NCBI RefSeq assembly: GCF_014696225.1
Contig: NZ_JACJPV010000002.1
Coordinates: 62,001-126,000 of the forward strand
Source of the DNA: Anabaena sp. FACHB-1237
GTDB taxonomy: Bacteria > Cyanobacteriota > Cyanobacteriia > Cyanobacteriales > Nostocaceae
DNA length: 64,000 nucleotides
Direction of reading: 5' to 3'
Shown here: positions 1 through 64,000 of the stretch, piece after piece
Position numbering within the stretch: position 1 is the stretch's first letter
Layout: each line of letters begins with the position of its first letter
The notes under the pieces: generated by a model
Databases searched by the model: none
Seen by the model: the letters and a program-made list of their open reading frames with translations, nothing else
Told to the model about the DNA's origin: nothing
Program-made: the position numbers and the translations under genes

Positions 1-1
1 A

Positions 2-1360
2 GGTAGTAACCCTATTGCTGTGAAACGGGGAATTGACAAAACCGTAGAATTTTTGGTAGCAGAAATTGCGAAATTAGCTAAACCAGTAGAAGGTGCAGCG
101 ATCGCTCAAGTTGCTACAGTATCTGCTGGTAATGACATAGAAGTTGGCAATATGTTGGCCGAAGCTATGGAAAAAGTTACCAAAGATGGTGTTATTACCG
201 TAGATGAATCAAAATCTCTCACAACTGAATTAGAAGTAGTGGAAGGGATGCAAATTGATCGTGGTTACATTTCTCCTTACTTCATCACCAATAATGATCG
301 GATGACAGTAGAATTTGAAAATGCTCGCATCCTCATCGTTAACAAAAAAATTAGTGCCATTCAAGAGTTAGTACCCGTCTTAGAAAAAGTTGCTCGTTTA
401 GGTCAGCCTTTATTGATAATTGCCGAAGATCTCGAAGGTGATGCTTTAGCAACTTTAGTAGTTAACAAAGCGCGTGGAGTATTAGCCGTAGCAGCTATCA
501 AAGCTCCTGGTTTTGGTGAACGTCGTAAAGCAATGTTAGAAGACATTGCTATTTTGACAGATGGACAACTAATTGATGAAGAAATTGGTTTAAACCTAGA
601 CACTGCTACCTTAGAAATGTTGGGAACAGCCCAAAAAATCACCATTGACAAAGAAAATACCACAATTGTAGCTGGTAGTTCTGGCAAACCCGAAGTTCAA
701 CAACGTATTGCCCAAATTCGCAAGCAATTACAAGCCACTGATTCAGACTACGATAAAGAAAAACTACAAGAACGTATTGCTAAGTTAGCAGGTGGTGTGG
801 CAGTAATTAAAGTTGGTGCTGCGACAGAAACTGAACTCAAGGAGCGTAAATTAAGAATTGAGGACGCGCTAAATGCTACTAAAGCTGCTGTGGAAGAAGG
901 TATAGTTCCTGGTGGTGCAACAACTTTAATCAAACTAGCGGCTAAGGTAGAAGAGATTAAAAACACCCTCAAGGGAGAAGAACGGATCGGTGCAGATATT
1001 GTCCAAAAAGCATTAGAAGCACCTTTACGCCAAATAGCAGATAACGCAGGTGCAGAAGGTTCTGTAATTGTGTCTAAAGTGGGAGAAAGTCAAGGTAATA
1101 TTGGTTATAACGCAGCCACAGGAAAGTTTGAGGATCTTATTGCCGCAGGTATTATTGATCCCGCGAAGGTAGTGCGTTCAGCTTTACAAAATGCTGCTTC
1201 TATTGCTGGTATGGTGTTAACCACTGAAGCTATTATTGCCGAAAAGCCCGAAAAGAAAGCTCCCGCACCTGATGCCGGTATGGGCGGTATGGGCGGTATG
1301 GGCGGTATGGGTATGGGTGGTATGGGTATGGGTGGTATGGGCGGTATGGGTATGTTCTAA
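2..1360 (+). CDS. groL: Chaperonin GroEL, 3' part (5' end outside window)
   Basis: This is the 60-kDa chaperonin subunit that folds client proteins in a double-ring cytosolic cage with GroES, driven by ATP. The reading frame is open from base 2 and enters in the equatorial domain just before [12 protein letters not shown], so roughly the first 115 residues lie upstream of the window; the GTG at base 20 is an internal Val codon, not a start. About 450 codons remain, covering the rest of the equatorial domain, the apical domain and the return to the equatorial domain ([10 protein letters not shown], then AGAEGSVIV). The C-terminus is a Gly-Gly-Met repeat tail ending GMF, as in GroELs with a flexible cavity tail. 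Cyanobacteria usually have two groEL genes, one next to groES and one alone; the upstream side is missing, so the paralogue cannot be named. Confidence 0.97.
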
Positions 1361-1539
1361 TTACCACTTATAACTGATTATTACTGATGAGGGTGTGTTA
1401 TGGCTTGGGCTGTAATGCACCCTGTACCATTTGATTCAATTTTTGTAAGAAGTTGGGGATATAGAATGATTCTATGGTAAAATTGGATTAAGTAAATATG
1501 TTTACCTGAATAAAAGCTTTGTTGTTTGTAATGTAATCA

Positions 1540-1548
1540 GGAGGATAA
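1540..1548 (+). promoter_or_regulatory. Strong Shine-Dalgarno for the ImmA/IrrE gene
   Basis: CAGGAGGAT lies a few bases before the ATG at 1553. It is one of the few near-perfect ribosome binding sites in the window and fixes that start. Confidence 0.6.
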
Positions 1549-1552
1549 GGCA

Positions 1553-2554
1553 ATGACAACAACTCTTACCATGTCTTCCCTCTATGCTAAAATCTCCCAT
1601 TTAGGTTTAAACCAAGACTATGTAAGAAAAAACGGTTTACCAAGTTGGTGGAATGATGAACTTAATGATCAACCCCTAGCTGTATTAGAAGGTGCTGGTT
1701 ACATTGCCAATAACCTTAATCTTGACTTGAAATCGTTGTTGATTGCTGAAGAAGAAATTAGGTTTAATTCTCCTCCTCCTACTAAGTTTAAACAGCATAA
1801 TAACCAAAATAAAGATCATCCTTATATCGCTCAAGCTTTGGCTAGTCGAGTAGCTGAACTAATTGCATTAGGTACAGAGGTTTATTTTACACCTTTACCT
1901 GTCAATGTTCATCAAATTAGAAGAGAAATTTTAACAAGTCATACAACAGTTAATTTAATATCTTTACTAGAATATTGTTGGAGTCAAGGAATTGTTATTG
2001 CTCATTTTCATCATTTTCCTGACAATACCAAGAAGTTTGCAGGGTTAATTCAATGGCAATTTTCTCGTCCTGTAATTATTCTTAGTTCAAAACATAAACA
2101 CTGTGCTAGATTAGCTTTTGACTTAGCACACGAATTAGGTCATTTAGCATTAGGACATTTAAAAGAAGGTATGTTAATTGATGAAACAATTGAATCTGAT
2201 TGCTATGATGATGATGAATGTCAGGCTGATAAATTTGCTACTCAATTATTATTAGGTAATTGTGATAATTGTTTAGGAAATAGAAAATTTAAAGATGCTG
2301 AAAATTTTAGTGCTTATGTGATTAATAATATTATTCCTCAATATCCAGAAATTGAAGCTGAAGCATTAATTCTTAACTATGGATGGCATAATAAAAAATA
2401 TTTTCCTTTAGTAAGTGCTGCTTTAAATAAATTACAATTAGATAGTAATATCAATAGTTGGCAGATTATTAATGAATATTTAGCTGATAGATTAGACTGG
2501 GATAAGTTTAATGATGAAAGCTATGAGTATTTAGAGAAAGTATTAGGGGTTTAA
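1553..2554 (+). CDS. ImmA/IrrE-family (M78) zinc metallo-endopeptidase
   Basis: Predicted soluble zinc peptidase of 333 residues. HELGH at residues 193-197 (inside AFDLAHELGHLALGHL) gives the two His ligands and catalytic Glu of the ImmA/IrrE family, and ECQADKFATQLLL near residue 222 supplies the usual third acidic ligand. The first ~70 residues (QPLAVLEGAGYIANNLNLD) may be a degenerate helix-turn-helix as in XRE-peptidase fusions; this is a guess. ImmA-type proteases cleave HTH repressors to induce mobile elements, and IrrE-type proteins cleave DdrO in radiation response; relatives also occur in toxin-antitoxin-like pairs. The next gene, 27 bases downstream on the same strand, encodes a PIN-like protein, so the two probably work together. 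No cognate repressor gene is adjacent. Confidence 0.85.
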   Translation: MTTTLTMSSLYAKISHLGLNQDYVRKNGLPSWWNDELNDQPLAVLEGAGYIANNLNLDLKSLLIAEEEIRFNSPPPTKFKQHNNQNKDHPYIAQALASRVAELIALGTEVYFTPLPVNVHQIRREILTSHTTVNLISLLEYCWSQGIVIAHFHHFPDNTKKFAGLIQWQFSRPVIILSSKHKHCARLAFDLAHELGHLALGHLKEGMLIDETIESDCYDDDECQADKFATQLLLGNCDNCLGNRKFKDAENFSAYVINNIIPQYPEIEAEALILNYGWHNKKYFPLVSAALNKLQLDSNINSWQIINEYLADRLDWDKFNDESYEYLEKVLGV

Positions 2555-2581
2555 CTTAGAAGTTTAATTAGGAGTTTAATT

Positions 2582-3313
2582 TTGCAGGGTTCATTTTACT
2601 GTTTAGATAATGATATTATTCTTAAATTATCTACTTGTAACCTTTTTGATGATACTTTTAAAACTTTTGATGTTGAAGTAAATCAAGTAAAAATACTAGA
2701 TAGTTTTCAATATAAATTTTCTAGTAAAATTACTCGGAAAAGAGGAAATAAAGCTAATAATGATTATGATAAATATAATGTGGAAAAAGCTTTAAAATTT
2801 ACTCGAAACTATGCAACTCTTTCAGAAAGTAATTGTGATGCTATTGATATAGAGATTTATACTAGACTAGTAAATTATAGCAAAAATAGTAATGATAAAA
2901 AAAATACTATTGATCAGGGAGAAGCAATTTTAATTAGTCATGTTTGTTATCTTAATCAACAGGGTGATAATAGTTATTTATTAACAGGTGATAAACGCTG
3001 TTTAAAAGCGTTAATTAATTCTGGTTTTACTGGTGTTATTGAACCTCTTGAGGGTAAAGTATGGTGTTTAGAACAATTGATTTTAAAAAATATTGAGGCG
3101 TTTGGATTTGAATATGTGAAAACTAATATTGTTCCTGTAAATATTTGTGATGCAGTTTTAAAAGTTGCTTTTTCAAGTTTTTTAACTACAGAAGAAAATA
3201 GTATAGGATCTTTAAAAAGTTATCTTGAGGAATTGAGAAAAGATACAGGTAATTTATTACATATTTATCCCGATAATTACAGCAAATTTCGTCTAAATAG
3301 TGTACACCAATAG
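2582..3313 (+). CDS. PIN-like domain protein, partner of the upstream peptidase
   Basis: A 243-residue protein with probable TTG start (an AGGAG-like stretch lies just upstream). The acidic residues of a PIN ribonuclease are in the right order: Asp9/Asp11 in LDNDIILKL, Glu114 in DQGEAILISH and Asp137 in LLTGDKRCLKAL. PIN domains are metal-dependent RNases, often toxins of toxin-antitoxin or defence modules. The C-terminal ~85 residues have no motif I recognise. It sits 27 bases after the ImmA/IrrE gene and both are very AT-rich with Asn/Lys-heavy codons, so they likely form one acquired two-gene unit. The PIN call rests on motif spacing, not on a search; a structure prediction would settle it. 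Confidence 0.65.
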   Translation: MQGSFYCLDNDIILKLSTCNLFDDTFKTFDVEVNQVKILDSFQYKFSSKITRKRGNKANNDYDKYNVEKALKFTRNYATLSESNCDAIDIEIYTRLVNYSKNSNDKKNTIDQGEAILISHVCYLNQQGDNSYLLTGDKRCLKALINSGFTGVIEPLEGKVWCLEQLILKNIEAFGFEYVKTNIVPVNICDAVLKVAFSSFLTTEENSIGSLKSYLEELRKDTGNLLHIYPDNYSKFRLNSVHQ

Positions 3314-3407
3314 CGAGTAGGAATGGTAGTACAAGAATCATTATCATTAATATCTGTACCTCATTTACCTGTAATCTGCTGTATATTCAAGGTTTTTTGT
3401 ACTGTAG

Positions 3408-3510
3408 TAAGCTGTTGTGCCTTTAACTTGAATAATTAATACAAGCAAGATGCTTGTGCTACTGTAACTTCAGGTTTTTTAATTATACAGTGAGTGCTGC
3501 ACATTAGCTT
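3408..3510 (-). mobile_element. 104-bp TA-flanked MITE, copy 1 (reverse)
   Basis: Reverse-orientation copy of the dispersed element with ends TAAGCTAATGTGC and GCACAACAGCTTA and the central hairpin ACAAGCA-TCT-TGCTTGT. It is the only clearly inverted copy in the window. Confidence 0.8.
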
Positions 3511-3566
3511 AATTCCTATTCATTCCTGTGATAAAAGCTGAGATAAATTACTGTTTAGTCGACAGT

Positions 3567-3702
3567 CCCGCCTAGAAATGAATTTCCACGCTAATAGGCA
3601 AAGTTTACTAAAGTAAACTAAACAATTGAAACAATCTTGAGGTTATTTAGTCATCTTCCGATGACTTTTGCTATTAGACAAAGGAATTCATTCCCAGTCG
3701 GG
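3567..3702. mobile_element. Possible MITE with ~20-bp imperfect inverted ends
   Basis: The left end CCCGCCTAGAAATGAATTTC is an imperfect inverted match to the right end GGAATTCATTCCCAGTCGGG. Inside is AGTTTACTAAAGTAAACT, a palindrome. Partial relatives start near 39958 and 5985. It is non-coding, and its mobility is inferred. Confidence 0.5.
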
Positions 3703-3889
3703 CTATGGTTTTTACGTTAAGTTGAAACTTACAGCACATTCCATCTACATGAGGTACACTATGAACACAGCAATATGCCTGTTTTACAAGGGTTTTATCA
3801 TTAACATCTGTACCTCATCATAACGGAAACTGCTGTATGTTGCGTAGCTGCTAAACCCCTACCAAATACTAATTCATAACAATAAATAA

Positions 3890-5236
3890 TTATCTCATTG
3901 TCACAAACTCCTCCGCCGCAGAAGGATGAATACCCACAGTCGCATCAAAATCCGCTTTAGTTGCACCCATTTTCACCGCAATAGCCACACCTTGAATAAT
4001 CTCTGCTGCACTATCTCCCACCATGTGAGCACCTAAAATCTTATCGGTGTTAGTATCTACGATTAATTTCATCATAGTTTTTTCCTGCTTACCCGCCAAG
4101 GTATAATACATAGGACGGAAATTAGTACGGAAGACTTTAATACTATCACCATATTTTTCCCGTGCTGCCGCTTCTGTAAGACCTACGGTAGCTGCTTCTG
4201 GTTGGGAAAATACAGCAGTAGCAATATCTTCATGACTGAATTTACGGACGTTATTACCAAATTCACTATCAGCAAATGCGCGTCCTTCACCAATAGCAAC
4301 AGGTGTTAAATTCATTCTATCAGTCACATCTCCCACCGCAAAAATGTTAGCTTGGCTAGTTTGACTGTATTCATTTACCTTGATAGCATTTAATGGACTG
4401 GTTACTTCCACTCCTGCTTTATCTAAACCTAAACTATCAACATTAGGAATCCGTCCCGTAGCTACCAATAAAGTATCAGCTATAATGGGTTCTGGATCAC
4501 CAGATAAACTAATTTTCAAGCCCTCTGGCAATTTTTCCACCGCAGTTACTACAGTATTTTTGCAAATATTAATACCGTGCTCAATCATTCCTTGTTCAAC
4601 AGTGGTGTAAATATCTTCATCAAAACCTTTTAAGATGTGGTCTTTTCTGATAATTTGTGTCACTTGAGAACCTAAACCTTTCATGATACAAGCAAATTCT
4701 GTACCAATGTAACCAGAACCAATAATAGCAATATGTTTTGGTTTACTTTGCAGATGAAACATACCATCAGAAGTAATAGCGTGTTCTATTCCCGGTGTTT
4801 CCGGTTTAATAGGACGACCACCCACAGCTATTAAAATCTTATCGCTGGTATATTGTTTACCATTAACTTCTATAGTATGATTGTCTAAAAGCGTACCACG
4901 TCCAGAAATTAATTCCACTCCCGCTTTTTCTAAGAAAGATATGTGTAGTTTTGACAGTCTATTAACTTCCTTATCTATGGACGTGATGAAATGTTCCCAG
5001 TCAAATTTTACATCTCCCACAGTCCAACCATAACCGGCAGCTTCTTGAAATTGGGCAGGAAAATGTGAACCGTAAACCATCAGTTTTTTGGGTACACAAC
5101 CGCGAATTACACAAGTACCCCCTACTAAGTCATTTTCGGCGATCGCCACTTTCGCGCCATAACTAGCAGCGCGTTTAGATGCTGCTAAACCGCCAGAACC
5201 CGCACCAATTACAAACAGATCGTAATCAAAACTCAT
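3890..5236 (-). CDS. gor: Glutathione-disulfide reductase
   Basis: A 448-residue FAD flavoenzyme that reduces GSSG to GSH with NAD(P)H in the cytosol, part of redox and peroxide defence. The N-terminal Rossmann motif GAGSGG (residues 11-16) binds FAD. GGTCVIRGCVPKK carries the redox-active disulfide Cys42-Cys47. A second dinucleotide site follows (GSGYIGTEFA), with IIRKDHILKGFD in the cofactor-selecting region; the mix of Arg and Lys there fits the cyanobacterial type. The C-terminal GIHPSAAEEF contains the catalytic His437-Glu442 pair. Length and motif set match glutathione reductase better than mercuric reductase, lipoamide dehydrogenase or trypanothione reductase. It is transcribed alone and divergently from the thioesterase gene at 5423. 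Confidence 0.95.
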   Translation of the reverse strand: MSFDYDLFVIGAGSGGLAASKRAASYGAKVAIAENDLVGGTCVIRGCVPKKLMVYGSHFPAQFQEAAGYGWTVGDVKFDWEHFITSIDKEVNRLSKLHISFLEKAGVELISGRGTLLDNHTIEVNGKQYTSDKILIAVGGRPIKPETPGIEHAITSDGMFHLQSKPKHIAIIGSGYIGTEFACIMKGLGSQVTQIIRKDHILKGFDEDIYTTVEQGMIEHGINICKNTVVTAVEKLPEGLKISLSGDPEPIIADTLLVATGRIPNVDSLGLDKAGVEVTSPLNAIKVNEYSQTSQANIFAVGDVTDRMNLTPVAIGEGRAFADSEFGNNVRKFSHEDIATAVFSQPEAATVGLTEAAAREKYGDSIKVFRTNFRPMYYTLAGKQEKTMMKLIVDTNTDKILGAHMVGDSAAEIIQGVAIAVKMGATKADFDATVGIHPSAAEEFVTMR

Positions 5237-5320
5237 AAATTTAATCGTCTATCTTTAGTTTAATGGTAGTTTGTTCATTTTAAAACATCTAGCTTGTTTT
5301 TGTGTGGGTTCTAAAAATCA

Positions 5321-5353
5321 GATCCTAGAGTTCTTAAAGAAGTCGGGTATCTT
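5321..5353. repeat. Decayed copy of the GATCCCGGACTTC palindrome
   Basis: The segment AGATCCTAGAGTTCTTAAAG followed by AAGTCGGGTATCTTG is a degenerate member of the 31-bp palindrome family seen intact at 20567, 34806, 36025, 42511 and 47951. Confidence 0.45.
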
Positions 5354-5422
5354 GTTCTATATGGCATGAAAATATTGGCAAGATGATCTAGAATTACAAA
5401 GATAACTTATTAAATTAAGATC

Positions 5423-5872
5423 ATGTCTTTTAATTATCATCGCACTATCCATTTTCAAGATACAGATGCGGCAGGAGTTGTTTATTTTGCAAACGTTTTG
5501 AAAATTTGTCATGAAAGTTATGAAGCATCTTTAGCAGAGGTTAATATTAATTTAAAGTCTTTTTTTGCCAACCCATCTATTGCTTTTCCTATTGTTCATA
5601 GTAGTGTAGATTTTTTCCGTCCGATGTATTGTGGTGATCATTTAATAGTAAGTTTAGCACCACAAAAAATAGGAGTAGGTAAGTTTGAAATTAGTTATGA
5701 ATTGAAAATTAATGATATTTTAGTGGCTAAAGCTATCACTAGACACGCTTGTATTGATGTGGAAACTAGAAGTAAGGAAGAATTACCAGATTATATGATT
5801 CATTGGTTAGAAATAAATCGGAAAGAAGTGGAAACTGCGATCAGAATCATGTCGAGATCAGAAGCTGTGTAG
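5423..5872 (+). CDS. Acyl-CoA thioesterase, probable 1,4-dihydroxy-2-naphthoyl-CoA hydrolase
   Basis: A 149-residue hotdog-fold thioesterase. The 4-hydroxybenzoyl-CoA-thioesterase signature [20 protein letters not shown] begins at residue 12 and includes the catalytic Asp (residue 15 region). In cyanobacteria such proteins (Slr0204 type) hydrolyse DHNA-CoA in phylloquinone synthesis, releasing the naphthoate before prenylation for photosystem I. Length and motif agree. YbgC-type acyl-CoA thioesterases look similar, so the substrate is inferred from organism and family. It is monocistronic and divergent from gor, with a 186-bp shared upstream region. Confidence 0.8.
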
Positions 5873-6873
5873 ATCCAGGGAACAGGGATTGGCGAGAAAA
5901 TTGTTTATTCTGACTCCCTGTACGCGTTTAGTACTGATCAAGTGTGTCAATTTCTAAACACGACTTATTTGTTTAGGTTCCCCACCCGCCATGAAATAAA
6001 TTTCACGGCTAATACTTTTGCTATGAGATACACAGAATATAGCTTACACTATGCTGCGCTATCATTCCCATTGAGGCCTTGGTAGGGTGCGTCAGACAGT
6101 ATAAATCATGTAAATAACCAAATTGTTCATATCTGACGCACCCTACAACTAACTCTTATTTATTAGCTTTTTGTAAGGGTTAATTAAAAGATATTATGAT
6201 CTTTTCCAGATAAAAAACTTACACTTTGAAACCAAAATTACAGAATTTACTTTAATTTGTATTCATCATATATAAGCATAAGAAAGCGTAAAATCCTCTC
6301 TGAGAACGTGACAAATAAGATGATTAACTTATTTTTTTGATCTAGTAAGGAATTGATCTTAAAAGTCAGGTATCTCCAGTTCTATCAAGTTGAATCTCAA
6401 ATCATAAATTAATATTACTTGACAAATCTGAAAATATCTTAGTTTATCTTGATATAAATTTTACATTTCTTTACTATCAAGTGAAATATCTTCAGGTAAA
6501 AAGGTCATTAGCCTAGCAATAGCTTGATTTAACAGAAAGTAATCATAGTTACTTTTTAGTTACTTTTTAGTGACTTTTGCCATTTAGTAATTAGTAATTA
6601 TTGGTCAGCTTGAGTTACAGCTAAGGTAAATATCTGATCATACTCATTTTTAAACCTTCTCATTGCTGACTGCTGACTGCTAATTTATTAATTCTTCACA
6701 TTTGACAAAAATCGTCTACTATTTCTAGTTATTACAAGAGAAACCAGGAGGTAAGAAATTTGCTAGAATTAAGCCGTGATTTGAAAAGAAACACAGCCGT
6801 GCTATATAATTGCATGGTTTTCACCAAAAAAATAAACTGAAAAAACTGATTAATAATTCCTTTTTTATAATCT
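5873..6873. other. Long non-coding region upstream of metG
   Basis: No convincing gene in either strand over 1 kb. It holds an inverted-repeat element at 6082-6146, a decayed inverted-repeat relative near 5985-6060, the short repeats AGTTACTTTTTAGTTACTTT near 6545, and AT-rich sequence up to metG. A 60-codon open frame opposite the metG start is most likely a shadow. No T-box or tRNA was recognised. Confidence 0.5.
6082..6146. mobile_element. Short inverted-repeat element (GTAGGGTGCGTCAGA ends)
   Basis: A perfect 15-bp inverted repeat, GTAGGGTGCGTCAGA and TCTGACGCACCCTAC, separated by 35 bp. The same inner arms are found inside longer elements ending AGGACTTACGCAA at 18.8, 49.8, 51.1 and 57.7 kb, so this is probably the core of that family. 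Confidence 0.65.
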
Positions 6874-8469
6874 ATGAATCTAGTATCTAAAACACAAAAC
6901 ACTTTTGTACTCACAACACCACTGTACTATGTTAACGACGTTCCCCATATTGGTAGTGCTTACACAACTATAGCAGCAGATGCGATCGCTCGATTTCAAC
7001 GCTTATTAGGAAAAGAGGTACTACTAATTACAGGAACCGATGAACATGGTCAAAAAATTGAAAGATCCGCAGCAAGTTTAGGTAAACATCCTCAAGAATT
7101 TTGTGATGGAATAGTCCCCAGTTTTCTCGACTTGTGGAAATTACTGGATATTCAATATGATCGCTTTAGTCGCACTACAGCACCACGTCATCATGAAATA
7201 GTCAAAGAATTTTTTCAGCGAGTGTGGGAAAAAGGAGACATTTACCAAGGACAACAACAGGGTTGGTACTGTGTCAGTTGTGAAGAGTTTAAAGAAGAAC
7301 GAGATTTATTGCCGGATAAATATTGTCCTATACACACTAGCAAACAAGTGGAATGGCGAGATGAGCAAAATTACTTTTTTGCTTTATCTAAATATCAAAG
7401 TCAATTAGAAGAATTTTATCAATCCCATCCTGATTTTATCCAACCAGTCAGCCGTCGTAACGAAGTTTTAAATTTTGTCCATCAAGGCCTACAAGACTTT
7501 TCCATCTCCCGGGTAAATCTGGATTGGGGTTTTCCTGTACCTGTGGACTCTCAACATACATTATATGTGTGGTTTGATGCTTTATTAGGCTATGTTACAG
7601 CATTACTAGAAGCTGATGCAGAAGCAAATTTAGCTAATGCGTTACCAAAATGGTGGCCGATTAATTTACATCTAATTGGTAAAGATATTTTACGCTTTCA
7701 TGCCGTATATTGGCCAGCAATGTTAATGTCCGCAGGGCTACCATTACCAGAAAAGGTATTTGGCCATGGTTTTTTAACCAAAAATGGGCAAAAAATGGGT
7801 AAAACCTTGGGTAATACACTTGATCCTATAAGTTTAGTACAAAGTTATGGGAGTGATGCAGTTCGTTATTACTTCCTTAAGGAAATTGAGTTTGGGAAAG
7901 ATGGAGATTTTAATGAAAGTAGGTTCATTAATGTTTTAAATGCAGATTTAGCAAATGACTTAGGGAATTTATTAAATCGGACTTTAAACATGGTGAAAAA
8001 ATACTGTGCTGGTAAAGTTCCCTCTTTAACTGCTTCAGTAATTTCTGGAGATAACCCTTTAAAAACAATAGGTTTAAATTTAGGAGAAAAAGTTGCCCGA
8101 TGTTATACAGACTTAGCTTTTAATGAAGTTTGTCAACAAACTTTATCTCTAGTACAAGCTAGTAATAAATTTATTGATGAACAAGCACCTTGGACATTAT
8201 ATAAACAAGGAAAGCAACAGGAAGTAGAAGCGGTATTATATACGGTTTTAGAGTCTGTGCGATTAGCAGCTTATCTTTTGTCTCCCATAATTCCCAAAAT
8301 TAGTAGTGATATCTATCAACAATTAGGTTGGGAAATTGATTTTAATGATCAAAAGGTAAGCTCCATTATAGCATCTTTTAATATCCATAGTCAATGGGGA
8401 ATATTATCCGATCAACAGCAATTAGGATCTCCCAAACCTATTTTTAAGAGGATAGAGATAACAAAATAG
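6874..8469 (+). CDS. metG: Methionyl-tRNA synthetase
   Basis: Class I aminoacyl-tRNA synthetase charging Met-tRNA and initiator tRNA, 531 residues. The HIGH-type motif is PHIGSAY (residues 24-30). The KMSKS loop reads KMGKT at residues 307-311. A connective-peptide zinc knuckle is visible as Cys133-x2-Cys136 and Cys151-x2-His154. The helical anticodon-binding domain follows (LNRTLNMVKKY, then LAAYLLSPIIP). It lacks the C-terminal EMAP/Trbp111-like dimerisation domain, as in the ~530-residue bacterial form. The ATG at 6874 puts the catalytic start FVLTTPLYYV at residue 11. It is transcribed alone, with 1 kb of non-coding DNA upstream. Confidence 0.96.
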   Translation: MNLVSKTQNTFVLTTPLYYVNDVPHIGSAYTTIAADAIARFQRLLGKEVLLITGTDEHGQKIERSAASLGKHPQEFCDGIVPSFLDLWKLLDIQYDRFSRTTAPRHHEIVKEFFQRVWEKGDIYQGQQQGWYCVSCEEFKEERDLLPDKYCPIHTSKQVEWRDEQNYFFALSKYQSQLEEFYQSHPDFIQPVSRRNEVLNFVHQGLQDFSISRVNLDWGFPVPVDSQHTLYVWFDALLGYVTALLEADAEANLANALPKWWPINLHLIGKDILRFHAVYWPAMLMSAGLPLPEKVFGHGFLTKNGQKMGKTLGNTLDPISLVQSYGSDAVRYYFLKEIEFGKDGDFNESRFINVLNADLANDLGNLLNRTLNMVKKYCAGKVPSLTASVISGDNPLKTIGLNLGEKVARCYTDLAFNEVCQQTLSLVQASNKFIDEQAPWTLYKQGKQQEVEAVLYTVLESVRLAAYLLSPIIPKISSDIYQQLGWEIDFNDQKVSSIIASFNIHSQWGILSDQQQLGSPKPIFKRIEITK

Positions 8470-8762
8470 CTATCAGCAGTCAGTTTACTGATTAGTTAAT
8501 CAATGTCAATAGCAAGGATTTTGATTTTTCCAAACAACTTATGTAAATAACATTTGTAAATAATTGTAATTCTTAATATTGGCTATTAACTAATAGCTGA
8601 AAGCTGATTACTGAAAGCTAATAGATGAACAAAATAAATTTTTGATTTTGTTTCCCATTACCTTTTTTCTCCTATTTTACCCGTCAATAATTAACTTATC
8701 CAATTCTAACAAATAACTAAAAGTTAGAAACTACTATCACAAGAAGGATAACAACACAAGGT

Positions 8763-9398
8763 ATGACAACGATGTTAAATAATTTAGAAAATGACTCAAT
8801 CTTTACCCCAGAACAAGTGTTGGAAAATCGGGGTCGAGTGGCAATTTTTATTGATGGTTCAAACCTGTTTTATGCGGCATTACAATTAGGAATTGAAATA
8901 GATTACACTAAATTGTTATGTCGTTTAACAGGAGGTTCAAGACTATTACGGGCGTTTTTCTATACTGGGGTAGATAGAACCAATGAAAAACAACAGGGAT
9001 TTTTATTGTGGATGCGACGTAATGGTTATCGTGTGATTGCTAAGGATTTGGTACAATTACCAGATGGTTCAAAAAAAGCTAACCTAGATGTGGAAATAGC
9101 TGTGGATATGATGGCTTTAGTAGATTCCTATGATACCGCAGTTTTAGTCAGTGGTGATGGGGATTTAGCTTATGCTGTTAATTCCGTGAGTTATCGAGGT
9201 GTGAGAGTAGAGGTAGTCAGTTTGCGATCTATGACTAGCGATAGTTTAATTAATGTGAGCGATCGCTATATTGATTTAGAAGCTATCAAGGAAGATATTC
9301 AAAAAACTCCTCGGCCTGGTTATCCCTATCGTCCCCTATCTAGCATGGGTTTTTTAGATGATCCTAGAGATAGTGATTCCCATTTAGAAATAGAATAA
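8763..9398 (+). CDS. NYN-domain (LabA/DUF88-like) protein
   Basis: A 211-residue protein with a NYN domain, a PIN-related predicted RNase fold. Acidic positions are visible in VAIFIDGSNLFYA (residues ~27-39), KKANLDVEIAVDMMAL and VLVSGDGDLAYAV, the order expected of the NYN metal site. Relatives include LabA, which affects circadian output in Synechococcus; function here is not established. The stop codon overlaps the next start as TAATG (9396-9400), so translation is probably coupled to the lptC-like gene, an unexpected pairing of an RNase-fold protein with an envelope protein. AAGG lies just before the ATG. Confidence 0.8.
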   Translation: MTTMLNNLENDSIFTPEQVLENRGRVAIFIDGSNLFYAALQLGIEIDYTKLLCRLTGGSRLLRAFFYTGVDRTNEKQQGFLLWMRRNGYRVIAKDLVQLPDGSKKANLDVEIAVDMMALVDSYDTAVLVSGDGDLAYAVNSVSYRGVRVEVVSLRSMTSDSLINVSDRYIDLEAIKEDIQKTPRPGYPYRPLSSMGFLDDPRDSDSHLEIE

Positions 9399-10633
9399 TG
9401 CAAAAAATTATACAATATTTATTAGGCAGGAAAAACTTCAAGAAAAACTTAAAAAGTCAACATTTTTTAGTTGATAATGTACATTTAACCTCGCTAAGAA
9501 TTTGGTGTTACCTGCCTTTAATATTGTTCTTAATTATGGGGTTATTTTCTTGCGGAAATCCATCTTCTACTAAATCAAATCCTCAAGTTACACCTAGTGA
9601 AAACACAGATACTAAAGTCACTTTTTTTGGTGTGGCTTTAGAACAATTTGATCAAGTGGGTAAACCACTTTGGAAAGTACAAGCAAAGGAGGCAAAATAT
9701 ACCACAGATAAAAAAATAGGAGAAGCTAAAAATCCCCAGGGACAACTTTATCAGGACGGGAAGATAGTTTATTACATTAAAGCAGATCAGGCGGATATTT
9801 TGCAAGATGGCAAGCAACTGTTTCTTAAAGGAGAAATTATCGCTACTGATTCTCGTAATGGGATAGTGTTAATGGGTAATGAATTAGAATGGCGACCAGA
9901 GGAGGATTTATTAATTATCAGAAATCAATTAAGAGGAAATCGTAAAAATTTACAAGCGGTGGCCAAAGAAGCTAGGGCAAAAACTCGTGAAGAAAAGGTA
10001 GAATTATTAGGAGGAGTAATTGCTACATCATCTAAAGAACCACAATTAAAAGTACAAACTGAACATTTAATTTGGCAAGTAAAACAAGATAAATTAATTG
10101 GCGATCGCTTAATTAAAATAGAAAGTTATCAAAATAATAAACTTAATGGCAATGGTCAAGGTAATGGTGCAGAAATAAACTTAAAAACCCAAATTGTTAC
10201 TCTTAAACCCCAAGCACAATTAAATTTAATAGATCCTTCCATGCAGGTTAATAGTAATTCATTAACATGGAATATTCCCCAGCAAACTGTCCAAAGTAAT
10301 GCCGCAATTAAAGTTGTACATAATGTGGAAAAAGTGACAGTTACAGGTAATCAAGGAACAATGAAAATTGCTGATAAAATTGTTGATATCACAGGAGATG
10401 TGCAAGCAATTGGAGAACGTAAACAGTCCTTAAAGTCCAATAAATTAACGTGGTATTTAGATAAAAAACTCGTAGAAGCCCAGGGAAATGTATTTTATCA
10501 GCAAAATGACCCTGAGTTAAATTTTCAAGGTCAAACAGCCATTGGTAATTTGCAAACAGAAGATATTACAGTTAAAGGTGGCAATTCAGGAAATAGAGTA
10601 ATTACAGAAATTATTCCTAATGATATTAAGTGA
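9398..10633 (+). CDS. lptC: LptC-family lipopolysaccharide export protein
   Basis: A 411-residue envelope protein. Residues ~35-50 (LPLILFLIMGLFSCG) form a membrane segment ending in a lipobox-like LFSC, so it is either a lipoprotein or single-pass anchored. After a Ser/Thr/Pro linker the LptC/OstA-like domain starts at VTFFGVALEQFDQVG and continues with beta-strand repeats (ADQADILQDGKQLFLKGEI; WYLDKKLVEAQGNVFY). LptC bridges the inner-membrane LptBFG transporter to periplasmic LptA. Cyanobacterial forms are about twice the length of E. coli LptC, as here. Its start overlaps the NYN gene stop. The tail is closed by the convergent dacB gene 60 bases away. Confidence 0.8.
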   Translation: MQKIIQYLLGRKNFKKNLKSQHFLVDNVHLTSLRIWCYLPLILFLIMGLFSCGNPSSTKSNPQVTPSENTDTKVTFFGVALEQFDQVGKPLWKVQAKEAKYTTDKKIGEAKNPQGQLYQDGKIVYYIKADQADILQDGKQLFLKGEIIATDSRNGIVLMGNELEWRPEEDLLIIRNQLRGNRKNLQAVAKEARAKTREEKVELLGGVIATSSKEPQLKVQTEHLIWQVKQDKLIGDRLIKIESYQNNKLNGNGQGNGAEINLKTQIVTLKPQAQLNLIDPSMQVNSNSLTWNIPQQTVQSNAAIKVVHNVEKVTVTGNQGTMKIADKIVDITGDVQAIGERKQSLKSNKLTWYLDKKLVEAQGNVFYQQNDPELNFQGQTAIGNLQTEDITVKGGNSGNRVITEIIPNDIK

Positions 10634-10693
10634 TCGGTAATTGGTGATCGGTAACAGGGAGAAAATTCTTTATTCTGACTCCTCGATCTCCTT

Positions 10694-12016
10694 TTACCCC
10701 CCATAAATAATCTCATTACGATTAGCAGCACCCAATTGTGGTACATAATTTTTACCTACATGGGGAGTTAAAGAAGCGGGAATATCTTGAGATACTTGTA
10801 GGGTTTTTTCTAAAGTTTGTAAAAACTTATCTTGTTCATTCCTAAAAGCCGAAATATTAGAACCACGATTAATAATAGTAAACCAAACCAAACCGCGATC
10901 GCGTGTAGGAACAACTCCAGCTAAAGCACTGACTTCATTTAAAGTACCTGTTTTCATAACCGTTGCTGTGGGCATTTTCCGAGAATGAATTGTACCACGA
11001 TTATCAAAACCAGAAGTAGGAAATAGATCAGCCAAAGTAAGATTATTAAAATTAGCTTCTCGTTGTAAAGCGATGAACATAGCAGCAACAGCACGAGGAG
11101 AAATTTTATTTTCCTTACCTAAACCTGAACCATTAATTAAGAGAATTTCCGATGGAGAAACATTAGCGGTTTTTGCTGCTACAGAACGAACCACTTCTGT
11201 ACCTCCTAAAGATTCTGCTAACATTTCGGCAATATCATTATTACTATAAACATTCATTTCCTTAATAATTTGTTGTAAAGGTAAAGAACGATGACGCACT
11301 AAAATAGTTTGTCCAGTTTTGGGTTGATATTCTACCTTAATATTGCCATTAATAATTATTTGCGGCTTACCAGTTCCTTTAGGTAAACTAGAATATTGAA
11401 AAGTAATAGAACGATTCCAAGTTTGACGATTTAATATTTGTTTAAATAATTGTCCAGCTAATAAAGGATGACGTTGAAAATTCATGGCAAACAGTCCAGT
11501 AATGACCAAATTACCCTTAACTTCCTTAATACCCATTTTATTTAAAGTATTACCAACAGCGATCGCTTCTTCTGAAACAAACATCGGATCACCATTAGCA
11601 GTAATAATTAAATCACCATAAACTACACCATTAGAAATAGAACCATTGGTACTGATCAAAGTATCAAATTGATAACTTGGACCCCAAGTTTTTAAAGCAG
11701 CTAAAGACGTAGCCACCTTAGTTAAAGAAGCAGCAGGTAAAGGTACATTACCCTGATGATTAGCCATTAACATTGGACCAGACTGTAACCAAATGCCTTG
11801 ATATGGGATAAAATTTTGGTCAATTAATTTAGAAGTGACTAAATGTTGTAAATATTCCTGAGTTTTTAAAGCACCAGTAGGATTAGGATCGGGTAAAATC
11901 ACCAAACTAGGATTATTCTGCCAAGCTAAAGTATTTAAAGTTGCCAGTGGTTTAAGATTTACCCCAGCCATTTCCAAGCAAAGGGAAAGCAAACCTGAAC
12001 CCAATAATTCCAACAT
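10694..12016 (-). CDS. dacB: D-alanyl-D-alanine carboxypeptidase, PBP4/S13 family
   Basis: A 440-residue penicillin-binding protein of peptidase family S13, acting in the periplasm on peptidoglycan stem peptides (carboxypeptidase and endopeptidase). The three active-site motifs are present: SLTK with nucleophile Ser97 and Lys100, SNND near residue 257 (SxN), and KTGTL near residue 356. The N-terminus (MLELLGSGLLSLCLEMAG) is a short hydrophobic stretch that could be a signal. The usual S13 insertion domain lies between the first two motifs. Monocistronic, converging with the lptC-like gene. Confidence 0.9.
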   Translation of the reverse strand: MLELLGSGLLSLCLEMAGVNLKPLATLNTLAWQNNPSLVILPDPNPTGALKTQEYLQHLVTSKLIDQNFIPYQGIWLQSGPMLMANHQGNVPLPAASLTKVATSLAALKTWGPSYQFDTLISTNGSISNGVVYGDLIITANGDPMFVSEEAIAVGNTLNKMGIKEVKGNLVITGLFAMNFQRHPLLAGQLFKQILNRQTWNRSITFQYSSLPKGTGKPQIIINGNIKVEYQPKTGQTILVRHRSLPLQQIIKEMNVYSNNDIAEMLAESLGGTEVVRSVAAKTANVSPSEILLINGSGLGKENKISPRAVAAMFIALQREANFNNLTLADLFPTSGFDNRGTIHSRKMPTATVMKTGTLNEVSALAGVVPTRDRGLVWFTIINRGSNISAFRNEQDKFLQTLEKTLQVSQDIPASLTPHVGKNYVPQLGAANRNEIIYGG

Positions 12017-12357
12017 TGTTAAATTCCTCTTTTTTTTGCAATTTTAAATCATTATTTGTGATAGTATACAACCTTTTTTGCGATCGTCAGCGCCGATATC
12101 ATTTCTTCATGAGACTGGATGAATAACATTGTCAGATATGTAACATCAAATTTGAAGCTAAGTTAAAAGGATGATAATTTAGTAATATTTTTAGTAATAT
12201 TTTTAGTAATATTTTTATACTAACTGATATCAGTAGTTATTTACATCAGAGAAAAATTGCAGGATTGTATAATTCACAGTGTTTGTTACTTATAATCTAC
12301 ATAAATTGACTTATTGTATGTAGATTTATTGTCTACAATCAGACAAAATCTCATCTT
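12017..12357. other. Intergenic region between dacB and HTH gene
   Basis: Divergent promoter region without a gene. TTTAGTAATAT is repeated three times in tandem at about 12177-12216. A palindrome that may be the HTH operator lies at 12319-12337. Confidence 0.5.
12319..12337. promoter_or_regulatory. Candidate operator palindrome of the HTH gene
   Basis: TGTAGA and TCTACA are perfect inverted 6-bp arms around a 7-bp AT-rich centre, 21 bases before the GTG start. The position suggests autoregulation by the HTH protein; this is inferred from position only. Confidence 0.4.
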
Positions 12358-12603
12358 GTGGAGCAAAAAAATAACTTAGATATTAACCAACGCTTTGGAA
12401 AAGCTATAAGACGAAGACGGCGCGAACTGGATTTTTCACAAGAAGAATTAGCAGAAAAGGCGGAAATTCATCGTACTTATATCTCCAGTATTGAAAGGGG
12501 AAAACGCAACCCTTCACTAGAGAACATAGAGAAACTAGCTAAAGCGCTAGATATATTTATTTCTGAACTATTTGCTAATTATGGCATTGAGGTTAAAGAG
12601 TGA
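12358..12603 (+). CDS. XRE-family HTH regulator (controller-like)
   Basis: An 81-residue single-domain DNA-binding protein starting at GTG. The HTH_3 fold is clear: GKAIRRRRRELDFSQEELAEK, then AEIHRTYISSIERGKRNPSLENIEKLAKALDI (quoted in two parts from residues ~14-68). The size and the RTYISSIERGKRNPS recognition-helix region resemble restriction-modification controller (C) proteins. No methyltransferase or endonuclease gene is nearby, so it is an orphan here. It may act on its own palindrome at 12319. Confidence 0.85.
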   Translation: MEQKNNLDINQRFGKAIRRRRRELDFSQEELAEKAEIHRTYISSIERGKRNPSLENIEKLAKALDIFISELFANYGIEVKE

Positions 12604-12648
12604 AAACCAAGTTAAATTATAGATTGGAAAAGGGTTAATTAACGGCAA

Positions 12649-13164
12649 TTACTCGATACTTGTTTTTACAGGAATAAGATAAATAATACCAGAAACAATC
12701 GTTAAAATCACAGATATCCAAAAAGCAATGACCGCCGCAGTTGTCCAAATTCCCGATAATGGTACAATCAGTAAAGATATGGCGATAATTTGACTAATGG
12801 TTTTTAATTTACCCCAAATGTTTGCACCTGTGATGGTGGTTTGATTAACTCGCCAACCAGCGATCGCTAACTCCCGTGCTAAAATGATAAATACTCCCCA
12901 AGCGGGAATTTTCCCTATTTCCACTAATACCAATAATGGTGCTAATACCAATAATTTATCTACTAAAGGATCAAGAAATTTACCTAAGTCTGTAATTTGA
13001 TTCAATTTTCTGGCTAAATATCCATCTAACCAGTCTGTTAAAGCTGCAATTAAAAATATTATTAAACATATCCATTTTGCTTGTATTGTGGGATTATATA
13101 ATCCATACAATAAAAAAGGTATTCCTAACAGTCGGGAAAAGGTAATTGTATTTGGTAAATTCAT
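12649..13164 (-). CDS. pgsA: CDP-diacylglycerol-glycerol-3-phosphate 3-phosphatidyltransferase
   Basis: A 171-residue integral membrane enzyme making phosphatidylglycerolphosphate, the first committed step to phosphatidylglycerol, needed for photosystem function. The CDP-alcohol phosphotransferase signature D-x2-DG-x2-AR-x8-G-x3-D-x3-D is complete (DWLDGYLARK, then GKFLDPLVD, residues ~43-68). Several hydrophobic helices follow. The length is typical for PgsA. It is convergent with the HTH gene. Confidence 0.92.
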   Translation of the reverse strand: MNLPNTITFSRLLGIPFLLYGLYNPTIQAKWICLIIFLIAALTDWLDGYLARKLNQITDLGKFLDPLVDKLLVLAPLLVLVEIGKIPAWGVFIILARELAIAGWRVNQTTITGANIWGKLKTISQIIAISLLIVPLSGIWTTAAVIAFWISVILTIVSGIIYLIPVKTSIE

Positions 13165-13225
13165 TATTTGGTAATTAGTAATTGCTAAATTTACAATAAA
13201 ATAGATAAAAACTTATTATAAAAAC

Positions 13226-13789
13226 TTATAATTTTAACCAGTTAAATAATTCGCCCAGGGTTAAATGCAAATTACCCACTAAATTAGGAACAGGTAAAAT
13301 ATCCTCTGGGTTTTCTAAAAACATAGTTTGTTGATGTGAAGGATAAATAAAAACATTGTATTCTTCAGGATCAATTAACCATCCTAAACTAGTACCATGA
13401 TTTAAACAATGTAAAATATTTTTAGTAGGTCTAGTTGTACTTTGTTCATGACAAAGTATTTCTATAGTCCAGTCTGGATAGGTATTAAACACATTAGCAA
13501 TATTACCTTGTTCATCTACAGGTATTCTATTCCATGAAAAAACAGCGACATCTGGAACTATCGAACGTCCACCAAATGTACAGCGTAATTCAGGAAAAGC
13601 ACGAGCGATCTTTTGAGGTTTGACTGTACTATTAATAGTAGTCACAAATTCACCTTGCATTGTACTATGTTTACCTTGTGGCATAGCTTTTTGAATTATT
13701 TCTCCGTTAATATATTCACTTGCGGGTTTAGTTTCTGGTAATTTTAAAAATTCCTCTAAAGTTAAATTACGAACTGGTACTGTTACCAT
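13226..13789 (-). CDS. Uma2-family (DUF820) putative endonuclease
   Basis: A 187-residue protein of a family hugely expanded in cyanobacteria and predicted to have a PD-(D/E)xK nuclease fold. The N-terminal LTLEEFLKLPETKPASEYINGE and the SIVPDVAVF strand are typical. The usual EI(L/I)SP-x-QS motif reads EILCHEQS, a deviation at the active-site strand. An upstream in-frame GTG at 13801 exists, but the ATG at 13789 has a purine-rich AGAGTGAG before it and is preferred. Function is unknown; a solitary gene, as is common for the family. Confidence 0.8.
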   Translation of the reverse strand: MVTVPVRNLTLEEFLKLPETKPASEYINGEIIQKAMPQGKHSTMQGEFVTTINSTVKPQKIARAFPELRCTFGGRSIVPDVAVFSWNRIPVDEQGNIANVFNTYPDWTIEILCHEQSTTRPTKNILHCLNHGTSLGWLIDPEEYNVFIYPSHQQTMFLENPEDILPVPNLVGNLHLTLGELFNWLKL

Positions 13790-13950
13790 AATATTTCTCA
13801 CTCTTTACTCTTTATACTATGTGGAACACAAATATTTAGCCATCAAAATATCAGCGTTAATTTCTTGAGTTAATTTGTAATTAGTTATTGAATTACCAAT
13901 TACAAATTAATAAAAATCAATATTAGCTGATACGCTGACTGCTGAATTTT

Positions 13951-13979
13951 GTAGGGGTTTAGCACTGCTAAACCCCTAC
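13951..13979. terminator. Perfect hairpin downstream of recA
   Basis: GTAGGGGTTTAGCA and TGCTAAACCCCTAC form a perfect 14-bp stem with a 1-base centre, 10 bases beyond the recA stop. It probably ends the recA transcript. The same motif (GGGGTTTAGCAGTGCTA) occurs in part at 57.5 kb and near 3.85 kb, so it is also a dispersed repeat. Confidence 0.55.
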
Positions 13980-13988
13980 ATTTTAAGT

Positions 13989-15074
13989 TTAATCTTCTTC
14001 CAATTCTACATCTTCATCTTCTTCGTCATCATGAGATTTAGTCACAGAATTAGCGGAAACTATTGCACCTTGATCTAATTTCACTTTAACCTGTTCTTCA
14101 ATTTTCTTAGCAAATTCTCGATTTTCGTCTAAATATTTAATTGCGTTATCTCTACCTTGAGAAATGTTGTCACCATTATAACTATACCAAGCTCCTTTTC
14201 TTAATAATACTCCTGTTTCTTCAGCGATATCTACTAAACATCCTAATGTAGAAACTCCCTTACCAAAGATAATATCAAATTCTGCAACTCTAAAAGGTGG
14301 TGCTACTTTGTTTTTAGCAACTTTCACTTTAACGCGGTTGCCAAATTCATCTGTACCTTTTTTCAAAGTTTGAATTCTGCGAATATCTAACCGTACAGAA
14401 GCATAGAATTTTAAAGCGTTACCACCTGTAGTAGTTTCTGGACTACCGTAGGTAACGCCTATTTTTTGTCGCAATTGGTTAATAAAGATCACTGTACATC
14501 CTGATTTACCAATATTACCAGTAATTTTCCGTAGTGCTTGACTCATTAACCGCGCTTGTAGGCCTACATGGACATCGCCCATATCCCCCTCAATTTCTGC
14601 ACGTGGTACTAATGCTGCTACAGAGTCAATTACCACAATGTCCACAGCAGCAGAACGTACAAGTTGATCTACGATTTCTAAAGCAGATTCTCCTGTATCC
14701 GGTTGGGATACTAACAGGTTTTCAATATCCACACCCAAAGCGGCGGCATAAGTGGGGTCTAAGGCGTGTTCAGCATCTACGAAGGCGGCAATACCACCTT
14801 GTCTTTGTACCTCAGAAATGGCATGGAGGGCAACAGTTGTTTTACCTGAACTTTCAGGTCCGTATATTTCTATTACTCTGCCTTTAGGTAAACCACCACC
14901 TAAAGCTAAATCTAAAGTAAGCGCACCTGTAGAAATGGTTTCTACCTTCATGCGGGTAGCATCACCAAGACGCATAATCGCGCCTTTGCCAAATGTGCGT
15001 TCAATTTGGTTTAAAACAATATTTAAGGCTTTTTGTTTGCCGTCGGTTTGTTTGCTATCTTCTTTTGTAGCCAT
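13989..15074 (-). CDS. recA: Recombinase RecA
   Basis: A 361-residue RecA, the ATP-dependent strand-exchange protein of homologous recombination. Walker A is GPESSGKT (residues 72-79); the Walker B strand is [12 protein letters not shown]; the conserved [11 protein letters not shown] loop L2 region and [16 protein letters not shown] follow. The C-terminus is strongly acidic ([13 protein letters not shown]), a known autoinhibitory feature. Length and sequence are typical for cyanobacteria. A LexA-box-like sequence sits upstream at 15126 and a hairpin follows the gene. Confidence 0.98.
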
Positions 15075-15125
15075 TCCTGCCTCTACTTATAAGGGTTTTT
15101 ACAATGTGATCTGGAAAATTTGAAT

Positions 15126-15139
15126 AGAACAGATATACT
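15126..15139 (-). promoter_or_regulatory. LexA-box-like site upstream of recA
   Basis: Read on the minus strand this is AGTATATCTGTTCT, which matches the cyanobacterial LexA consensus AGTACWNWTGTACT at most positions. It lies about 50 bases before the recA start. Cyanobacterial LexA does not always control recA, so this is only a candidate. Confidence 0.35.
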
Positions 15140-15377
15140 ATTTTAACTGCAAAATGTGAGATTAGGAATGTTTGCCAGAAAAAATTTTGGGAGAACGTGG
15201 CAGAAGTTTTGAAGTATGGGCGATCGCTATAATTGACAACACTACTACAATATCAGAGTAATGGCTAGGAGGAATTTTGCCAAGGAATATTTTCCGTTTC
15301 CTAGTAGAGCTTTAGCTCAAATTATTTATGCTAAAGCTCTACTAGTAACTAATATTATACTATTTATTCTTAGTTAA

Positions 15378-15806
15378 TAAGCTGATGTGCAGCTAAACTG
15401 TATAACCGAAAAACCTAAAATTACTGTAGCGCAAGCATCTTGCTTGCATCAAAATTACTGTAGCGAAAGCATCTTGCTTGCATCAAAATTACTGTAGCGC
15501 AAGCATCTTGCTTGCATCAAAATTACTGTAGCGAAAGCATCTTGCTTGCATCAAAATTACTGTAGCGCAAGCATCTTGCTTGCATCAAAATTACTGTAGC
15601 GCAAGCATCTTGCTTGCATCAAAATTACTGTAGCGAAAGCATCTTGCTTGCATCTATTATCCAAGTTGGCCTTGCTGAATTAGAGTATGAAATGGAAAAG
15701 TTACAAAAATGAAAATCTTACTCTTGTGTACCTGGAGTGTCTCAGCGTCAAACTTTCATCATACCCTTAATCAGCAACACCTCCAAATTAAAAGTACAAC
15801 AGCTTA
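15378..15806 (+). mobile_element. Expanded, degenerate copy of the 104-bp MITE
   Basis: The left end (TAAGCTGATGTGCAGC, then CTGTATAACC and AAAACCTAAAATTAC) and the right end (TTAAAAGTACAACAGCTTA, ending at 15806) match the 104-bp element. The two ends are 429 bp apart because the hairpin core is repeated seven times (15417-15654) and about 130 bp of other sequence separates the array from the right end. The right end stops one base before the stop codon of the broken CAP-domain gene. Confidence 0.6.
15417..15654 (+). repeat. Tandem array, 7 x 34 bp hairpin units
   Basis: Seven head-to-tail 34-bp units, each AAAATTACTGTAGC followed by GCAAGCATCTTGCTTGCATC. Each unit holds a GCAAGCA-TCT-TGCTTGC hairpin. 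Units differ only at one position, read C, A, C, A, C, C, A in order, so expansion partly went by pairs. There are no unique spacers, so this is not a CRISPR. With surrounding DNA it fills the 15075-15806 gap, which has no gene. Confidence 0.9.
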
Positions 15807-16098
15807 TTATCTGCGAAGTGGTAGTACATTTTGGACAAATTGGCCAGTATAGTTACCAGGAGGATTATAGTTACAAACAACATAGACTCACAAGATTATG
15901 TTCTTGAAGTGCTTCTTGCCGAAATTGAGTTAAACTCGTAGACTGAGAAATTTTTACAGGTGTAATCTCTGGTATTTTTTGTGCATTAGTTTTAATGATT
16001 CCTATTTCACTAAAGTTCATAACTGTTATTAAGGGTACTAATGCTAACAAAGTATGTGAATTTATCTTCATAGTTTCTATCTTTGTGAGATTTATCAA
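15807..16098 (-). pseudogene. CAP/SCP-domain secreted protein, internally deleted remnant
   Basis: The 5' part encodes a likely signal peptide (MKINSHTLLALVPLITVMNF) and then FRQEALQEHN, the start of a CAP (PR-1/SCP) domain, where family members continue with a Tyr-Arg. Instead the frame runs into VSLCCL and a stop. In the +1 frame from that junction, VVCNYNPPGNYTGQF followed by VQNVLPLRR and a stop is readable, the typical C-terminus of cyanobacterial CAP proteins. So the ~100-residue core, including the remaining active-site residues, is gone and the frame is broken. The stop at 15807-15809 abuts the right end of the expanded MITE. Confidence 0.75.
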
Positions 16099-16190
16099 TA
16101 GCGATCGCTGTTATTATAGCATAATAGCATTTATCGTTTGATACAATACTTAACAAGTATTTATATCATCATATACTCACGCGCTAAATA

Positions 16191-17051
16191 TCAGATGGAT
16201 TCTTGTTCCAGTGCTAAAAATTTTGGTACATTCATCAACTCTTGAAAATCTTGAAAACTCATCAAACCAGGCAAATTTTCCGTATTTTCTTGTGTTTTTA
16301 AATGATGGAAACAATTACTCATCACTTGAGTTACAGCCATTAAAGCAGTGAGAGGAAAAAAGACTATTTTAAAACCCATTTTTTGTAATTGAGAAGGAGA
16401 AATATGGGGAGTTTTACCACCTTCCACGATATTAGCTACTAGTGGTACGTCTGGAAAATTACTAGCTATAGTTTCTAACTCTGCTACAGATTGGGGAGCT
16501 TCTATAAATAACATATCTGCTCCAGCTTCAATATAAGCCTTTCCTCTTGTAATAGCTTCCTCTAAACCCAGAGGTGCGCGGGCATCAGTGCGAGCGATAA
16601 TCACTAGACCACTATTGCCACGAGCTTTTACAGCAGCGCGAATTTTAGCAGCGTGTTCATTCAGAGAAATTACTCGCTTACCTTCAAAATGTCCGCATTT
16701 CTTCGGCCATTCCTGATCTTCTAAAATAATACCCGCTAAATCCAATTGTACCGCATTCTTAACAGTTCGCATCACATTTAAAACATTACCATAACCCGTA
16801 TCACAATCGGCAATTAAAGGTATATTAATTGACTGAGCTATTCTGCCAACAGTATAAAACATTTCCGTGGCAGTAAGAAAACCATAGTCAGGTAAACCCA
16901 AGGTAGAAGCAGCAATACCGAAACCACTAGTAGCAGCCACAGAAAAACCTGCATTTTCGGCTAATTTTGCACTCAAACAGTCATAAACACCAGGAATAAT
17001 GATAATTTCAGGACCAGTGAGTAACTCGCGTAATTTGTGACTCAGAGACAT
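16191..17051 (-). CDS. Isocitrate lyase/PEP mutase superfamily enzyme
   Basis: A 286-residue TIM-barrel enzyme. Metal-binding ADCDTGYG (Asp82, Asp84), EDQ at 111-113 and the flexible active-site loop KKCGH (Cys119) match the PEP mutase/2-methylisocitrate lyase group; the Cys in the loop is characteristic of lyases rather than PEP mutase itself. The N-terminal PGVYDCLSAKLAENAGF and IARTDAR are also family signatures. Genome databases often call such proteins carboxyvinyl-carboxyphosphonate phosphorylmutase, a name not supported by context here. The reaction is probably C-C bond cleavage of a 2-oxo or methylisocitrate-like acid; the substrate is unknown. It is divergent from the aldehyde dehydrogenase gene. 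Confidence 0.82.
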   Translation of the reverse strand: MSLSHKLRELLTGPEIIIIPGVYDCLSAKLAENAGFSVAATSGFGIAASTLGLPDYGFLTATEMFYTVGRIAQSINIPLIADCDTGYGNVLNVMRTVKNAVQLDLAGIILEDQEWPKKCGHFEGKRVISLNEHAAKIRAAVKARGNSGLVIIARTDARAPLGLEEAITRGKAYIEAGADMLFIEAPQSVAELETIASNFPDVPLVANIVEGGKTPHISPSQLQKMGFKIVFFPLTALMAVTQVMSNCFHHLKTQENTENLPGLMSFQDFQELMNVPKFLALEQESI

Positions 17052-17256
17052 ATAAGTAAAAATAGGATACTATTTTTAGTATTACCTCATCTAGTGCTAA
17101 AAATGTTATTATCTTGGTGATTTTTTAGAAAAATTTTCAAATTCCATCACTGAAACTTTTACTCTGTGTACCTTGTGTGTCTCTACCTGAGATAAACTCT
17201 TTTAATTATTCATTGTACTTATATTATCTAGTTCATAAAAATTAGGAAAATCAACA

Positions 17257-18678
17257 ATGACTAAACCGATTGAAGTTCGTAACCCTCGCACGGGAAAATT
17301 TGATTATGTAATTGTTCCTCCTCCTCCAAAATTACTATTTCAACAGTGTCAAAGACTGAGAAGAGGACAAATTAATTGGCAAAAATTAGAGGTTGATGAA
17401 AGAATTTCTGTTTTAAAAAATTGGAAACAAAGTATATTATTAGAAAGAGAACAAATTACAGAAGCATTAGTTAGCGATACTGGCAATTTATCAACATCAG
17501 CAGGAGAAATAGATTCATTAATTAGTAATATTGATAGATGGTGTAATCTTGCTCCTTCCTTACTACAAGATACAGCAAAAAATACCACAATTCCATTTAT
17601 TGCTTTACAACAAACTGCCGTTCCCTATCAACTAGTTGGTGTGATTAGTCCTGCAAATTCTCCTTTATTATTATCTACAATGGATGTAATTCCTGCTTTA
17701 TTAGCTGGTTGTGCGGTAATAGTTAAACCTAGTGAAGTTACCCCTAGATTTGTTGCCCCATTAATGAATACTGTAAATAATATTCCCCAATTAAAAGAGG
17801 TATTAACTTTTGTGGAGGGATCTGGACAAACGGGAACAAATTTAATAGAAGATGTGGATTTAATTTGTTTTACTGGTAGTTTAGATACCGGAAGACTAGT
17901 AACAGAAATAGCAGCACAAAACTTTATTCCTGCCTATTTAGAATTAGGTGGAAAAGATCCGGCTATTGTGTTAGAATCAGCAGATATAAATTTAGCAACT
18001 TCAGCAATTTTATGGAGTGCAGTTTTCAATACTGGACAGTCTTGTAATTCTATTGAGAGAATTTATGTAGCTGATGCCATATTTTCAGAATTTTATCATC
18101 AATTAATTGCTAAAGCTCATCATTTACAATTAGCTTATCCTACTCCAGAAAGTGGGCAAATTGGTCCGATTATTTCTGAAAAACAAGCAGCAATTATTAA
18201 TGAACATTTACAAGATGCGATTTCCAAAGGTGCAATAATTCATTGTGGAGGTAAAGTGGAAGAAATTGGCGGAGGTTGGTGGTGTCGGCCTACGGTAATT
18301 ACTGAAGTTAATCATACCATGAAAATTATGACAGAAGAAACATTTGGTCCAATTATGCCAGTGATGTCTTTTAATAAAATTGATGAAGCTATAGAATTAG
18401 CTAATGATTCCATTTATGGACTAAGTGCATCTGTATTTGCAGAGTCTTTAGAGTCAGCTATAGAAGTTGCCCAAGAAATTAATGCTGGTGTTATTAGTAT
18501 TAATGATGCCGGATTATCCTCTATAATTTATGAAGGAGAAAAAACGCCTTTTAATTTTTCTGGTATGGGAGGTTCTCGTAGTGGTCCTGCAGCATTAAAA
18601 AAATTTCTCAGGAAGAAAACTTTTTTGATGAAAACTAATTCTACTCGTAATTCTTGGTGGTTTAATGATGGAGAATAA
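17257..18678 (+). CDS. NAD(P)-dependent aldehyde dehydrogenase family protein
   Basis: A 473-residue ALDH. The catalytic Cys263 is in NTGQSC and the general-base Glu229 in LELGGKDPAIV; the cofactor-binding region has ICFTGSLDTGRLV. The C-terminal SINDAGLSSIIYEGEKTPFNFSGMG resembles cyanobacterial members acting on apocarotenals and other long or aromatic aldehydes, as well as succinate-semialdehyde dehydrogenases; the substrate is not determinable here. The start ATG has AGGAAAATCA upstream. It lies head to head with the PEP-mutase-family gene across 205 bp. Confidence 0.88.
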   Translation: MTKPIEVRNPRTGKFDYVIVPPPPKLLFQQCQRLRRGQINWQKLEVDERISVLKNWKQSILLEREQITEALVSDTGNLSTSAGEIDSLISNIDRWCNLAPSLLQDTAKNTTIPFIALQQTAVPYQLVGVISPANSPLLLSTMDVIPALLAGCAVIVKPSEVTPRFVAPLMNTVNNIPQLKEVLTFVEGSGQTGTNLIEDVDLICFTGSLDTGRLVTEIAAQNFIPAYLELGGKDPAIVLESADINLATSAILWSAVFNTGQSCNSIERIYVADAIFSEFYHQLIAKAHHLQLAYPTPESGQIGPIISEKQAAIINEHLQDAISKGAIIHCGGKVEEIGGGWWCRPTVITEVNHTMKIMTEETFGPIMPVMSFNKIDEAIELANDSIYGLSASVFAESLESAIEVAQEINAGVISINDAGLSSIIYEGEKTPFNFSGMGGSRSGPAALKKFLRKKTFLMKTNSTRNSWWFNDGE

Positions 18679-19146
18679 GAATCAAATTTATTTGTTGCTG
18701 ATTCAAGGTATGATTTTGTTTCACGCAGAGGCGCAGAGGTACAGAGAATAAGAGCTTCATTTTTGTAATTTCCATTTTTGTAATTTCTAAATTTCATATC
18801 CTAATTCAGCAAAGCCCAAATTTAATGTAGTTTACTATATAGAACTTACGCAAGTATCACACCACAAATCTGTTGTAGGGTGCGTCAGATATAATCTGTT
18901 TATTTCCAGAATTTATCAAATCTGACGCACCGTATTAATCTTCCAATTGTAGGGCACAACAGCTTAATTATCAATAATAAGATTAAACTGAAATCTCTAA
19001 CTGCTTATATTTCCTCATACTTTATTGACAAATTTATTTACAAGATGACAAAAAAAGTCACGAATCTTTATGCTAGGATTGCTATAGTCTGTAATTAAGT
19101 CCGTACTTAAGTTTGTACTTAATTCTCCATTTCATAAGGTATTTCC
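18679..19146. other. Intergenic repeats and hisS promoter region
   Basis: No gene. It contains the common cyanobacterial purine-rich string CGCAGAGGCGCAGAGGTACA (near 18725), a decayed AGGACTTACGCAA-type element (18843-18935) and a solo right end of the 104-bp element (GGCACAACAGCTTA, 18953-18966). Just before hisS, CGTACTTAAGTTTGTACTTA is a short direct repeat of GTACTTA that could be a control site. Confidence 0.5.
18843..18935. mobile_element. Decayed AGGACTTACGCAA-family element
   Basis: Left AACTTACGCAAGT resembles the family terminus; inside, GTAGGGTGCGTCAGA (18875-18889) and TCTGACGCACCGTAT (18921-18935) are the near-perfect inner inverted repeat. Confidence 0.5.
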
Positions 19147-20544
19147 ATGAATAAAATTGACAAAAGTAACAAAATTAATTTTTCCACTCCTAGCGGTTTT
19201 CCTGAATTTCTCCCTAGTGAAAAACGCTTAGAAGTATATTTATTAGATATTATTCGGCAAGTTTTTGAAAGTTATGGTTTTACTCCTATTGAAACTCCCG
19301 CAGTAGAAAGGTTAGAAGTATTACAAGCTAAGGGTAATCAAGGTGATAATATTATTTATGGTATTGAGCCAATTTTACCCCCAAATCGTCAATTAGAAAA
19401 AGATAAATCAGGAGAAACTGGTTCAGAAGCTAGGGCTTTAAAATTTGATCAAACTGTACCTTTAGCGGCTTATATTGCCCGTCATTTGAATGAATTACAG
19501 TTTCCCTTTGCCCGTTATCAAATGGATATGGTATTTCGCGGAGAAAGGGCAAAAGATGGCCGTTTTCGTCAGTTTAGACAATGTGATATTGATGTGGTTG
19601 GTAGGGAAAAATTAAGTTTACTTTATGATGCCCAAATGCCAGCAATTATCACGGAAATTTTTGATAAGATTAATATTGGTGATTTTGTTATTCGCATTAA
19701 TAATCGGAAAATTCTCACAGGTTTTTTTCAGTCTGTGGGGGTTGCTGATGAAAATATTAAAACCTGTATTACTATTATTGATAATTTGGAGAAAATTGGC
19801 GAAGTTAAGGTTAAAGAACAATTAGAAAAGGAAGGTATTACAGCAGCACAAACTGAGAAAATTATTGAGTTTATCAAAATTGATGGTTCTGTAGATGATG
19901 TATTAGGAAAATTGGAGTTTTTAGGCAGTAATTTAACTAATGCAGAACAATTTAATTTAGGAGTAACTGAATTAAAAACCGTAATTAATGGAGTGAAAAA
20001 TTTACAAGTTCCTGAAAATCGTTTTTGTATTGATTTATCCATTGCTAGAGGTTTAAATTATTATACAGGTACGGTTTATGAAACTAGTTTAATAGGCCAT
20101 GAAGCATTGGGAAGTATTTGTTCTGGTGGTAGATATGAGGAATTAGTGGGAGTGTTTTTAGGGGAAAAAATGCCTGGGGTGGGTATCTCTATTGGTTTAA
20201 CTCGGTTAATTAGTCGGTTGTTAAAAGCAGGTATTTTAAATACTTTATCTCCTACCCCCACTCAAGTGGTAGTGGTAAATATGCAAGAAGATTTAATTCC
20301 GGTTTATTTGCAAGTTTCTCAACAATTAAGACAAGCAGGAATTAAGGTAGTGACTAATTTTGAAAAACGTCCTTTAGGAAAGCAATTTCAAGCAGCAGAT
20401 AAACAGGGTATTAGATTTTGTGTAATTATTGGTGCTGATGAAGTTGTGTTAGGAAAATCATCTTTAAAAGACTTACAAACCGGTGAACAAATAGAGGTTA
20501 CTTTACAAGAATTAGGGGAAGAAATTAAACGCAGGTTAGGATAA
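19147..20544 (+). CDS. hisS: Histidyl-tRNA synthetase
   Basis: Class II synthetase charging tRNA-His, 465 residues. Motif 1 region lies in the N-terminal ~60 residues (GFTPIETPAVERLEVL), motif 2 is FRGERAKDGRFRQFRQCD, and the histidine-specific RGLNYYTGTVYE follows. Motif 3 is in GVGISIGLTRL. The C-terminal anticodon-binding domain runs from PTQVVVVNMQEDLIP. It carries an insert (residues ~180-260, Lys/Glu-rich) that makes it longer than E. coli HisRS (424 residues), as in the longer bacterial form. A strong palindrome follows the stop. Confidence 0.95.
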   Translation: MNKIDKSNKINFSTPSGFPEFLPSEKRLEVYLLDIIRQVFESYGFTPIETPAVERLEVLQAKGNQGDNIIYGIEPILPPNRQLEKDKSGETGSEARALKFDQTVPLAAYIARHLNELQFPFARYQMDMVFRGERAKDGRFRQFRQCDIDVVGREKLSLLYDAQMPAIITEIFDKINIGDFVIRINNRKILTGFFQSVGVADENIKTCITIIDNLEKIGEVKVKEQLEKEGITAAQTEKIIEFIKIDGSVDDVLGKLEFLGSNLTNAEQFNLGVTELKTVINGVKNLQVPENRFCIDLSIARGLNYYTGTVYETSLIGHEALGSICSGGRYEELVGVFLGEKMPGVGISIGLTRLISRLLKAGILNTLSPTPTQVVVVNMQEDLIPVYLQVSQQLRQAGIKVVTNFEKRPLGKQFQAADKQGIRFCVIIGADEVVLGKSSLKDLQTGEQIEVTLQELGEEIKRRLG

Positions 20545-20566
20545 AATGTAACCCACTGAAAAATCA

Positions 20567-20597
20567 GATCCCGGACTTCTTGAAGAAGTCCGGGATC
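20567..20597. terminator. 31-bp palindrome after hisS
   Basis: GATCCCGGACTTCTT and AAGAAGTCCGGGATC form a perfect 15-bp stem with a one-base centre, then TTTG. It probably terminates hisS, and it is one of at least five near-identical dispersed copies. Confidence 0.65.
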
Positions 20598-20660
20598 TTT
20601 GTTTGAAGCCCAAATAATTTCAGTTTTTTTTGAGATTAACTAACAAATTAACTAACAAGT

Positions 20661-21266
20661 TTAAATAATTCGGTTATCTGATGTATGTAAACCAGAAATT
20701 AGTTGCGATGCTTCTGCTAACAGTTGCTGTTGTTCTGTGTGTAATTCTCCTAACCTACGATTAATTTCTAATAACCTTTGTTCTTTGGTTTGTTGCACTG
20801 CACGAGTTTTTTTCCAAAGTTTAAAACTTCCTAAAATAGAACCTTTCAACAGGATAAATGGTACTTTTAAAATAGACCAACTAGCTGTTTCTATTACTCT
20901 CATAATTGCCTTAATAATGCTAAAAATGATGGCAATTACTAATAATAAAATTATCATACCCCGCACAGGATGATTTATTCCCCAGGTGACAATGTGAACT
21001 ATTTGGCCAATATGCGGATGGTTTGATAACAAGTTATTAAATGTGTGAGTCATACTTGTGATCATCGTGGAAAGTATATCATTAGCTATGGTTTCACTAA
21101 TATGCCATTTATTTTCTAAAAATACTTTACTTTTATCTATTGTTTCTGTGGTTGTATTTTGTAGGTTATGTTGTAAGTTCTCAATATTTTGCTTTATTTC
21201 TTGGGTGAAGTTTTGCCAGTGAGATAAGTTAATATTGGCTAGGTTAATGGTCATAGATTCATGCAA
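20661..21266 (-). CDS. Membrane-anchored coiled-coil protein of unknown function
   Basis: Not recognised. A 201-residue protein with an amphipathic, Asn/Gln/Thr-rich N-terminal half (NFTQEIKQNIENLQHNLQNT), one or two hydrophobic segments at residues ~100-140 (GMIILLLVIAIIFSIIKAI; SILKVPFILLKGSI) and a Gln/Glu-rich C-terminal helix likely to be a coiled coil (EQRLLEINRRLGELHTEQQQ). Two nearby Met codons allow a start at 21266 or 21254. Such layouts occur in cyanobacterial proteins of unknown role. Confidence 0.65.
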   Translation of the reverse strand: MHESMTINLANINLSHWQNFTQEIKQNIENLQHNLQNTTTETIDKSKVFLENKWHISETIANDILSTMITSMTHTFNNLLSNHPHIGQIVHIVTWGINHPVRGMIILLLVIAIIFSIIKAIMRVIETASWSILKVPFILLKGSILGSFKLWKKTRAVQQTKEQRLLEINRRLGELHTEQQQLLAEASQLISGLHTSDNRII

Positions 21267-21277
21267 ATATTGATTAA

Positions 21278-21381
21278 TAAGCTAATGTGCAGCACTCACT
21301 GTATAATTAAAAAACCTGAAGTTACAGTAGCACAAGCATCTTGCTTGTATTAATTATTCAAGTTAAAAGCACAACAGCTTA
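21278..21381 (+). mobile_element. 104-bp TA-flanked MITE, copy 3
   Basis: Full-length copy: TAAGCTAATGTGC at the left, ACAACAGCTTA at the right, central ACAAGCATCTTGCTTGT hairpin. It is immediately followed by a hairpin tandem array. Confidence 0.85.
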
Positions 21382-21461
21382 TGAACACAGCAAGATGCCT
21401 GGGTTACTATGAACAGGCAAGATGCCTGTGTTACTATGAACAGGCAAGATGCCTGTGTTAC
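21381..21461 (+). repeat. Tandem array, 3 x 27-28 bp
   Basis: Three units ATGAACAGGCAAGATGCCTG plus TGTTACT; each has the palindrome CAGGCA-AGA-TGCCTG. A single copy with the same downstream flank (CAAGGGTTTTATCATTAAC) is at about 3759-3808. Confidence 0.8.
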
Positions 21462-21487
21462 AAGGGTTTGATCATTAACAAGCCACA

Positions 21488-22921
21488 TCACCTACTTTGA
21501 TTCAATTCATAATTACCTAACTCTTCTAAACACTCTTGTTTCAATTTTTCCCGAATTGATAATGGTGCTATTACTTCCCCTTTGGGTCGCCATTCTCTTA
21601 ATCTCATTAAAACGTTTATATCTTCTGTACGTATCCACGCTGTATAATAAGCATCAGATGGTGACTTTTGCTTGAGAATCTCTAATATTTGCTGTTGTTG
21701 GGTTTTGGGAATATGTTCGGTAATTAACTTAGTTATATTTGTGTAGTGAATAGGTTGAAAAGATTGATGACGACGAGTATTATCTACGTACCAGCGAGCA
21801 AAATGCTTAGGAAAGCGCATGATTAACAATTCCCGTTCCAGGTAAAAATTAAAACCCCATGCTGTTTCTAATTCCGCTTCTACTTGACCAGGTGTGGGAA
21901 GTTGACCATTATACCACATTTTTTGTAATTCTGGAGGAATTGCGGGATCTCCCCAAGATAAGATTTGTAACTTTTTCGATGTAATGCGATCCAGGCGGTA
22001 ATTATGCCACCCTATATTACCATCAGGATCTCTACCATAGGCACTCAGGTATTTTGCACGTCTGGAATAATGAATACAAACTGGATATACTATTACTTCT
22101 GCTTTGGTTTCTGTTCTGGGTATGTTCACTTTAAAACGTAGCACACCCAAACTAGGGTTACGCCAAATTTGTTCTATTTGTTCTTGATAGTTGTCCACTT
22201 CATCCTGTTTTTCATCGGAAAGAATATAGTCAAGATGAATAAATATCCGTTTTTCAGGTTGTTGCGATGTTTCTGTGGGGGATGTATGAAACATTTGTTC
22301 CCACAGGTTTTGTACAATTATGTCTAGGTTGGGTTTGATGAAGGCAATTGATTCTAATGTGTGTATTATTTCCCAGGTTTGTGCTAGGGATATTTGGATA
22401 AAACTCGGTTGTGTGACTGTGGGAAGGTTTAATTGTGGTAGTTTGCTTTTTGATATACCTTGATATTGTCCTTTATGGGGTACTTCTAACCATCCTAAAC
22501 GGGCAAGTTGTTTTAAGTCATCTCGCAAGGAACGATGAACTGTTGCAAAGGGAGGTTGTTTTAACAAATCTTGTAAATATTCCTCTGTGATACCTGTAAG
22601 TTTAATGATTTCTTCTTGCCATTGTGGAGTGATGGGGAATATTTGTCCAGTGGTTTGATGACAGATACAGGTTTTATCTGGACATTGCGCGTTTATGTCG
22701 GGGATGGTCAGAGTTTCGATTTTAGGATGATTATATTTGAATAAGCGATCGCGCAATTGGGAGTAGGTAAAGTTTCTCGGAAGTTCTTCTATCCAGTTTT
22801 CTTCTCCATACAATTTGGTCAGTATTACCCATAATCGCACGGAACGATGTAACCGGTTGCCTAGTTGTCCGGCTGCTAACCAATGTAATATTTGTGGTGT
22901 TGCTGGATAAAAGAAGTTCAC
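21488..22921 (-). CDS. TIGR03985-type CRISPR-associated WYL-domain protein
   Basis: A 477-residue protein from a GTG start, resembling the cyanobacterial TIGR03985 family found beside CRISPR arrays. The N-terminal half (NFFYPATPQILHWLAAGQL; SLRDDLKQLARLGWLEV) looks helical with a winged-helix-like segment; CPDKTCICHQ is a Cys cluster near residues 94-103. The central region (VYPVCIHYSRRAKYLSAYGR; WHNYRLDRI) is WYL-like, the ligand-sensing domain that in other CRISPR regulators controls cas transcription. It is transcribed away from the array, 258 bp from the first repeat. The role as regulator is inferred. Confidence 0.75.
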   Translation of the reverse strand: MNFFYPATPQILHWLAAGQLGNRLHRSVRLWVILTKLYGEENWIEELPRNFTYSQLRDRLFKYNHPKIETLTIPDINAQCPDKTCICHQTTGQIFPITPQWQEEIIKLTGITEEYLQDLLKQPPFATVHRSLRDDLKQLARLGWLEVPHKGQYQGISKSKLPQLNLPTVTQPSFIQISLAQTWEIIHTLESIAFIKPNLDIIVQNLWEQMFHTSPTETSQQPEKRIFIHLDYILSDEKQDEVDNYQEQIEQIWRNPSLGVLRFKVNIPRTETKAEVIVYPVCIHYSRRAKYLSAYGRDPDGNIGWHNYRLDRITSKKLQILSWGDPAIPPELQKMWYNGQLPTPGQVEAELETAWGFNFYLERELLIMRFPKHFARWYVDNTRRHQSFQPIHYTNITKLITEHIPKTQQQQILEILKQKSPSDAYYTAWIRTEDINVLMRLREWRPKGEVIAPLSIREKLKQECLEELGNYELNQSR

Positions 22922-23178
22922 TGTAGCATTTTCTAATGGTTTCTATTTGTTTATTGTAATGGATTTTGGTGATGAACTACAATATCCACAACAATATCCC
23001 GGACTTCTTAGAGAATTTGGGGATCTGATTCGCAGATTTTACAAATATAATATCACACATATCATTATTGACGATTTTTGTCCAGTCTCAGGATAGTATC
23101 AGGGTTGATACGTCTGCATAGTTCTAGTTTTTCCACACTATAAGCACAACAAGTACAGATGTTAAGGTATCTCTATGT
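22922..23178. other. Gap between TIGR03985 gene and array
   Basis: No gene. It contains a decayed palindrome copy (CCCGGACTTCTTAGAGAATT, near 22999) and the promoter region of the TIGR03985 gene. On the orientation argued for the array this is its leader-distal end. Confidence 0.45.
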
Positions 23179-25387
23179 GTTTCCATCCCCTTGCGGGGAA
23201 AAGGTGATCAAAGACCTGGAAGCTATCAAAAAAGGAGTGCGGTCATTTGTAGAGTTTCCATCCCCTTGCGGGGAAAAGGTGATCAAAGACCAATTGACGA
23301 TGAGTCAGGTCTCCAGTTATTACCCAAGTTTCCATCCCCTTGCGGGGAAAAGGTGATCAAAGACAGATTGTAGAATTGAGTTCTGTTGATTTTCCAGAAG
23401 GTTTCCATCCCCTTGCGGGGAAAAGGTGATCAAAGACCTATTAAGCAAAATCTATCCCCCACTCTAGCGGAAGGTTTCCATCCCCTTGCGGGGAAAAGGT
23501 GATCAAAGACGGGAGCGACAGTTAGCTGATACCTACCTATCTGATGTTGTTTCCATCCCCTTGCGGGGAAAAGGTGATCAAAGACCTTTATGGTTGTTTA
23601 TGGATGAGGACGATTCCTCAAGTTTCCATCCCCTTGCGGGGAAAAGGTGATCAAAGACCAAGGTAAAAATATTTTGCGACGTAAGGGATGGACCCGTTTC
23701 CATCCCCTTGCGGGGAAAAGGTGATCAAAGACGCGGCAAAGAACAATGGAAATGGCTGGAAACAGCCGCAGAAAAGTTTCCATCCCCTTGCGGGGAAAAG
23801 GTGATCAAAGACGTAAGTGCTGTTACCTTAGCAGCTTTAAGATACAAGTTTCCATCCCCTTGCGGGGAAAAGGTGATCAAAGACTCTTGCTGTTTGATAC
23901 CTCCTAGTTTGGGAGAAGGGGAGTTTCCATCCCCTTGCGGGGAAAAGGTGATCAAAGACATAAACAAGACTAAGCTGCTATTAGAAACCTTGTTTCCATC
24001 CCCTTGCGGGGAAAAGGTGATCAAAGACTCTACTACCCGATGATACAGCGTAGCAGTGACACAATGTTTCCATCCCCTTGCGGGGAAAAGGTGATCAAAG
24101 ACACGCGGAAAAAGCTGTGGAGGTCTGCACCAAGCAGGCAAGTTTCCATCCCCTTGCGGGGAAAAGGTGATCAAAGACATACAGCCTAATTCAGAGGAAT
24201 CTGCCCCTGATTTAATAGTTTCCATCCCCTTGCGGGGAAAAGGTGATCAAAGACGTCGTCTTCAACTACGCCGGCTTGTTACACATCAAGTCGTTTCCAT
24301 CCCCTTGCGGGGAAAAGGTGATCAAAGACAGACACTTTCGCCTGAAATTGGATGGAAGGATATTTATGTGTTTCCATCCCCTTGCGGGGAAAAGGTGATC
24401 AAAGACTGCGTACAAAGCAGCATCTATCTTTGAAACAAAAGATGGTGTGTTTCCATCCCCTTGCGGGGAAAAGGTGATCAAAGACTCATCAAGTAAATTG
24501 TCAAGGGATCATGGGAGCAGGGTTTCCATCCCCTTGCGGGGAAAAGGTGATCAAAGACGCACCAAAGGTCGGAAGATACCTAACGTGCCCGCTGGGTACA
24601 GTTTCCATCCCCTTGCGGGGAAAAGGTGATCAAAGACAGAAGTGGGTGGATTATTTATTACAGGAGCAAACTTATGTTTCCATCCCCTTGCGGGGAAAAG
24701 GTGATCAAAGACCTGTAATCCTGATGCTGACTCCTGGGTCGCTAAGTTAGGTTTCCATCCCCTTGCGGGGAAAAGGTGATCAAAGACTTTAACGGAAGCT
24801 AAACAAAAGCTCCGTCAAGCGGAGTTTCCATCCCCTTGCGGGGAAAAGGTGATCAAAGACGCTTTGATGGTCTTCTAGAAGAAATAAAGTCTGGTGAAGT
24901 TTCCATCCCCTTGCGGGGAAAAGGTGATCAAAGACCTGCGTGGAATTTGTTGAGTGTTACAGACCCTTGTTACAGACGTTTCCATCCCCTTGCGGGGAAA
25001 AGGTGATCAAAGACTGTGAACCAACGGCTGTAAGGAGCCTTGTATTATGTCGTTTCCATCCCCTTGCGGGGAAAAGGTGATCAAAGACAAGGAGGGCTAA
25101 AATCCCTCCAGTTTAAAACCACCCTGTTTCCATCCCCTTGCGGGGAAAAGGTGATCAAAGACCTACCAGAGAAGCATTACCGCTCTGAAGGGTATGTAGC
25201 GTTTCCATCCCCTTGCGGGGAAAAGGTGATCAAAGACCGTCATGCGGAAGAACTAATGGCTAGGATACAAAGGGAGGTGTTTCCATCCCCTTGCGGGGAA
25301 AAGGTGATCAAAGACCTTTCAGATTTTTACTATTTGGATGAGAGAGGATAGTTTCCATCCCCTTGCGGGGAAAAGGTGATCAAAGAC
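23179..25387 (-). CRISPR. CRISPR array: 30 repeats of 37 bp, 29 spacers
   Basis: The repeat, read on the plus strand, begins GTTTCCATCCCC, has the short stem CCCC-TTGC-GGGG and ends GGTGATCAAAGAC. All 30 copies read as identical. Spacers are 32 to 43 bases long, mostly 36-39. On the minus strand the repeat ends GGGGATGGAAAC, like the GAAAC 3' ends (crRNA 5' handle) of cyanobacterial type I and III repeats, and its CCTTTTCCCC-GGGGA core resembles the type III-D repeat of Synechocystis. So the array is probably transcribed leftward from the cas2 side. No repeat degeneration at either end was seen. Type is not certain without the effector genes, which are absent. Confidence 0.98.
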
Positions 25388-25756
25388 CCTATACCTACTG
25401 ACCTGCTATCACAACTGGCTTTCAGAGTGCATTTGCACCGAGCCACGGAAACAAAAGTGTGATATTTTTAATAAGTATTCAATTTTCAAGGTTCTGAGTG
25501 CCGTTTTCAGCTAATAAACATAATATAAAACAAAAACTCCAAGAAGTCAACCCCTAAAACCAAAATTTTCTCAAAATTACAAAAGATTAATAAATTTAAA
25601 TAGTTTTAACTGCCTGCGCCGAACTTAGTTTAATTACTTACAATCTGTAACAGTCCCCTAAATGCTGATATAGAGAGTATTTGGAGTAAAAATACCCTTC
25701 CAAATAGCAGCAGAAAAAGTAACGAAAAGTTTACAAAAGTTCGTTACAAAAAGTCA
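25388..25756 (-). promoter_or_regulatory. Probable CRISPR leader
   Basis: A 369-bp AT-rich gap between the last repeat and the cas2 stop. With the array read leftward this is the leader, holding the promoter and the site for spacer acquisition. Near the array is a small hairpin, GTGCATTTGCAC. No gene is seen. Confidence 0.6.
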
Positions 25757-26041
25757 TTACAAGATCAGATAATCAGGAGGTTCATAGGGAGGTTCCCCAC
25801 CAAAAACCTTAGTATTTTTCTTAGCGGTTTCATCCAGGGGATAAATACGCAAATTATCTTCACTTAACTTTAAAACTGGCAACCAACGCTTTTCTAAAAG
25901 ATAATTCAAATCCTTGTCATCTAAAGGACATTCAAAAACAGAATACTGTACTCTTTGACAACGCTGTTCTAATAACTTAACCAATTTAGCGCGGCGTTTA
26001 TCATCGCGTATGTCATAGCAAAGCAACCACAATTTTGGCAT
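25757..26041 (-). CDS. cas2: CRISPR-associated endonuclease Cas2
   Basis: A 94-residue Cas2, partner of Cas1 in the spacer-integration complex. MPKLWLLCYDIRDDKRRAKL shows the ferredoxin-like first strand with the conserved Asp10, and QRVQYSVFECPL is the typical second strand. A longer frame starts upstream, but its first 25 residues overlap the transaldolase promoter region; the Met at 26041 begins exactly at the family N-terminus. It lies between the leader and the transaldolase-family gene, which points the other way. Confidence 0.93.
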   Translation of the reverse strand: MPKLWLLCYDIRDDKRRAKLVKLLEQRCQRVQYSVFECPLDDKDLNYLLEKRWLPVLKLSEDNLRIYPLDETAKKNTKVFGGEPPYEPPDYLIL

Positions 26042-26085
26042 AAAACAATGGATAATAGATAATTGAGAATTAGCAGTTATTGAAT

Positions 26086-26730
26086 ATGGCACTTTATTTA
26101 GATTCAGCGATCGCATCCGAAGCCGAAATAGTCAAACAATGGGGATGGGTAAAAGGTATCACCACCAATCCTACCTTATTAGCACAAGCGAATACACCTC
26201 CAGAAACTACCCTAAAAACCTTAGTATCCTTAACATCAGGACCAGTATATTATCAACTCCAAGCTACCGATAAACAAAGTATGATACGTGAAGGTATCAA
26301 AGCCTCGGAAATTATTGGTTCTCAGACTATACTAAAAATTCCAGCCACACCACTAGGTTTTGAAGTCGTAGCCGCACTTTCTCCACAAATTACCTGTTCT
26401 GTCACTGCTATTTATAGTTCCGCACAGGCCGCAGTTGCCAAGGAAGCAGGAGCAAAAATTGCCATAGCCTATGTTAATCGTGCTACAAGATTATTAGGTG
26501 ATGGTATCGCATTAGTCAGAGATATAGCCAATATTCTCCAAGGTAGCGATGTACAAATTTTAGCAGCTAGTATTAAATCACCGGAGGAAGCAGCCGCGTC
26601 TATTCAAGCTGGTGCAGATCATTTAACTTTACCATTATCCATGTTACAAGCTATGGCTAATAATGATTTATCAAATCGCACCGTTGCTGATTTTGTATCT
26701 GGTGGAATAGGGTTAAAAATTGATAATTGA
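26086..26730 (+). CDS. Transaldolase / fructose-6-phosphate aldolase family (TalC-like)
   Basis: A 214-residue small transaldolase-family TIM barrel. LYLDSAIASEAEIVKQWGWV and GITTNPTLL form the N-terminal signature, and the Schiff-base Lys is in TILKIPAT (residues ~84-91); CSVTAIYS and ADHLTLPLSML are also family features. It would transfer or cleave dihydroxyacetone units of sugar phosphates in the non-oxidative pentose phosphate network. The ATG at 26086 is preferred over the in-frame TTG at 26080. It sits between cas2 and cas1 on the opposite strand, only 44 bp from the cas2 start, an odd place for a metabolic gene. Its stop codon lies in a TTGATAA tandem repeat. Confidence 0.88.
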   Translation: MALYLDSAIASEAEIVKQWGWVKGITTNPTLLAQANTPPETTLKTLVSLTSGPVYYQLQATDKQSMIREGIKASEIIGSQTILKIPATPLGFEVVAALSPQITCSVTAIYSSAQAAVAKEAGAKIAIAYVNRATRLLGDGIALVRDIANILQGSDVQILAASIKSPEEAAASIQAGADHLTLPLSMLQAMANNDLSNRTVADFVSGGIGLKIDN

Positions 26731-26783
26731 TAATTAATAATTGATAATTGATAATTGATAATTGATAATTAATAATTGATAAT
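26720..26783 (+). repeat. Heptamer tandem repeat (TTGATAA)n
   Basis: About nine units of TTGATAA or TTAATAA in a row, overlapping the TGA stop of the transaldolase-family gene and running toward the cas1 stop. In-frame changes in copy number would not alter the protein beyond the last codons. Confidence 0.85.
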
Positions 26784-26838
26784 GCATATTAATCCTCAAA
26801 ATCCTCACATCCTGAGTATCTTCATTCAGACAAATCAA

Positions 26839-27849
26839 CTATTTAATTACAAACGCCTCATAGTCTAACTGAGAATGTATCAAACATCTTCCCAACCATC
26901 TTGCTTGTTCCACTAATATCTGACTCAACATTAACTTTCTATTTTGTGGCGGATATAAAAACGCCGTTCTTAACCTTCGTTCCAACTCCCCCAACAACAG
27001 TTTTTTCGCAAGTAAGCCTAACCAAATTCCCTCCCCATCTGGAGATGGTTGAAAATCTTCCTTACCTACTATCTCTGATTGAATCATAGAAATTACCGCA
27101 TGATCAACCACTATCGGCCGAAATTCCTCCATTAAATCTAATACTAAATTAGGTCTGTAAGATTCCGTAGCATGAAAAAATCCTAAATAGGGATCTAAAC
27201 CTGCTTGTACTGTAGCAGAAAATACTCTAGCTAACAATACACCATATCCCCAACTTAACAAAGCGTTTATGGGATCTAAAGGTGGTCTGCGGTTGCGCCC
27301 TTGAAAATTCCACTCTTGGGGAAAATAATGGCGTAAAGCCTGATAATAATTACGTGCGCATATTCCCTCAATTCCCATCAACTCATCACGATTAAATGGG
27401 TTTGTGATATGTAACAAACGGGAACAATAGGAATTAATCAAATCTATAGCTTCTGCCAATTCCGTAATTTTACCATTAGTGGCGCGGTTACGCCGTTGTA
27501 ATACTACTCGTTGATTCCGAATTTTACCCAGTATCATTTTTTGTGCTAAAGCCATACCGAAAGTAGTTTCCACTGTACGATATTGTGCTAATTTTATGGC
27601 AATATTACCGTGAAATTGACTTTGTAACCTCCCGCGAAACTGTCCATCTTGGCGCAAAAAGATAGTTTCTATACCTTTATCTAAGAGTTTAGAAATGGCA
27701 ACATCAGTTAACTGTACTCCAGGGAGAATAATAATTAAAGAAATATCTTCTAAGCGACAGGTTTCAGTTTTCTGTTCTTTAGCAACTATTAAAGACTCAT
27801 TACAATAACGGACAATAGTTCCATGTTCAGTTAAATATAGAGTAGTCAT
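26839..27849 (-). CDS. cas1: CRISPR-associated endonuclease Cas1
   Basis: A 336-residue Cas1 integrase. The metal site is complete: Glu161 in MGIEGICARNYY, His226 in LGFFHATESYRPNLVLD and Glu241 in LMEEFRP. The N-terminal beta domain (MTTLYLTEHGTIVRY) and the all-alpha domain are of normal length, as in type I and III systems. Cas2 is not adjacent: an oppositely oriented transaldolase-family gene separates them, so cas1 and cas2 need separate expression or read-through antisense to that gene. Confidence 0.95.
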   Translation of the reverse strand: MTTLYLTEHGTIVRYCNESLIVAKEQKTETCRLEDISLIIILPGVQLTDVAISKLLDKGIETIFLRQDGQFRGRLQSQFHGNIAIKLAQYRTVETTFGMALAQKMILGKIRNQRVVLQRRNRATNGKITELAEAIDLINSYCSRLLHITNPFNRDELMGIEGICARNYYQALRHYFPQEWNFQGRNRRPPLDPINALLSWGYGVLLARVFSATVQAGLDPYLGFFHATESYRPNLVLDLMEEFRPIVVDHAVISMIQSEIVGKEDFQPSPDGEGIWLGLLAKKLLLGELERRLRTAFLYPPQNRKLMLSQILVEQARWLGRCLIHSQLDYEAFVIK

Positions 27850-28075
27850 TTTTTCTTGATTGCTAACTGATAATTATTTACATGGTTTATTCTTACACCT
27901 TAATAGAAGACCCCTTTTCCATGAAAATTTATAACGCTTTGTATTTTGCAAGACTTACGCAACTAGCATATTGGTAAGGTGTGGTTCCACAAGCTCACCA
28001 ACCACATCAGATATTATAAATTATATAAATAACCAACCGTTGATATCTAACGCACCCACTCAACAGATTTTTTAG

Positions 28076-28561
28076 TAAGCTAATGTGCAGCACCCACTGT
28101 ATAATTAAAAAACCAGAAGTTACAGTAGCACAAGCATCTTGCTTGTATTAATTATTCAAGTTAAAGACACAACAACTTAATTAAAAAAACCAGAAGTTAC
28201 AGTAGCACAAGCATCTTGCTTGTATTAATTATTCAAGTTAAAAGCACAACAACTTAATTAAAAAACCAGAAGTTACAGTAGCACAAGCATCTTGCTTGTA
28301 TTAATTATTCAAGTTAAAGACACAACAACTTAATTAAAAAACCAGAAGTTACAGTAGCACAAGCATCTTGCTTGTATTAATTATTGAAGTTAAAAGCACA
28401 ACAACTTAATTAAAAAACCAGAAGTTACAGTAGCACAAGCATCTTGCTTGTATTAATTATTCAAGTTAAAAGCACAACAACTTAATTAAAAAAACCAGAA
28501 GTTACAGTAGCACAAGCATCTTGCTTGTATTAATTATTCAAGTTAAAAGCACAACAACTTA
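28076..28561 (+). repeat. 104-bp MITE expanded to six 76-77 bp units
   Basis: The element starts normally (TAAGCTAATGTGCAGCACCC) and then the part from AATTAAAAAACCAGAAG through the hairpin to AGCACAACAACTT repeats six times with period 76 or 77, closing with ACAACAACTTA. Hairpin starts are at 28131, 28208, 28284, 28360, 28436 and 28513. Units differ by single bases (GACAC versus AGCAC; TTCAAG versus TTGAAG). Confidence 0.88.
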
Positions 28562-28854
28562 ACTACGACACTTACATAAGTCCTATTTTGGATAAGTCTT
28601 GTGTACTGATACACCCTAGTATACTAATGATGCAAACAAACACACAAATAATTCAGTATTATTTCTATTGTTAATCTTTATTAAGTGATAAATAGTATAA
28701 ATAAGAGTAAAAAAATTACCCAAAACATAACGAAACTAGTAACCCAACTTACTAGTTATAATTCTAAGCCTTTTTTATACCCCTATATCACCATGAAAAA
28801 GGCAGAACTTGATTGATTTCTAACGTTTTTAAGGAGGTTAAAAAGATATTTGCT

Positions 28855-28878
28855 AGGGGTAATTCGTGAATTACCCCT
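28855..28878. repeat. Hairpin AGGGGTAATTC/GAATTACCCCT
   Basis: Perfect 11-bp arms with a 2-base centre. A related string, GGGGTAATTGATGAATTA, lies near 30002. Role unknown; terminator-like but with no gene just upstream. Confidence 0.5.
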
Positions 28879-28966
28879 ACACAAGAATAAAGTTTTTAGT
28901 CCAATCTTGCGTAAGTCACAAATTAACTCGCTGTTTGTCAATCTTCCAATCAGGACTTCATACTAT

Positions 28967-29387
28967 ATGTCTTTACATCCTTTTTTAATTGCTTCCGGCT
29001 GAATCCTTAGTCCCCTTACTACCATTGGTTTTCAATCAGTAGGCCTTGCTTTTTATACCTCAGACTCTCTCAGTAAGAGTGAAACAACGGGTTTTGATAA
29101 TATGGGTGAAAAGGCTTTAGATTTACACATTCAGTTTAATAACTCATTTATAAGCTAATGTGCAGCACTCACTGTATAATTAAGAAACCTGAAGTTACAG
29201 TAGCACAAGCATCTTGCTTGTATTAATTATTCAAGTTAAAGGCACAACAGCTTACCAAACCAGGGAAACTAAGTTACAGTAGCACAAGCATCTTGCTTGT
29301 ATTAATTATTCAAGTTAAAGGCACAACAGCTTACCAAACCAGGGAAACTAAAGTGATACCATCACCCTGACAGTGGTTGATAATTAA
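28967..29387 (+). pseudogene. Pilin pseudogene (SCPU-like), deleted, stopped and MITE-interrupted
   Basis: A wrecked paralogue of the pilin at 29442. The signal-peptide part is nearly the same (ATGTCTTTACATCC, then TTTTTAATTGCTTCCGGC) but carries a TGA stop at codon 12. After QSVGLAF the sequence jumps to the C-terminal part (SKSETTGFDNMGEKALDL), so about 95 codons are gone. The coding sequence is then split at 29151 by a full 104-bp element and resumes as PNQGN, a second stop, and SDTITLTVVDN. A 79-bp stretch of the element plus flank is duplicated in tandem (ends at 29254 and 29333). Confidence 0.85.
29151..29254 (+). mobile_element. 104-bp MITE inserted in pilin pseudogene, copy 5
   Basis: Left junction CATTTATAAGCTAATG, right junction CAGCTTACCAAACCAGG. 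The intact pilin reads GTCTATACCAAAACAGG at the same place, so the element sits at a TA that is present on both sides after insertion. Confidence 0.92.
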
Positions 29388-29441
29388 TAATTTATCTATC
29401 ACCTAGAAATTTACTTATTCACTAATTTAGGAATCTCCAAT

Positions 29442-29963
29442 ATGTCTTTACGTGGTTTTTTAATTGCTTCCGGCTTAATCCTTAGTCCCCTTACTACCAT
29501 TGGTTTTCAATCAGCAGCCTTTGCTGACACAGACAACACCCATATTCAGATTGGTGGCACAGTTGCCACAATCATCAGTATTAATGCAACACCAACTTCT
29601 GATGCTTCTAATTTACCTTTGAGTCAAACGGGTGAACAGATTGTCAAAATTGCTGACCTTAAAATTACAACTAACAGTCCTGCCGGTGTAAGAATAACTG
29701 TAAAATCACTGTACAACGGCACTTTGTTAAACGATGTTAATGACTATATTAACTACGGTATTCAAATAACGGATGATTCTACTACGCCTGATTCCGGATC
29801 TTTTAAAACCTTAGAAGAAGATGTGTCAATTAGTAAAACAACGGGTTTTAATTCTGAAACAGGTGAGAAGCAGTTAGATTTATACCTTAGGCTTAATAAC
29901 TTGTCTATACCAAAACAGGGAAACTACAATGATACCATAACCCTGACAGTGGCTGACAATTAA
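29442..29963 (+). CDS. Secreted pilin subunit, spore-coat-U/Csu-like
   Basis: A 173-residue secreted protein: signal peptide residues 1-28 ending SAAFA, then a beta-rich mature domain with QIGGTVATIISINATP at its start and a C-terminal GNYNDTITLTVADN, the strand pattern of SCPU/CsuA-B pilins of archaic chaperone-usher fimbriae. The N-terminal strand would complete the next subunit's fold. There is no Cys pair. It is followed by a chaperone (30354) and an usher (31350) on the same strand, which strongly supports the assignment. The SD is weak; the ATG fits the signal peptide. Confidence 0.75.
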   Translation: MSLRGFLIASGLILSPLTTIGFQSAAFADTDNTHIQIGGTVATIISINATPTSDASNLPLSQTGEQIVKIADLKITTNSPAGVRITVKSLYNGTLLNDVNDYINYGIQITDDSTTPDSGSFKTLEEDVSISKTTGFNSETGEKQLDLYLRLNNLSIPKQGNYNDTITLTVADN

Positions 29964-30097
29964 GAATTTATCTATATAGCAGTTTTAGGTTGAGGGTAGT
30001 AGGGGTAATTGATGAATTACTATTACCCCTATGGTCGGTTAATCAATAGATTCTTGTATCGCGATAGACTAAAATTAGCTATATTAGCTACCAGTTT

Positions 30098-30350
30098 CAA
30101 ATAACTAATCATTCTACACCAAAACACTGAAACTATAGTGATAAGCTAATGTGCAGCACTCACTGTATAATTAAAAAAAATTAAAAAACCTGAAGTTACA
30201 GTAGCACAAGCATCTTGCTTGTATTAATTATTCAAGTTAAAGGCACAACAGCTTACCATAACCCTGACGGCTACATATATCCCTGCTTTTATGCAATACC
30301 CTGGAACTTATAGCAGTTTTATTAAACTAACTTTATTTGATAACAATTAA
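30098..30350 (+). pseudogene. Second pilin remnant, split by a MITE
   Basis: ATAACTAATCATTCTACACC followed by AAAACACTGAAAC resembles the pilin C-terminal coding part (AATAACTTGTCTATACC then AAAACAGGGAAAC) with a stop in it. A 104-bp-type element interrupts at 30142-30255 and coding sense resumes as TITLTATYIPAFMQYPGTYS, then SFIKLTLFDNN and a stop at 30348, the sort of ending expected for SCPU pilins. The upstream part of this gene is unrecognisable. It ends three bases before the chaperone start, so a pilin gene once stood directly upstream. Confidence 0.7.
30142..30255 (+). mobile_element. 104-bp-type MITE, copy 6 (114 bp)
   Basis: Junctions AGTGATAAGCTAATG and CAGCTTACCATAACCCTG; the intact pilin has AATGATACCATAACCCTG, again a single TA. 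The extra 10 bp is a short internal duplication of the AATTAAAAAA tract. Confidence 0.9.
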
Positions 30351-30353
30351 ATC

Positions 30354-31118
30354 ATGAAACTCTCAGTTCGACATTTTTTTAATTTTATTTTCTTTGTAAT
30401 ATTAAGTGGGATTTCACCAGCACTAGCCTTTAAGTTAGACCCAATTTCTAGGGTATTTGAACCAGCAGGAGTAGGCGCTACCCAGTCTTATAAAATTATT
30501 AATGATACCTCAGAAAAAATTGCCGTTGAAGTTTCAATGGTAGAGCGAAAAATCAGTATAGATGGTCAAGAAACCACTGAAAAAGCTGATGGTGATTTTT
30601 TAATTTATCCATCCCAAATAATCCTACCACCTCAAGGTGTACAATCAGTTCGCGTTACTTGGTTAGGTAATCCTAACCCTGAAAAAGAACTAACTTATCG
30701 TCTTGTGGCTGAACAGTTAGCAGTTAACTTAAAAGATCCCAAACAATCACAACTAGAAACAACAACAGGGGGAATCAAAGTAATGTTTCGTTATATGGGA
30801 TCAGTCTATATTCGCCCCAAAAATGCACAGTCTAAAGTTCTACTTAATGGCATTACTCACGAAAAAGGAAAAGAAGGAAATGATCTGTTAGTAATTACCT
30901 TTGATAATCAGGGTACTCGCCGGGCAGTTTTATCAGAATTAAATTTAAACCTAACTAGCGAAAAAGGCACTCAACTTACTCTCAAACCAGAACACTTACA
31001 AGGTGTTAATAATGGGGTGATTTTGGCAGGAAATCAGCGACGGTTTTCTATTCCTTGGCCTAAACAATTACCTGTGGGCAAAGTCACAGGAACATTTACA
31101 TTTAAAGATGTTCAATAA
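30354..31118 (+). CDS. PapD-like periplasmic fimbrial chaperone
   Basis: A 254-residue chaperone: signal peptide to about residue 25 (ISPALA-FKLDP), then the N-terminal immunoglobulin-like domain (RVFEPAGVGATQSYKIIND; VEVSMVERK) and the edge-strand/inter-domain region PPQGVQSVRVTWLGNP, where PapD-family chaperones hold subunits by donor-strand complementation. The second domain follows (GGIKVMFRYMGSVYIRP; NQGTRRAVLSELNLNL). It prevents pilin misfolding and delivers subunits to the usher. It lies between pilin remnants and the usher gene, 231 bp apart from the latter. Confidence 0.88.
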   Translation: MKLSVRHFFNFIFFVILSGISPALAFKLDPISRVFEPAGVGATQSYKIINDTSEKIAVEVSMVERKISIDGQETTEKADGDFLIYPSQIILPPQGVQSVRVTWLGNPNPEKELTYRLVAEQLAVNLKDPKQSQLETTTGGIKVMFRYMGSVYIRPKNAQSKVLLNGITHEKGKEGNDLLVITFDNQGTRRAVLSELNLNLTSEKGTQLTLKPEHLQGVNNGVILAGNQRRFSIPWPKQLPVGKVTGTFTFKDVQ

Positions 31119-31235
31119 TTACGAATTTGATATTGCCAGAAACAGAAGAGGATGTATGAAAGGTCATTAAATGTATAAATAAATCCCTCTCCAAACCTCT
31201 GCTTTGCAGGTAGAGAGGCTTTGAAGTCCCTACTT

Positions 31236-31256
31236 CCCTCTCTTCTTAGGAGAGGG
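31236..31256. repeat. CCCTCTC/GAGAGGG hairpin in the chaperone-usher gap
   Basis: Stem CCCTCTC-TTCTTAG-GAGAGGG inside a larger imperfect inverted repeat (about 31184-31268, TCCCTCTCCAAACCTCT against AGGGTTAGGGAGAGG). This is a dispersed repeat type common in cyanobacteria and may reduce read-through from chaperone into usher. Confidence 0.5.
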
Positions 31257-31349
31257 TTAGGGAGAGGTAGGAGGGTTAGAGATCAAGGCTTTTGGCATTT
31301 GAGAAAATAGTTCTCAGACATCCTCTTAAAAAACAAATTTATCTCATGA

Positions 31350-33884
31350 ATGAAACTAAAATTAAAGCCACATAATTTACAATTATTCCTGTTTTTTTCT
31401 TGCAGTTCAATTCTCTTTAATTCTTCACCCAGTTTAGGGCAAGATTCACCTTCTCCGTCGCCCAGTTTACCTCCCGAAAAGCAAAATCAAGACCCGACAT
31501 TTGAGGAAATTTTTAAGAAACCCCGTGAGGAAAACCAGAGGGTCATCGTTCCCTTTTTTATTGATGGACAACAAAGAGGACAGGTACTACTGACTTTGGA
31601 AAATAGTCCTGTCGTTCGTATTCAAGCAGCACCTTTGTTGGCAGAAACAGAAAAAGTTATTCGTCCAGATACCCAGGCAAAACTCACAAGTGCGGTTGAT
31701 ACTCAAGGTAATTTAAGCCTAGAAGTTTTGCTACAAAATGGCTTACAAGCAACTTTTGATCGCTCTAAATTAGAACTACAGATTCAAGTTCCACCTGCTC
31801 AACGTCGCACCAATGTGGCTAATTTGAATACTGGCAGATTACCCCCTGATAGTGAAAAAGCCTTGGATCCGAGCACTTTTAGCGGCTATGTCAATTTTCG
31901 CGCCGATAAAGATTATATTTGGTCTGGTTCAGGACAGAGAAATATAGGACTGCAACCTTTACGTTTAGCTGTAGATGGTGCATGGAATTATAAAAACTGG
32001 GTGTTTGAGGGGCGCGGCAATTTTACAGAAGCAAGAAAACCTGCTTTGATTAGGGGAGATTTGCGAGTAGTCCGGGATGCACCAAAACAAGCTTTGCGTT
32101 ACGTACTGGGCGACCTTGCTCTTCCCATTACAGGGTATCAAAATAGTAAACCTCAACTGGGAATTTCAGTGGCTAAAAACTTTAGTTTACAACCTTATAT
32201 AGTTACTCGACCTATTAGCCAATTTGAGTTTTTCTTAGAAACTGATTCGAGAGTTGATATATTAGTTAATGGTACATTACAACGGACTTTACAGTTACCA
32301 GCAGGACGACAAGATATTCGGGATTTGCCTTTGAACGGGGGTACTAATGATGTAGAGTTAGTGATTAAAGATGATGTGGGTAGGGTGCAAAAATTGAATT
32401 TTTCTAACCCGGTAGCAGGGGATTTATTAGCACCTGGAGTACAGCAATTTGCCTATAGTTTGGGTGTCCCTTCTGCTGATAGTTCAGGCGATCGCACATA
32501 CAATTTTACTCAACCAATTTTGACTTTATCCCATCGTTTAGGTATAACTAATCAGTTCACTTTAGGCAGTTATTTACAAGCAGATTTACAACAACAACTT
32601 GCTGGTTTACAAGGAATTTTCGCCACCAATTATGGTAACTTTGGCTGGGATATCGCCTTCAGTCACGATCAGGAATTAGGAATTGATTATGCTGGTAAGT
32701 TGCGTTATGAATACTTACAAATTGGCGCAAATAATCCATCTCAACGTTCTTTTCGATTAACTGTAGAATCCAAAGGCCGGAATTTTATTAGAGTAGGAGA
32801 AGATAATCCGCGCAATGCTGTTGTTTATGATATTACGGCTAATTATAGCCAACAATTATTCTGGAACATGAAAGGAAATCTGATCATGAGATATGAATTT
32901 GGGCGAGACGTTCCTAATGCTTACAGATTCAATTTAGTGCTTTCCAGAAGTTTCCGCAATGGCTTAAATTTAAGTTTAAATCTCACTCAAAGTCATGATA
33001 GAAATGGTATTGATGAACAACGCGCTTATATTAATTTTTCTTTGAATTTACCCCAAAGTCGTCAATCAATTCAAGCATCATCCGATTTTAATAATAAAGG
33101 CAAGCTTACCAATCGCCTAAATTGGAATTATACCCCATTGCAAACCATTGGCGCACCACAAGTTTCCCTGGGTGTCAACCAAAATGACCTAAGTTATAAT
33201 TTGTCTGGAAGGTCATCTTATACTGGCTATCGCTTCACTTGGAATTTAGCCCATGATACAGTTTTTGGTCTGAATAGAGATCAGGCGATCGCTAATACAA
33301 CTAAACTCAGTTTTGGTACTGCTTTGGTATTTGCCGATGGTCATTTTGGCTGGTCACGTCCTCTTAACAATAGTTTCGCTTTAGTGATTCCCAAAGATAG
33401 CTTGAGAGGTCAAGAAATCGGTATTAATCCTAGTTCCGGTGGCTATACCACCCGCATTGATAATTTAGGATTTGGTGTAGTGCCAAATTTAAGTCCTTAT
33501 AATACTTCCACTGTGATCATTGATGCGCCAAATTTACCTGTGGGAATAGATTTAGGCGATCGTACCATCAAAATTTTACCCACTTATAGCAGTGGTACAT
33601 TAGTGCGAGTGGGAACAGATGCCACAGTTTTCTTACGAGGAGTATTATTGAACAGTGATGGCCAACCAATTTCTTTACAATCAGCACAGATTGTTTCTGT
33701 GGGCGATCGTAATTGGCAGCCAGTTACTATATTCACCAATCGAGCAGGTAAGTTTGCTACTTTGGGATTAAAACCAGGACGCTATGAAATCCGCTTATTT
33801 ACCAATCCTCCAATGGTGATTCCATTTGCAATTCCATCTGATGCCAAGGGAATATACGATATTGGTACACTTAAAATTCCGTGA
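31350..33884 (+). CDS. Fimbrial outer-membrane usher protein (FimD/PapC/CsuD type)
   Basis: An 844-residue usher that secretes and assembles pilin subunits across the outer membrane. A hydrophobic signal peptide (LQLFLFFSCSSILFNSSPSLG) is followed by a Pro/Ser linker, an N-terminal domain (IVPFFIDGQQRGQVLLTL), the beta barrel from about residue 170 (FSGYVNFRADKDYIWSG) with the plug region near RVDILVNGTLQRTLQLPAGR, and C-terminal domains (GVLLNSDGQPISLQSAQIVS; GLKPGRYEIRLFTNPP). Alternating barrel strands such as NGLNLSLNLTQSHDRNG are plain. Length matches the family. It is the last gene of the pilus group; no two-domain tip adhesin gene follows. Confidence 0.88.
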   Translation: MKLKLKPHNLQLFLFFSCSSILFNSSPSLGQDSPSPSPSLPPEKQNQDPTFEEIFKKPREENQRVIVPFFIDGQQRGQVLLTLENSPVVRIQAAPLLAETEKVIRPDTQAKLTSAVDTQGNLSLEVLLQNGLQATFDRSKLELQIQVPPAQRRTNVANLNTGRLPPDSEKALDPSTFSGYVNFRADKDYIWSGSGQRNIGLQPLRLAVDGAWNYKNWVFEGRGNFTEARKPALIRGDLRVVRDAPKQALRYVLGDLALPITGYQNSKPQLGISVAKNFSLQPYIVTRPISQFEFFLETDSRVDILVNGTLQRTLQLPAGRQDIRDLPLNGGTNDVELVIKDDVGRVQKLNFSNPVAGDLLAPGVQQFAYSLGVPSADSSGDRTYNFTQPILTLSHRLGITNQFTLGSYLQADLQQQLAGLQGIFATNYGNFGWDIAFSHDQELGIDYAGKLRYEYLQIGANNPSQRSFRLTVESKGRNFIRVGEDNPRNAVVYDITANYSQQLFWNMKGNLIMRYEFGRDVPNAYRFNLVLSRSFRNGLNLSLNLTQSHDRNGIDEQRAYINFSLNLPQSRQSIQASSDFNNKGKLTNRLNWNYTPLQTIGAPQVSLGVNQNDLSYNLSGRSSYTGYRFTWNLAHDTVFGLNRDQAIANTTKLSFGTALVFADGHFGWSRPLNNSFALVIPKDSLRGQEIGINPSSGGYTTRIDNLGFGVVPNLSPYNTSTVIIDAPNLPVGIDLGDRTIKILPTYSSGTLVRVGTDATVFLRGVLLNSDGQPISLQSAQIVSVGDRNWQPVTIFTNRAGKFATLGLKPGRYEIRLFTNPPMVIPFAIPSDAKGIYDIGTLKIP

Positions 33885-34030
33885 CAGTTACGGGTGCAAA
33901 ATGTGGGATCTAAAAATGTGGTATCTAAAAGATATACAGCACACTTAGGGTAAGATCCCCGCGATACAAAAGTTCGCTGTTATATATCTATAGACTAAGG
34001 CTGATTCCCAAAAGCTAATAGCTGCTATAT

Positions 34031-34783
34031 TTAAATAATTTGCGATAAAAACCTCTTAGTTCTTTCTTCCTGGGGATTATTAAAAAAGCCATCAGGAGTC
34101 GCAGTTTCCACAATTACACCACTATCCATAAAAATAACACGATCAGCCACTTCCCGCGCAAATCCCACCTCATGAGTCACAACTACCATCGTCATCCCAT
34201 CATTAGCAAGGGTTCGCATCACATCTAAAACTTCACGTACCATTTCCGGATCTAATGCTGATGTAGGTTCATCAAATAACATTATTTTCGGCTGCATAGC
34301 TAAAGCACGGGCAATAGCGACCCGTTGTTGTTGTCCTCCAGATAACTGGCCTGGATATTTTTGCGCTTGGGCTAAAATTCCCACTCTTTCTAATAATTGA
34401 ATGGCTGTTTCTTCAGCTTTACTTTTAGATATTTTTCTCACCCATATAGGTGCTAAAGTAATATTTTCTAACACTGTTAAATGGGGAAATAAATTAAATT
34501 GTTGAAATACCATTCCCACTTCTTGACGAATGGCCTCAATATTTTTTAAATCATGAGTTAGGTTAATTCCATCAATAGTAATACTTCCCTGTTGATATTC
34601 TTCTAAAGCGTTAAATGTTCTAATAAAAGTTGATTTTCCTGAACCAGAAGGTCCCATTAAAACTACAACTTCTCCCCTAGCTACTGATAAACTTACACCT
34701 TTGAGAACATGAAATTTACCATACCATTTATGTACATCTTGGGCAATAATTATTGATTCAGAATTTGATGTTGTTATACTCAT
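34031..34783 (-). CDS. aapP: Amino-acid ABC transporter ATP-binding protein
   Basis: A 250-residue ATPase of the polar amino-acid uptake (PAAT) family. Walker A is GPSGSGKST (residues ~45-53), the Q-loop [18 protein letters not shown], signature [15 protein letters not shown], Walker [15 protein letters not shown] and the switch His in VVVTHEV. It powers the permeases encoded upstream. In Anabaena the comparable ATPase BgtA is shared between two uptake systems and is encoded elsewhere; here it is the last gene of the group, separated from the permease gene by a 31-bp palindrome. Confidence 0.93.
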
Positions 34784-34805
34784 TTTTTTTACTCCTTGTT
34801 CTTCA

Positions 34806-34836
34806 GATCCCCGACTTCTTTAAGAAGTCGGGGATC
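34806..34836. repeat. 31-bp palindrome between aapM and aapP
   Basis: GATCCCCGACTTCTT and AAGAAGTCGGGGATC with one central base. It is placed inside the operon, so it could lower expression of the ATPase gene or stabilise the upstream mRNA. Confidence 0.65.
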
Positions 34837-34847
34837 TAGTTGTTGAT

Positions 34848-35993
34848 CTAGTTGTTTAGGTTTTCTAATTTTCTAGCAGTAATAGCCATTACATAACAAA
34901 ATACCCAATAAACCACTCCAATAAATAAATAAACTTCTGCATATCTACCTAAAAATTGCGGTTGTGCTAATATTGATCTGGCCATTCCTGTTAATTCCAC
35001 TAACCCCACTAATGACAGTAATGAAGTATCTTTAAATAACCCGATAAATTGCCCCACAATAGCTGGAATTACAGCTTTTAATGCTTGGGGTAACACAATT
35101 AATAATATCACATAAGGAGTATTTAAACCTAATGCTTTGCCTGCTTCTATTTGTCCTTTAGGAATTGACTGTAAACCTCCTCTGACATTTTCAGCCATAT
35201 ACGCTGCACTAAATAATGTTAACCCTGCAATACCTCTAACTAAACGATCCAACCGTAAATTTTCCGGCAAGAATAAGGGTAACATAACTTGGGCTAAAAA
35301 TAGAATACCAATTAATGGCAATCCTCGCACAATTTCAATATATAAAACTGAAAACCAGTGAATTATCGGTAATGTACTAGTTCTTCCTAAGGCCAGTAAC
35401 ACTCCTAATGGAAAAGAAAGTACAATACTGACTATAGCCATTAATAATGTTAGCAATAAACCATTCCAGAAGTTTGTAGAAATGGGTTTTAAACCTAAAC
35501 CTCCTCCAATTAACCAAAGAATTATCGGGAAGGATAATAACCATATCAATGATATCCAAGGTTTGATTTTATTAGAGAATTTTCTCCCTGTGAAAAGTCC
35601 TCCCAGTGATGCAATTGTGATAGCAAATAACCGAATTTTATTAATTGTCTGTAATGGCAGAATTAATAACACAATAATTCCACAAAAAGCAGCAATACTA
35701 AAATCACGTTTTGTGAATGTTTGTTGTTGTTTGAATATCCCCATTGTCATACTGGTTAAAGTTGTGGTTATGGCTAAAATAAGCCAAATACGCCAATATA
35801 AACTTTTGGGAAATCTTCCTACTAAAAATAAATGTAAATTAACTTGTATTACTTCCCATTTTGATAGGGTAATTAACCAATTAGCAAATCCTTGAAATAT
35901 CCACAAAATCAATATTATTGACAGAATTGATAATAGACTATTGTACCAGTTGTTAAACAGATTTGTTCTTAACCAATTAATTTTTTCATTCAT
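34848..35993 (-). CDS. aapM: Amino-acid ABC transporter permease (AapM/NatH type)
   Basis: A 381-residue permease with several transmembrane helices; the C-terminal half has the permease-ATPase coupling EAA loop (AGKALGLNTPYVILLIVLPQ). The long N-terminal region with extra helices (SIILILWIFQGFANWL; IWLILAITTTLTS) is typical of AapM. I start it at ATG 35993 rather than 36041: the extra 16 codons would be read through the 31-bp palindrome at 36025-36055 and encode RSRGSGATI, unlike a membrane protein start. With AapQ it forms the channel for polar and acidic L-amino acids. Confidence 0.85.
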   Translation of the reverse strand: MNEKINWLRTNLFNNWYNSLLSILSIILILWIFQGFANWLITLSKWEVIQVNLHLFLVGRFPKSLYWRIWLILAITTTLTSMTMGIFKQQQTFTKRDFSIAAFCGIIVLLILPLQTINKIRLFAITIASLGGLFTGRKFSNKIKPWISLIWLLSFPIILWLIGGGLGLKPISTNFWNGLLLTLLMAIVSIVLSFPLGVLLALGRTSTLPIIHWFSVLYIEIVRGLPLIGILFLAQVMLPLFLPENLRLDRLVRGIAGLTLFSAAYMAENVRGGLQSIPKGQIEAGKALGLNTPYVILLIVLPQALKAVIPAIVGQFIGLFKDTSLLSLVGLVELTGMARSILAQPQFLGRYAEVYLFIGVVYWVFCYVMAITARKLENLNN

Positions 35994-36024
35994 AGTTTTA
36001 TTTTGTAAGTAAATAGTTGCTCCA

Positions 36025-36055
36025 GATCCCCGACTTCTCAAAGAAGTCGGGGATC
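36025..36055. repeat. 31-bp palindrome between aapQ and aapM
   Basis: GATCCCCGACTTCTC and AAGAAGTCGGGGATC, one arm mismatch, one central base. Second copy within the transporter operon. Confidence 0.65.
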
Positions 36056-36061
36056 TTATAG

Positions 36062-36988
36062 TTATCTTTCTTTAATTTGCACAGCATTGTTAAATTGGTT
36101 CATTATTAATGAGATTGTTAAACTTAATGTTAGATATGTCAGCATAATTAAGATCATCACTTCTACCGCTTTTCCTGTTTGGTTAAATGTGGTAGAAGCC
36201 ACAAAATAAATATCTGGATATCCTACAGCGATCGCTAAACTGGAGTTTTTTGTTAAGTTCAAATACTGACTAGTTAAAGGTGGAATAATTACCCTTAATG
36301 CTTGGGGTAAAATTACAAATCTCATGGTTAAAGTAGGGTTTAAGCCAAGCGATCGCGCAGCCTCCCATTGACCCTTTGCTACAGATTCAATTCCTCCTCT
36401 GACAATTTCGGCAATAAACGCTCCAGTGTAAAATGTCAACCCTAATAATAATGTAGAAAATTCTGGAGTTAAGGTAAAAAAAGGTAATTCTATTCCACTT
36501 TTACTCAAGTTTATTAAACCCAAAATACTGATTTTATTTGCAGCTTTGGGAAAACTCAAAAATACCGCAAAATACCAAAATAACAACTGTAGTAATAATG
36601 GTGTATTTCTGAAAATCTCTACATATAATAAACTGATATTCCTTACTAACCAATTATTTGATAATCTGGTAATTCCCGCAGTTAAACCAATAATTGAAGT
36701 GAACAAAATTCCTAAAATTGCAATACGTAAAGAATTGAGTAACCCTACCCACAAAGCTAACAAATAAGAATCTGTGGGCTTATAATTAACTATCTTTTCC
36801 CCAATATCAAAAGATGCTTGTTGTTGTAAAAAATCAAAACCGAAATTAATTCCTAACTGTTGTAAATTCCGGTTGATATTCATCACAACTATGACGAAAA
36901 TAGCAACTACCAAAAAAGCCACAATTACTTGAGTAAAATTTTGCCAAAAGCGTTGACTACGCCATAATGGAACTTGAGAATTATTCAT
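36062..36988 (-). CDS. aapQ: Amino-acid ABC transporter permease (AapQ/NatG type)
   Basis: A 308-residue inner-membrane permease. An N-terminal helix (FTQVIVAFLVVAIFVIVVM) is followed by a periplasmic segment (GFDFLQQQASFDIGEKIVNY) and the permease core from about residue 85; the coupling loop is EAARSLGLNPTLTMRFVILPQ. The ATG at 36988 is chosen over the GTG three codons upstream. It follows aapJ closely (30 bp), indicating one operon. Confidence 0.9.
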   Translation of the reverse strand: MNNSQVPLWRSQRFWQNFTQVIVAFLVVAIFVIVVMNINRNLQQLGINFGFDFLQQQASFDIGEKIVNYKPTDSYLLALWVGLLNSLRIAILGILFTSIIGLTAGITRLSNNWLVRNISLLYVEIFRNTPLLLQLLFWYFAVFLSFPKAANKISILGLINLSKSGIELPFFTLTPEFSTLLLGLTFYTGAFIAEIVRGGIESVAKGQWEAARSLGLNPTLTMRFVILPQALRVIIPPLTSQYLNLTKNSSLAIAVGYPDIYFVASTTFNQTGKAVEVMILIMLTYLTLSLTISLIMNQFNNAVQIKER

Positions 36989-37018
36989 GATACACACAAT
37001 GATAAATACAACTTACAA

Positions 37019-38077
37019 TTATCGAAAAGGAGGAGCATAAAGCAAGCCATTCTCATTCCATAATTGATTTTGTCCCCGTGGTAAATTAAAACTACTCTTT
37101 TTTCCCAAATTTCGCTCATATATTTCCCCATAATTACCCACGTGCTTAATAATATTAAAAGCAAAATCATTAGTTAAACCTAAACCAACGCCTAAACTTC
37201 CTTCTACTCCTAAAAAACGTTTAATTTCTGGATCAGAACTATTTTTTAATTGGGCAACATTTTGGGAATTAATACCTAATTCCTCAGCCTTAATTAGAGT
37301 ATAAACAGTCCATTTTACAATATCACTCCAACGAGTATCACCTTTAGCGATCGCTGGTGCCAGAGGTTCAGAAGAAAGCACATCATTTAAAATAATATGA
37401 TCATCAGGTTTTGCTAAAGTAGAACGTCGAGAAACCAAAGCAGAGCGATCTGTAGTAATAGCATCACAACGTCCTTCACTATAAGTTGCAAAGGTAACAT
37501 TTACATCTTCAAAAACCACAGATTTATAAGGAATATTGCGTTTTCGCATTTGATCAGCTAAATTTTGTTCAGTAGTAGTTCCAGTTTGCACACAAATAGC
37601 CTTATCCTTTAAATCTTGAAGAGACTGAATACCGCTATTTTTCCGCACCATTAAACCTTGACCATCATAAAAAATAACTGGTGCAAAATCCATACCCTGT
37701 GCCGTAGCACGGCCAAAAGTCCAACTAGTATTACGACTGAGAATATCCACCTCCCCAGTTTGCAAAGCTGTAAATCTTTCCTTAGAATTGAGAGTACGAT
37801 ATTCCACCGCATTAGGGTTATCAAAAATACCTGCTGCTATAGCGCGACAAACATCTACATCAATACCACTATATTCTCCATCAGTACCGACAAAGCTAAA
37901 ACCTGGTAATTCCCCACTAATACCACAAACTAATTGTTTACTAGCTTTAATTCTCGACCAAAGATCACGAGTGACAGGTTTACTAGTATTATGAGAATTA
38001 GCACCACAAGCAGCCAATATTAAAGCTAAGGGAGTCAGTACCAACACACAGACTAGTTTAGATACATATTGATTCAT
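37019..38077 (-). CDS. aapJ: Amino-acid ABC transporter substrate-binding lipoprotein (AapJ/NatF type)
   Basis: A 352-residue periplasmic binding protein, family 3. The lipobox LALILAAC predicts a lipid-anchored N-terminal Cys. The signature GYSGIDVDVCRA-type segment (GTDGEYSGIDVDVCRAIAAG) and ITTDRSALVSRR follow. C-terminal MLRDGSL-like regions are replaced by the AapJ-specific GVEGSLGVGLGLTNDFAFNI and KHVGNYGEIYERNLG, which distinguish general L-amino-acid binding proteins. The frame extends a few codons upstream, but ATG 38077 has GGGGA at good distance. First gene of the transporter operon, divergent from the YbjN gene. Confidence 0.9.
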   Translation of the reverse strand: MNQYVSKLVCVLVLTPLALILAACGANSHNTSKPVTRDLWSRIKASKQLVCGISGELPGFSFVGTDGEYSGIDVDVCRAIAAGIFDNPNAVEYRTLNSKERFTALQTGEVDILSRNTSWTFGRATAQGMDFAPVIFYDGQGLMVRKNSGIQSLQDLKDKAICVQTGTTTEQNLADQMRKRNIPYKSVVFEDVNVTFATYSEGRCDAITTDRSALVSRRSTLAKPDDHIILNDVLSSEPLAPAIAKGDTRWSDIVKWTVYTLIKAEELGINSQNVAQLKNSSDPEIKRFLGVEGSLGVGLGLTNDFAFNIIKHVGNYGEIYERNLGKKSSFNLPRGQNQLWNENGLLYAPPFR

Positions 38078-38092
38078 CCTCAACATCCCCAA

Positions 38093-38605
38093 AATGATAT
38101 ATTTTTAGCCAGTATCATTGAACGAGTACATGAAATAGAAATAACCATGAACACATCAATTAACCCCAAGTTACTAGTTATAACTATAAACCTTTTTATC
38201 CGCTTAAATCCCCCTTAAAAAGGGGACTTTGATTGGTTTACAACCTTTGTGAACCCAGGGTAAAGGGATATCTAGTCTAGGAATAAACCTAATTATTTGT
38301 AACTAGCAACTTAGTGTTAACTACAAATGAATATCTATGACAGATCCAGGCTATAACAACTTTCTTAAAAAAACTTTACATATTATCATGGTAAATCAAA
38401 CACAATCACTCACAATCAAGGTAAATTTCCCAAACATTAACCACAGAATTTTAACATTTGACACATCCTACTTGATAAAGTTGTAAAATCTTGATAAATT
38501 CTAGGCTTTTGTCTAGGCTTTGGAGGATAAACCAATTCCGTAAATGCCCCAGCAAGTTACAATAAATTTGGTGACAGCCTCTTCACTATTCTTTATGAGG
38601 CTTTT
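38093..38605. other. Divergent promoter region with repeat
   Basis: No gene. At 38158-38250 it resembles the segment near 28739 (shared TTACTAGTTATAA). CCCCCTTAAAAAGGGG near 38209 is a short hairpin of a common cyanobacterial repeat type. The rest is AT-rich promoter sequence of the aap operon and the YbjN gene. Confidence 0.5.
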
Positions 38606-39166
38606 ATGGCAGTACATCTGAAACAAATAGCTAAATACCTAGATAACCTTGGTTGGGAATATCGCGTTGACGAAGAGGAAGAACGCATTATTACAGGAGT
38701 GGAGGCGCAAAACCTAGAAGACTTCCTCATAGTAGTGCAATTAGATGAAGACGGCAAATTTTTCCGCCTATTTGCCCCCCAAGTCCTTGGAGAAGTCAAA
38801 GATCATCCCCATAAAGAGGCCATCTTGCAAACCATGTTGGCTATTTCCTGGGAAACCAAAATGTTACAATGGGAATATGATCCCTCCGACGGCGAAATCC
38901 GCGCTATCATTGAGTTTCCTTTGGAAGACTCTACACTCACAGAACGACAATTTAATCGTTGTTTAAGTGGGTTAGTGCAAATTGTAGACAATATCGCTCT
39001 ACCACGTTTACAAGAAGTCATGGAAACTGGACAAGATCCAGGAAACCTAGACTTAGGAGAAAGATTATTATTGAGTATCCAAGAACAAGCACCAGGCTTA
39101 CTAGAACTGCTAGAAAAAGCTATGGAAGCCAGAAAAAAACGAGGTAGTTCTTCTCACGAGTTCTAA
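38606..39166 (+). CDS. YbjN-domain protein
   Basis: A 186-residue cytosolic protein resembling the YbjN family, which shares the fold of type III secretion chaperones (AVHLKQIAKYLDNLGWEYRV; FLIVVQLDEDGKFFRLFAP; LQTMLAISWETKMLQWEYD). The acidic patches and amphipathic strands fit a dimeric binding protein. It is a conserved cyanobacterial protein of unknown function. It begins a same-strand run with the DUF3318 gene 94 bp downstream. Confidence 0.75.
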   Translation: MAVHLKQIAKYLDNLGWEYRVDEEEERIITGVEAQNLEDFLIVVQLDEDGKFFRLFAPQVLGEVKDHPHKEAILQTMLAISWETKMLQWEYDPSDGEIRAIIEFPLEDSTLTERQFNRCLSGLVQIVDNIALPRLQEVMETGQDPGNLDLGERLLLSIQEQAPGLLELLEKAMEARKKRGSSSHEF

Positions 39167-39260
39167 GTTAAGAAAATTCCCGAAAATAAATTGCTCAACT
39201 TCTGCTTCATGAAGTTGTGAAGGGTCACTATATACTAAAATTTTGTAGGGTTGGATTTTT

Positions 39261-39905
39261 ATGACATCTTATGCAGCTTCCTCCGCCAAAGCAGAAATGA
39301 GTGAATTACGACGCTTAAAGAGCTTATTACCACCAGAATTACAAAGTTGGGTGACAGTTGAAGGCACAACAGAAGTTAATCCAGCCTTGATACGATCTGA
39401 AGAAATTGGTAAGGATCAGGTAGAAATACAAATTGATTTAATTAAATGGGATGCGCTGGCTATGGATCAGCGAAATCTCTTGTTTTGGCACGAAGTAGGC
39501 CGCATCCAAAACGATACCATCCCCAAAGACGGTTGGGAAATGGCCGCCTTAGCCATAGGTTTAGGAGGTGCAGTAGGTGAACTGTGGGTACAGGACGGAT
39601 TACTATTAGTATTAGCATTAGCCTTATGTGGAGTATCAGGTTGGAGACTATACCAAAAAAATAACGGCGAAAAGCAACTCAGAGAATTAATAGATGCTGA
39701 CGAAAAAGCGATCGCCCTAGCCACAAGATTTGGTTATAGTCTTCCCAACGCCTATAAAAGTTTAGCTAGTGCATTAAAGACATTAGTAGACAACACCCCC
39801 AGTAAAAGGCAACGTTCTCGATACGAAGCCAGACTTTCCGCACTCAAACGCAGTGCAAACAAAGCCAAAAATAAATCTAAGAACCCAGAAAATAATGACT
39901 ACTAG
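39261..39905 (+). CDS. DUF3318 membrane protein
   Basis: A 214-residue cyanobacterial protein of the DUF3318 type. The N-terminal soluble part (SELRRLKSLLPPELQSWVTV; DQRNLLFWHEVGRIQND) precedes two hydrophobic segments (MAALAIGLGGAVGELW; GLLLVLALALCGVSGW, residues ~97-130), then a basic C-terminal helix (KRQRSRYEARLSALKRSANK). HEVGRIQ is a conserved motif reminiscent of an HExxx zinc site but lacking the second His. Function unknown. Confidence 0.75.
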   Translation: MTSYAASSAKAEMSELRRLKSLLPPELQSWVTVEGTTEVNPALIRSEEIGKDQVEIQIDLIKWDALAMDQRNLLFWHEVGRIQNDTIPKDGWEMAALAIGLGGAVGELWVQDGLLLVLALALCGVSGWRLYQKNNGEKQLRELIDADEKAIALATRFGYSLPNAYKSLASALKTLVDNTPSKRQRSRYEARLSALKRSANKAKNKSKNPENNDY

Positions 39906-40558
39906 GAGATCAAGGAGTCAGTAGGTTTGAATATATGGCTTATTTGTTTGGCTGACACACCCGCCTGGAAATTCATTTCCAGGCTCATAGCTCAAGTTTA
40001 CTAAAGTAAACTAAAGAATTTAAAGAATTTTCTAGTTACAGTAATTTTCTCAAATTTTCTCAGGACTTACGCAACTCCCTGTCCCCAACCCCCAACTCCC
40101 CACACCACCTATAACATTTACTGGTTATTAATTGCACAATATATAAAAACAGTTAATAAAAGATTGTAAGATACCATACTTTGAAAAAATTCACAATCAG
40201 TTATCATATTAACAGTATTGCCTATTATCTCTTTCCTTCTGTCTCAACTTAAGGAAGATAAACAGCAAGAAACAATCAAAGCAGTCCCTAATGCTTTATT
40301 ATGTGGGATAAATGGGGTTATAGTTTCCCCAGTAAAGGTAAAACTTTCAAAGTAAAAGATATTTATCTGTATTTTTTACAACTATATCAATCTTCAGAAT
40401 GAAGACAGGCTGAATTAAGTGAATTATATACTTACCCTGTAGCTCACAAATTCAGTAACCTTCACATCAAATCTATCTAGTAGTATTACCAAATAATATT
40501 ACTAAAAATCTTTTGATATCTGAAGTAAATGCCTTGTATAGAAAATTACGTGACTGAC
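39906..40558. other. Non-coding region upstream of the RRM gene
   Basis: It contains a partial copy of the 3.6-kb inverted-repeat element (from CCCGCCTGGAAATTCATTTC, with AGTTTACTAAAGTAAACT), a solo CAGGACTTACGCAAC end at 40061-40075 and a possible gene fragment at 40308-40400 (GDKWGYSFPSKGKTFKVKDI, then YLYFLQLYQSSE and a stop) that I cannot identify. The 3' part is the likely long leader of the RRM gene. Confidence 0.45.
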
Positions 40559-40843
40559 ATGACTATTTACGTTGGAAATCTCTCTTACCGTGCCACTGAA
40601 GCTGACTTAAAAGCCGTGTTTGCTGACTATGGAGAGGTAAAAAGAGTTGTATTACCTACAGACCGTGAAACTGGCAGAATGCGCGGTTTTGCTTTTGTAG
40701 AAATGATGGAAGATGCACAAGAAGATGCTGCTATTACAGAATTAGACGGTGCTGAATGGATGGGTCGTCAGCTAAAAGTGAACAAAGCGAAACCACGAGA
40801 AGATGACCGACGAGGTGGCGGGGGTAGAAAAAAAGATTATTAA
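40559..40843 (+). CDS. RRM-type RNA-binding protein (cyanobacterial Rbp)
   Basis: A 94-residue single RRM protein with RNP2 IYVGNLSYR and RNP1 MRGFAFVEM and a short Gly/Arg/Asp-rich tail (DDRRGGGGRKKDY). Cyanobacterial Rbps are often cold-induced and bind photosynthetic and other mRNAs. A start at 40529 adds ten residues (MPCIENYVTD) not typical of the family, so ATG 40559 is used. Long AT-rich leader upstream, as expected for cold-regulated members. Confidence 0.92.
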   Translation: MTIYVGNLSYRATEADLKAVFADYGEVKRVVLPTDRETGRMRGFAFVEMMEDAQEDAAITELDGAEWMGRQLKVNKAKPREDDRRGGGGRKKDY

Positions 40844-41015
40844 AAAATAGCAGGTGATAGGGTGTCAAATGCGGAGTATAAATTAGATTTTACCCCATTA
40901 GCAATCACCCATCACCAATTACCTATCATAAAATTTCTTCCCTTAATTCCTCATAATCCTGAAAATTTACGCAATACTAGTACAAAGTAAGGAAGGTTTA
41001 CAGAACATTACACAA

Positions 41016-42488
41016 ATGACAATTCAAACTAGTAATACAACAATATCAACCTGGACCGGTGATACTTTAGCCATTGGTTTATTTGAAGATGCAGTACAAT
41101 TAACTGGAGATTTGGCTGCTTTAGATCAACAATGGGGCGGTATTTTAACAGAACTCATTACAGAAGAAGAATTTAAAGGTAAAGCTAACAGTACCATCTT
41201 TAGCAGACTACCTAGTGGTAATAATGTCCGTAAAGTGATCTTAGTCGGTTTAGGTAAAGTAGAGACACTAAAACTAGATACTTTACGTGGTGTAGCTGCT
41301 ACAGTAGCCAGAAATGCCAAAAAGCAAAGGACTAAAACCCTCGCTATTAGTGTACCAACTTACAATAATGATCCCGCCTCAACTGCCCAAGCATTAGCAG
41401 AAGGTATATTATTAGCATTGTTCCAAGATAATCGTTTTAAATCAGAAGTAGAAAATAAAACTCCTCAAATTGAAACTATAGAATTATTAGGTTTAGCTGG
41501 ACAAGAAGCGGCCATTATCCGCGCTAATCAAATTGTGTCAGGAGTAAATTTAGCCAGGGAATTAGTAGCAGCACCAGCAAATAGTGTCACACCCATCACT
41601 ATGGCCGAAACAGCCCAAACCATTGCCCAAGAATATGGTTTAGAACTGCAAATTTTAGAACGGGAAGACTGCGAAAAACTCGGCATGGGAGCATTTTTAG
41701 GTGTTGCCCAGGCATCAGAATTACCACCTAAGTTTATTCATCTTACCTATAAACCTAGCACTACACCAAAACGCAAACTGGCTATTATTGGCAAAGGTTT
41801 AACTTTTGACTCTGGTGGTTTGAATATTAAAGGTGTAGGTAGTGGTATTGAAACAATGAAAATGGATATGGGTGGCGCAGCAGCAATTTTAGGTACGGCT
41901 AAAGCCATTGGCCAATTAAAACCAGACGTGGAAGTTCATTTTATCTCAGCCGTTACTGAAAACATGATTAGCGGTAAGGCAATGCACCCAGGAGATATCT
42001 TAACCGCATCTAATGGCAAAACTATCGAAGTGAATAATACCGATGCTGAGGGACGCTTAACCTTAGCAGATGCTTTAGTTTATGCTGATAAATTGGGAGT
42101 AGATGCGATCGTTGATTTAGCAACTCTCACAGGTGCTTGTATAGTTGCTTTGGGCGATGATATTGCGGGTTTATTTACACCCGATGACAATATAGCCCAT
42201 CAATTACAAACATCTGCGGAAACTGCGGGCGAGAAAATTTGGCGTTTACCAATGGAAGAAAAGTATTTTGAAGGGTTAAAGTCTGGTATTGCTGACATGA
42301 AAAATACTGGACCACGTGGGGGAGGTTCAATCACTGCGGCTTTATTCCTGAAGCAGTTTGTCAAAAATACACCTTGGGCGCATTTGGACGTAGCTGGACC
42401 CGTGTGGGCAGATAAGGAAAATAGTTATAACAATGCTGGTGCTACAGGTTTTGGTGTACGAACATTAGTTAATTGGGTTTTAAGTTAA
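41016..42488 (+). CDS. pepA: Leucyl aminopeptidase, M17 family
   Basis: A 490-residue cytosolic two-metal aminopeptidase removing N-terminal residues from peptides. The signature NTDAEGRL lies near residue 340; metal ligands include the Lys of [16 protein letters not shown] (residues ~250-265) and the Asp of MKMDMGGAA. The N-terminal macro-like domain and the full hexamer-forming catalytic domain are present ([17 protein letters not shown] near the end). Length typical. A palindrome lies shortly after the stop. Confidence 0.95.
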
Positions 42489-42510
42489 TTAATGATCTTT
42501 TTACAATAAA

Positions 42511-42541
42511 GATCCCGGACTTCTTCAAGAAGTCCGGGATC
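42511..42541. terminator. 31-bp palindrome after pepA
   Basis: GATCCCGGACTTCTT and AAGAAGTCCGGGATC with one central base, 22 bases past the pepA stop. Together with the following adhesin tail it is repeated at 47951-48071. Confidence 0.65.
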
Positions 42542-42546
42542 TGAAC

Positions 42547-42660
42547 TAAGCTAATGTGCAGCACTCACTGTAACTCACTGTATAATTAAAAAACCTGAAG
42601 TTACAGTAGCACAAGCATCTTGCTTGTATTAATTATTCAAGTTAAAGGCACAACAGCTTA
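42547..42660 (+). mobile_element. 104-bp-type MITE, copy 7 (114 bp)
   Basis: Ends TAAGCTAATGTGC and CAACAGCTTA; the extra 10 bp is a duplication of the CACTGTAACT tract. It separates the palindrome from the adhesin stop codon; the duplicate locus at 47951-48071 lacks it. Confidence 0.88.
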
Positions 42661-42664
42661 TGAA

Positions 42665-45600
42665 CTATTGTGAAAAAACCTCACAACCAGGATTATTTAA
42701 ACTAGAATTTTGCACTGTGGCTTGTGGTGTTTCGGCAGTTAAAATCACCTTACCATCATTAGTAAATATCCATCCCTGTGCTTGCTGAATAACTCGATTT
42801 TTCAGATTCACTTTTTGATTATTTTGATCAATAACCACAGATTTAATCGTCTCTTGACTAGTTTTTGTGGTTTGAATATCCACTAAGTCTACTACAGGAG
42901 AATTACCAGTAAATAAATCATCAGGATGAGATGGTAAACCTCCTTTACCAATAATATTAAATCTACTTTCTTGACGTGCTACTTTACTATTACTACTACA
43001 ACCTTGAGCAAGTTGACTACTAGCATCAACAAAATTACTGGGTAAAGCTAATAAACCTTTAGATGGATCAACATCTAAACGATTAATAGTAACCTGTCCA
43101 CTTAATCCAAATTCAGAAGATGCCGTAATATCACTCAAATCTGTTTGTTGAGGCTGAAACTTTAACCCAAAGATTGTGTTAGTTGTAATATTTATCTTTC
43201 CGCCATTTCCTTTAAAAGCATTCGCTGTAATATCATTATTTTCACTAGCAAAACTGATCATAAATGGCACATTAATATTAATATTACCACCATTTCCTCC
43301 TGCTCCTGCTGTACCTGCGGTAGCTGTAATATTACTATTATTTCTTAACCAGAATAAATCATTAATATTTAGGGTAATTTCTCCTCCTTCATTATTAATG
43401 GTTTCTGCTGTAATAAAGGCTTTATTATCTAATATTAATGTACCTGCTTGTAGTGTAATATTACCACCTTTTCCATTTCCTTGACTATTTACGCCAATTC
43501 CTGCACCATTTCTAATCATAAATATTTCTGGGTCAATATCAATGCTACCACCATTACCTATTGAACCCTTTTCAGTAGTAGCAAATAGTCCCGTATTTAT
43601 GCCATCTAAGGTAATATTATCTCTTACTTTGATGATGATATTGCCAGCTTTAGCATTACCTGATGTAGTAGTTAATAATTGTCCACCATTATTGACTGTT
43701 AAATTGTTAGCACTAATATTAATATTGCCACCTTGACCATTTCCTGTAGTGGAAGCAGAGATTTTTACACCATCATTAATATTTAAGTTTTGGGTAGTAA
43801 TGAAAATATTTCCTGCATTACCACTTCCTGTACTTTCTACTGCTAATTTACCTTTTCCAGTAATATTAATAGTTTCTGGTGCACTAATTTGAAAATCCCC
43901 TCCATTACCACTTCCTAAAGTTGATCCAGAAATAATTGAACCTGGATATAGATTGAGGTTTAATGTATTCTGATTGCTGTATGGATTGAGTTTTAAAGTT
44001 CCTGCTGGTGCTTTTCCTTTTGTTTCAGCAAAAATTTCCAATACCCCCGCCAAATTCATTTGAGATATGTTTAAAGTAATACTACCACCTTGATCTGTGT
44101 TACTAGCATTTTGAGTAGCAGTAGCCGTAATGCGGGCGGCTTCAGAAAGATTAAAATTAGGTGTATTAATCATAATATCTCCAGCTTTTCCTGCACCGCT
44201 AGTTTCTACAGAAATTACGGGAGCAAGATTCTGTGATCCTCTACCTAAATGAACCGAATTATTGGCATTAATATTAATAGTACCTCCTTGACCACTGCCA
44301 TTAGTAAAAGCATAAATTGAGCCACCATTTTCTAATTTAAAATTATTAGTATTGAGGTTTATATTACCGGCTTTTCCTTGTGCAGTAGTGCTGGCAGATA
44401 GTTCTCCACCATTTTCAATGAATATATTTCCATTTACAGCAATATTTATATTGCCACTATTGCCTAAAGAACTGGTATTGGTGAAAAACCCACTGGTACC
44501 GCTCACATTAGGTACTATTTTTTTACCAAAAGGATCTAGCTGATTACCAATGCTAGAAAAACGAGAATTGTAAGTTGAATCACTACCTGATACTAACAGG
44601 TTGGTTGTATTCACTGTAATATTACCTGCTTGTCCACTACTAGAGGTATTCGCTAGAAATTGTCCGCCATTAGTCACCTCAACAGAATTAGCATTAATTG
44701 TGATATTTCCTCCAGGATTACCGTTTTCTGTCCGGGTATCTAAAACACCACCATCCAAGATTTGAAAGATCCCTGTGTTAATTGCGATGTTTCCACCTTT
44801 GCGTCCCATGTTTCTGGTACTAGAAAATAAGCCACTAGATGATCCTTGCTGTATTCTATTGCCAACAACATCTTCTAATAAAGCGATTCCAGATATATTA
44901 ACAGACTCAGCTGTATCAATGTTGATATTACCAGCATTGCCATTTCCCACAGCAATAGCCATAATTTGAGAGCCATTTGTTAAAGAGAGATTACGAGCTT
45001 TGATATTAATGTTATTTCCATTGCCATTAGCTGTCCCATATACATAATTGAGAATTGCACTGTTATTTTGTAGTGTTATAGAGTCATCTATTTCTAATTT
45101 AATCTGTCCAGCATCTCCTAATGAATAGACACTACTGTTTAAATCAGAGAAATTTCTGATAAATAGAGATTTGGCTTTGATGTAAATATCGCCTGCCTTT
45201 CTAGTGCCATCAATCATGTTAAATTGACCATCATACAAAGAAGTGGAAATATAACTATAATCGCTCATTAAAACCCCATCTGTGGCTTGCACAGATATAT
45301 TTCCCCCATTTCCTTGTCCAAAACTCAAGGAAGAAATATAACTACCATTACCCAAGGACATTGATCCAGTTTTGATATCAATATTGCCTCCATTTCCTTG
45401 TCCTAAAGTATAAGCATCAATTGAGGAATTATTAAATGATATAGACTTAGCGAATATATTAACATCTCCTGCTTTACCTATTCCACCACCATAGTTACTG
45501 CTGTCCATGCTGCTATTTGTGGCAACAACTGTACCATTGTCACTGTTGAATTGAATATTTCCACTGTTGCCATTTCCTGAATATGAGTAGGAGTATAGAC

Positions 45601-47899
45601 TTTCTGTAGATATATTGCCATTACTGGCATTTAAGGCAATATTTCCCCCATTTCCTTGTTGAGAATCAGAGTATAAAATATTATTAATATTAATATTGCC
45701 ACCAGTGCTGTTTAACTGAATAGATCCACTATTACCTGTTTCTGCACCTGAGTTTAATGTCCCGGTTGTAATATCATTTTTAGCAGAAAAGGAGATCGAT
45801 CCACCATTCCCACTGCCTCCAGAATTATTTATGATTTGTGATGTCACTACTCCGTCGCTAGTGTCAATACTACCATTGTTACTGATCAGAGTTATATTGC
45901 CACCATTGCCAATTCCAGCCGCTTCAGAATATATAGTTCCAACCTTGATATTATCAACCGCATTAATATTGATTGCGCCGCCATTACCATTATTAGAAGC
46001 TGAGATGAGCATGGTAGTGGTAATATTTTTGGCATTTAAGGCAATATTTCCCCCATTTCCTTGTTGAGAATCAGAGTATAAAATATTATTAATATTAATA
46101 TTGCCACCAGTGCTGTTTAACTGAATAGATCCACTATTACCTGTTTCTGCACCTGAGTTTAATGTCCCGGTTGTAATATCATTTTTAGCAGAAAAGGAGA
46201 TCGATCCACCATTCCCACTGCCTCCAGAATTATTTATGATTTGTGATGTCACTACTCCGTCGCTAGTGTCAATACTACCATTGTTACTGATCAGAGTTAT
46301 ATTGCCACCATTGCCAATTCCAGCCGCTTCAGAATATATAGTTCCAACCTTGATATTATCAACCGCATTAATATTGATTGCGCCGCCATTACCATTATTA
46401 GAAGCTGAGATGAGCATGGTAGTGGTAATATTTTTGGCATTTAAGGCAATATTTCCCCCATTTCCCCCCAGGCTGGAAAATGAATAAGAGAAGGAGTTAA
46501 GGTTTTGAGTAGTGATATTACCATTGTTGGCATTGAGGGCGATCGCACCACCATTTTTTCCTGTATTAGAACTATTAATATTACCGACTGTAATATTAGC
46601 TGATGGTAACTGAGGATTCAATTTATACTGATTTGTTAATAAAACATTTCCGCCGTTATTAGTAATATTACTACTGTTAATATCTGCATTAGTCAGATTA
46701 CTAAATGTAGCCATCACTCCTGATGGTAAAGTCGGACTATTTTCCAAAATATTCGGTAATTTATTAACATCTATTCCTCCTCTTACATCTAAAATTCCTA
46801 CATCATTCTTACTATTCATTGTAACTGTTTGACTTCCCCCATTACCATCAGCAATAATTTGAGTTATTGGTTTATTGTCTGAATTATTAATAGTCACATT
46901 ACCTAAAGTTACTTTTCCACTTGCCAATACATACAAAGATGACCCTGTATAATCTGCTAAATTAATATCTCCATTAACTTTAATCACATTATTATGAGGT
47001 ATCAGAAAATCTATCACATTCTGGTTTAAATCTTCTGTAGTAAAATAACCGCCTACTGTATAATTGGCATTACTTAATAATCTCACAGGTGATCTAAAGA
47101 TAATATCTCTATTAGCTGTAATATTACTATCAGAATGATTAGAAGCGTTAATTTGCACACTTTGATTACCTTGTATAGTAACATCTCCTGCTGATTGGAT
47201 CATTACAGGTTTAGTAATACTATCATTAATAGTAACTTTTTCCTGACTTGCTAATGTTAAGTTTCCTCCTGTTTGTAAAGTTCCTTCTTGTATTGTTATA
47301 TTTCCTCCTGATAATGTTAAGTCTTTTCCTGTGGTTAAATTACCTGCATTATTAATATTACCATTTTGATTATTTCCCCATTGCAAACCCACAGGTATAG
47401 ATATTGTTAACAAAGGTGGTTGACTGCTATTTGTTGCTGAAAAAACTGTATTATCTGCAAATTTTATTCCTGATGCGGTACTAGCTGTAAATGAACCTTT
47501 AATATCTAAACTTGCACCATTACCAAAATATATCCCATTGGGATTAATTAAAAATAAATTTGCATTTCCTTCTACTCCTAATTTTCCAAAAATATTAGAA
47601 ACATTTCCACCTGTAACACGAGTTAAGATATTTTCAATATTCACGGGGTTAGCAAAGTAAACACTTTTACCAACATCTACATTAAATTGTTCAAAGCTAT
47701 GAAATAAATTAGTACCTCTAGTAGCACCACCTGTTACTGTATCCTTTAATCCATTGTTACTAATATTAGAACTTTCTGTACCTAATGTATTATCAGGTAT
47801 TAATTGCGCAAATACGCTTTGACTACTTGTGGTAATTCTGCTTACTAATAAGAATGCTAAACTAGCTTTATAAGCTAATCTATATATTGTAGTTTTCAT
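42665..47899 (-). CDS. Filamentous-haemagglutinin-type exoprotein (TpsA-like)
   Basis: A 1744-residue secreted protein. A signal peptide (residues ~1-32, ending SVFAQ) leads into the two-partner-secretion domain: QLIPDNTLGTESS, then FHSFEQFNVDVGKSVYFANP and ANLFLINPNGIYFGNGASLD. The rest is a long right-handed beta-helix of Gly/Asn-rich repeats (GNGGNITL, GNAGNINI). The C-terminus (QGCSSNSKVARQESRFNII; GWIFTNDGKVILTAE) is the conserved cap of cyanobacterial members. No TpsB transporter gene is next to it. It contains a perfect in-frame 405-bp tandem duplication (135 residues) at 45625-46464, and its last 28 codons are duplicated upstream at 47982. Likely role: surface adhesion. Confidence 0.92.
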   Translation of the reverse strand: MKTTIYRLAYKASLAFLLVSRITTSSQSVFAQLIPDNTLGTESSNISNNGLKDTVTGGATRGTNLFHSFEQFNVDVGKSVYFANPVNIENILTRVTGGNVSNIFGKLGVEGNANLFLINPNGIYFGNGASLDIKGSFTASTASGIKFADNTVFSATNSSQPPLLTISIPVGLQWGNNQNGNINNAGNLTTGKDLTLSGGNITIQEGTLQTGGNLTLASQEKVTINDSITKPVMIQSAGDVTIQGNQSVQINASNHSDSNITANRDIIFRSPVRLLSNANYTVGGYFTTEDLNQNVIDFLIPHNNVIKVNGDINLADYTGSSLYVLASGKVTLGNVTINNSDNKPITQIIADGNGGSQTVTMNSKNDVGILDVRGGIDVNKLPNILENSPTLPSGVMATFSNLTNADINSSNITNNGGNVLLTNQYKLNPQLPSANITVGNINSSNTGKNGGAIALNANNGNITTQNLNSFSYSFSSLGGNGGNIALNAKNITTTMLISASNNGNGGAININAVDNIKVGTIYSEAAGIGNGGNITLISNNGSIDTSDGVVTSQIINNSGGSGNGGSISFSAKNDITTGTLNSGAETGNSGSIQLNSTGGNININNILYSDSQQGNGGNIALNAKNITTTMLISASNNGNGGAININAVDNIKVGTIYSEAAGIGNGGNITLISNNGSIDTSDGVVTSQIINNSGGSGNGGSISFSAKNDITTGTLNSGAETGNSGSIQLNSTGGNININNILYSDSQQGNGGNIALNASNGNISTESLYSYSYSGNGNSGNIQFNSDNGTVVATNSSMDSSNYGGGIGKAGDVNIFAKSISFNNSSIDAYTLGQGNGGNIDIKTGSMSLGNGSYISSLSFGQGNGGNISVQATDGVLMSDYSYISTSLYDGQFNMIDGTRKAGDIYIKAKSLFIRNFSDLNSSVYSLGDAGQIKLEIDDSITLQNNSAILNYVYGTANGNGNNINIKARNLSLTNGSQIMAIAVGNGNAGNINIDTAESVNISGIALLEDVVGNRIQQGSSSGLFSSTRNMGRKGGNIAINTGIFQILDGGVLDTRTENGNPGGNITINANSVEVTNGGQFLANTSSSGQAGNITVNTTNLLVSGSDSTYNSRFSSIGNQLDPFGKKIVPNVSGTSGFFTNTSSLGNSGNINIAVNGNIFIENGGELSASTTAQGKAGNINLNTNNFKLENGGSIYAFTNGSGQGGTININANNSVHLGRGSQNLAPVISVETSGAGKAGDIMINTPNFNLSEAARITATATQNASNTDQGGSITLNISQMNLAGVLEIFAETKGKAPAGTLKLNPYSNQNTLNLNLYPGSIISGSTLGSGNGGDFQISAPETINITGKGKLAVESTGSGNAGNIFITTQNLNINDGVKISASTTGNGQGGNINISANNLTVNNGGQLLTTTSGNAKAGNIIIKVRDNITLDGINTGLFATTEKGSIGNGGSIDIDPEIFMIRNGAGIGVNSQGNGKGGNITLQAGTLILDNKAFITAETINNEGGEITLNINDLFWLRNNSNITATAGTAGAGGNGGNININVPFMISFASENNDITANAFKGNGGKINITTNTIFGLKFQPQQTDLSDITASSEFGLSGQVTINRLDVDPSKGLLALPSNFVDASSQLAQGCSSNSKVARQESRFNIIGKGGLPSHPDDLFTGNSPVVDLVDIQTTKTSQETIKSVVIDQNNQKVNLKNRVIQQAQGWIFTNDGKVILTAETPQATVQNSSLNNPGCEVFSQ
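45625..46464 (-). repeat. 405-bp tandem duplication inside the adhesin gene
   Basis: Two direct copies of a 405-bp unit with no difference noticed, followed by a ~30-bp partial third copy (GGCATTTAAGGCAATATTTC and on). 405 is divisible by three, so the frame is kept and 135 residues are repeated exactly, including NITTTMLISASNNGNGG and SDSQQGNGGNIALNA. Confidence 0.9.
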
Positions 47900-47950
47900 A
47901 AATTATTATTCAAGTTCCTTACTGTAAATTAGATTATACAATATAATAAA

Positions 47951-48071
47951 GATCCCGGACTTCTTGAAGAAGTCCGGGATCTGAACTATTGTGAAAAAAC
48001 CTCACAACCAGGATTATTTAAACTAGAATTTTGCACTGTGGCTTGTGGTGTTTCGGCAGTTAAAATCACCT
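47951..48071 (-). pseudogene. Orphan 3' tail of a second adhesin gene plus palindrome
   Basis: 47982-48071 equals 42661-42750 base for base: the last 28 codons and stop of the adhesin (ending NNPGCEVFSQ). It is preceded by the same 31-bp palindrome (47951-47981). The simplest reading is a tandem adhesin paralogue whose body was deleted, or a local duplication of the gene end. It flanks the intact gene as a direct repeat. Confidence 0.8.
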
Positions 48072-48147
48072 CCTAACTAAATTTATTCAACTAACCATCA
48101 GCAGTGGTAAAATTCGGTTATTACAAAAAGTAAAGGGCAATTTTACT

Positions 48148-49746
48148 ATGACCAAAGCACCTGTAGCTCCTGTGGTGCTAGTCATTTTAGATGGATGGGG
48201 CTACTGCGAGGAACAGCGAGGAAATGCGATCGCTGCTGCTAAAACTCCCATTATGGACAGTTTATGGGCGGTCTATCCCCACACCCTCATCCGCACATCA
48301 GGAAAAGCCGTAGGGTTGCCAGATGGTCAAATGGGCAATTCTGAAGTTGGTCATTTGAACATTGGTGCTGGTAGAGTCGTACCCCAAGAACTGGTACGCA
48401 TCTCTGATGCTGTTGAAGATGGTTCCATAGCACAAAACCCAGCGCTTGTCAAGATTTGCCAAGAAGTTCGTGCATCTAATGGCAAGTTGCACCTAGTAGG
48501 GCTTTGTTCTGATGGGGGGGTACATTCCCATATTACCCATCTATTTGGACTACTTGACTTAGCTAAGGAACAGCGAATTTCTCAAGTGTGTATTCATGCT
48601 ATTATGGATGGTCGAGATACGCCACCAACGGATGGTATGAAACCAATCAAACAATTGCAAGATTATATTGATCGCGTAGGCATAGGACAAATAGTCACTA
48701 TAAGCGGTCGTTATTATGGCATGGATCGGGATCACCGTTGGGATCGTGTTCAGCGTACTTATGATGTGATGACTCAAGATGGCGCGGGTAATGGCTTGAC
48801 AGCGTTGGAGGTGTTAGCAGCTTCATATTCTGAAGGTATAAACGATGAGTTTATAGTCCCTGTCAGAATAGCCCCTGGCGCTGTTGAACCTGGAGATGGG
48901 GTCATATTCTTTAATTTCCGCCCCGATCGCGCTAGACAATTAACTCAGGCTTTTGTCAGTGCTAATTTTGATGGTTTTAAACGTCAGCAGATTAAACCTC
49001 TGTCCTTCGTGACGTTTACTCAGTACGATCCAGAGATACCCGTATCTGTAGCCTTTAAACCGCAAAACTTAACCAATATTTTGGGTGAAGTAATTGCTAA
49101 TCAAGGCTTAAAACAATTACGAACTGCGGAAACGGAAAAATACGCTCATGTCACTTATTTCTTTAACGGAGGAATGGAAGAACCTTGCGAGGGAGAGGAG
49201 CGACAGTTGATCAATAGTCCTATGGTAGCAACTTATGATCAAGCTCCAGCAATGTCAGCAAGTGTTGTTACAGATGTGGCGATCGCTGCTATTCAAAAGG
49301 GTATATATTCTCTTATTGTCATGAACTATGCTAACCCAGATATGGTCGGGCATACAGGACAAATGGATGCAGCTATAAAAGCTATTGAAGTAGTAGATCA
49401 ATGTTTAGGCCGCCTTGTGGATGCCATTGGTAAAGCAGGCGGTACAGTATTAATTACTGCGGATCATGGCAATGCTGAATATATGTTAGATGAAAATGGT
49501 CAACCTTGGACAGCCCATACCACAAATCCTGTACCCTTGATTTTAGTAGAAGGGGAAAAACGCAAAATTCCTGGTTATGGGGCAGAGGTAACTTTGCGGA
49601 ATGATGGTAAATTGGCCGACATTGCACCTACCATTCTCAATATTTTACAGATCCCCCAACCAGTGGAAATGACTGGGCGATCGCTCATCGAAAAAGCCCA
49701 ATATGATTTACAACTTTCTCGCACACCAGCGTCAGTAGGTTTGTAA
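48148..49746 (+). CDS. gpmI: 2,3-bisphosphoglycerate-independent phosphoglycerate mutase
   Basis: A 532-residue two-manganese alkaline-phosphatase-superfamily enzyme interconverting 3- and 2-phosphoglycerate, the cytosolic step feeding carbon from the Calvin cycle to pyruvate. The nucleophile Ser65 is in QMGNSEVGHLNIGAG; the first metal Asp is in LVILDGWGY (residue ~15); later metal ligands include DGRDTPP, HTGQMD and ITADHGNAE with its His. Length and motifs are normal. It is followed, after two repeat elements, by secG, the usual cyanobacterial neighbour. Confidence 0.96.
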   Translation: MTKAPVAPVVLVILDGWGYCEEQRGNAIAAAKTPIMDSLWAVYPHTLIRTSGKAVGLPDGQMGNSEVGHLNIGAGRVVPQELVRISDAVEDGSIAQNPALVKICQEVRASNGKLHLVGLCSDGGVHSHITHLFGLLDLAKEQRISQVCIHAIMDGRDTPPTDGMKPIKQLQDYIDRVGIGQIVTISGRYYGMDRDHRWDRVQRTYDVMTQDGAGNGLTALEVLAASYSEGINDEFIVPVRIAPGAVEPGDGVIFFNFRPDRARQLTQAFVSANFDGFKRQQIKPLSFVTFTQYDPEIPVSVAFKPQNLTNILGEVIANQGLKQLRTAETEKYAHVTYFFNGGMEEPCEGEERQLINSPMVATYDQAPAMSASVVTDVAIAAIQKGIYSLIVMNYANPDMVGHTGQMDAAIKAIEVVDQCLGRLVDAIGKAGGTVLITADHGNAEYMLDENGQPWTAHTTNPVPLILVEGEKRKIPGYGAEVTLRNDGKLADIAPTILNILQIPQPVEMTGRSLIEKAQYDLQLSRTPASVGL

Positions 49747-49756
49747 AATAGATGGT

Positions 49757-49853
49757 TGTCAGGTGCGTCAGATATCAACAATCTGTTTATTTGCGGGCAT
49801 ACAGTCTGACGCACCCTACCAATGTCTACCAATGTCAGTTACGTAAGACCTGA
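49757..49853. mobile_element. AGGACTTACGCAA-family element, decayed left end
   Basis: AGGTGCGTCAGATATCAACA and CAGTCTGACGCACCCTACC are the inner inverted arms; the right terminus is GTTACGTAAGACCTGA. The 104-bp element begins at the very next TA. Confidence 0.55.
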
Positions 49854-49957
49854 TAAGCTAATGTGCAGCACTCACTGTATAATTAAAAAACCTGAAGTTA
49901 CAGTAGCACAAGCATCTTGCTTGTATTAATTATTCAAGTTAAAGGCACAACAGCTTA
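49854..49957 (+). mobile_element. 104-bp TA-flanked MITE, copy 8
   Basis: Full-length copy at a TA directly after the right end of the preceding element, between gpmI and secG (GACCTGATAAGCTAATG; CAGCTTAGAATTAAG). Confidence 0.88.
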
Positions 49958-50038
49958 GAATTAAGTCAACAGTTAACTTTTTATAGTTAGCTGTTTTCTT
50001 TCCATACTCTCAAAATACCAATAAACAACATTCTTGAT

Positions 50039-50272
50039 ATGACAATTACTAGCATAGTACAAGGCATTTGGGCATTTTCAGCCCTGGGTTTAATCGTTTT
50101 AGTATTATTACACAGTCCTAAAGGTGATGGTATAGGTGCTATAGGTGGACAAGCACAACTTTTTAGCAGTACAAAAAGTGCAGAAAATACCTTAAACAGA
50201 ATTACATGGGCATTAGTAGTTTTATTTCTCAGTTTAACAGTAGTGTTAAGTGCCAATTGGTTGCCTAAATAG
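50039..50272 (+). CDS. secG: Preprotein translocase subunit SecG
   Basis: A 77-residue membrane protein with two hydrophobic segments (IWAFSALGLIVLVLLH; ITWALVVLFLSLTVVLSA) around the conserved cytoplasmic loop GDGIGAIGGQAQLFSS. It aids SecYE-driven export across the plasma or thylakoid membrane. Position after gpmI is conserved in cyanobacteria. A hairpin follows the stop. Confidence 0.92.
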   Translation: MTITSIVQGIWAFSALGLIVLVLLHSPKGDGIGAIGGQAQLFSSTKSAENTLNRITWALVVLFLSLTVVLSANWLPK

Positions 50273-50282
50273 GTAACATTAA

Positions 50283-50320
50283 CAATAGGTTGGGTAGAAC
50301 GAAGTGAAACCCAACCTATT
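50283..50320 (+). terminator. Hairpin after secG
   Basis: AATAGGTTGGGT and ACCCAACCTATT form a perfect 12-bp stem around AGAACGAAGTGAA, followed by TTAAA. This is a common cyanobacterial dispersed hairpin that can serve as a secG terminator. Confidence 0.6.
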
Positions 50321-50344
50321 TTAAATTAAAAAAATACAACAATA

Positions 50345-51034
50345 ATGCTTAATAAAAATAAAATTAAACAGCAATTTTTAACATTTATAATATTAATTAT
50401 AAGTACCGTAACTTTGATTATTTGCAACCATTTTCCCACCAAAGCAGAACAACCAAAATTACAAATACATCCCTTACCATTAACCTTAGAAAAATGGCAA
50501 AATAATAACCAAGATGACTATTTTGATCAAATTAAACCTACTAAATATGGATATTTAATTTGGTCAAAATTTCCAGTAAAAGTATTTATAGATAAACAAA
50601 ATAAACCAGATAAAAATTGGGTAAATAGTGTTACCCAAGCAGTGCAAGACTGGGAAGCTTATTTACCATTAGAAATAGTAGAAAATTCTGAACTTGCTAA
50701 TATTATCATTTTGCGAAAAACACCACCTTTAGAGATTGATAAAAAAGGTAAAATTACCCGTGCGCGTTCAGCATTAACCACTTATCAAATATATCAAGAG
50801 AATAATATATTATTACCCAAATTTACTATTTTATTAAGTCCCACACAAACAGGAGAATATATAATATCAGCAGCACGTCATGAAATAGGCCACACTTTAG
50901 GTATTTGGGGACATAGTTTATCACCCAAGGACGTTTTATATTTTTCTCAAATTCGTCAACCAGTGTCTATTTCTGTACGAGATGTAAATACATTGAAAAA
51001 GATATATCAACAACCAACTAGTTTAGGTTGGTAG
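50345..51034 (+). CDS. Secreted matrixin-like zinc metalloprotease
   Basis: A 229-residue exported protein. Hydrophobic signal region at residues ~10-32 (FLTFIILIISTVTLIICN). The metzincin zinc site HExxHxxGxxxH is complete: H179-E180-x2-H183-x2-G186-x3-H190 (RHEIGHTLGIWGH). The preceding part (PVKVFIDKQNKPDKNWVNSV; AVQDWEAYLPLEIVENS) matches the N-terminal half of peptidase M10-like catalytic domains. The expected Met-turn is not clear (VLYFSQIRQPVSIS), typical of these short bacterial forms. Substrate unknown; an extracellular or periplasmic role is inferred. Confidence 0.8.
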   Translation: MLNKNKIKQQFLTFIILIISTVTLIICNHFPTKAEQPKLQIHPLPLTLEKWQNNNQDDYFDQIKPTKYGYLIWSKFPVKVFIDKQNKPDKNWVNSVTQAVQDWEAYLPLEIVENSELANIIILRKTPPLEIDKKGKITRARSALTTYQIYQENNILLPKFTILLSPTQTGEYIISAARHEIGHTLGIWGHSLSPKDVLYFSQIRQPVSISVRDVNTLKKIYQQPTSLGW

Positions 51035-51060
51035 TATTATAGCTTTTACTAATCAGATAT

Positions 51061-51333
51061 CAGGACTTGTAGAGTGCGTTACAGTTTTACCTCACGCATC
51101 CTATATATATAACGATGGTAGACAGAATCTCCAGTCTCGCATTACTTCTAAGCTAATGTGCAGCACTCACTGTATAATTAAAAAACCTGAAGTTACAGTA
51201 GCACAAGCATCTTGCTTGTATTAATTATTCAAGTTAAAGGCACAACAGCTTATTTACATGATTTATACTGTCTGACGTGGTTGGTGAGCTTGTCGAACCA
51301 CACCCTACCAATGTTCCAGTTGCGTAAGTCCTG
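51061..51333. mobile_element. AGGACTTACGCAA-family element with nested MITE
   Basis: Left end CAGGACTTGTAGAGTGCGTT, right end CACCCTACCAATGTTCC then TTGCGTAAGTCCTG. The 104-bp element is inserted in the middle, so it arrived later. Confidence 0.6.
51149..51252 (+). mobile_element. 104-bp TA-flanked MITE, copy 9
   Basis: Full-length copy (ACTTCTAAGCTAATG; CAGCTTATTTACATG) nested inside the older element. Confidence 0.88.
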
Positions 51334-51380
51334 ATTTAATGTAAAATGTATTAGTAAGTTACTGATATCAGGAGTATATT

Positions 51381-52121
51381 GTGCAACAGTTCCTTTTTAT
51401 TACAGATTTAGATAATACCTTAGTTGGTGATGACGCAGCAATGGTCAAACTCATGGAAAGATTAGTAGAACATCGTCAAAAATATGGTACAAAGATAATA
51501 TATTCTACGGGGCGATCGCTCTTTTTATATAAAGAATTAAAAGAGGAAAAACAACTCCCTGAACCAGATATTTTAGTTTGTGCAGTAGGTACAGAAATAT
51601 ATACTAATAATCATATTAATCAAAATTGGTCTAAAAAATTATCACCTAATTGGCATAGAGATATAGTAGAAAAAATCGCTAAATCTTTTCCCGAATTAGA
51701 ACCGCAACCAAACAGTGAACAAGGAGATTTTAAACTCAGTTATTATCTGAAAGAAAAATTAGCAACTACCATAGTACCAGAATTAGAACAACAATTACAA
51801 GCAGCACAATTAGATATTCAAGTTATTTATAGTGGTAGTAAAGATTTAGATATTTTACCACGCAATGCTAATAAAGGTATGGCGATGACATTTGTAAGAG
51901 AAACACTAGAAATTGCAGTAGAGAAAACCGTAGCTTGTGGAGATTCTGGTAATGATATAGCGTTATTTGCGGGGAGAAAAGAAAAGGGTATTATAGTGGG
52001 TAATGCCACTAAAGAATTATTAGCATGGCATCATAATAATCACAGTGTAAATCGTTATTTAGCCACAGGTAAATGTGCCGCAGGAATTGACGAAGGACTG
52101 CAATTTTTTGGCTTTTTGTAA
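51381..52121 (+). CDS. Sucrose-phosphate phosphatase
   Basis: A 246-residue HAD-superfamily phosphatase, GTG start with CAGGAG upstream. Motif I is DLDNTLVGDD (nucleophile Asp9, general acid Asp11); motif II is YSTGRS; the cap contains VCAVGTEIYTN; motif III/IV are Lys in NANKGMAM and GDSGNDIALF. It hydrolyses sucrose-6-phosphate made by sucrose-phosphate synthase; sucrose is a compatible solute and the carbon carrier to heterocysts in filamentous cyanobacteria. Length and motifs separate it from trehalose or mannosyl-3-phosphoglycerate phosphatases. Confidence 0.87.
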   Translation: MQQFLFITDLDNTLVGDDAAMVKLMERLVEHRQKYGTKIIYSTGRSLFLYKELKEEKQLPEPDILVCAVGTEIYTNNHINQNWSKKLSPNWHRDIVEKIAKSFPELEPQPNSEQGDFKLSYYLKEKLATTIVPELEQQLQAAQLDIQVIYSGSKDLDILPRNANKGMAMTFVRETLEIAVEKTVACGDSGNDIALFAGRKEKGIIVGNATKELLAWHHNNHSVNRYLATGKCAAGIDEGLQFFGFL

Positions 52122-52537
52122 AACCACAAACCACAAAAATTATAGTAGTGCAAGCATCTTGCTTGGATTTTTAGCCTTGGTGAACTCAGGTATGAAATTG
52201 AGAGATTCCAAATTTGAAACTTTGCGTCTAACGCAAGTGATTCGCTTTGCTGATGCGCGAAATAAATATCATACCCCAATTCAGCAACGCCGCATTTTTG
52301 GACTAAATAGACATCTGGTAAAAATTAAATATGCGTTTTCTAGAACCCTTGTAGAGAAGTTTTATGGAACGTTTTTAGTTTTTAGATTATTCTCTGGAGA
52401 TGTCTAATACATACAACGGTTTAGAGTTACACACATTGAATTTTCAGCAGGTATCTGATATCGTCTTTCAGACAAGGACTGGCCACTTACTCAACGATAT
52501 ATTACACTTGAGAGATAATTTCCATCATAGCCAACTT
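52122..52537. other. Non-coding region upstream of membrane-anchored protein
   Basis: No gene seen. A lone hairpin GCAAGCATCTTGCTTG (~52150) of the MITE core type and the string TTTGCGTCTAACGCAAGTGA are present. An open frame enters the next gene at 52400 but the downstream ATG is the better start. Confidence 0.4.
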
Positions 52538-53236
52538 ATGAAAATCAACTCCACTGTACTACTTACCATAATTTTACTCACACTCATGCTCGGAGCAGGT
52601 TCTGCCAGTGGTATTTTAGGATTTCAATTAGGTAGTTTAGCTCTTAAAGGAGTAACAACACCTGATGGACGTTCTAACCCACAACACAATAATAAAGACA
52701 ATGATAGCAAACAAGCTAATCCCACTTTCTTAAAAGAGGAAGATATTATTAAATCTGTAAAATCAAGAATAAATAACAAAAATACTGGTAATAAAATAGA
52801 AAAAGTAGAAGAAGAACAAGAAGTTGAAGTCAACAAACCTAAATCTACCGCAAAACTCCAAGAAACTGAGCAAGAAAAGCTAGAACCTGGATTTCCCGTG
52901 ACTGCTGAAAGCGAAGGTGTCACCATGTCGGTACAATCTGTGAAGTATTCTTCTGGTGATTTATTACTTAAAGTTAATATGCAAAATAAAGGCAAGGACT
53001 CTGTAAGATTTTTATATAGTTTTTTAGATATTACAGACGATAAAGGTAGAACATTAAGCGCGATTACAGAAGGATTACCCGCAGAATTACCTGCTAATAG
53101 TTCTGTATTCAAAGGTACAATTAGTATTCCTACAGCGTTACTGGATGATGTTAAACAAATATCTTTAGCTCTAACTGATTATCCGGCTCAGAATTTAAAA
53201 TTGCAATTATCGGATATTCCTGTGGAGAAAAATTAA
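52538..53236 (+). CDS. Membrane-anchored protein of unknown function
   Basis: Not recognised to family level. A 232-residue protein from ATG 52538 with one N-terminal membrane segment (VLLTIILLTLMLGAGSASGI), a long Asn/Lys/Glu-rich linker (residues ~50-125) and a C-terminal beta domain (GVTMSVQSVKYSSGDLLLKV; NMQNKGKDSVRFLYSFLDIT; ALTDYPAQNLKLQLSDIP) resembling DUF4352-like immunoglobulin-fold domains. Probably exported or thylakoid-lumen facing. The upstream in-frame ATG (52400) adds a non-hydrophobic stretch that would bury the signal. Confidence 0.6.
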   Translation: MKINSTVLLTIILLTLMLGAGSASGILGFQLGSLALKGVTTPDGRSNPQHNNKDNDSKQANPTFLKEEDIIKSVKSRINNKNTGNKIEKVEEEQEVEVNKPKSTAKLQETEQEKLEPGFPVTAESEGVTMSVQSVKYSSGDLLLKVNMQNKGKDSVRFLYSFLDITDDKGRTLSAITEGLPAELPANSSVFKGTISIPTALLDDVKQISLALTDYPAQNLKLQLSDIPVEKN

Positions 53237-53249
53237 ATTCAGGATTTAC

Positions 53250-53285
53250 GGATGTAGAGATTTTGGATCCAAAATCCCTACATCC
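53250..53285 (+). terminator. Hairpin between convergent genes
   Basis: GGATGTAGAGATTTTGG and CCAAAATCCCTACATCC pair over 16 of 17 positions. It lies just after the stop of the membrane-anchored protein gene and before the end of the convergent lyase gene. Confidence 0.6.
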
Positions 53286-53356
53286 ATGACTGGAGATGTC
53301 TAATAAAGAATTTTGACTTTTGAATACATGACTTTTCGACTACCCCCTACAAGATT

Positions 53357-53917
53357 TTATCCTACCTTAACCGCTTCAGTAGCTTTAATAGAGGCTGGAG
53401 TGCTGCCCATACGAATTTCAGAAGTAAAAGATGCCATACTAAAACCGCCAAAACGTTTAAGTATGCTTACCCTCATTCTTAAATTAGGACTAGCAAACCA
53501 TAGTCTTTCCTCAGACCACATAGTTTCATATTCTGTAATTAGGGTTAAAGCATTATCTTCGCCCATTTTGTAAGTACCCGCTACAGGTGCTTTTTCTGCA
53601 TAACCCATTTCTCGTAATAATTTACCTTCACGGGGTTTATCTGCATCAGGTACGGTAACTAACACTGTAGAACCTTGATGTTTTTCTTCATCCCATTCCA
53701 TTGTCCCATTCCAGGTAACTCTTGCACCACAGGAAGCTAGTAGAGGATCAATTTCATACTGTTGACACAGTTTAATGACTTCTTCATGATCTGGGGCTAA
53801 TGTTTCAATGACAATATCTGATTTACCATCTTCAGACTGTTTAAAGGCCAAATGATGACTGGTACGATGGGAAAACCATTTACCAGCACTCAGTTCAAAA
53901 AATTCTTCAATATTCAT
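53357..53917 (-). CDS. cpcS: Phycobiliprotein lyase, CpcS/CpeS type
   Basis: A 186-residue lipocalin-like chromophore lyase that attaches phycocyanobilin to Cys82-type sites of phycocyanin beta and allophycocyanin subunits. The N-terminus [25 protein letters not shown] is the CpcS/CpeS signature (quoted from residues 1-25 in part: [20 protein letters not shown]), with further conserved strands [28 protein letters not shown] and [14 protein letters not shown]. Nostocales have several CpcS-like paralogues; this one is closest in look to the general-purpose lyase. It is followed upstream by the HEAT-repeat gene on the same strand, another phycobilisome-related protein. Confidence 0.88.
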
Positions 53918-54019
53918 GAGTGTAGTTGTCCAAAGATTCTATGATTGTTGCTATTTTTAAAGTAATTGGTAATTGGTAATGGGTGATGACTAACCAGTGA
54001 TCATTTTATCATTAACTAA

Positions 54020-54697
54020 TCATTCATTATCCATGACCTCCAAGTTTTCTAAGGATATTGTCGCTGCTTGGGCTACGTTATCATGACTATCCTTTTGCAA
54101 GTATTTTAAGGCAGAAATACTTTTTGGTGTGGGTAAGTTGCCCAATGCTTCAGCTAAACGCTGTCTTACCAACCAATCTTCTGATTGTGCAAAACGGAGT
54201 ATACTTTCTACGGAGTCTATATCTTTAATTTCTCCTAGTGCAGAAATAGCAGCTTGTTGAATCACTATTTCTTCACTATCTAAGGCTTGTAGTAAGATAT
54301 CACGAGCGCGAGGATCCTTAATATTACCTAATGCTACCACAGCACTAAACCGAACTAACCAATCTGTATCTTCATAAAATGTTCGTGATAATATTTCTAC
54401 ACATCTAATATCTTCTAAATATCCTAAAGCACCAGCCGCATCAGCACGAATGCTATAATCTGGATCATTTTCTAAAATGTTCACAAGTATGGAATAGCAT
54501 TCTGGAGTTTTTTTAATTCCTAGTGCGAAAATGGCCATGGATCGTAATTGTAAAGATTCATCATTTAATACTTTTTTAATTAAAGGTAGGGCATTTTCAG
54601 CATCAACATCACGCAAACTAGCTAAGGCCAGCATCCGGTTACGTAAATTAGGGCTTTCTAACTCTCTAGCAATAATTTCTAAGTTGGGATTCGTCAT
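54020..54697 (-). CDS. HEAT-repeat protein, NblB-like
   Basis: A 225-residue all-helical protein of about six HEAT/PBS-lyase repeats (LRNRMLALASLRDVDAENAL; VRFSAVVALGNIKDPRARDI; IQQAAISALGEIKDIDSVE; VRQRLAEALGNLPTPKSISA). The size and repeat type fit NblB, a bilin-binding factor for phycobilisome degradation or chlorophyll handling, and more loosely the CpcE/CpcF lyase subunits. The adjacent cpcS-type gene on the same strand supports a phycobilisome role. NblB identity is inferred. Confidence 0.7.
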   Translation of the reverse strand: MTNPNLEIIARELESPNLRNRMLALASLRDVDAENALPLIKKVLNDESLQLRSMAIFALGIKKTPECYSILVNILENDPDYSIRADAAGALGYLEDIRCVEILSRTFYEDTDWLVRFSAVVALGNIKDPRARDILLQALDSEEIVIQQAAISALGEIKDIDSVESILRFAQSEDWLVRQRLAEALGNLPTPKSISALKYLQKDSHDNVAQAATISLENLEVMDNE

Positions 54698-54855
54698 GGT
54701 TTAATATATTAGGGAAAAGCAAAGTTTTGGGTATATTTAGCTAGAAAATCCATCAATATTTACAACACCTATTCCTATCACCTGTTAAACTGGAGAAAGC
54801 TGATAATCAAGCTCATAAACTTCATAGTTTTTAACAGCAATTTTGGGAGTGTGTA

Positions 54856-55074
54856 ATGTTTATTACTGAATTGTCGCCGCTATTCAAAGAATTTGTTCAC
54901 CATCCAGTATCATTTATGGGTGGGTTTGTGTCTGGTGTTCTCAGATTGAATTTAGCTGATGAACCTGTTAAAAGCTGGCTAAATCAAAAATCATGTTGTA
55001 CTCGTTCGGAAACTAATACAGCAGAAAATAGTAATAGTCAGTCTTCTGGACCACAACAAATCATGATTGATTAA
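54856..55074 (+). CDS. Small conserved cyanobacterial protein (UPF0426-like)
   Basis: A 72-residue protein. The core ELSPLFKEFVHHPVSFMGGF and VSGVLRLNLADEPVKSWL (residues ~4-42) resembles the UPF0426 family, shared by cyanobacteria and plastids. The tail (SQSSGPQQ) looks disordered, with two adjacent Cys residues. The family name is from memory and not certain. Its own promoter lies in the 158-bp gap before it. Function unknown. Confidence 0.65.
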   Translation: MFITELSPLFKEFVHHPVSFMGGFVSGVLRLNLADEPVKSWLNQKSCCTRSETNTAENSNSQSSGPQQIMID

Positions 55075-55144
55075 TTTTAACAGGAGTGAGCTATCAGCCA
55101 TCAGCTAAAAATAAAAGAACTGACTACTGGTGGCTGATAGCTCA

Positions 55145-55930
55145 CTACAACTGATTTAACATTTTATGAGTTTGGGGAATTACTCTAACCGACTTGACAA
55201 AGTCTTTCATTAATGCTTGCCATTGTAAAATTTGCTCTGGGGAGGGTGGTAGTATAGATGGCGAAGAACGTTCTAAGGGTGTAACAGGTTGTAAAAATAT
55301 GCTGATATTCGGAGATATACCCCCTACTAAACAAGAGGCACGCTTTAATTCTTCTATATCTGTATTCTGAGAAACAATTATTTTCACAAATACTTCTGTG
55401 TAAGATTGAAAACAAATTTGCAAAAACTGTTCATGTTCTGTCCAGTATGTTTCACCACTAACACTAGGTAACTTTAAATCCATGCCTACAGAGTCTAAAT
55501 AAGGGAGAATAAGCTGTAACTCTTTGGGACGATGGCCACCAGTCTCTAAGTAAATGGGAAGTGGAATGAGCGATCGCAATTGTGGTAAAAATTGTTGCAG
55601 GAACCCTACATGAAGCAAAGGCTCTCCACCAGTTAAACTGATGCTATCGTGAAGAAAAGATAAGTTTTGCCTATTGATCCATCTAAGCAAATCCTGTAAT
55701 TTAACAGGATTAGAGTGAATTTCAAAATCTCTGAGTCCTGGAGAACGCTCAATTTTACAAGTAGGAGGTGTATTCCAGGTATGCATACTATCACAAAAGG
55801 AACATCGCAAATCACAAATAGCAAAGCGAATAAAAATTTGCCTGGTTCCCACATTCATACCCTCACCTTGAATGGCAGAAAAAACTTCAATCAGTCGTGC
55901 GGTAGAGTCAATTGTATCTTTAGTAATCAT
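55145..55930 (-). CDS. queE: 7-carboxy-7-deazaguanine synthase
   Basis: A 261-residue radical SAM enzyme making the 7-deazaguanine ring precursor of queuosine. AIQGEGMNVGTRQIFIRFAI precedes the cluster motif CDLRCSFC (C-x3-C-x2-C), followed by LTGGEPLLH (SAM-binding) and LETGGHR. QueE homologues bind 6-carboxytetrahydropterin, S-adenosylmethionine and a metal ion. ATG 55930 is chosen because the upstream extension is read through tandem GGGAATA repeats. Other queuosine genes are not near. Confidence 0.9.
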   Translation of the reverse strand: MITKDTIDSTARLIEVFSAIQGEGMNVGTRQIFIRFAICDLRCSFCDSMHTWNTPPTCKIERSPGLRDFEIHSNPVKLQDLLRWINRQNLSFLHDSISLTGGEPLLHVGFLQQFLPQLRSLIPLPIYLETGGHRPKELQLILPYLDSVGMDLKLPSVSGETYWTEHEQFLQICFQSYTEVFVKIIVSQNTDIEELKRASCLVGGISPNISIFLQPVTPLERSSPSILPPSPEQILQWQALMKDFVKSVRVIPQTHKMLNQL

Positions 55931-56249
55931 AATGATGATATGGCAAAAAATAGGGAATAGGGAATAGGGAATAGGTGGCACATTTGAAAGTATCAAAAAT
56001 GTGTGTTTATTTAGCTAAATTTTGGATCTCTTTCAATTCCGTAGGGTTTTAAGACAGCAAACAAAAAAAATAAGAAAAAATAAAGTTTTTGTCAACGCTG
56101 CTTAAGAAGTGCTTCTATTATGAAGTTTTACTAGTGATCTTGTTACTTATTCCTAAAAATTAGATAAGTTGTACTTGATCATACAGATTTAACATAGACT
56201 TAATTGTTTTGTTAAGAAAAAATCACCAGAAAATAGATTAAATCAAAAA
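55931..56249. other. Divergent intergenic region
   Basis: Starts with GGGAATA tandem repeats (55951-55972), common noise in cyanobacterial intergenic DNA. The rest is AT-rich and holds promoters of queE and the STAS-glycosyltransferase gene. No gene seen. Confidence 0.45.
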
Positions 56250-57314
56250 ATGGCAACTAAAGTGCAAAGCCTGATGAGTAGCCAACCAGTACCAGCAGAA
56301 TTTCCCATTGTTTATCTAGAAGGTGTGGCCATAGTGCATATACCAACTAGATTAAGCGTAATTGAAGGTGTAGCCTTTAAGCAAACCTGTCAAAATTTAA
56401 TTGCAGGAGATTCACAGCTAAAAAAAATTATCATAGACTTCCAACAGACCACCTTTATGGATAGTAGTGGTTTGGGATCTTTAGTGAGTAACTTTAAAAA
56501 CTGTCAAGGGCGGGGAATTAGTTTGATCTTACGTCATGTTACTCCTCAAGTAATGGCAGTGTTAAATTTAACAGGATTAGATCAAGTATTTACCATTGAA
56601 CCTTTAACAAATCCAGTATCAGGAGAAATAAATGAGAGTATAGATACAAGTGAGAATAGTACCAGTAAGAATAGTATAAGGAAAGTAGACCCACTGCCGG
56701 AAACTCACCCTTCTATAGCATCTTGGACTAAAAGAGTTATTGATATTGTCGGTTCAATAGTGGGTTTAATTCTTACCTCTATTTTGTTTATTCCTATAGC
56801 GATCGCCATCAAAATAGACGATCCTGGTCCAATTTTCTTTAAACAAATTCGCTGCGGTTGGATGGGTAAGCGTTTTTATATTTGGAAGTTTCGCTCTATG
56901 TGCGTAGATGCAGAAGCCAAAAAATCCCAAATAGAGAACCAAGTACAAGGAGCGTTTTTTAAGAATGATCGAGATCCCCGCATAACCAAAGTAGGGAATT
57001 TTTTACGCCGGACTAGTTTAGACGAACTACCACAATTTTGGAATGTCTTGAAAGGAGAAATGAGTTTAGTGGGAACCAGACCACCCACACCCGACGAAGT
57101 AGAACGTTATGAAGTACCAGAATGGCAACGTTTAGACGTAAAACCGGGAATGACAGGTCAATGGCAGGTTAAGGGGCGTTCTAAAGTGCGTAGTTTTGAG
57201 GATGTAATTCGTTTAGACTTGCAGTATCAAAAGAATTGGAGTTTAATGTATGATATAGAGCTAATTTTGAGAACCATAGCTATTTTGTTTAATAAAAATA
57301 GTGGTGCAGTATAG
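56250..57314 (+). CDS. STAS domain fused to a polyprenyl-phosphate sugar phosphotransferase
   Basis: A 354-residue fusion. Residues ~18-120 form a STAS (anti-sigma antagonist) domain with the phosphorylatable motif DSSGLGSL (Asp71, Ser72, Ser73). After a Ser/Thr/Asn-rich linker (residues ~125-155) comes a bacterial sugar transferase: membrane helix at ~163-188 (IDIVGSIVGLILTSILFIPI), DDPGPIFFKQIRCG, WKFRSMCVDAE, and the catalytic DELPQFWNVLKGEMSLVGTR plus GMTGQWQVKGRS. Such enzymes load the first sugar phosphate on undecaprenyl phosphate for exopolysaccharide or heterocyst envelope polysaccharide. The STAS part suggests control by a kinase/phosphatase partner switch. No other polysaccharide gene is adjacent. 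Confidence 0.87.
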   Translation: MATKVQSLMSSQPVPAEFPIVYLEGVAIVHIPTRLSVIEGVAFKQTCQNLIAGDSQLKKIIIDFQQTTFMDSSGLGSLVSNFKNCQGRGISLILRHVTPQVMAVLNLTGLDQVFTIEPLTNPVSGEINESIDTSENSTSKNSIRKVDPLPETHPSIASWTKRVIDIVGSIVGLILTSILFIPIAIAIKIDDPGPIFFKQIRCGWMGKRFYIWKFRSMCVDAEAKKSQIENQVQGAFFKNDRDPRITKVGNFLRRTSLDELPQFWNVLKGEMSLVGTRPPTPDEVERYEVPEWQRLDVKPGMTGQWQVKGRSKVRSFEDVIRLDLQYQKNWSLMYDIELILRTIAILFNKNSGAV

Positions 57315-57695
57315 CAGCAGTCAGCAGATCCAGGAGTCAGGAGGAGATGTAAAAATTTCTTTGGTCACTTGACCACAAAAGTGCAAGGCTTCGCCGTGAG
57401 GGTCAGCCGAACGGTTTTTGAGGCTATAGATGCCATATCTTTGCACTTTATTTTTGTATCAAGGTTTTTTATTCAGCAAACCCTAGTTATCTGATTCTAC
57501 AGGTAGGGGTTTAGCAGTGCTAGGGTTTTTCGTGATTTTGGAAAAGTCCAAACCCAAGCGGTGTTTAGTATATTTAATCCCTAGTACCGCAGAGCGGAAG
57601 TCATGCATTCAAAACTAACATAACACAGTATAGGCTTTTGGACAATTTAAAATGGTTGGTTTATTTACGCCAAGCTGTACTAGCATAATTTTATT

Positions 57696-57838
57696 AGGAC
57701 TTACGCAAGTGTCACAACAAAAATCTTTTATACGGTGTGGTTCGACAAGCTCACCAACCGTGTCAAACGGTATACCTGCAAATAAACAGGTTGTTGATAT
57801 CTGACGCACCCTACCAATGTTCCAATTGCGTAAGTCCT
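57696..57838. mobile_element. Best copy of the AGGACTTACGCAA element (143 bp)
   Basis: Perfect 13-bp terminal inverted repeats, AGGACTTACGCAA and TTGCGTAAGTCCT. Inside are GGTGTGGTTCGACAAGCTCA and ATATCTGACGCACCCTACC, strings shared with the other copies. Non-coding. Confidence 0.8.
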
Positions 57839-57870
57839 GTTTATGTAATTGTCAATTATCAATTTGTAAG

Positions 57871-57974
57871 TAAGCTAATGTGCAGCACTCACTGTATAAT
57901 TAAAAAACCTGAAGTTACAGTAGCACAAGCATCTTGCTTGTATTAATTATTCAAGTTAAAGGCACAACAGCTTA
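57871..57974 (+). mobile_element. 104-bp TA-flanked MITE, copy 10
   Basis: Full-length copy (GTAAGTAAGCTAATG; CAGCTTATTCAGC) 32 bp after the preceding element. Confidence 0.88.
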
Positions 57975-58319
57975 TTCAGCTATCACTAGCCAAGCAATTC
58001 AGTCAGAAATTTTAATTTTACAGAATATTATTTGCCTCGGTTTCTTTTAATTCTTTGTCTTTCAAGATTTCATGTACATAGCTGATGAATTAAAATGCTT
58101 ACATCAGTTTTTAATTTATCCTCACAAGATCCTCAAATTTTTGATTTATAAGAAGATTGTAGTCTCAAAACTAGGGGAGAAAATTGAATCACAAATTTAA
58201 CCAAAGTTTGGTATTTACAAAACTTTACACCAAAGCGAAATTTCAGAGAAATTCAAACTTAGTAATTTTTCAAAAGCCAGCAATAGAAAACAAAACGCAC
58301 GCATAGAGGTATCTAACTC

Positions 58320-58823
58320 ATGTTTAATAAAATTCTAGTGGCCTTGGATCGATCAAATATGGCAAATCAGGTTTTTAAGCAATCCTTGTCCTTAGCAAAA
58401 TTAACATCTGCTAATTTAATGTTAGTTCATGTATTATCACCTGAAGAAGAAGGTAGTCCAGAGGCTTTAATTTTTCCCAATATTGACTATTATCCAGGAT
58501 GGAATGAACAAAGTTTTCGATTATACCAGGAAAATTGGGAAAAATTTAAAACTCAAGGTTTAGAAATGTTACAAAGTTACAGTAGCCAAGCCAATACTAT
58601 CGGGGTTAATACGGAATTTTCCCAAAGCACAGGTAATCCCGGAAAGGTAATTTGTGAAATAGCCAGGGTTTGGAATGCTGATCTAATTATCATGGGCAGA
58701 CGGGGACTTTCAGGTTTAACAGAATTGTTTCTCGGCAGTATCAGTAATTATGTGCTACATCATGCCCCATGTTCAGTACATATTATACATTTACCTGTAT
58801 CAGTAGAATCTTCTATAGAATAG
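58320..58823 (+). CDS. Universal stress protein (UspA family)
   Basis: A 167-residue USP domain protein. The N-terminal strand FNKILVALDRSNMANQVFKQ and the C-terminal nucleotide motif GRRGLSGLTELFLGSISNYV (G-x2-G-x9-G-S) indicate an ATP-binding member. The SPEEEGSPEALIFPNIDYYP insert is typical of cyanobacterial USPs. Its stop is only 23 bases before the hoxE start, so it may lie at the head of the hox transcript; a functional link is not known. Confidence 0.9.
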   Translation: MFNKILVALDRSNMANQVFKQSLSLAKLTSANLMLVHVLSPEEEGSPEALIFPNIDYYPGWNEQSFRLYQENWEKFKTQGLEMLQSYSSQANTIGVNTEFSQSTGNPGKVICEIARVWNADLIIMGRRGLSGLTELFLGSISNYVLHHAPCSVHIIHLPVSVESSIE

Positions 58824-58846
58824 CGTATTACAAAGGATTATAAATA

Positions 58847-59359
58847 ATGAAAACTTCTGTCTCCGGGACTGAAACTCATCCTAGTGGAGATAAACGTTTA
58901 AAAATGTTGGATGCAACTATTAAACGTCATCAATATCAACAGGATGCCCTAATTGAAATTCTCCATCGAGCTTCCGAATTATTTGGATATTTAGAGTTAG
59001 ATTTGTTACTTTATATTGCCCATAGTTTAAAATTACCACCTAGTCGGGTATATGGGGTAGCAACCTTTTATCACTTATTTTCTCTAGCTCCCAAAGGTAA
59101 ACATAGTTGTGTGGTTTGTACTGGTACTGCTTGTTATGTTAAAGGAGCGCAGCAAATTTTAAACAGTTTAGAAGATGTTACACATATTCGCGCTGGAGAA
59201 ACTACTGCCGATGGTGAAATTTCTTTGATGACAGCGAGATGTTTAGGAGCGTGTGGTATTGCACCAGCGGTAGTTTTTGATGGTGTAGTTTTAGGTGCAC
59301 AAACCTTAGAATCAGTATGTAAGCAAGTGGGACAATGGCAAAACAATGGAACTAAATGA
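58847..59359 (+). CDS. hoxE: Bidirectional [NiFe] hydrogenase diaphorase subunit HoxE
   Basis: A 170-residue NuoE-like thioredoxin-fold subunit with a [2Fe-2S] cluster: Cys ligands in [11 protein letters not shown] and [10 protein letters not shown]. It helps HoxFU pass electrons between NAD(P)H or ferredoxin and the HoxYH hydrogenase. AAGGA precedes the ATG at proper distance. Its last codons overlap the hoxF start by 14 bases (ATG at 59346, TGA at 59357), indicating translational coupling. Confidence 0.96.
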
Positions 59360-60947
59360 ACTATTAGAAATCGCTAAAGCAGAACATTCTCAAGCTAAAC
59401 CTATCCAAATTCGCTGTTGTACGGCTGCGGGTTGTCTCTCGTCTCACTCGCAAGAGGTTAAGGATAATTTAGAGGCTTCTGTCAAAGCTGCCGGTCTGGA
59501 AGGACAAGTACAGGTTTATGGCGTGGGTTGTATGCGTTTGTGTTGTCAAGGACCTTTAGTAGAAGTAGAAAATTTAGAAAATCCCGCAGAAACAAAATTG
59601 TATGAAAAAGTTACTCCCCAGGATGCTGTAAAAATCGTTGCTGAAGTGGAAGGGGAGGAAACGGATTTACAAAAAGGGGACTTGCATCAGCCCTTTTTTG
59701 CTGGTCAATTACCCATTGTGTTAGAAAATAGCGGTAAGGTTGACCCAGAACGAATACAGTCGTATATTGCTGCCAAAGGGTATCAAGGACTTTATCAAGT
59801 ATTGCGAGAAAAACAACCTGCGGAAGTTATAGAAACCATAAATAAGAGTGGTTTAAGAGGTAGAGGAGGAGCGGGATATCCTACGGGATTAAAATGGAGC
59901 ACGGTGGCAAAATCCAAAGGTGATAAAAAGTTTGTCATCTGTAATGCTGATGAAGGTGATCCTGGTGCATTTATGGATCGCAGTGTATTAGAAAGTGATC
60001 CCCATCGGGTCTTAGAAGGGATGGCGATCGCTGCCTATGCCATTGGTGCAAGTCAAGGTTATATCTATGTTAGAGCCGAATATCCCACTGCTATTAAACG
60101 CCTAGAAATTGCTATCCGTCAAGCCCAAAGGTTGGGAGTGCTAGGAACAAAAATCTTTGATTCTCCCTTTGATTTTAAAGTAGAAATCCGTATTGGTGCG
60201 GGTGCGTATGTTTGTGGAGAAGAAACAGCACTAATGGCTTCCATAGAAGGTAAACGTGGTGTTCCTCATCCCCGTCCACCTTATCCAGCAGAATCAGGTT
60301 TATGGGGCTATCCCACCTTAATTAACAACGTAGAAACCTTTGCCAATATTGCCCCTATTATCCGTAAAGGTGCGGATTGGTTTGCAGGAATTGGCACAGC
60401 TAAAAGTAAAGGTACAAAAGTTTTTGCCTTAGCTGGTAATATTCGGAACACAGGATTAATTGAAGTACCAATGGGGACAACATTACAGCAAATTGTGGAG
60501 GAAATGGGCGGAGGTGTCCCAGGAGGAGGTATTGCTAAAGCCGTACAAACTGGTGGACCGTCTGGGGGATGTATTCCCGCATCAGCTTTTAGTACACCTG
60601 TAGATTATGAATCCTTATCTGCATTAGGATCAATGATGGGATCAGGAGGAATGATTGTCATGGATCAAAGCACAAGCATGGTTGATGTGGCACGTTTCTT
60701 TATGGAATTTTGCATGGATGAGTCTTGTGGTAAGTGTATTCCCTGTCGTGTGGGAACAGTACAGTTACATGATTTACTCACAAAAATCAGCAAAGGGGAA
60801 GCAAGTCAGGCTGATCTAAACTTATTAGAGGAATTGTGTGATGTTGTAAAATTCACAAGTCTGTGTGGTTTAGGACAATCTGCACCTAATCCTGTATTTA
60901 GCACATTGCGATATTTCCGAGAGGAGTATTTAGCATTAGTGAAGTGA
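59346..60947 (+). CDS. hoxF: Hydrogenase diaphorase subunit HoxF
   Basis: A 533-residue NuoF-like flavoprotein. The N-terminal ~100 residues are a thioredoxin-like [2Fe-2S] domain ([25 protein letters not shown]). The NADH/FMN domain shows [16 protein letters not shown] and [14 protein letters not shown], and the C-terminal [4Fe-4S] ligands are [10 protein letters not shown] with the fourth Cys in SLCGLGQ. It oxidises or reduces NAD(P)(H). A 104-bp MITE lies between its stop and hoxU. Confidence 0.97.
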
Positions 60948-60958
60948 TAGGGAACAGA

Positions 60959-61062
60959 TAAGCTAATGTGCAGCACTCACTGTATAATTAAAAAACCTGA
61001 AGTTACAGTAGCACAAGCATCTTGCTTGTATTAATTATTCAAGTTAAAGGCACAACAGCTTA
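60959..61062 (+). mobile_element. 104-bp TA-flanked MITE, copy 11, inside the hox operon
   Basis: Full-length copy 12 bases after the hoxF stop (GGAACAGATAAGCTAATG; CAGCTTAACAGGTGACAG), 58 bases before the hoxU ATG. Removing one TA plus the element restores a plausible GGAACAGATAACAGGTGACA. Confidence 0.9.
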
Positions 61063-61120
61063 ACAGGTGACAGTAATAAAAGGAATCTTCCACTTATCAA
61101 TCACCAATTACCAAATTATT

Positions 61121-61837
61121 ATGACTGTAAAAACTTTAACGATCAATGGTGAATTAATCAGCGCCCGCGAGGATGAAACATTATTAGAAGCGGCAAAAGA
61201 AGCGGGTATTCATATACCCACATTATGCCATTTAGATGGTGTGGGAGATGTGGGAGCTTGTCGTTTATGCTTGGTAGAAATAGCAGGAAATAATCGTTTA
61301 TTGCCAGCTTGTGTTACCAAAGTTGCCGAAGGAATGGAGGTAAATACAAATAGCGATCGCTTACAAAAATACCGTCGGACAATTATTGAAATGTTATTTG
61401 CTGAAGGTAATCATATTTGTTCCGTTTGTGTTGCTAATGGTAACTGTGAATTGCAGGATTTAGCAATAGAATTAGGTATGGATCATGTAAGATTAGAATA
61501 TCAAAATCCCCAACGTTTTGTAGATACTTCTCATGATAGTTTTGGCATTGATCACAATCGTTGTGTATTATGTACTCGCTGCATTAGAGTATGTGATGAA
61601 ATCGAAGGCGCACATACTTGGGATATGGCAGGAAGAGGTACAAAATCTCATGTAATTACCGACTTAAATCAGCCTTGGGGAACTTCTCAAACCTGTACTT
61701 CCTGTGGTAAATGTGTTAATGCTTGTCCCACTGGTGCAATTTTCTATCAAGGTTCTAGTGTGGGAGAAATGAAGCATGATCGCAGTAAAATCGAATTTTT
61801 AGTAAATGCGAGAGAGAAGAAACAATGGAACTTTTAA
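61121..61837 (+). CDS. hoxU: Hydrogenase diaphorase subunit HoxU
   Basis: A 238-residue iron-sulfur subunit. N-terminal [2Fe-2S] ferredoxin domain ([15 protein letters not shown], then ACVTK), the His/Cys [4Fe-4S] site ([15 protein letters not shown]) and two ferredoxin-type [4Fe-4S] motifs ([28 protein letters not shown]). It wires HoxF to HoxY. ATG 61121 ([14 protein letters not shown]) is the family start; an upstream in-frame start at 61067 would reach the MITE edge. The SD is weak. Confidence 0.96.
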
Positions 61838-61889
61838 AAGTTAATTCTTTGGTGAATTATTCCCTAATTTGAGGAGGTAAATTTATTTA

Positions 61890-62429
61890 ATGTTAATTTT
61901 CCTTGGAAAAATATGGCGCAGTTTATCAATAGTCCTGTTGATAATATTCATAACATTTACATTCCTGAGTTTAGAAAGTCTCACATCTGAAAATGCTATT
62001 GCTGCTCTCACTCAAATAGAACAAACATCAGGAGAAGTTCTTTATCGCTCACAGGTAAAATTAGATGACAACTTGGGTAAAGTTTGGCAAGTAATTTTAT
62101 TTAAACAAAGCTATCCAGGGGCAATATCTAATATTAATCTCCGTTTAGTAGGGTTTCCTGGTTCTGTGGAATTAATTCATCCGCAATCGTTAAGAATTAC
62201 TACCAATACAGGTAAAATATGGAATGCTAATGATATATTTTTAGATGAAGCACCAGCACCTACAATTGGTCAATATGATTTCACTGAAATATTGCCCCAA
62301 TTACCACTAGAATCTTTAAATCTATCTATAACTTTACCTGGTACAAAATTCGTTAATATCTCAGTTCCTGTTCATGTCGTCAAAGAGTGGAAATCAATAA
62401 CTAATAAGGGTAAAAATGTCCAAGATTAA
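61890..62429 (+). CDS. DUF3122 protein embedded in the hox operon
   Basis: A 179-residue protein that looks like the cyanobacterial DUF3122 family. A hydrophobic N-terminus (SIVLLIIFITFTFLSLESL) acts as signal or anchor; the rest is a small beta domain (SGEVLYRSQVKLDDNLGKVW; NINLRLVGFPGSVELIHPQS). GAGGAGGT before the ATG is a strong SD. Its last codons overlap hoxY by 14 bases. An open frame at the same place between hoxU and hoxY is known in Anabaena hox clusters (orf3). Its function is unknown; the coupling suggests dosage tied to HoxY. Confidence 0.78.
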   Translation: MLIFLGKIWRSLSIVLLIIFITFTFLSLESLTSENAIAALTQIEQTSGEVLYRSQVKLDDNLGKVWQVILFKQSYPGAISNINLRLVGFPGSVELIHPQSLRITTNTGKIWNANDIFLDEAPAPTIGQYDFTEILPQLPLESLNLSITLPGTKFVNISVPVHVVKEWKSITNKGKNVQD

Positions 62430-62961
62430 ATTAGCAACAGTTTGGTTAGGTGGATGTTCTGGCTGTCATATGTCATTCTTAGATTTAGATGAATGGTTGA
62501 TAGACTTAGCCGCCCACGTTGATGTAGTTTATAGTCCCATTGCTGATATTAAAGAATATCCAGAAAATGTAGATGTAGTATTAGTTGAAGGAGCGATCGC
62601 CAACGAAGAACATTTAGAATTAATTCACACCATTAGAAAACGCACAAAAACCATAATTTCTTTTGGAGATTGTGCTGTAACTGGTAACGTTACCGCCATG
62701 AGAAACCCCACAGGAAACGCCGATGTGAGCTTACAATTAGCCTATATTCATGGCGCAGATATTAACCAACAAATTCCCTATGAACCCGGTATAGTTCCCC
62801 CATTACTGGATAGAGTCGTACCCGTTCATCGTATAGTACCAGTTGATATTTATCTTCCTGGTTGTCCACCTTCTGCCCCTCGTATTCGCGCCACCATAGA
62901 ACCTTTATTAAAGGGTGAAATGCCAGAAATGGTAGGACGAAGAATGATTAAATTTGGGTAA
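62416..62961 (+). CDS. hoxY: Bidirectional [NiFe] hydrogenase small subunit HoxY
   Basis: A 181-residue small subunit carrying the proximal [4Fe-4S] cluster. LGGCSGCHMSFLDLDEWLID holds the first two Cys, FGDCAVTG the third and LPGCPPSAPRI the fourth. It has no Tat signal, as expected for a cytoplasmic enzyme. Its start overlaps the DUF3122 stop; the CBS-CP12 gene follows at 61 bases. Confidence 0.96.
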   Translation: MSKIKLATVWLGGCSGCHMSFLDLDEWLIDLAAHVDVVYSPIADIKEYPENVDVVLVEGAIANEEHLELIHTIRKRTKTIISFGDCAVTGNVTAMRNPTGNADVSLQLAYIHGADINQQIPYEPGIVPPLLDRVVPVHRIVPVDIYLPGCPPSAPRIRATIEPLLKGEMPEMVGRRMIKFG

Positions 62962-63021
62962 CTAGTGATTGGTAATTGATAGTTGATAATTACTGACTCT
63001 TGACTTATTTAGAGGTAAATT

Positions 63022-63636
63022 ATGTTAACCGCAGCAGATGTAATGACCAAAGATGTGGCCATGATTAAAGGTTCAGCCACCGTAGCCCAAGCAGTAAAAT
63101 TAATGAGAGAAAGAGATTGGCGGGCATTAATTGTAGATCGTCGTCATGATCAAGATGCCTATGGAATTATTAGCGAAAGTGACATAGTTTATAAAGTCAT
63201 TGCCTATGGAAAAGATCCTCATCAAACTTATGTTTATGAAATCATGACTAAACCTTGTATCGTTGTCAATCCTGAACTTGGTTTAGAATATGTAGCGCGA
63301 TTATTTGCCGATCATCGTTTACATCGTGCCCCAGTAATTAGTGATAAATTGTTAGGAATTATCTCACTAACTGATATTTTAGCTAGAACTGGTTCCTTAG
63401 AAAAACCTCGCGCAATTTTCTTACAAGAAGAATTACAACAAGAAGTAGAAAAAGCTCGGAAAATCTGTGCAGAAAAAGGTCTCAATTCTAGAGAATGTGC
63501 AGCAGCTTGGGATGTAGTAGAAGAAATTCAAGCAGAAATTGCCCACCAACGAGCTATGAAACCGGTAAAAACACCTTTTGAACAATACTGTGAAGAATTT
63601 CCAGAAGCAGAAGAAGCAAGAGTTTATGATTTATAA
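63022..63636 (+). CDS. CBS-pair and CP12-like domain fusion
   Basis: A 204-residue cytosolic protein. Two CBS domains (residues ~5-60 and ~72-125; VMTKDVAMI and IMTKPCIVV mark their starts) form an adenylate-binding module. Residues ~132-204 are a CP12-like domain: the N-terminal Cys pair is Cys149 and Cys159 (KICAEKGLNSREC), the core motif AWDVVEEIQAE is clear, and the C-terminal loop YCEEFPEAEEARVYDL keeps Cys190 but has Ala199 where CP12 has its last Cys. CP12 clamps GAPDH and phosphoribulokinase in the dark. Between hoxY and hoxH, it corresponds in position to Anabaena orf8. AGAGGT is the SD. Confidence 0.9.
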   Translation: MLTAADVMTKDVAMIKGSATVAQAVKLMRERDWRALIVDRRHDQDAYGIISESDIVYKVIAYGKDPHQTYVYEIMTKPCIVVNPELGLEYVARLFADHRLHRAPVISDKLLGIISLTDILARTGSLEKPRAIFLQEELQQEVEKARKICAEKGLNSRECAAAWDVVEEIQAEIAHQRAMKPVKTPFEQYCEEFPEAEEARVYDL

Positions 63637-63696
63637 ATTAGTGAATAGGGAATAGTCATATTTTACCAATCACCCATCACCCATCACCAAATAATT

Positions 63697-64000
63697 ATGA
63701 AAAAAATTGTTATTGATCCCGTTACTCGCATTGAAGGACACGCCAAAATTAGCATTTTCTTAGATGATGAAGGTCAAGTAAATGATGCCCATTTTCATGT
63801 CACCGAATTTCGCGGTTTTGAAAAATTTTGTGTCGGTCGTCCTTTTCATGAAATGCCTGGAATTACCGCCAGAATTTGCGGGATTTGTCCCGTAAGTCAT
63901 TTATTAGCATCAGCAAAAACTGGAGATAAAATACTGGCTGTTACTATTCCTAAAACTGCGACAAATTTACGTCGTTTAATGAATTTAGGGCAATTAGTTC
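63697..64000 (+). CDS. hoxH: Bidirectional [NiFe] hydrogenase large subunit HoxH, N-terminal part
   Basis: The first 101 codons only; the gene runs off the window. The translation begins [20 protein letters not shown], the large-subunit N-terminus, and includes the first nickel-ligand motif [12 protein letters not shown] (R-x-C-G-x-C-x3-H). HoxH holds the NiFe active site for reversible H2 oxidation. Confidence 0.96.

Follow-up and report, generated by a model that had tools for sequence, protein, structure and literature searches.

The pilin locus and its two insertions

The window, by which we mean the whole stretch of 64,000 nucleotides of Anabaena sp. FACHB-1237 that was analysed, corresponds to positions 62001-126000 of contig C12 in a draft genome of 4.65 Mb and 95 contigs. 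Between 29442 and 33884 this cyanobacterium encodes a pilin-like open reading frame (ORF), a PapD-type chaperone (23.6 bits, cut-off 23) and an usher (79.7 bits, cut-off 27.1), as seen from the ORF list and profile searches. The pilin-like ORF (29442-29963, plus strand, 173 aa) is intact, precedes the chaperone and usher genes and has no Pfam match. It is adjoined by two pilin relics. Relic 1 (28967-29387, plus strand, with the limits given in the initial annotation) shows an early in-frame stop and a lost middle when read by eye, and relic 2 was compared over the portion surrounding its insert (30115-30269, plus strand). No Rfam match was obtained for positions 28000-31000.

Each relic contains one MITE copy on the plus strand. 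Copy 1, in relic 1, is 100 bp long (29153-29252) and lies between a TA at 29151-29152 and a TA at 29253-29254. Copy 2, in relic 2, is 110 bp long, includes a 10-bp internal repeat (30144-30253) and lies between a TA at 30142-30143 and a TA at 30254-30255. Comparison of the flanks with the intact pilin places the empty site of copy 1 at a single TA at 29908-29909 and that of copy 2 at a single TA at 29933-29934. The initial annotation had claimed that the relics align with the intact gene as far as the MITE copies, and that one TA had become two at both places; the flank comparison agrees on both counts. The flanks of copy 1 match the intact pilin at 17/24 positions on the left (the TA counted) and 16/18 on the right, and those of copy 2 at 23/28 and 13/14. 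All 5,901 TA sites in the window were scored against the joined flanks, and the TA of the intact pilin ranked first for relic 1 (33/42, the next site reaching 24/42). It also ranked first for relic 2 (36/42), followed by the empty version of the same site in relic 1 (34/42) and then by an unrelated site (23/42).

At the first site, the insertion stands as first described, while the surroundings are more complex than described: a 79-bp unit made of the right part of copy 1 and its pilin flank is present twice in tandem with 100% match (29192-29351, plus strand, repeat search). Such a tandem duplication, together with the three pilin copies lying side by side, could suggest that the relics and their MITEs were copied together and were not independent insertions. 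We consider this extremely unlikely, as the two insertions occupy different TAs that are 25 bp apart in the intact copy, relic 1 carries the second site in its empty version (34/42), the intact gene carries both sites empty, and the same junctions are found in copies elsewhere in the genome. Two separate insertions into pilin copies are the preferred reading of the locus. We set aside the MITE as the cause of pilin decay: the relics are damaged beyond the MITE, so its insertion need not have broken them.

Copies, ends and target in the genome

A search for the left end of the element (up to 2 mismatches) returned 214 left ends genome-wide (116 and 98 on the two strands). We read 109 distinct places, taken from the window, the searched loci and the fetched stretches. 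Both ends were present in 100 of the 109, and the right end was not recognisable in the other 9. The initial annotation had defined the element as 100 bp with a TA on each side. This definition is correct for copy 1 of the pilin locus and genome-wide, since 87 of the 100 two-ended copies are exactly 100 bp long, and does not fit the 110 bp of pilin copy 2. The copies are nearly identical: among the 87 of 100 bp, 84 lie within 2 letters of the consensus, 38 of them being identical to it.

Flanks other than TA had been named beforehand as evidence that would speak against the proposed target. The left dinucleotide is TA in 99/100 copies and the right one likewise in 99/100, the exceptions being one CA on the left and one GA on the right. 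Beyond the TA we found a weak palindromic preference of the form T-R-A-TA-T-Y-A, with at most 0.27 bits per position. The terminal inverted repeats TAAGCTAATGTGC / TAAGCTGTTGTGC match at 11 of 13 positions (by eye). The MITE has no coding capacity; at 100 bp, it is overlapped at 29153-29252 by no listed ORF of at least 60 aa. Only one of the 55 copies with enough flank has an ORF of at least 100 aa running into it, as compared to 2,173 of 3,160 random TAs that lie inside such ORFs. This shows that the copies are biased towards non-coding DNA, and we give no exact size for the bias: the two ORF measures differ and are not equivalent, as a gene interrupted by an insertion may be left in fragments of less than 100 aa.

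By end search, the window contains further copies on the plus strand at 21280-21379, 42549-42658 (110 bp), 49856-49955, 51151-51250, 57873-57972 and 60961-61060, and one on the minus strand at 3410-3509. It also contains more distant members. An older family member on the plus strand (approximate limits 15378-15668, right end unrecognised) has the left end TAAGCTGATGTGCAGCTAAA and carries the hairpin unit described below seven times in 34-bp steps. A MITE relative detected by repeat search (28078-28562, plus strand) consists over its right three quarters of a 76-bp unit repeated six times in tandem (28102-28562); at the ends of this array member, AACTTA stands in place of AGCTTA.

Single-TA empty sites

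For a genome-wide test we joined the 60-bp flanks of 98 copies with one TA, excluding the 2 of the 100 that lack TA on one side, and searched part of the genome with these queries. Spanning matches were obtained for 21 of the 98, and 13 of the 98 copies have a clean single-TA empty site, that is, a match with no gap around the junction, no MITE and at least 75% identity on both sides. All 13 clean cases include matches reading TA at the junction, and in three of them a minority reads otherwise (TA in 13/14, 13/17 and 12/14). The 13 sites are not all of independent kinds, because several lie in dispersed repeats. The other 8 of the 21 spanning cases involve low-complexity, self-derived, weaker or gapped matches; one of them is the copy at 42549, whose match has a 7-bp gap at the junction.

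Both pilin copies are outside the 13 clean cases. In the automatic filter, the query from pilin copy 1 found the region duplicated at that copy itself, and pilin copy 2 had no spanning match at that threshold. Because neither passed, the pilin empty sites rest on the direct flank comparison given above. The comparison of filled and empty sites within one locus had been called rare in the initial annotation. This was overstated, because 13/98 copies gave empty sites even though the search covered part of the genome.

Search for a transposase in the host genome

The initial annotation had attributed the insertions to Tc1/mariner or IS630-type transposition and had suggested a whole-genome search for an IS630-type transposase with matching ends. 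In this 95-contig draft, a DDE_3 profile, a protein search with the IS630 transposase P0001 of a relative (see below) and a search for the ends together revealed no IS630 element with matching ends. Such elements are present in relatives. A matching IS in the same genome, which is the criterion for a type I MITE, was thus not seen in this assembly. The absence of a partner IS is not final, because the assembly is a draft in 95 contigs.

The DDE_3 profile detected two decayed genes in this assembly, each split over several frames, and no inverted pair of matching ends was found near either of them. P0001 has 2 weak matches in this genome; the better one, which is the one listed, covers the N-terminal half in an open frame of 211 aa. 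The presence of the two DDE_3 relics raises the alternative that another TA-duplicating enzyme still encoded here, for example a decayed or unrecognised IS630 group, moves the element. The drift of the left end of the abundant copies away from the IS of relatives (see below) would also agree with this. On the DDE_3, P0001 and end-motif searches, we regard it as very unlikely: around the relics the end motif is matched only loosely, at four places that share one strand and never follow a TA, and both genes are broken into several frames. Moreover, an end pattern not typical of the MITE (TAAGCTNNTGTGCNM) occurs at 4 places, which, over 150 bases each, proved to be three MITE relatives and one unpaired end. 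A transposase from outside the present assembly remains our preferred source.

We also noted a protein of 205 aa (L193:956-1570; G000:C1:203030-203542) that resembles the N-terminal half of IS630 transposases (NF033545, 72.5 bits, cut-off 100). Similar matches occur in many genomes of the family among the matches listed. By its sequence it is perhaps a domesticated part of a transposase. As a mobiliser of the MITE it was set aside, as it covers the N-terminal half only.

IS630 elements in related genomes

In relatives we found IS630 elements of about 1.2 kb with the ends TAAGCTGTTGTGCAGCT. They are carried, among others, by Cylindrospermum sp. NIES-4074, Dolichospermum circinale AWQC310F and Sphaerospermopsis kisseleviana NIES-73; in NIES-73 the copy is shortened to 999 bp. 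A complete IS (L114) measures 1,191 bp, reads TAAGCTGTTGTGCAGCTT...AGCTGCACAACAGCTTA at its ends and encodes the IS630 transposase P0001 of 370 aa (NF033545, 268.7 bits, cut-off 100; DDE_3, 132.1 bits); a PDB sequence search with P0001 gave no match. Of the 118 genomes searched in the same GTDB family, 52 contain the end motif with its next letters (TAAGCTRWTGTGCNNNTNAA), and our genome is one of the 52; the reversed control pattern had one occurrence among the matches listed. At E <=0.001, P0001 has protein matches in 114 of the 118 genomes, and many of those listed cover the N-terminal part only, at about 30% identity and in frames of about 200 aa.

A strict search for paired ends succeeded in 4/30 loci. 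When the best TA-bounded inverted repeat around each gene was taken instead, both ends start with TAAGCT in 13 of 14 full-length loci (L139 has TAAGGT/TAAGTT) and, in a second set, in 17 of 19 (L352 has TAAGCT/TAAACT, and L387 lacks such a pair). The two sets overlap and were drawn from 30 and 56 loci respectively; the script imposed the TA and not the letters that follow. The letters after TAAGCT vary with the IS group (GTTGTGC, GCTACGC or AATCGGC). The sequence TAAGCTGTTACGC was found both in MITEs (L310, L312 and L315) and in one IS (L351), at different loci.

We compared about 28 bp of each end of seven MITE members with one IS of a relative (L127). Six of the seven match the left end of the IS at 23-26 of 28 positions, and all seven match the right end at 20-24 of 28. 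The seventh is the type abundant in this genome, hereafter the burst type, whose left end matches the IS left end at 15/28 without a gap. This counts against the correspondence, and the mismatch results from a small change in the left end. In the remaining six, the left end of the MITE matches the IS right end at least as well as the IS left end, so that the ends of the IS can be paired with those of the MITE in either order. On these comparisons, the MITE ends appear to match IS630 elements of relatives only, and none of the host assembly.

Distribution of the MITE family

The MITE family is spread over related genera. With a member from a relative as query, 87 of the 118 genomes match at E <=0.001, this one included and partial matches counted. 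The members are about 103 bp long and share two common ends and an internal hairpin of the GTAGTGCGGGCATCTTGCCCGC type. Three copies in genome G076 (L260-L262) are nearly the same as the type of this genome except for the change at the left end. The burst left end itself (at most 1 mismatch) was found in none of the 117 other family genomes, and is present in 1/118, namely this genome. The older MITE type, which has AGCTAAACTG near its left end, persists here and in Sphaerospermopsis kisseleviana NIES-73.

Taken together, the 100 two-ended copies, the 13 single-TA empty sites among 98 copies tested and the IS630 elements of relatives with matching ends TAAGCTGTTGTGCAGCT support the original assignment to IS630 or Tc1/mariner-type transposition. 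With a probability of roughly 90%, we propose that this non-coding, TA-flanked element of 100 bp with single-TA empty sites was spread in trans by an IS630-type transposase, as judged from the traces left in the sequence. The transposase would bind the conserved MITE ends of about 28 bp and would excise the element, as reported for ISY100 and the Tc1/mariner family. Joining to a TA with a two-base stagger, followed by repair, would then leave two TAs, again as for ISY100 and Tc1/mariner. The source transposase was probably present recently, because the copies are nearly identical, and would since have been lost or lie in DNA missing from the 95-contig assembly. The burst type may have arisen from the older type through a small change of AGCTAAACTG to AGCACTCACTG.

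A conserved hairpin inside the element

Sequence comparison identified a GTAG-tagged hairpin, GTAGCACAAGCATCTTGCTTGT, at 29200-29221 (plus strand) in pilin copy 1, and the same hairpin at 30201-30222 (plus strand) in copy 2. We aligned 39 hairpin rows chosen by hand, using each place once; members lacking the hairpin, truncated at an end or carrying long insertions in the loop were excluded. The tag is GTAG in 29 rows, GTGG in 7 and absent in 3. In the 6-bp stem, 96.1% of the cells are paired, a percentage that applies to hairpin-bearing members only, and 26 cells are changed on both sides. Sliding the partner strand by 1-3 columns gives at most 55.6% paired cells and at most 11 changed on both sides. 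None of 500 shuffles reaches the observed pairing percentage, number of changed cells or covariation score. Two further measures do not stand out: the observed 4 pairs that show such changes are reached in 96 of the 500 shuffles, and the observed 10 further pair types in 97. Eight of the rows changed on both sides come from this genome and G076, and five others (L109, L256, L257, L306 and L307) from three more genomes. The compensated changes in the stem favour a conserved hairpin fold, and this is support from the alignment and not a probability. The terminal repeat has no such compensated changes.

Hairpin matches were detected in 42 of 60 family genomes, this one included. Among 30 hairpin loci, 24 have neither MITE end nearby (a count that decayed ends could escape), 4 have an inverted partner, 1 has the right end and 1 has both ends. 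We call the hairpin REP-like because the same type occurs without MITE ends and because GTAG-tagged REPs, some of them inside other palindromes, are described in the passages that we cite of a study of cyanobacteria (PMC3733652). Judging from these comparisons, the hairpin is a conserved, REP-like part of many family members. It may be a REP that is simply carried along, or it may favour persistence of the element.

The occurrence of the GTAG-tagged hairpin outside the MITE, and the 28 Y1_Tnp matches in this genome, allow another explanation, in which the hairpin itself spread the copies: it would be a GTAG REP mobilised by a tyrosine (RAYT) enzyme of the IS200-like kind, with the TA flanks arising incidentally. 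This seems very unlikely to us. The moving unit is the whole 100 bp with exact ends and a TA duplication, and in relatives there are elements with the same kind of ends that lack the hairpin motif (L121, L124, L246, L279 and L282). Furthermore, a free-standing hairpin is found near only 1 of the 28 Y1_Tnp loci, where it is tagged with GTAA and not GTAG; at 5 others the hairpin is inside a MITE copy. Mobilisation through the IS630-type ends is more consistent with these observations. At another locus (L321, at about 728 and 1462), we observed a broken Y1_Tnp gene with two GTAACACAGGCATCTTGCCTG hairpins nearby in opposite orientation, which from its layout is perhaps a decayed REP transposase unit.

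Comparison with known systems

In kind, the element is an ordinary IS630 MITE, a known class. A literature search with the sequences of the MITE ends and hairpin, covering mostly freely accessible papers, found no description of this element. Nezha, reportedly a MITE of cyanobacteria (Zhou et al., 2008), is alike by name only, as a cyanobacterial MITE. Two features go beyond the ordinary, namely a burst of this size in an assembly that yielded no transposase for it, and the conserved REP-like hairpin inside the element.

The closest described mechanism is that of IS630/Tc1-mariner elements such as ISY100 of Synechocystis, which in the cited passages (PMC2170065) shares with our element the TA target, the TA duplication and imperfect terminal repeats of about 24-28 bp. 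According to the same passages, 30 bp of each end suffice for a mini-element to reach the activity of the full ISY100, and the ISY100 transposase alone excises and inserts at TA, needing only the ends (PMC2170065). Unlike ISY100, the MITE codes for nothing and its partner transposase was not found in the assembly. The P0001-type IS630 group of Cylindrospermum sp. NIES-4074 is similar in its TAAGCTGTTGTGCAGCT ends, which the MITEs of the family match over about 28 bp on both sides. It differs in that the IS is about 1.2 kb with a transposase of 370 aa, whereas the MITE keeps about 28 bp per end, with drift on the left in the burst type.

In Anabaena sp. 90, 147 MITEs of 77-541 bp were reported, 132 of them intergenic; they are termed type II, having no IS with evidently similar ends in their genome (PMC3542288, as described in the passages cited). 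By that description, they resemble the present family as short cyanobacterial elements without a partner IS in their own genome. In contrast to them, the present family has matching IS elements in relatives. The hairpin is likewise similar to the GTAG-12/15/16 REPs in the part of that study cited here (PMC3733652): it is short, palindromic and dispersed, with GTAG left unpaired at one of its ends, and it forms adjacent inverted pairs in genome G001. It differs from these REPs in its fixed place in an IS630-type MITE.

The ends, the TA duplication and the empty sites connect a large and recent MITE burst with a defined IS630 group. For type II MITEs, in the term used for Anabaena sp. 90, the results offer a testable answer, namely that a transposase found today in relatives could account for their spread. 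The hairpin inside the MITE also links two classes of repeats that the literature passages cited above describe separately. More tentatively, and in our view doubtful at present, the element could be a chimera of two mobile systems, with IS630 ends enclosing a GTAG REP hairpin whose folding is maintained by selection. Such a MITE would spread REPs under one enzyme and could be served by two, and its burst in a genome that has no IS now would show that transposases which enter the lineage and later leave it drive the orphan type II MITEs of bloom-forming cyanobacteria.

Other repeats were seen around the family and in the window. A different dispersed repeat (GTTGTAGGGTGCGTCAGATAT ... TTGCGTAAGTCC) surrounds the burst copies L023, L024 and L036, and the older MITE members L063 and L075 are also interrupted by a repeat of this kind. 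At 23708-25351 and 25757-27849, the window contains short direct repeats that are visible as recurring peptides in the ORFs, and adjoining them are putative genes for Cas2 and Cas1.
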